From NCBI GenBank assembly GCA_026415985.1, contig JAOAGA010000032.1, positions 1 through 17,752 of the forward strand: a stretch of DNA of 17,752 nucleotides. Reading direction: 5' to 3'. This DNA comes from Pseudomonadota bacterium. Its GTDB lineage: Bacteria > CALINM01. Position numbers and translations under genes: made by a program. This document shows positions 1-17,752 of the stretch, one piece after another (within the stretch, counting starts at the first letter, position 1; each line of letters opens with the position of its first letter). The notes beneath the pieces are model-generated. The model worked only from the letters and a program-made list of their open reading frames with translations, made no database searches and was not told where the DNA came from.

Positions 1-1
1 A

Positions 2-505
2 TCCAGTAAAAAATCAGAAAAAATAATTTTTTTTGATGAGCCCGTTCTTTCTCAGATAGGGTCTGCAGTACTGAACTTAAAAAAAGAGGAGATTAAGAGT
101 ATTTATGAAGATATTATAGATAAAAAAACCAGTTATTTCACTGGTATGCACATCTGTGGTAACTCAGAATGGGATTTCATAATGTCATTACCTGTAAATA
201 TAGTTAACTTTGACGCTTATAACTATTCAGAGGAGTTTTTTCTGTATAAAGATAGTATAAAAAGATTTATCCGCAGAGGTGGATTTATTGCCTTTGGTAT
301 AGTTCCTACAGATAGTGATCTGCTTAATAAAACCTCTCTTAAAGATATAAAAGAATTGACTGATTATATTGAAAAAAAACTAATAGAGATTACCGACTAT
401 GAAAAAATATACGAAAGGGTTTTTTATACGCCTTCTTGTGGTATGGGATCTCTAAACAATGATGAAACCTTCAGGGTACTTGATTTATTGAAGAGTTTAA
501 AATAA
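2..505 (+). CDS. MetE/UROD-like methyltransferase, C-terminal part (5' end outside window)
   Basis: The frame is open from base 2 to the TAA at 503-505, giving 167 residues with no convincing start, so this is the 3' end of a longer gene; the ATG at 146 is internal. Seen: a HICGN motif (about residue 50), then a VNFDAY strand, a glycine-rich GGFIAFGIVPT strand, and near the C-terminus a TPSCGMGSL motif. In cobalamin-independent methionine synthase and its stand-alone relatives of the UROD/MetE superfamily, a His-x-Cys and a late Cys in this order bind the zinc that activates the thiol substrate, and all three are present here. Known relatives are TIM barrels of roughly 330-350 residues, so about half is visible. 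The substrate is not deducible: methyl transfer to homocysteine or another thiol is inference. It converges on acsA, separated by a shared hairpin. Confidence 0.75.
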   Translation, partial: SSKKSEKIIFFDEPVLSQIGSAVLNLKKEEIKSIYEDIIDKKTSYFTGMHICGNSEWDFIMSLPVNIVNFDAYNYSEEFFLYKDSIKRFIRRGGFIAFGIVPTDSDLLNKTSLKDIKELTDYIEKKLIEITDYEKIYERVFYTPSCGMGSLNNDETFRVLDLLKSLK

Positions 506-507
506 AA

Positions 508-528
508 GGGAGCAGTTTTACTGCTCCC
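508..528 (-). terminator. Intrinsic terminator of acsA, possibly bidirectional
   Basis: Perfect 8-bp stem GGGAGCAG/CTGCTCCC with a 5-base loop. Read on the minus strand it follows the acsA stop by 13 bases and is followed by TTTTATTTT, a good U-tract. Read on the plus strand, behind the MetE-like gene, the hairpin is followed by TCAAAAAACC and lacks a U-tract, so termination there is less certain. Confidence 0.85.
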
Positions 529-541
529 TCAAAAAACCAAA

Positions 542-2542
542 TTATAAACCGTACTTACCGGATTTTTTACCATCTATTATAGTCTGAACTACCGATGGAT
601 CTGCAAGAGTTGTTGTATCACCGATATTTTCAAACTCGTTTTCTGCTACCTTTCTTAGAATTCTTCTCATAATCTTACCGCTTCTTGTTTTTGGGAGGTT
701 AGGTACAAAGTGCAGAATATCCGGGGTTGCTATTGGTCCTATTTCCTTTCTGACATGCTGAATTAGCTCTTTCCTCAAGTCTTCTGATGCAGTGAACCCT
801 TCCTTGAGTATGATATAGGCGTAAATGCCCTGACCTTTAATATCATGAGGCATACCAACTACTGCTGCTTCCGCAACCGCTTTGTGTGAAACAAGAGCGC
901 TTTCAACCTCAGCTGTACCAATTCTGTGGCCAGAAACATTAATAACATCATCAACCCTTCCCATAAGCCAGTAATAGCCATCCTCATCTTTTCTACAGCC
1001 ATCACCGGTAAAATATTTACCCTTGTACATTGAAAAATAGGTCTGTTTAAATCTCTCATGATCACCATATACGGTTCTCATCATACCGGGCCAGGATTTT
1101 TCAATAATAAGTTTACCACCCTCATTAACACCTACTTCCTGTCCGTTATCATCAACTACTTTTGGAACTACACCAAAGAAAGGTAAACCTGCAGAACCGG
1201 GTTTTTGAAAAGAAGCACCGGGTAATGTTGCAATAAGATGTCCACCTGTTTCGGTCTGCCACCATGTATCTACGATAGGACAGCGCTGACGACCAATTAC
1301 ATTGTAATACCATACCCAGGCTTCGGGGTTAATAGGTTCACCTACAGTTCCGAGAAGCCTTAAGGAAGAGAGATCTCTGCCATTTGGCCACTGGTCACCA
1401 TCTCTCATCATCGCTCTAATGGCAGTTGGTGCGGTATAGAATATATTTATCTTATATTTCTCAACGATTTCCCAGAACCTGTCTGGTTTTGGATAGTTTG
1501 GAATACCCTCAAACATAAAGGAAGTGGCACCATAAGAAAGAGGACCATAAACAATATAACTATGACCGGTTACCCAACCTATATCGGCGGTACACCAGTA
1601 TAGATCATGATCTTTATAATCAAAAACATACTTAAAAGTTGCGGTTGTATAAAGTAGATATCCGCCTGTTGTATGACAAACACCTTTAGGTTTGCCTGTG
1701 CTACCTGAAGTATATAATATAAACAAGGGATCTTCAGCGTCCATAACTTCTGGTTCGCAGTAATCAGGTAATTCAGGGTCAGCCATAAGTTCGTGCCACC
1801 AGAAATCCCTTCCGTCTTTCATATTAACAGGATTACCGGTTCTTTTACAAACAATGACTGTTTTAATTGTTGAAGTTCTGGGGTCGGCTAATGCCTCGTC
1901 AACATTTTTCTTTAGTGGAACTACTCTTCCGCCTCTTAAACCTTCATCTGCTGTAATCAAGAAAGAACATTGTGCATCCTCTACTCTGTCAACAATTGAA
2001 GCAGGTGAAAAACCACCGAATATAACGCTATGAATAGCACCAATTCTTGCACAGGCAAGCATTGCAATGGGTAGTTCAACAATCATCGGAAGGTATATTG
2101 TAACCCTATCACCTTTTTTGACACCGAGTTTTTTCAATACATTGGCAAACTTATTAACCTCTCTGTAAAGCTGTTGATAGGTCAAGGTTTTTGTTTCATA
2201 ATTATCACCTTCCCAAACGAGAGCTGCTTTGTTTCTTCTCCATGTCTTTGTGTGTCTGTCAAGACAGTTATAACTTACATTAAGCTTACCGCCCTCAAAA
2301 TACTTAATAACAGCGTTTTCAAAATCATAGTATTCTACCTTTTTCCAGTCAGTACTATACCAGTCGAGCAACTCTTTTGCTAAATCACCCCAAAAACCAT
2401 CAGGGTCTTGTAATGAACGATCATACATCTTTTTGTACTCTTCATAGCTTTTGACATATGCCTGTTCTACAAACTCTTTTGATGGATAAAACTTTCTTGA
2501 TTCTTGAGATAAAGATTCGTAACTCTTTTTTTCTTCAGCCAT
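542..2542 (-). CDS. acsA: Acetyl-CoA synthetase (acetate--CoA ligase, AMP-forming)
   Basis: Cytosolic ligase converting acetate, ATP and CoA to acetyl-CoA, AMP and PPi. It is full length at 666 residues (E. coli Acs is 652). Seen: ATP-binding loop [11 protein letters not shown] at about 277-287, WVTGHSY at 323-329, TVGEP at 399-403, WWQTETGG at 427-434, the core/C-terminal hinge region around 515-530, SGHRIGT at 537-543, and [11 protein letters not shown] with the adenylation Lys at 623. That lysine is the one reversibly acetylated in known Acs enzymes. The acyl-pocket residues matching Salmonella Val310, Thr311, Val386 and Trp414 are V324, T325, V400 and W428, so acetate is the expected substrate. 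A strong SD (AGGAGGA at 2549-2555) supports this ATG. It is divergent from an IclR regulator and ends in a strong hairpin. Regulation by that neighbour is likely but inferred. Confidence 0.97.
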
Positions 2543-2576
2543 ACTCTCTCCTCCTATAATTTAAATTAGTAATGAC

Positions 2577-2606
2577 TTTTTAGCATAATAAGAGATTTTT
2601 AGTCAA
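2577..2606 (-). promoter_or_regulatory. Putative sigma70 promoter of acsA
   Basis: On the minus strand, a -35 TTGACT (2601-2606) lies 18 bp from a -10-like TAAAAA (2577-2582) preceded by TGC, an extended -10 arrangement. The predicted start near 2570 gives a leader of about 28 bases containing the SD. The -10 matches only 4 of 6, so this is moderate evidence. Confidence 0.5.
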
Positions 2607-2678
2607 GCAATTTATCTGCTAATAAAAGTATGTGAAAAAAATATCAAAGAACAAATTAAAAATATGTTTTAAAAAAAA

Positions 2679-2707
2679 TTGACAAGAAGTAATTATGTAA
2701 ATATAAT
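2679..2707 (+). promoter_or_regulatory. Consensus sigma70 promoter of the IclR gene
   Basis: TTGACA (2679-2684), a 17-bp spacer, then TATAAT (2702-2707): an exact match to the sigma70 consensus in both boxes and in spacing. The predicted start near 2714 leaves a leader of about 87 bases before the ATG at 2801. A perfect promoter in front of a regulator gene suggests its output is held down by a repressor, possibly the IclR protein itself. Confidence 0.8.
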
Positions 2708-2720
2708 AACATAAAGTTAC
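2689..2720. promoter_or_regulatory. Imperfect inverted repeat over the IclR-gene -10 box (possible operator)
   Basis: The arms GTAATTATG (2689-2697) and CATAAAGTTAC (2710-2720) are reverse complements apart from two extra bases (AG) in the right arm. They flank TATAAT and the predicted start. A protein bound here would block transcription. IclR-family proteins often autoregulate through such sites, but assigning this site to the IclR protein is inference, and AT-rich DNA gives chance repeats. Confidence 0.3.
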
Positions 2721-2800
2721 GTGATAAAGTCTGTTTTATTATTTTTTACGTTAAGGATGTTTAAAAATAAAATTTGTATTTTTTAATTAAGGAGACTATG

Positions 2801-3601
2801 ATGAGAACGAAAGAAAAGAAAAAAAGTAAGAAGGACTATTTAATTCAGTCAGTTGTTCATGCCCTCGATCTGCTTGAAGCCTTTAAAGGCGAAAGTGACG
2901 AAATGGGAGTTACAGAACTGAGTAAAAAATTAGGTCTCCATAAAAATAATGTATTCAGGCTATTGGCAACTCTTGAACTGAGAGGTTACATAGAACAGGA
3001 TAAACAGACGGGTAACTATAAATTAGGAGTTAAGGTTTTAGAGCTGGGACAACAATTTGTTAAGCATTTAGGGCTGTTAAGACAGGCCCATCCTGTTATG
3101 AGGGATCTTTTGTCTAAATGTAATGAGAATGTTTATATTAGCGTTTTAAGAGGAAGTAACTGTGTCTATATCGATGGAGTTGAGGGTAATCAGGTTGTTA
3201 AAGTTACTTCAAGAATAGGTCACAGACTCCCCGTTTACGCAACTGCATCAGGTAAGGTCTTGATAGCCTGGGAAAGTGAAGATGAGATAATTAAGATTAT
3301 ACCAACAGAGGAGTTAAAAAAATATACTCCAAATACTCTAACTACAAGAACAGCATTATTTGAACAACTTAAACAGGTAAGAGAAAAGGGGTTTGCAACA
3401 GATCTGGAGGAACTTGATTTGGGGGTAAGATGCATTGCCGCTCCAATAAGAGACTACACGAGAAAAATTGTCGGAGCCATATCAATCTCAGCACCATCCA
3501 TCAGAATGGATGATGAAAAACTTTATGGTTTTTTTGCAAACCTTGTTTTAGAAGGGGCCAAGGAGATTTCACATAGGTTAGGTTATATCGAAGAAAGTTA
3601 A
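2801..3601 (+). CDS. IclR-family transcriptional regulator
   Basis: DNA-binding regulator of 266 residues, a normal length for IclR proteins. Seen: a basic N-terminus (RTKEKKKSKK), a winged helix-turn-helix at about 15-75 (VTELSKKLGLHKNNVFRLLATLE, with the wing ending in YKLG), and a GAF-like effector domain at about 90-260 with typical IclR features such as ATASGKVLIA, GFATDLEE and CIAAPIRD. A TTG at 2774 and an ATG at 2798 are possible earlier starts. The ATG at 2801 is preferred because AAGGAG (2789-2794) then has a 6-base spacer. The gene sits between two acyl-CoA synthetase genes, divergent from acsA and 79 bp upstream of the paralogue, so short-chain acid or acyl-CoA metabolism is the likely regulon. 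The effector is not deducible. Confidence 0.93.
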   Translation: MRTKEKKKSKKDYLIQSVVHALDLLEAFKGESDEMGVTELSKKLGLHKNNVFRLLATLELRGYIEQDKQTGNYKLGVKVLELGQQFVKHLGLLRQAHPVMRDLLSKCNENVYISVLRGSNCVYIDGVEGNQVVKVTSRIGHRLPVYATASGKVLIAWESEDEIIKIIPTEELKKYTPNTLTTRTALFEQLKQVREKGFATDLEELDLGVRCIAAPIRDYTRKIVGAISISAPSIRMDDEKLYGFFANLVLEGAKEISHRLGYIEES

Positions 3602-3622
3602 CAATTCTGAAAATTTTTCTGG

Positions 3623-3651
3623 TTGACTTATTCTTTGCAAAAAATTAAACT
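3623..3651 (+). promoter_or_regulatory. Putative sigma70 promoter of the second acyl-CoA synthetase gene
   Basis: TTGACT (3623-3628), a 17-bp spacer, TAAACT (3646-3651). The predicted start near 3658 gives a leader of about 23 bases holding the SD at 3672-3676. The -35 is identical to that proposed for acsA. No hairpin separates it from the IclR gene, so read-through is also possible. Confidence 0.5.
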
Positions 3652-3680
3652 TTTAAAACATTTTCTCACAGGGAGGAAGT

Positions 3681-5630
3681 ATGGAAGAAAATAAAACAAA
3701 ATTCGATTTAATACCGCCACAAGTAAAAAATTTTCTTAAAAAAGGTTATGATGATCTGGAGGGTTTTTGGGAAGAGGCAGCTGTTAACTCAATGGATGAA
3801 CTTTATTGGAAAAGAAAATGGGATAAAGCTTTTGAGTGGAACTATCCCACATTTAAATGGTATATAGGGGGGTTAACGAATATTTGTTATTCTGCCGTTG
3901 ATTATAATGTGGCAAAAGGCAGACAGGGCAAGGCTGCGATTGTATCAGAGATTGCAGAGACAGGAGAGACAAAAGTTATTACATACGGCCAGCTATTAGA
4001 TTTAGTAAAAAAATATGCCAGAGCCTTGAGAGGGATGGGAGTAAAAAGAGGAGACAGGGTAGTTGTGTATATGCCCATGGGAATTGAGCCCGTTGCAGCG
4101 ATGCTTGCCTGTGCAAGAATCGGAGCTATTCACGTAGTAATATTTGCAGGCTTTTCTTACAAAGCGGTAGCGGATAGAATAACTCTGTCTGGTGCAGAGT
4201 ATATATTGACACAGGATGTCAATCACAGAAGAGGAACTACCATAGAGCTTAAAAAGGTTATAGATGATGCTATAATGGAGGTTGCCCCCGGTCAGGTAAA
4301 AAAGGTCGTTGTACTTAAAAAAGCCCATGACGGAATTGAAAGAAACATGGTTGCAGGAAGGGATATATATTGGGATGAGTTTCTGAAATACGCTGAAGGG
4401 CAGTCCTCTGAAGTTGAGTGGATGGAGTCTAATGAACCACTATTCTTGTTGCCCACATCTGGCACGACCGCAAAACCGAAGGTTACAGTCCATGTCCATG
4501 GCGGTTATCAACAATATGTATATTCCATGGGTAAATGGATATACAAGATAAGACCTGATGATGTATGGTTTGCCACCTCCGATATAGGTTGGATAGTAGG
4601 ACATAGCTACAATGTATATGGACCATTAATTTCCGGTTGTACCACAGTATTGTTTGAAGGGACTCCGGATTATCCGAGAAAGGATATGATCTGGGATGTT
4701 ATTGAAAGAAATAAGGTAACCGCTCTGTGGATATCTCCCACCGGAGTTAGGGGGCTTATGAAATTAGGTATAGAAGAGGCAAGAAAACACGATCTTTCTT
4801 CTGTTGAAAGGGTCTTTTGTGCAGGCGAGGTTTTAAATCCAGCTGCATGGGAGTGGTTACAAAAAGGTGTTTTCGAAGACAAGATACCTGTAATTGACCA
4901 TATGTGGCAGACTGAAACGTCAGGACCAGTTATAGGCAATCCTTACGGGTTAGGTTTATATCCTATAAAACCGGGCTCTTCTTCCCTCGCCGTTCCCGGT
5001 GTGCAGGTTGATATAGTTGATGAAAAGACCGGCAAGTCCTGTGAACCTGGGGAAAAGGGGATTTTTGTTATAAAAAAGCCCTTCCCGGGTCTTACTCCAA
5101 CCCTTTGGGGCGAGCCTGAAAGATATAAAAATGATTACTGGGAAAAGATTGACACCTTAAAGGGGATGTATTGCTCCGGAGATGGTGCCTACAGAGATGA
5201 GGATGGTTATATCTGGTTCGTGGGCAGGGCCGATGAGGTTATAAAAATTTCAGCTCACAGAATCGGAACTATCGAGATAGAGAACGCCCTAATCTCTCAC
5301 CCTGCAGTTGCTGAGTCTGGTGTATCCGGTGTTCCCGATGAGCTTAAAGGTGAGGTTGCCTGTGCCTTTGTTGTTTTAAAAACCGGTTTTGAGCCATCGG
5401 AAGATTTAAAGAAAGAGTTAATTTTACATGTTAGAAAGGTCATGGGGCCAATAGTAGTTATAAGAGATATTCAGTTTGTAAAGATGTTGCCAAAGACAAG
5501 AAGCGGTAAGATTATGAGAAGGGTAATGAAAAAACTCTGGACCGGCGAGGATCTGGGAGATCTCTCAACAATTGAAGATGGTGCATCGGTAGAAGAGATA
5601 AAAGATGCCGTTGAAAAAATGAAAGTATAA
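3681..5630 (+). CDS. Diverged AMP-forming short-chain acyl-CoA synthetase (Acs paralogue)
   Basis: ANL-superfamily ligase of 649 residues, clearly homologous to acsA over its full length. Seen: the ATP-binding loop TSGTTAKPKV at 259-268, where the family's second and third glycines are Ala and Val; WIVGHSY at 304-310; CAGEVLNP at 380-387; MWQTETSG at 408-415; SAHRIGT at 524-530, where SGHR is usual; and [11 protein letters not shown] with the catalytic Lys intact at 610. Compared with Salmonella Acs, the acyl-pocket positions are Ile305 (Val310), Val306 (Thr311), Ala381 (Val386) and Trp409 (Trp414). Loss of pocket bulk at the Val386 position makes propionate or another short acid more likely than acetate, though Trp is retained. 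The SD GGAGG (3672-3676) supports this start. Propionyl-CoA synthetase is a possible name but is not proven. Confidence 0.88.
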   Translation: MEENKTKFDLIPPQVKNFLKKGYDDLEGFWEEAAVNSMDELYWKRKWDKAFEWNYPTFKWYIGGLTNICYSAVDYNVAKGRQGKAAIVSEIAETGETKVITYGQLLDLVKKYARALRGMGVKRGDRVVVYMPMGIEPVAAMLACARIGAIHVVIFAGFSYKAVADRITLSGAEYILTQDVNHRRGTTIELKKVIDDAIMEVAPGQVKKVVVLKKAHDGIERNMVAGRDIYWDEFLKYAEGQSSEVEWMESNEPLFLLPTSGTTAKPKVTVHVHGGYQQYVYSMGKWIYKIRPDDVWFATSDIGWIVGHSYNVYGPLISGCTTVLFEGTPDYPRKDMIWDVIERNKVTALWISPTGVRGLMKLGIEEARKHDLSSVERVFCAGEVLNPAAWEWLQKGVFEDKIPVIDHMWQTETSGPVIGNPYGLGLYPIKPGSSSLAVPGVQVDIVDEKTGKSCEPGEKGIFVIKKPFPGLTPTLWGEPERYKNDYWEKIDTLKGMYCSGDGAYRDEDGYIWFVGRADEVIKISAHRIGTIEIENALISHPAVAESGVSGVPDELKGEVACAFVVLKTGFEPSEDLKKELILHVRKVMGPIVVIRDIQFVKMLPKTRSGKIMRRVMKKLWTGEDLGDLSTIEDGASVEEIKDAVEKMKV

Positions 5631-5635
5631 ATTAC

Positions 5636-5657
5636 GGGGGCATAAGCCCCCTTTTTT
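5636..5657 (+). terminator. Intrinsic terminator of the second acyl-CoA synthetase gene
   Basis: GGGGGC/GCCCCC 6-bp stem with an ATAA loop, followed by six T (5652-5657), 5 bases after the synthetase stop. It also lies directly behind the convergent DUF4124-type gene, whose stop codon complement (5656-5658) overlaps the T-run. On that strand the trailing bases are GTAATTT, a poorer U-tract. Confidence 0.92.
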
Positions 5658-6204
5658 ATTTGTTAGCTAAGTCGTCTATTTTCTGATCCTTTGTTTCAAG
5701 AGATTTCTTAATTTTGTTTATATCTTTCTTAGCCTCTAAAAATGTCTCAACCTGTTTGTTGGCATACTTACTGAACATATAAATACCAATGATAAAAACT
5801 ATTGCAAACCTTAAAAGTGTTATTATTTTTTTATTTTCGATGAAAAAAAGTATCCTGTGGGCAAAGATAAAAAAAACAGCGAAAAATAGAGAAATAAATA
5901 ACTCATACCAGAAATTTTTTTCCCCGTTTACTATAGATTCTATTGACAAATTTCTCTGTTTTGAGTTAATAACTGTTTCCTGATTAGGTGGTTGTTGATT
6001 TAAGTTTTTAACCGGTTTTATGTCTTTTTGAAATTCCTTTTCTTCTTTTATTATTTCTACTTTGTTTTTATACTCCTGTGGGATATCTTTAATATCGTTT
6101 GTGAAATTGACAATACCATTTTTGTCTATATATTTGTATGTATCTGCAAAGGCATATGAAACGATAATTGAAAAAATGATTAAAAAAATAAAACATCTCA
6201 ACAT
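5656..6204 (-). CDS. DUF4124-type exported protein with two membrane helices and a C-terminal coiled coil
   Basis: 182 residues from the ATG at 6204. Seen: a signal peptide 1-20 ending SYAFA before Asp21; a DUF4124-like module at 22-50 (TYKYIDKNGIVNFTNDI); a polar, Pro/Gln-rich linker to about 95; membrane helices at about 101-122 and 127-147; and a charged heptad-like helix at 150-182. If the signal is cleaved, DUF4124 is periplasmic, the short ENKK turn cytoplasmic (positive-inside) and the C-terminal coil periplasmic. Function is unknown for the family. A TTG at 6231 would add nine residues but lies upstream of the predicted transcription start and has no SD. The ATG has no SD either but sits six bases after a TATACT box, which fits a leaderless mRNA. 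It is divergent from an NlpC/P60 hydrolase. Confidence 0.75.
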   Translation of the reverse strand: MLRCFIFLIIFSIIVSYAFADTYKYIDKNGIVNFTNDIKDIPQEYKNKVEIIKEEKEFQKDIKPVKNLNQQPPNQETVINSKQRNLSIESIVNGEKNFWYELFISLFFAVFFIFAHRILFFIENKKIITLLRFAIVFIIGIYMFSKYANKQVETFLEAKKDINKIKKSLETKDQKIDDLANK

Positions 6205-6210
6205 AAAGAA

Positions 6211-6239
6211 AGTATATTTTTTTTGTGACAACCGGTCAA
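6211..6239 (-). promoter_or_regulatory. Promoter of the DUF4124-type gene, apparently leaderless
   Basis: On the minus strand, TTGACC (6234-6239), a 17-bp spacer, TATACT (6211-6216), then six bases and the ATG at 6204. The expected start, about 7 bases after the -10, coincides with the A of the ATG. No SD is present. Confidence 0.7.
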
Positions 6240-6253
6240 ATAAAAAATATAAT
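6225..6253 (+). promoter_or_regulatory. Promoter of the NlpC/P60 gene, apparently leaderless
   Basis: GTGACA (6225-6230), a 17-bp spacer, TATAAT (6248-6253), then nine bases and the ATG at 6263. The expected start near 6260 leaves about 0-3 leader bases and no SD. Its -35 lies 3 bp from the -35 of the opposing promoter, within an inverted repeat TGAC-N5-GTCA (6226-6238), so the two polymerases should interfere. Confidence 0.7.
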
Positions 6254-6262
6254 AATATATAA

Positions 6263-7276
6263 ATGTTTTTTAGAAATTTGCTTCTCTCACTTTTAGTATT
6301 TTTTTCACTTACAAATCAATGTCTGGCAAGCTTTCTTTTCAAAAATCTCTCTTCCGTTAATGGCTTGAGTTTTGATAATTTCTCTTCCGTTAACCGGGAT
6401 GGTGTTATAAAAAGAGGTAGCTATTTAGTTTTCTCGCCCTATACAGGTATAACCATTAAAAATAATAATAAACTCACTTTTATTAAACCACAAAGTCCTG
6501 TAAAAATAATTGCAAAACTGAAAAATCAGCCCTTTTATTTCTGTGAACATGAGAAGCTTAATGGCTTTGTAAAAGAAGAGGATTTTAGCTTCATAGATGA
6601 TAAAAGTTTAGAATTTTTTCTGAGCTTAGACACCCTTTATCTTAAAAAACCACTTTTTATAGGAGATGTATTGTTCCCGACGGCAACTGAGGTTAGATAT
6701 GTAAATCGCAAAAAGTTTTTTTATGAAGTTTATATCTGGGAAGATGGTTTCAAAAGAGCATATATTAACAAAAAATATTTAACTGATAAAATCAAGCCAA
6801 CAAAGGTTAACTATAAAAAAATAACCGGTTTTTTTAATGGCTCTCCTTATTTTTGGGCAGGAAGCGAAAGGGGTTGGGACTGTTCCTTACTGGTTAAAGA
6901 TTTCTACAAAATTTTTGATATTGAGATGCCAAGAAACTCCTTTCAGCAGATAAGCTGTGTAGAAAATATTGATGTGAGTAATTTATCATTAAAAGAAAAA
7001 ATTAAGATACTAAAAAAATCAGAACCTTTTGAAACACTTCTTTATTTTCCCGGCCACATAATGATTTTTTCCGGTTTTAAGGGAAAAGAGCCTATGAGTT
7101 TTCAGGCAATTAACAGATTTAACAATAAATTTTATGGTAAAGTTGGTCATTTTCCGCTGAAAAAAACTGGTTTGCTTAATAAGGTAACCAAGATTGGCTA
7201 TATTCCCTTAAAAGGTCAAGGAAATTTGACTATATCCCGAGTGGAAGGTAAAATTCAAAGTATAGTAAAAGATTGA
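6263..7276 (+). CDS. Exported SH3-like / NlpC/P60 (C40) cell-wall hydrolase
   Basis: 337 residues. Seen: a signal peptide at about 1-22 (cleavage near CLA-S; no lipobox); SH3-like beta-rich modules at about 45-180, where GFVKEEDF and AYINKKYL resemble SH3b edges; and an NlpC/P60 domain at about 185-320. Catalytic Cys207 lies in GWDCSLL and His265 in FPGHIMIF, with Gln281 or Asn284 as candidates for the third polar residue. The MPRNSFQQ segment (222-229) is typical of SH3-containing NlpC/P60 peptidases. The family cuts peptide bonds in peptidoglycan stems, commonly gamma-D-Glu-diaminopimelate; acting in the periplasm is inferred. The usual DCSG is DCSL here. The ATG is preceded by a promoter rather than an SD. 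Its stop lies 17 bases before the zinc-ribbon gene, so the two are probably cotranscribed. Confidence 0.85.
   Translation: MFFRNLLLSLLVFFSLTNQCLASFLFKNLSSVNGLSFDNFSSVNRDGVIKRGSYLVFSPYTGITIKNNNKLTFIKPQSPVKIIAKLKNQPFYFCEHEKLNGFVKEEDFSFIDDKSLEFFLSLDTLYLKKPLFIGDVLFPTATEVRYVNRKKFFYEVYIWEDGFKRAYINKKYLTDKIKPTKVNYKKITGFFNGSPYFWAGSERGWDCSLLVKDFYKIFDIEMPRNSFQQISCVENIDVSNLSLKEKIKILKKSEPFETLLYFPGHIMIFSGFKGKEPMSFQAINRFNNKFYGKVGHFPLKKTGLLNKVTKIGYIPLKGQGNLTISRVEGKIQSIVKD
6348..6393 (+). repeat. 13-bp exact direct repeat inside the NlpC/P60 gene
   Basis: TCTCTTCCGTTAA occurs at 6348-6360 and 6381-6393, offset by 33 bases. It encodes an in-frame SSVN repeat eleven residues apart just after the signal peptide. 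It looks like a small internal duplication or slippage product. Confidence 0.75.
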
Positions 7277-7293
7277 TAAAATCAGGAGGGGCT

Positions 7294-7791
7294 ATGGCAA
7301 AAAATTTTCAGGCAAAAGACAGGAGAGATATAAAACACCTTGACAGAGGTAACCCCTATTTTGAATACCGGAAATATCCTGAACCTACGGAGTGTAAAAA
7401 CTGCGGGCTTGTTTTTGTAGATGGAAGATGGGCGGTGAAGACCATTAGCAAGGGAATAGCCAATAAGGAAATTTGTCCAGCCTGTAGAATTATAAAAGAC
7501 AAGATACCTTTTGGTATCTGTGTGTTGGAAGGTAATTTTCTGAAGGATGAGAAAAATAAATCAGAAATCATTAATATTATTAAAAATATTGAAAAAAATG
7601 TCAGAGAGAAGAGACCTCTCCAAAGAATTATGGAAATAAAAGAAGAAGATGGCAAGCTTGAAATTACAACAACCTACGATCATTTAGCCAGAAGAATTGG
7701 TGAATCTATTTATAAGGCATATAAAGGAGAGTTGGTGCTCAAGTATCAGGAAGGAGAAAGATTTGCCAGAGTTTACTGGAAAAGAGATTAA
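7294..7791 (+). CDS. BCAM0308-type zinc-ribbon protein
   Basis: 165 residues from the ATG at 7294, preceded by AGGAGG (7284-7289). A TTG at 7273 would overlap the upstream stop and is less likely. Seen: a charged N-terminus, then PEPTECKNCG and EICPACR, giving four cysteines (34, 37, 61, 64) in a C-x2-C...C-x2-C ribbon. A second half follows with a PLQRIMEI strand and a TTTYDHLARRIGESI helix, then a short beta segment ending RVYWKRD. The order and spacing match what I recall of the BCAM0308 family, whose ribbon resembles the N-terminus of the ribosome export adaptor NMD3. Biochemical function is unknown. It sits 17 bases behind the NlpC/P60 gene, the only gene in that short operon with an SD. 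Confidence 0.78.
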   Translation: MAKNFQAKDRRDIKHLDRGNPYFEYRKYPEPTECKNCGLVFVDGRWAVKTISKGIANKEICPACRIIKDKIPFGICVLEGNFLKDEKNKSEIINIIKNIEKNVREKRPLQRIMEIKEEDGKLEITTTYDHLARRIGESIYKAYKGELVLKYQEGERFARVYWKRD

Positions 7792-7794
7792 TTC

Positions 7795-7822
7795 TTGACT
7801 GAAGTAGTTATATTTTGATAAT
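7795..7822 (+). promoter_or_regulatory. Promoter of the desulfurase-mnmA-mtaB cluster, near-leaderless
   Basis: TTGACT (7795-7800), a 16-bp spacer, GATAAT (7817-7822), then ten bases and the ATG at 7833. The expected start near 7829 leaves about 3-4 leader bases, and no SD precedes the ATG. The -35 begins three bases after the zinc-ribbon gene's stop, and no terminator separates them. Confidence 0.6.
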
Positions 7823-7832
7823 CTAATCTTCT

Positions 7833-8993
7833 ATGAAAAAGGTCTATTTTGACCATAATGCGACAACACCTATCCATCCAAAAGTCAGGTCTGCTATAGA
7901 ACCCTTTTTGGGGGAAAAGTTTGGCAATCCCTCTTCTATTCACTGGGCTGGCAGAGAGGTTCGTGCCTATGTGGAAGAAGCAAGGGAAAAGGTAGCGAGT
8001 CTTATTAATTCAGACCCATCGGAGGTAATATTTACGAGTTGTGGTTCAGAAGGTGATAATATGGCAATAAAGGGCGTCCTTATGGGTAATCTTAAGAAGG
8101 GGCGTCATATTGTAACAACTGTTGTTGAACACCCTGCTGTTTTCAGAACCTGTAAATTTCTTGAAGATTTTGATTTTGAGGTAACCTATGTTCCTGTTGA
8201 TAGTTATGGCATGATTGATCCCGATGATGTAAGAAAGGCAATCAGGAAGGATACGGTTCTTATTTCAGTGATGTTTGCAAATAACGAAACAGGAAACCTG
8301 TTTCCTATAAAAGAAATATCTGCTATTGCAAAGGAAAATGATATTGTTTTTCATACCGATGCAGTGCAGGTTGTTGGAAAAATCCCTATTGATGTTAAAG
8401 AGTTAGGGGTAGACCTACTAACCGCTTCAGGACATAAATTTAATGCACCCAAAGGAATCGGTTTTCAATACATCAGAAAGGGAGTTAAGATCCTTCCTCT
8501 GATTTCAGGCGGACATCAGGAAAGAGAGCTCAGAGCAGGTACAGAAAATATGCTTGGTATAGTAGCAATCGGCGAAGCCTCACAGATTGCTAAAGAAGAA
8601 ATGAACGAGAAATCAAGGCATATTGGTTATCTAAGAGACAGATTGGAAAAGGGTATTCTTGAGACAATTCCTTATACGGTAATAAACGGGCATCCTGAAA
8701 AAAGGCTTTATAATACTACAAATATCAGCTTTAAGTTTATAGAAGCGGAAGCCTTGCTTGTTATGCTTGATATGAACGGAATTGCGGTTTCAACCGGTTC
8801 AGCCTGTTCTTCCGGAGCAACGGAGCCCTCCTATGTTTTACAGGCAATGAGTTTGGATCCTCTATGTTCAAGAGGTGCTCTGAGATTTAGCTTGGGGTAT
8901 GGTAACACAGAAGAAGATGTCGATTACTGCCTTTCTGTACTTCCGTCTCTTGTAGAAAAAATCAGAAAGATGTCACCATTCTATAAAAAATAA
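7833..8993 (+). CDS. nifS: Cysteine desulfurase, NifS/IscS type
   Basis: PLP enzyme taking sulfur from L-cysteine to a protein persulfide, releasing alanine; cytosolic. 386 residues, normal for group I desulfurases. Seen: FDHNATTP at 6-13, His100 in VVEHPAV (stacks on PLP), the ANNETG loop at 149-154, HTDAVQ at 174-179, PLP-binding Lys202 in SGHKFNAPKG, RAGTEN at 234-239, and active-site Cys325 in STGSACSSG. NifS and IscS cannot be separated by sequence alone here. There is no iscU, iscA or iscR beside it, but mnmA starts nine bases after its stop, so supplying sulfur for tRNA thiolation is the likeliest local role, with Fe-S assembly also possible. Translation probably starts on a near-leaderless mRNA. 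Confidence 0.95.
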   Translation: MKKVYFDHNATTPIHPKVRSAIEPFLGEKFGNPSSIHWAGREVRAYVEEAREKVASLINSDPSEVIFTSCGSEGDNMAIKGVLMGNLKKGRHIVTTVVEHPAVFRTCKFLEDFDFEVTYVPVDSYGMIDPDDVRKAIRKDTVLISVMFANNETGNLFPIKEISAIAKENDIVFHTDAVQVVGKIPIDVKELGVDLLTASGHKFNAPKGIGFQYIRKGVKILPLISGGHQERELRAGTENMLGIVAIGEASQIAKEEMNEKSRHIGYLRDRLEKGILETIPYTVINGHPEKRLYNTTNISFKFIEAEALLVMLDMNGIAVSTGSACSSGATEPSYVLQAMSLDPLCSRGALRFSLGYGNTEEDVDYCLSVLPSLVEKIRKMSPFYKK

Positions 8994-9002
8994 TCTTAAA
9001 TA

Positions 9003-10043
9003 ATGATGAAGAAGGTCTGTATTGCTATGAGTGGTGGGGTAGACAGCTCCACAACCGCTTTTTTGCTTAAAGAGGCGGGTTATGATGTTTTTGGGGTTTT
9101 CATGAAACTCTGGGATTCTGAGAAAAGCGAGAGGGGATGTTGCGGACTCTCGGATTCTATTGATGCACTGAGAGTAGCAGAGCAGTTAAAAATACCATTC
9201 TACGTATTAAATCTCAAAGAAGAGTTTAAAACTTATGTCATTGATTATTTTATAGATGAGTATAAAAAGGGGAGAACGCCTAACCCTTGTATAAAATGTA
9301 ACCTCTTCCTGAAGTTTAAGATACTTCTCGATAAGGCATTAACCTTAGGGTCAGATTATCTCGCTACCGGGCATTATGCAAGAAATGTCCTGGTAAATGA
9401 TAAAAATTTTTTGTATAAAGGCATTGATGGAAATAAAGATCAGTCCTATTTTTTATTCAATATACCGCAGGCAAGATTAGGTAAGATATTGTTCCCTCTT
9501 GGCGATTTTAAAAAAGAAGAGGTTAGAATAATCGCAGAGAAGGCAAATCTAAGAACTGCAAAGAAGAAAGAAAGTCAGGAAGTTTGCTTTATTGAGAATG
9601 ATTACAGAGACTTCTTAATGAGTGCGGGTATAAAGGGGAAAGAAGGGGATGTTTTAGATATAAATGGGAAAAGAATCGGAAAACATAAGGGCTACTTTTA
9701 TTATACCATAGGGCAAAGGGGTGGGCTGAATATTTCAATGGGGTATCCTATCTATGTGATTGATATAGTTCCTCAAAAAAATATAGTTGTTGCCGACAGA
9801 GAAGAATATTTGTTTAAAAAAGAACTGACAATTTCAGATATTAACCTTTTCGATGATATCGATGAAGAAAAATTCTATACAGTAAAGATAAGATACAGGC
9901 ATAAGGGTGAAAGGGCTAAAATAAAAAAAATTGGAGAAAAATTAAAAATTATATTCGAAAGCCCTCAACGTGCAATTACTCCGGGACAGGCTGGAGTTAT
10001 CTACGATGAAGATAAAGTCGTTGGGGGAGGATGGATAGAATAA
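9003..10043 (+). CDS. mnmA: tRNA-specific 2-thiouridylase MnmA
   Basis: Adds sulfur to C2 of the wobble uridine (U34) of Lys, Glu and Gln tRNAs, using ATP to adenylate the base and a persulfide as donor. 346 residues, near the usual 350-370. Seen: PP-loop SGGVDSS at 10-16, catalytic Cys96 in NPCIKCN, TGHYAR at 122-127, DQSYFL at 146-151, the partner cysteine Cys195 in SQEVCFI, TIGQRGG in the central domain, and a C-terminal beta barrel ending VVGGGWIE. The start is ATGATG; the first ATG is used here, the second is equally possible. There is no SD, and the start lies nine bases after the desulfurase stop, so reinitiation or coupling is likely. The upstream desulfurase is the natural sulfur source. 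Confidence 0.96.
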   Translation: MMKKVCIAMSGGVDSSTTAFLLKEAGYDVFGVFMKLWDSEKSERGCCGLSDSIDALRVAEQLKIPFYVLNLKEEFKTYVIDYFIDEYKKGRTPNPCIKCNLFLKFKILLDKALTLGSDYLATGHYARNVLVNDKNFLYKGIDGNKDQSYFLFNIPQARLGKILFPLGDFKKEEVRIIAEKANLRTAKKKESQEVCFIENDYRDFLMSAGIKGKEGDVLDINGKRIGKHKGYFYYTIGQRGGLNISMGYPIYVIDIVPQKNIVVADREEYLFKKELTISDINLFDDIDEEKFYTVKIRYRHKGERAKIKKIGEKLKIIFESPQRAITPGQAGVIYDEDKVVGGGWIE

Positions 10044-10071
10044 AATCAAAAAGGGTAGCTATATTTGGAAG

Positions 10072-11328
10072 ATGAAGGAAAATGTTAAAGAAAAGGTATA
10101 TATTGCCTATTCAGGTTGTAAGGTTAATCAGTTTGAAAAAAATCTCCTGGAAGAAAGATTTATAGAAAAGGAGTTTGAGATTGCCCATAATTATAAATCA
10201 GCTGATATAGTAGTCTTTAATACCTGTTGTGTAACAAAAAAGGCAGAAGACGGATGCAGACAGCAAATAAGAAAAATAGCAAAGCATAACAATCAGGTTA
10301 AAATAATAGTTACAGGCTGTTACGCTCAAAAAGACAGAGAAAGGCTTTATGAACTGCCTAACGTTATTAAGGTCTTTGATAATAATGAAAAATTTTCTAT
10401 CCCTGAATTTCTGGTTGGGTCAGAATCAGGGGTTAAGGACTCTTTAAGTTTCGAGTTTAAGAGAACTTTTAAAGAGAGGGCAAGGGCTTTTTTAAAGATT
10501 CAGGATGGTTGCGATAGTTTTTGTAGCTATTGTATAGTCCCCTATTTAAGAGGATTGCCTAAGAGCATGCCTGAAGAGCTCGTGATTAAAAATCTTATTA
10601 ACCTTCAGGGTGAAAAAGAGGTAGTCCTTACAGGTATTCATTTGGGAAAATGGGGGGTTGAAAGAGGAGAAAGTCTAAAAAACCTTATTAAAAGAGTTTC
10701 AAGGGAAAAATTTCTATTCCGGTTAAGGCTTTCGTCTTTGGAACCTCAGGAGATTGATAAGGAGTTTCTTAATATTTTAAAGGATATGGAAAATTTCTGT
10801 CCCCATTTTCATATACCTCTTCAGAGTGGTTCTGACAGAATACTGAAATTAATGAATAGAAGTTATACTACTGATTTTTATATGAAAAAAATCGATTTAA
10901 TCAGAGAATACTTCCCTGATGCCGGAATCGGAACTGATTTAATTGTTGGTTTTCCAACGGAAAGCGATGATGATTTTATCCGGACGAGCAAGCTTTTAGA
11001 GGTTTCTCCTATTGATTATATACATGTTTTCAGATATTCCGACAGAGATGGAACAAGCTCTTTTCAGCTTGTTCCTAAAATTGAAGAAGATCTTAAAGAA
11101 AAAAGGTCAGAACTGATTAGGGAAATAGACAGGAAAAAACGATTAGCCTTTTATCAAAGATTTTTAAACAGAAGTGTCAGATGTCTTCTCGACAGAAAAG
11201 AAAAGGGGGTTAACAGATTTTTAACAAGGGAGTATCTTAAGGTTTACTCGGAAACAATTGATGAGCAAGAAGAGTTTACTGCAGAATTAATTTCTTTAAA
11301 TCCGCCGGCAATAAGACATGTTAAATAG
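10072..11328 (+). CDS. mtaB: tRNA t6A37 methylthiotransferase MtaB
   Basis: Radical-SAM enzyme converting t6A37 to ms2t6A37 in ANN-decoding tRNAs. 418 residues, in the family range. Seen: an N-terminal UPF0004 domain with cluster cysteines 16 (SGCKVNQ), 52 (FNTCCV) and 83 (VTGCYAQ); the radical-SAM motif C147-x3-C151-x2-C154 (CDSFCSYC) followed by IVPYLRG; PLQSGSD; GTDLIVGFP; and a weak C-terminal TRAM-like region at about 365-415. The GCKVNQ sequence favours MtaB over MiaB or RimO. It follows mnmA by 28 bases in the same direction, making a tRNA anticodon-loop modification operon. There is no convincing SD; the GGAAG just before the ATG is too close. A 14-codon frame overlaps its start as ATGA (see findings). 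Confidence 0.93.
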   Translation: MKENVKEKVYIAYSGCKVNQFEKNLLEERFIEKEFEIAHNYKSADIVVFNTCCVTKKAEDGCRQQIRKIAKHNNQVKIIVTGCYAQKDRERLYELPNVIKVFDNNEKFSIPEFLVGSESGVKDSLSFEFKRTFKERARAFLKIQDGCDSFCSYCIVPYLRGLPKSMPEELVIKNLINLQGEKEVVLTGIHLGKWGVERGESLKNLIKRVSREKFLFRLRLSSLEPQEIDKEFLNILKDMENFCPHFHIPLQSGSDRILKLMNRSYTTDFYMKKIDLIREYFPDAGIGTDLIVGFPTESDDDFIRTSKLLEVSPIDYIHVFRYSDRDGTSSFQLVPKIEEDLKEKRSELIREIDRKKRLAFYQRFLNRSVRCLLDRKEKGVNRFLTREYLKVYSETIDEQEEFTAELISLNPPAIRHVK

Positions 11329-11376
11329 TTGGTATTAGCAGACCGTAATTCCTAAATATTTTTAATCTTATTTTTC

Positions 11377-11404
11377 TTGCATAATTTTAAAACAATGTTA
11401 TATT
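11377..11404 (+). promoter_or_regulatory. Promoter of the MFS gene, apparently leaderless
   Basis: TTGCAT (11377-11382), a 16-bp spacer, TATATT (11399-11404), then six bases and the ATG at 11411. The expected start is the A of the ATG, and no SD exists. The geometry matches that of the DUF4124-type gene. Confidence 0.55.
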
Positions 11405-11410
11405 TTTTGT

Positions 11411-12655
11411 ATGGTTGACTCAAAAGTCAATAAACTACCTTTTCATTATGGATGGCTTATTGCAGTTACCGGCACATTTTGTATTGTCGCCTGTTTAGGG
11501 CTTGGCAGGTTTGCCCTCGGAATGTTACTGCCTTCTATGGGGAAGTCTCTTAATATGACCTATTCTCAGATGGGTTATGTGGGCACGGGGAATTTTGTTG
11601 GCTATTTAATTGCTGTATTTCTCGCTGGTAATGTCATAGCCAGATACGGTCAGAGATTATACATATTTGTTTCACTTATCCTGGTTGGCACAACAATGAT
11701 TCTTTTAAGTCAGGGCAGTAACTTTTATTATATACTTTTTCTATATATCCTTACCGGCATTGGTTCGGGTGGAGCAAATGTCTCAATGATGAGCCTTGTA
11801 TCATCCTGGTTTGGCAAGAAAAAAAGAGGGAAGGCAGCAGGTATAATGACAATCGGCAGTGGTTTTGCCATTGTTTTTTCTGGTTTTTTTGTCCCCTTTA
11901 TAAATCAAGCAAAGGGAGAGAATGGTTGGAGATGGAACTGGGCAATTTTAGGTTTCATTGTTATTTTTATAGCGGTTTTTTGTTTCATTATTTTAAGAAA
12001 TAGTCCTCAGGAGATGGGGGTAACTCCTGTAGGTTTTGATAATAGTGAAATTAAAAATATTGATGAAAGAGTGAATGAAGAGGTTAATATTTATAAAAAC
12101 CCTCTTATATATCATTTAGGGGCAATATATTTTCTCTTTGGTTATACCTATGTTATCTACGCTACATTCATTGTTACGACTCTTGTAAAGGAAAGAAACT
12201 TTAGTGAGTCCATTGCAGGGAACTTCTGGTCTATTGTAGGCTTCTTAAGTCTTTTATCGGGTCCTCTTTTCGGGACACTATCCGATAAATTGGGAAGAAA
12301 GGCAGGTTTTGCTATAGTCTTTTTCTTTCAGTTTATGGCCTATATTTTAATAGCAACAGGTCTTCCTGGTATTTTCCTTTATGCATCTATATTTTTTTAC
12401 GGAGTTGTTGCCTGGAGTATCCCAACCATAATGGCTGCTGCTGTGGGAGATTATGTTGGCAGAAGAAACTCTGCGAAAGCCTTTGGCTTTATCACATTTA
12501 TTTTTGGCATAGGACAGATTATAGGCCCTGCGGTGGCTGGTAAACTGGCTGAAAAAACCGGCAGTTTTTCAAGTAGCTTTTACATGGCTTCAGTAATGGC
12601 TTTTCTTGCCATTTTGCTATCTTTGTCTCTCAAAAAGCCGGCTATTTTGAGATAA
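11411..12655 (+). CDS. MFS transporter, YbfB/YjiJ-like or related
   Basis: Inner-membrane secondary transporter of 414 residues with about 12 hydrophobic segments in two halves, split by a hydrophilic loop at about 198-230 (NSPQEMGVTPVGF onward). Seen: HYGWLIAVTG at the start, GLGRFALGMLLPSM in helix 1, a first-half conserved loop (NVIARYGQRL), WFGKKKRGKAAG after helix 4, a GENGWRWNW segment before helix 6, and LSDKLGRKAG as the second-half loop. The GxGRFA pattern resembles YbfB/YjiJ-type proteins; monocarboxylate transporters of the oxalate/formate type share much of this. The substrate is unknown. It looks like an independent unit, starting without an SD and overlapping the convergent OB-like gene by 14 bases. 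Confidence 0.88.
   Translation: MVDSKVNKLPFHYGWLIAVTGTFCIVACLGLGRFALGMLLPSMGKSLNMTYSQMGYVGTGNFVGYLIAVFLAGNVIARYGQRLYIFVSLILVGTTMILLSQGSNFYYILFLYILTGIGSGGANVSMMSLVSSWFGKKKRGKAAGIMTIGSGFAIVFSGFFVPFINQAKGENGWRWNWAILGFIVIFIAVFCFIILRNSPQEMGVTPVGFDNSEIKNIDERVNEEVNIYKNPLIYHLGAIYFLFGYTYVIYATFIVTTLVKERNFSESIAGNFWSIVGFLSLLSGPLFGTLSDKLGRKAGFAIVFFFQFMAYILIATGLPGIFLYASIFFYGVVAWSIPTIMAAAVGDYVGRRNSAKAFGFITFIFGIGQIIGPAVAGKLAEKTGSFSSSFYMASVMAFLAILLSLSLKKPAILR
12629..12651. terminator. Inverted repeat at the overlapping 3' ends, possible bidirectional terminator
   Basis: CTCAAAA (12629-12635) and TTTTGAG (12645-12651) are perfect complements around a GC-rich AGCCGGCTA core. It spans the last codons of both convergent genes. 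A hairpin here could slow polymerase from either side, but the stem is weak and no long U-tract follows. Confidence 0.3.
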
Positions 12656-13250
12656 CTTTTCCATCCTCTATAAATATAGGAAAATTATATCCACCACCAA
12701 TGCTTTTGTTAAGGGTAACGGTTCCTTCAACACTAACCAAATCACCGAGATCGGAGTTATCAGCAGAAGAAACAACTATATCATAATTTTTGTCTTTATC
12801 GCCAACATGATACCAGTTTTTCCCCATAATGTTTGGAGATGCTTTAGTAATAAAACCTTGAAGCTTTACAAGTTTACCATTATATTTATCTTTATTTTTG
12901 TATAACTCCTGCAATGTTATATCTAAAGCTTTTGTATCTTTTGGCTGATTTTCACTTTTATCTTTAATTGGATTTACATAGGTGACAAAATAAATCTCTT
13001 TGAAAGTTCTTTTTAGTGTTTTGCTATAAAAATCGGTCATTAGCATTCCCGCTGATGCTTCAATATAGTCCCCGACTTTTAACTCAACATTAGGAGAGGC
13101 AATCCAGATCTTTTTCCCATTGTTTTCAAGCTCAGTATAGGTATAACCTTCCACATCCATTGTAGATACAACTTTCCCCCTATGTCCACCGTCTGCATAA
13201 CTTATAGAAAAAAAACAGAACAAAGCAAAAAATATAAAAAGTTTCTTCAT
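12642..13250 (-). CDS. Periplasmic OB-fold-like protein (NrfJ-like N-terminal domain)
   Basis: 202 residues. Seen: a signal peptide at 1-19 (SYA before Asp20); a first domain at about 22-92 with GKVVSTMDVEGYTYTEL, WIASPNVELKVGDYIE and FYSKTLKRTFKEIYFV; a polar linker; and a second OB-like domain at about 108-200 (YNGKLVKLQGFITK, NWYHVGD, VSVEGTV). The first domain matches my recollection of small exported proteins often called NrfJ-like and found with multihaem cytochrome systems; the second resembles periplasmic OB domains. No enzyme motif is visible and no cytochrome gene is nearby. A strong SD (AAGGAGGA, 13255-13262) supports the start. It lies 54 bases downstream of typA in the same direction and may be partly read from it or from a -10 box at 13269-13274. 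Confidence 0.65.
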   Translation of the reverse strand: MKKLFIFFALFCFFSISYADGGHRGKVVSTMDVEGYTYTELENNGKKIWIASPNVELKVGDYIEASAGMLMTDFYSKTLKRTFKEIYFVTYVNPIKDKSENQPKDTKALDITLQELYKNKDKYNGKLVKLQGFITKASPNIMGKNWYHVGDKDKNYDIVVSSADNSDLGDLVSVEGTVTLNKSIGGGYNFPIFIEDGKVISK

Positions 13251-13268
13251 TTTTTCCTCCTTAACTCT

Positions 13269-13274
13269 ATTATA
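13269..13274 (-). promoter_or_regulatory. -10 element of a possible promoter for the OB-like gene
   Basis: A perfect TATAAT on the minus strand, 18 bases upstream of the ATG. No good -35 lies 16-18 bp upstream; the nearest, TTGTAT at 13295-13300, is 20 bp away. The SD would fit just inside the transcript. Confidence 0.35.
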
Positions 13275-13298
13275 AGCTTAATCGGATAATAAAGATAC

Positions 13299-13324
13299 AA
13301 AAAACTAATCTCTTATTTTAAGAG
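13299..13324 (-). terminator. Weak intrinsic terminator at the end of typA
   Basis: On the minus strand, CTCTTA/TAAGAG (6 bp, AAA loop; 13310-13324) lies in the last codons of typA, followed after five bases by six T (13299-13304). The AT-rich stem suggests incomplete termination, so some read-through into the OB-like gene is plausible. Confidence 0.4.
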
Positions 13325-15098
13325 GGTTCTTTTTACACATTCTAATGTTGGCAGGAGTGACATCAATAAGCTCGTCTTCTTTTATAAACTCTATAGCTCT
13401 CTCTAAACTCATTATTTGTGGAGGAGCGAGTCTTAAAGCTTCATCAGAACCAGCAGCACGGATATTTGTTAGTTTTTTTTCTTTCGTAACATTAACATAC
13501 AAATCTACCTCTTTCGAATTTTCTCCAACTATCATTCCAGCATAGACTTCAGTGTTTTCCCTTATAAAAAGGGTCCCTCTTGGCTGTAAATTATAAAGGG
13601 CATAGGTGGTCGCCTTACCATCTCTGTCTGCCACGAGAGCCCCTGTTTTTCGGGATTGTATTGTGCCAGTCTGTAGTTCATAGCCATCAAAAACATTGTG
13701 CATAATTCCGGTTCCTCTTGTATCTGTAAGAAACTCTGTTCGAAAACCAATAAGCCCCCTTGAAGGAATTCTGAACTCCATTCTTATTCTGCCTTGTTCA
13801 TGATTGACAACCTTTAAAAGGATACCTCTTCTGATCCCCATTTTTTGATTGATAACTCCCATATACTCTTCAGGACAATCTATTACAAGATATTCATAGG
13901 GTTCGTAAGTTTTTCCACCGATCTCCCTAAACACAATCTCTGGTCTTCCAACTGAAAAGGCATATCCTTCTCTTCTCATCATCTCAATAAGGATGGCAAG
14001 CTGGAGTTCTCCCCTACCCATAACCTTGAAACTATCACTTGATTCCGTTTCTTCAACTTTTATGCTTACGTTATGCATAGCCTCTTTAGACAACCTTTCT
14101 TTCAGGTTTCTTGATGTAACATATTTACCCTCTTTACCTGCAAAGGGTGATGTGTTAACCGTGAAAATCATAGATATAGTGGGTTCGTCGACTTTTATTC
14201 TTGGAAGAATTTTGGGAGACTGAGGATCTGTAATTGTATCACCAATGGAAATATCATCGAGACCAGCTAATGCTATTATGTCACCGGCAAAAGCCTTGTT
14301 TATAATTTTTTTGTTTAGTCCTTCAAAGGTAAAAATAGTTGAGATTTTACCCCGTTTCAGTTCATCTTCTCGATGTCCGTAAGCAACTATTTCATTATTT
14401 GTTATTGAACCATTAAAAATCCTTCCGATTGAAAGCTTTCCGACATAGTCGTCATAATCTATGTGGGCAATAAGTATTTGAAGGGGATTTTCAGAACTAC
14501 CTCTGGGAGAAGGTATATAATTTATAATCTCATCAAAAAGAAGTTTAAGGTTATTTGCTGGCTCAGCGAGGTCTTTTTTTGCAATTCCTTCCTTTGCGTT
14601 GGTATATAGAACAGGAAAATCTAAATATTTTTCATCTGCATCGAGGTCTATAAAGAGATAGTAAATCTCATCGAGAACTTCTTTGATTCTTGCATCCTTT
14701 CTGTCTATCTTGTTTATTACGACAATAATAGGCAATTTTAACTCCAAAGCCTTTTTTAGAACAAATCTCGTTTGTGGTAGCGGGCCTTCTGATGCATCAA
14801 CAAGAAGTAATGCACCATCAACGAGTTTAAGAGTTCTTTCTACTTCCCCGCCAAAGTCTGAGTGTCCGGGGGTGTCTACAATATTAATTTTATAATCTCC
14901 GTAATATATGGCGGTATTCTTTGCCATAATTGTAATTCCCTTTTCTCTTTCCAAATCAATATTATCCATAACCCTTTCAACAACCGATTGGTTCTCTCTG
15001 AAAATTCCGCTTTGTTTTAACATAGCATCAACAAGAGTCGTCTTACCATGATCTACATGGGCAATTATGGCAATATTTCTAAAAAGGTCTGTTCTCAT
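13305..15098 (-). CDS. typA: Ribosome-associated GTPase TypA/BipA
   Basis: Translational GTPase of the EF-G family that binds the ribosome and helps 50S assembly, especially at low temperature or under stress. 597 residues, close to the usual 600-615. Seen: G1 AHVDHGKT at 13-20, the switch region [13 protein letters not shown] at 45-57, G3 DTPGH at 75-79, G4 NKID at 129-132, then domains II, III and V and the TypA-specific C-terminal region, with [16 protein letters not shown] and [12 protein letters not shown]. All GTPase motifs are intact. The SD GGAGA (15103-15107) supports the ATG. It is divergent from the spermidine-synthase-like gene across 184 bp, in which I found no convincing minus-strand promoter beyond isolated TATAAT-like boxes. 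Confidence 0.97.
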
Positions 15099-15234
15099 AA
15101 AATCTCCATTTTTTTATTTTGTTTTATAGTTGGCAGGAAAGAAAAGCAAAAAAGATTAACAAGATAAAAAATTAAATCTCACATTTGATTACACATCCAA
15201 ACTATAAGCTCTATAAATATTATAACATGAATTT

Positions 15235-15263
15235 TTGACTTATCTATTTTTTTATGGTATGTT
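15235..15263 (+). promoter_or_regulatory. Putative promoter of the spermidine-synthase-like gene
   Basis: TTGACT (15235-15240), a 17-bp spacer, TATGTT (15258-15263). The predicted start near 15270 leaves about 13 leader bases without a recognisable SD. The -10 matches 4 of 6. Confidence 0.4.
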
Positions 15264-15282
15264 TGTATTAAAAAGATTTAAT

Positions 15283-17752
15283 ATGTTTAATAAAAAGACA
15301 ATTTACTTTGTTTTTTTCCTTTCCGGTCTTTCGGGTTTGATATATGAGCTTCTCTGGAGCCATTATTTAAAGACGTTTCTTGGTCATTCTGCCTATGCCC
15401 AATCTCTTGTTTTATGCATTTTTATGGGTGGAATGGCAGTCGGCTCTTTCTTATCAAGCAAGTTTTCTAATAAAATAAAACATCCATTAATGGTATATGC
15501 AATTATTGAAGGTTTTATAGGCTTTTTTGCTTTAATTTTTCATTATTTATTCAATGGAGTTGTATCAATATCCTATAACTATGTTTTTCCATGGATTGAA
15601 AACAGTTTGGGAATAATTATTTACAAAATAATTATTTCAAGTTTAATAATAACGCCTCAGACGATACTTCTTGGCATGACCTTTCCTATAATGAGCTATT
15701 TTTTTGTAAGAGACAATCAGGAAGATACCGGAAAGAGTGTAGCCATACTATATTTTTTTAATAGTATAGGTGCAGCTTTTGGTGTTTTTATCAGTGGTTT
15801 CTATCTTGTTGAAAATCTGGGAATGCCTTTCACGATGGCAGTTGGCGGGATTATTAATCTTTTGATATTTCTCTATATTTTCTTTAATGGTAAAAAAATA
15901 ATTGCTGTGGAACCACCTCTAATTAATAGAGAAGAATATGAAAATAAAAAAATTTTTACCGTTCTGTTTTTTGTAGCCTTTGGGACAGCCTTTTCGTCTT
16001 TTATTTATGAGATAGTTTGGATAAGAATGTTAATACTTGTTTTAGGCGGGTCAACTCATAACTTCGAAATAATGCTTTGTGCATTCATAACAGGCTTAGC
16101 ATTCGGAGGTTTGTATATAAGATTAAAAGCAGGATCTATAAAAAATCCCCTTTCTTATCTTGCGGCTGTTCAAGTTCTCATGGGAATATCTGCCATATCA
16201 ACACTTCCCTTTTATAATATAACTTTTAGCCTGATTTCCTATTTAATTGGTAACCTGCCTAAAAATGAGTTTGGCTATTATTTATTTAATTTAAGCAGTC
16301 ATTTGATATCCTTTTTGATAATGTTACCTGCAACATTTTTAGCGGGAATGACCTTTCCTTTAATTATATTAGCAATGAACAAAGAAGGCTATGGGGAAAA
16401 GTCAATTGGCTATGTTTATTCAATTAACACCATGGGTGCCATAATTGGAATTATATTTGCGGTTCATATAGGATTCCCATTTTTGGGTCTCAAAAACCTT
16501 CTTTTCTTTGGTGCAGTTATAGATGTTGCATTGGGACTTGGAATTATTTTCATATTTAATGTTTCTTTAAAACCTGTTTTCTCACCGAAATTGGTTACAG
16601 GCACAAGTACATCCATACTTTTGCTCGGTTTTTTCTTAATAAATCTTGATAGTTATAAACTGTCATCGGGAGTTTACAGGGAAGGAATTATTTTTAATCC
16701 CCGGGACTATAAACTATATTTTTATGAAGATGGCAAGACTGCAAGCATATCAGTAGTCGGAGACAGGGAATACTTAAGTATTAGAACTAACGGAAAATCT
16801 GATTCAGCCATAGCCTTAGATGAAAGACTTACACCATCAGCCGATGAATATACATGTATACTTGCAAGTGTGATTCCTTATTTATATAAACCAGACTCTC
16901 AGAATGTTGCTGTTATCGGCCTTGGAACGGGTCTTACTACTCAAACAGCCCTATTAAATCCCTCTGTCAAGGAAGTTGATACAATAGAGATTGAGAAAGA
17001 GGTAGTAACAGGTGCGAAAATATTCCTTAATAGAAATTATGGGGTCTTTAAAGATAAAAGAAGCAAGATATATATTGATGATGCTAAGACATTTTTTACA
17101 ACCCACAGACATAAATACGACATTATAATATCAGAACCGTCAAATCCGTGGATAAGCGGGGTATCTGCCTTGTTTTCCAATGAGTTTTATTCAATCGTTC
17201 GGAATTATTTAAACGAAGGAGGAATTCTTGTTCAATGGATTCAGTTATACGAGATAGATATCCCGCACATAGCATCGATTATAAAGGCCATATCTAAGAA
17301 CTTTGCTGACTATGCTCTGTATGTAACTACTGAAAACGAGATGCTTATTGTTTCAAGTAATAACCCTCTTGGATGCTTAAATGATAATATCTTAAAAGAT
17401 CCTCAAATGTATAGAGTTTTAAAAAGATTAAATATGACTACACTGGCAGATTTTCAGCTGAGAAAAATAGGAGAGAAAAAATATTTTGATAGTTTTTTCC
17501 ATTCCTTCGATGTTAGAGAAAACAGCGATTTTTACCCAATACTTGAGAGAAAGGCACCAAAACTCAGATTTTTTGGGCTTGGAGCAGGTCAGATAATTAA
17601 TTTAATTACTGGTCCCATTCCAATAACAAAAATACTTATGGATGATATTATGTCAACCGAAGATATAAATCTTACTCCCTACTTTCAGAGACCCTATCTT
17701 ATAAAAATTGCTTTTGGACTGCGAGACATTTTGTTAGATGGCAAAACTGAAC
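15283..17752 (+). CDS. Polytopic membrane protein fused to a spermidine-synthase-like domain (3' end outside window)
   Basis: Open from the ATG at 15283 to the window edge, 823 residues so far and unfinished. Seen: about 12-14 hydrophobic segments over residues 1-460, in two similar halves. GLIYELLW and SSFIYEIVW each open a half, and LGMTFPIM and AGMTFPLI recur. A soluble region at about 470-780 has a Rossmann methyltransferase-type core: VAVIGLGTG at about 542-550, acidic IEIE at about 568-571, and KYDIIISEPSNPWISG at about 611-626. This architecture is the known family of MFS-like proteins fused to a spermidine/spermine synthase domain. The classical aminopropyltransferase Asp-containing motif is replaced by SEPSNPW, so polyamine synthesis is doubtful and the substrate unknown. 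There is no speD nearby and no SD at the start. Confidence 0.85.
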   Translation, partial: MFNKKTIYFVFFLSGLSGLIYELLWSHYLKTFLGHSAYAQSLVLCIFMGGMAVGSFLSSKFSNKIKHPLMVYAIIEGFIGFFALIFHYLFNGVVSISYNYVFPWIENSLGIIIYKIIISSLIITPQTILLGMTFPIMSYFFVRDNQEDTGKSVAILYFFNSIGAAFGVFISGFYLVENLGMPFTMAVGGIINLLIFLYIFFNGKKIIAVEPPLINREEYENKKIFTVLFFVAFGTAFSSFIYEIVWIRMLILVLGGSTHNFEIMLCAFITGLAFGGLYIRLKAGSIKNPLSYLAAVQVLMGISAISTLPFYNITFSLISYLIGNLPKNEFGYYLFNLSSHLISFLIMLPATFLAGMTFPLIILAMNKEGYGEKSIGYVYSINTMGAIIGIIFAVHIGFPFLGLKNLLFFGAVIDVALGLGIIFIFNVSLKPVFSPKLVTGTSTSILLLGFFLINLDSYKLSSGVYREGIIFNPRDYKLYFYEDGKTASISVVGDREYLSIRTNGKSDSAIALDERLTPSADEYTCILASVIPYLYKPDSQNVAVIGLGTGLTTQTALLNPSVKEVDTIEIEKEVVTGAKIFLNRNYGVFKDKRSKIYIDDAKTFFTTHRHKYDIIISEPSNPWISGVSALFSNEFYSIVRNYLNEGGILVQWIQLYEIDIPHIASIIKAISKNFADYALYVTTENEMLIVSSNNPLGCLNDNILKDPQMYRVLKRLNMTTLADFQLRKIGEKKYFDSFFHSFDVRENSDFYPILERKAPKLRFFGLGAGQIINLITGPIPITKILMDDIMSTEDINLTPYFQRPYLIKIAFGLRDILLDGKTE

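Follow-up and report, generated by a model that had tools for sequence, protein, structure and literature searches.

Crossed divergent promoters with −10 boxes close to both start codons in a 58-bp intergenic region of an uncultured bacterium

The divergent gene pair and its promoters

The window analyzed here is a stretch of 17,752 nucleotides (contig JAOAGA010000032.1 of assembly GCA_026415985.1), in which two genes diverge from an intergenic region of 58 bp (6205..6262). The gene on the minus strand (5656..6204) codes for a 182-residue exported or membrane protein of the DUF4124 type, with an N-terminal signal or anchor and two further hydrophobic segments; its match to DUF4124 is weak, at 19.4 bits, under the cut-off of 22. 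The gene on the plus strand (6263..7276) codes for a 337-residue exported NlpC/P60 cysteine peptidase (family match 27.9 bits, cut-off 23), which is related to solved γ-D-glutamyl-L-diamino-acid endopeptidase-like proteins (best 3m1u, E 1e-12). The start codon of this gene is backed by the homologues of two relatives, which align from the first residue. Next in the operon is a zinc-ribbon/NMD3-like gene (7294..7791, plus strand), preceded by the Shine-Dalgarno (SD) sequence aggagg. An Rfam search of the window returned no match.

Direct reading of the gap reveals two complete promoters of opposite orientation. The minus promoter consists of a −35 box, TTGACC (6239-6234), and a −10 box, TATACT (6216-6211), that ends 6 nt (ttcttt) before the ATG at 6204-6202; the full promoter scores 11.3 with a position weight matrix (PWM). 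The plus promoter (PWM score 11.9) consists of GTGACA (6225-6230) and TATAAT (6248-6253), the latter 9 nt (aatatataa) before the ATG at 6263. The spacer is of 17 nt in both. The two −35 boxes are separated by 3 bp (6231-6233), and the motifs TGAC (6226-6229) and GTCA (6235-6238) lie within them. The promoter cores (6211-6239 on the minus strand and 6225-6253 on the plus strand) cross, with 15 bp in common (6225-6239), and each −35 box sits within the spacer of the opposite promoter. Every coordinate, box, spacer and distance in the first-pass annotation, including the 58-bp gap, proved right. Its description of the pair as back-to-back holds for the presence of two complete promoters, but not for their layout, as the cores are interlocked: two opposed promoters with cores that share DNA are overlapping divergent promoters. 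Because of the 15-bp overlap, we infer, as the annotation had and on fair grounds, that RNA polymerases would exclude one another and bind one at a time.

From the usual σ70 spacing, the minus transcript is predicted to start at the A of the ATG (6204), which is the sole purine near the expected +1 position. For the plus transcript, the +1 position is expected at about 6259-6262, for a predicted leader of about 1-4 nt. That the minus gene starts instead at an upstream TTG (6231) is unlikely, since this codon is located inside the promoter spacer and has neither an SD sequence nor an upstream promoter of at least 9/12; the peptide made from it would likewise resemble a signal sequence.

Another candidate promoter, TTGACA-16-TATATT, is found on the plus strand at 6107..6134, inside the DUF4124 gene and antisense to it. 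Its score of 11.1, a level seldom reached in coding sequence, is nearly that of the gap promoters. If the site is used, it could give a second, leadered mRNA of the NlpC/P60 gene, with about 120 nt ahead of the ATG. It seems to us quite improbable, however, that this site, with that leader antisense to DUF4124, is the main promoter of the gene: the SD sequence normally expected in a leader of this kind is missing, and a higher-scoring promoter adjoins the ATG. Moreover, the TTGACA is complementary to codons for the GIVNF motif in the DUF4124 domain, and the promoter-like site may for this reason be fortuitous. Elsewhere in the window, a perfect consensus promoter, TTGACA-17-TATAAT, occurs at 2679-2707 on the plus strand, in the divergent gap between an acetyl-CoA-synthetase-type gene (542-2542, minus strand) and the gene for an IclR regulator (start at 2798, or TTG at 2774).

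Rarity of the arrangement and a genome-wide class of close promoters

Could the boxes in the gap be promoter-like sequence that arose by chance within AT-rich DNA? A simple consensus scan over 1.2 kb, taken by itself, agrees with this view, as it detected no overall excess (5 matches versus 5.8 ± 2.3), because the DNA is AT-rich. However, the scores and the placement of the two promoters are far beyond chance. Promoters were scored with a single PWM, an approximate E. coli matrix applied to this non-E. coli genome; with it, scores of at least 11.3 occur at 0.0026 per strand-kb in the coding sequence of this genome (about 1,151 strand-kb examined). Among 100,000 simulated 58-bp gaps, one such close promoter on the tested strand was found in 9, and promoters on both sides in none. 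The gap is the fourth shortest of the 46 divergent gaps that were called in a 742-kb genome sample (one of the 46 being negative), and no other pair with a gap of 110 bp or less carries a strong close promoter in each direction. Four crossing promoter pairs are present in the sample; the pair in the window overlaps the most, and no other has both scores above 11. Together with the positional class of close promoters seen genome-wide, described below, these figures make chance an extremely improbable explanation.

The genome-wide comparison was based on gene calls for this 742-kb sample, about 47% of the genome, with starts picked by codon score only and the upstream sequence ignored. The distance between the −10 box and the start codon was assessed for promoters scoring at least 9, in 261 leading and 337 operon-internal genes. 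In the leading genes this distance was bimodal, with one group at 6-13 nt and another at 27-39 nt and above. Thirteen of the 261 had a −10 box at 6-13 nt, versus 0.6 expected from shuffles, and 19 had one at 27-39 nt, versus 0.4 expected; a single gene fell at 21-26 nt. No −10 box at 6-13 nt was found for any of the 337 operon-internal genes (Fisher P 2e-5 versus the leading genes). An SD sequence was present in 1/14 genes of the close class but in 20/30 of the far class (P 2.6e-4). In one relative (G002) both classes recur, with 6 genes at 6-13 nt and an SD sequence in 1/6 versus 20/24, and when three genomes were pooled the figures were 2/21 for the close class and 45/60 for the far class (P 1.5e-7).

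Both genes that flank the gap fall in the close class, and for both the SD match length is 0. A missing SD sequence does not by itself establish leaderless initiation. The existence of a class with −10 boxes at 6-13 nt in which SD sequences are rare, and which includes both genes, gives indirect support to the proposal made earlier that the two mRNAs are leaderless or near-leaderless. In published leaderless bacteria, a TANNNT motif precedes the start by about 12 bp (Zheng et al., 2011; PMC3160421), and in leaderless genes of Deinococcus the −10 box lies 6-7 bp before it (PMC12340547); the distances of the close class agree with both. The window holds what appears to be a third member of the leaderless class, an IscS-like gene that starts at 7833 on the plus strand after a same-strand gap of 41 bp, with the arrangement TTGACT-16-GATAAT-10 nt-ATG and no SD sequence.

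Dyad symmetry, gene order in relatives and promoter competition

The two promoters are related by a 39-bp dyad (6213..6251, center 6232), in which 15 of the 17 arm positions are complementary (6213-6229 versus 6235-6251) and which runs on into the T tract and the A tract of the spacers. The hexamers alone do not account for this much symmetry, as shuffling all but the hexamers reached 15/17 in 0.65% of trials (P about 0.0065, post hoc). A dyad of this extent could be an operator, bound by a dimeric regulator (a CRP/FNR-like one, for example) that would cover both −35 boxes and control both genes. However, the crossing of two TTGAC-type −35 boxes yields TGAC-N5-GTCA on its own account, and this motif is found in no other intergenic region of the 742-kb sample. 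In the whole genome, dyad matches with up to 2 mismatches show no excess (26, versus 33 in a reversed control), and the full site has no second copy within 3 mismatches. The dyad does not, in other words, recur upstream of several genes as the operator of a CRP/FNR-like regulator would. Because the site is single and looser versions of it do not rise above the control, it is unlikely that the dyad serves a wider regulon as its operator, and an operator through which a dimeric regulator controls the two genes is, in our view, improbable. Possibly, a dedicated local regulator acts at the dyad, or one promoter arose by inverted duplication of the other. The dyad was also considered as a terminator and rejected, since on both strands the T run comes before the stem, on its 5' side. 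A second whole-genome match to the region (in C133) is a short A-rich stretch of 25 bases.

The locus was compared with those of two other species of the phylum, both members of the family and of other genera; further contig searches returned only the same two relatives, and no viral contigs. In both relatives the NlpC/P60 gene is not divergent. It is second in a different operon, behind a LigD-type phosphoesterase gene (identified by eye from its sequence) whose end overlaps the NlpC/P60 start. The DUF4124 genes of the relatives are on other contigs, in another operon, and have only the N-terminal domain in common with the protein in the window. Because both relatives have another gene arrangement, the pairing of the DUF4124-type gene with the NlpC/P60 gene is not common to them. 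In all three phylum genomes compared, the gene after NlpC/P60 is the zinc-ribbon/NMD3-like one, whose function is unknown (in the relatives, L005 2445-2939 and L004 962-1456, the latter on the minus strand). The phosphoesterase gene was not found in the present genome, which is 84% complete, in a search run without a control. In the relative G001, a ZIP-type transporter gene (L116 171-977, minus strand) is divergent from the phosphoesterase-NlpC/P60 operon and has TTGACA-16-TATATT just 6 nt before its GTG start.

These comparisons bear on the suggestion of the first-pass annotation that the gap is a built-in switch which selects either an envelope hydrolase or a membrane partner protein. Crossed promoters that evolved for mutually exclusive expression of the hydrolase and a functional membrane partner would be in keeping with the shared 15 bp, with the fact that both genes encode exported proteins and with a symmetry greater than the hexamers imply. 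However, the arrangement is missing in both relatives, and there is no sign that the two proteins interact; nothing marks them as partners, and the suggested switch is unsupported. Moreover, the exclusive divergent promoters of E. coli do not compete at basal activity, which is too low, and when one side is strongly activated the other is reduced in a graded manner, not as a switch, and noise falls (PMC12825309). Exclusive binding by itself would predict passive competition. A dedicated switch seems to us very unlikely.

We think it likely that the 58 bp form a compact pair of overlapping divergent promoters, both outputs of which would be leaderless or nearly so, with passive competition and no dedicated switch. 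As judged from the sequence, RNA polymerase with the housekeeping sigma factor would occupy the gap facing either one gene or the other, as each −35 box is part of the opposite spacer. Both first genes would be transcribed with no or almost no 5' leader, because their −10 boxes are 6-9 nt from the ATG, and the ribosome would read their AUG codons without an SD sequence, as presumably for the minority class of genes found genome-wide. The downstream operon gene (7294..7791) would instead rely on its SD sequence. The two outputs would then compete passively, according to promoter strength and occupancy.

Comparison with known promoter arrangements

In the bidirectional promoters of E. coli, the two directions have a −10 element in common and the starts are usually 10, 18 or 23 bp apart (Warman et al.; PMC12825309). 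The pair in the window resembles them in its dyad-symmetric promoter DNA and in that one binding event would exclude the other. It is not a bidirectional promoter in that sense, as its −10 boxes are separate (6211-6216 and 6248-6253) and the expected starts are about 56 bp apart. A minimal two-way promoter, distinct from the type with a shared −10 element, is conceivable: dyad-symmetric, interlocked and of less than 60 bp, it would serve two leaderless genes with outputs coupled by polymerase exclusion, and would be feasible because leaderless initiation frees divergent genes from leaders. We regard this last reading as doubtful, and the locus does not establish a new regulatory principle.

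Overlapping divergent promoters are a known kind (Beck and Warren, 1988, as cited in PMC4469952); one case of two promoters that overlap is fepA/fes (PMC4469952). The likeness is in two opposed σ70-type promoters that share DNA, so that polymerases must compete. Unlike in that type, the pair in the window is crossed at the −35 boxes and would be leaderless on both sides, so that only 58 bp are shared.

Leaderless genes with a TANNNT −10 element are also a known kind (PMC3160421; for Deinococcus-Thermus, PMC12340547), and the locus appears to belong to both. The likeness to these genes is in the −10 boxes 6-9 nt from the ATG, the lack of an SD sequence and the genome-wide class of first genes. 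The differences are that here both members of one divergent pair are involved, that the −35 boxes are clear, and that the genes are those of a small uncultured phylum, of which three species were compared. This phylum joins the bacteria in which a sizeable minority of first genes apparently have leaderless mRNAs, and at the present locus leaderless starts would let two genes share a promoter region of 58 bp.
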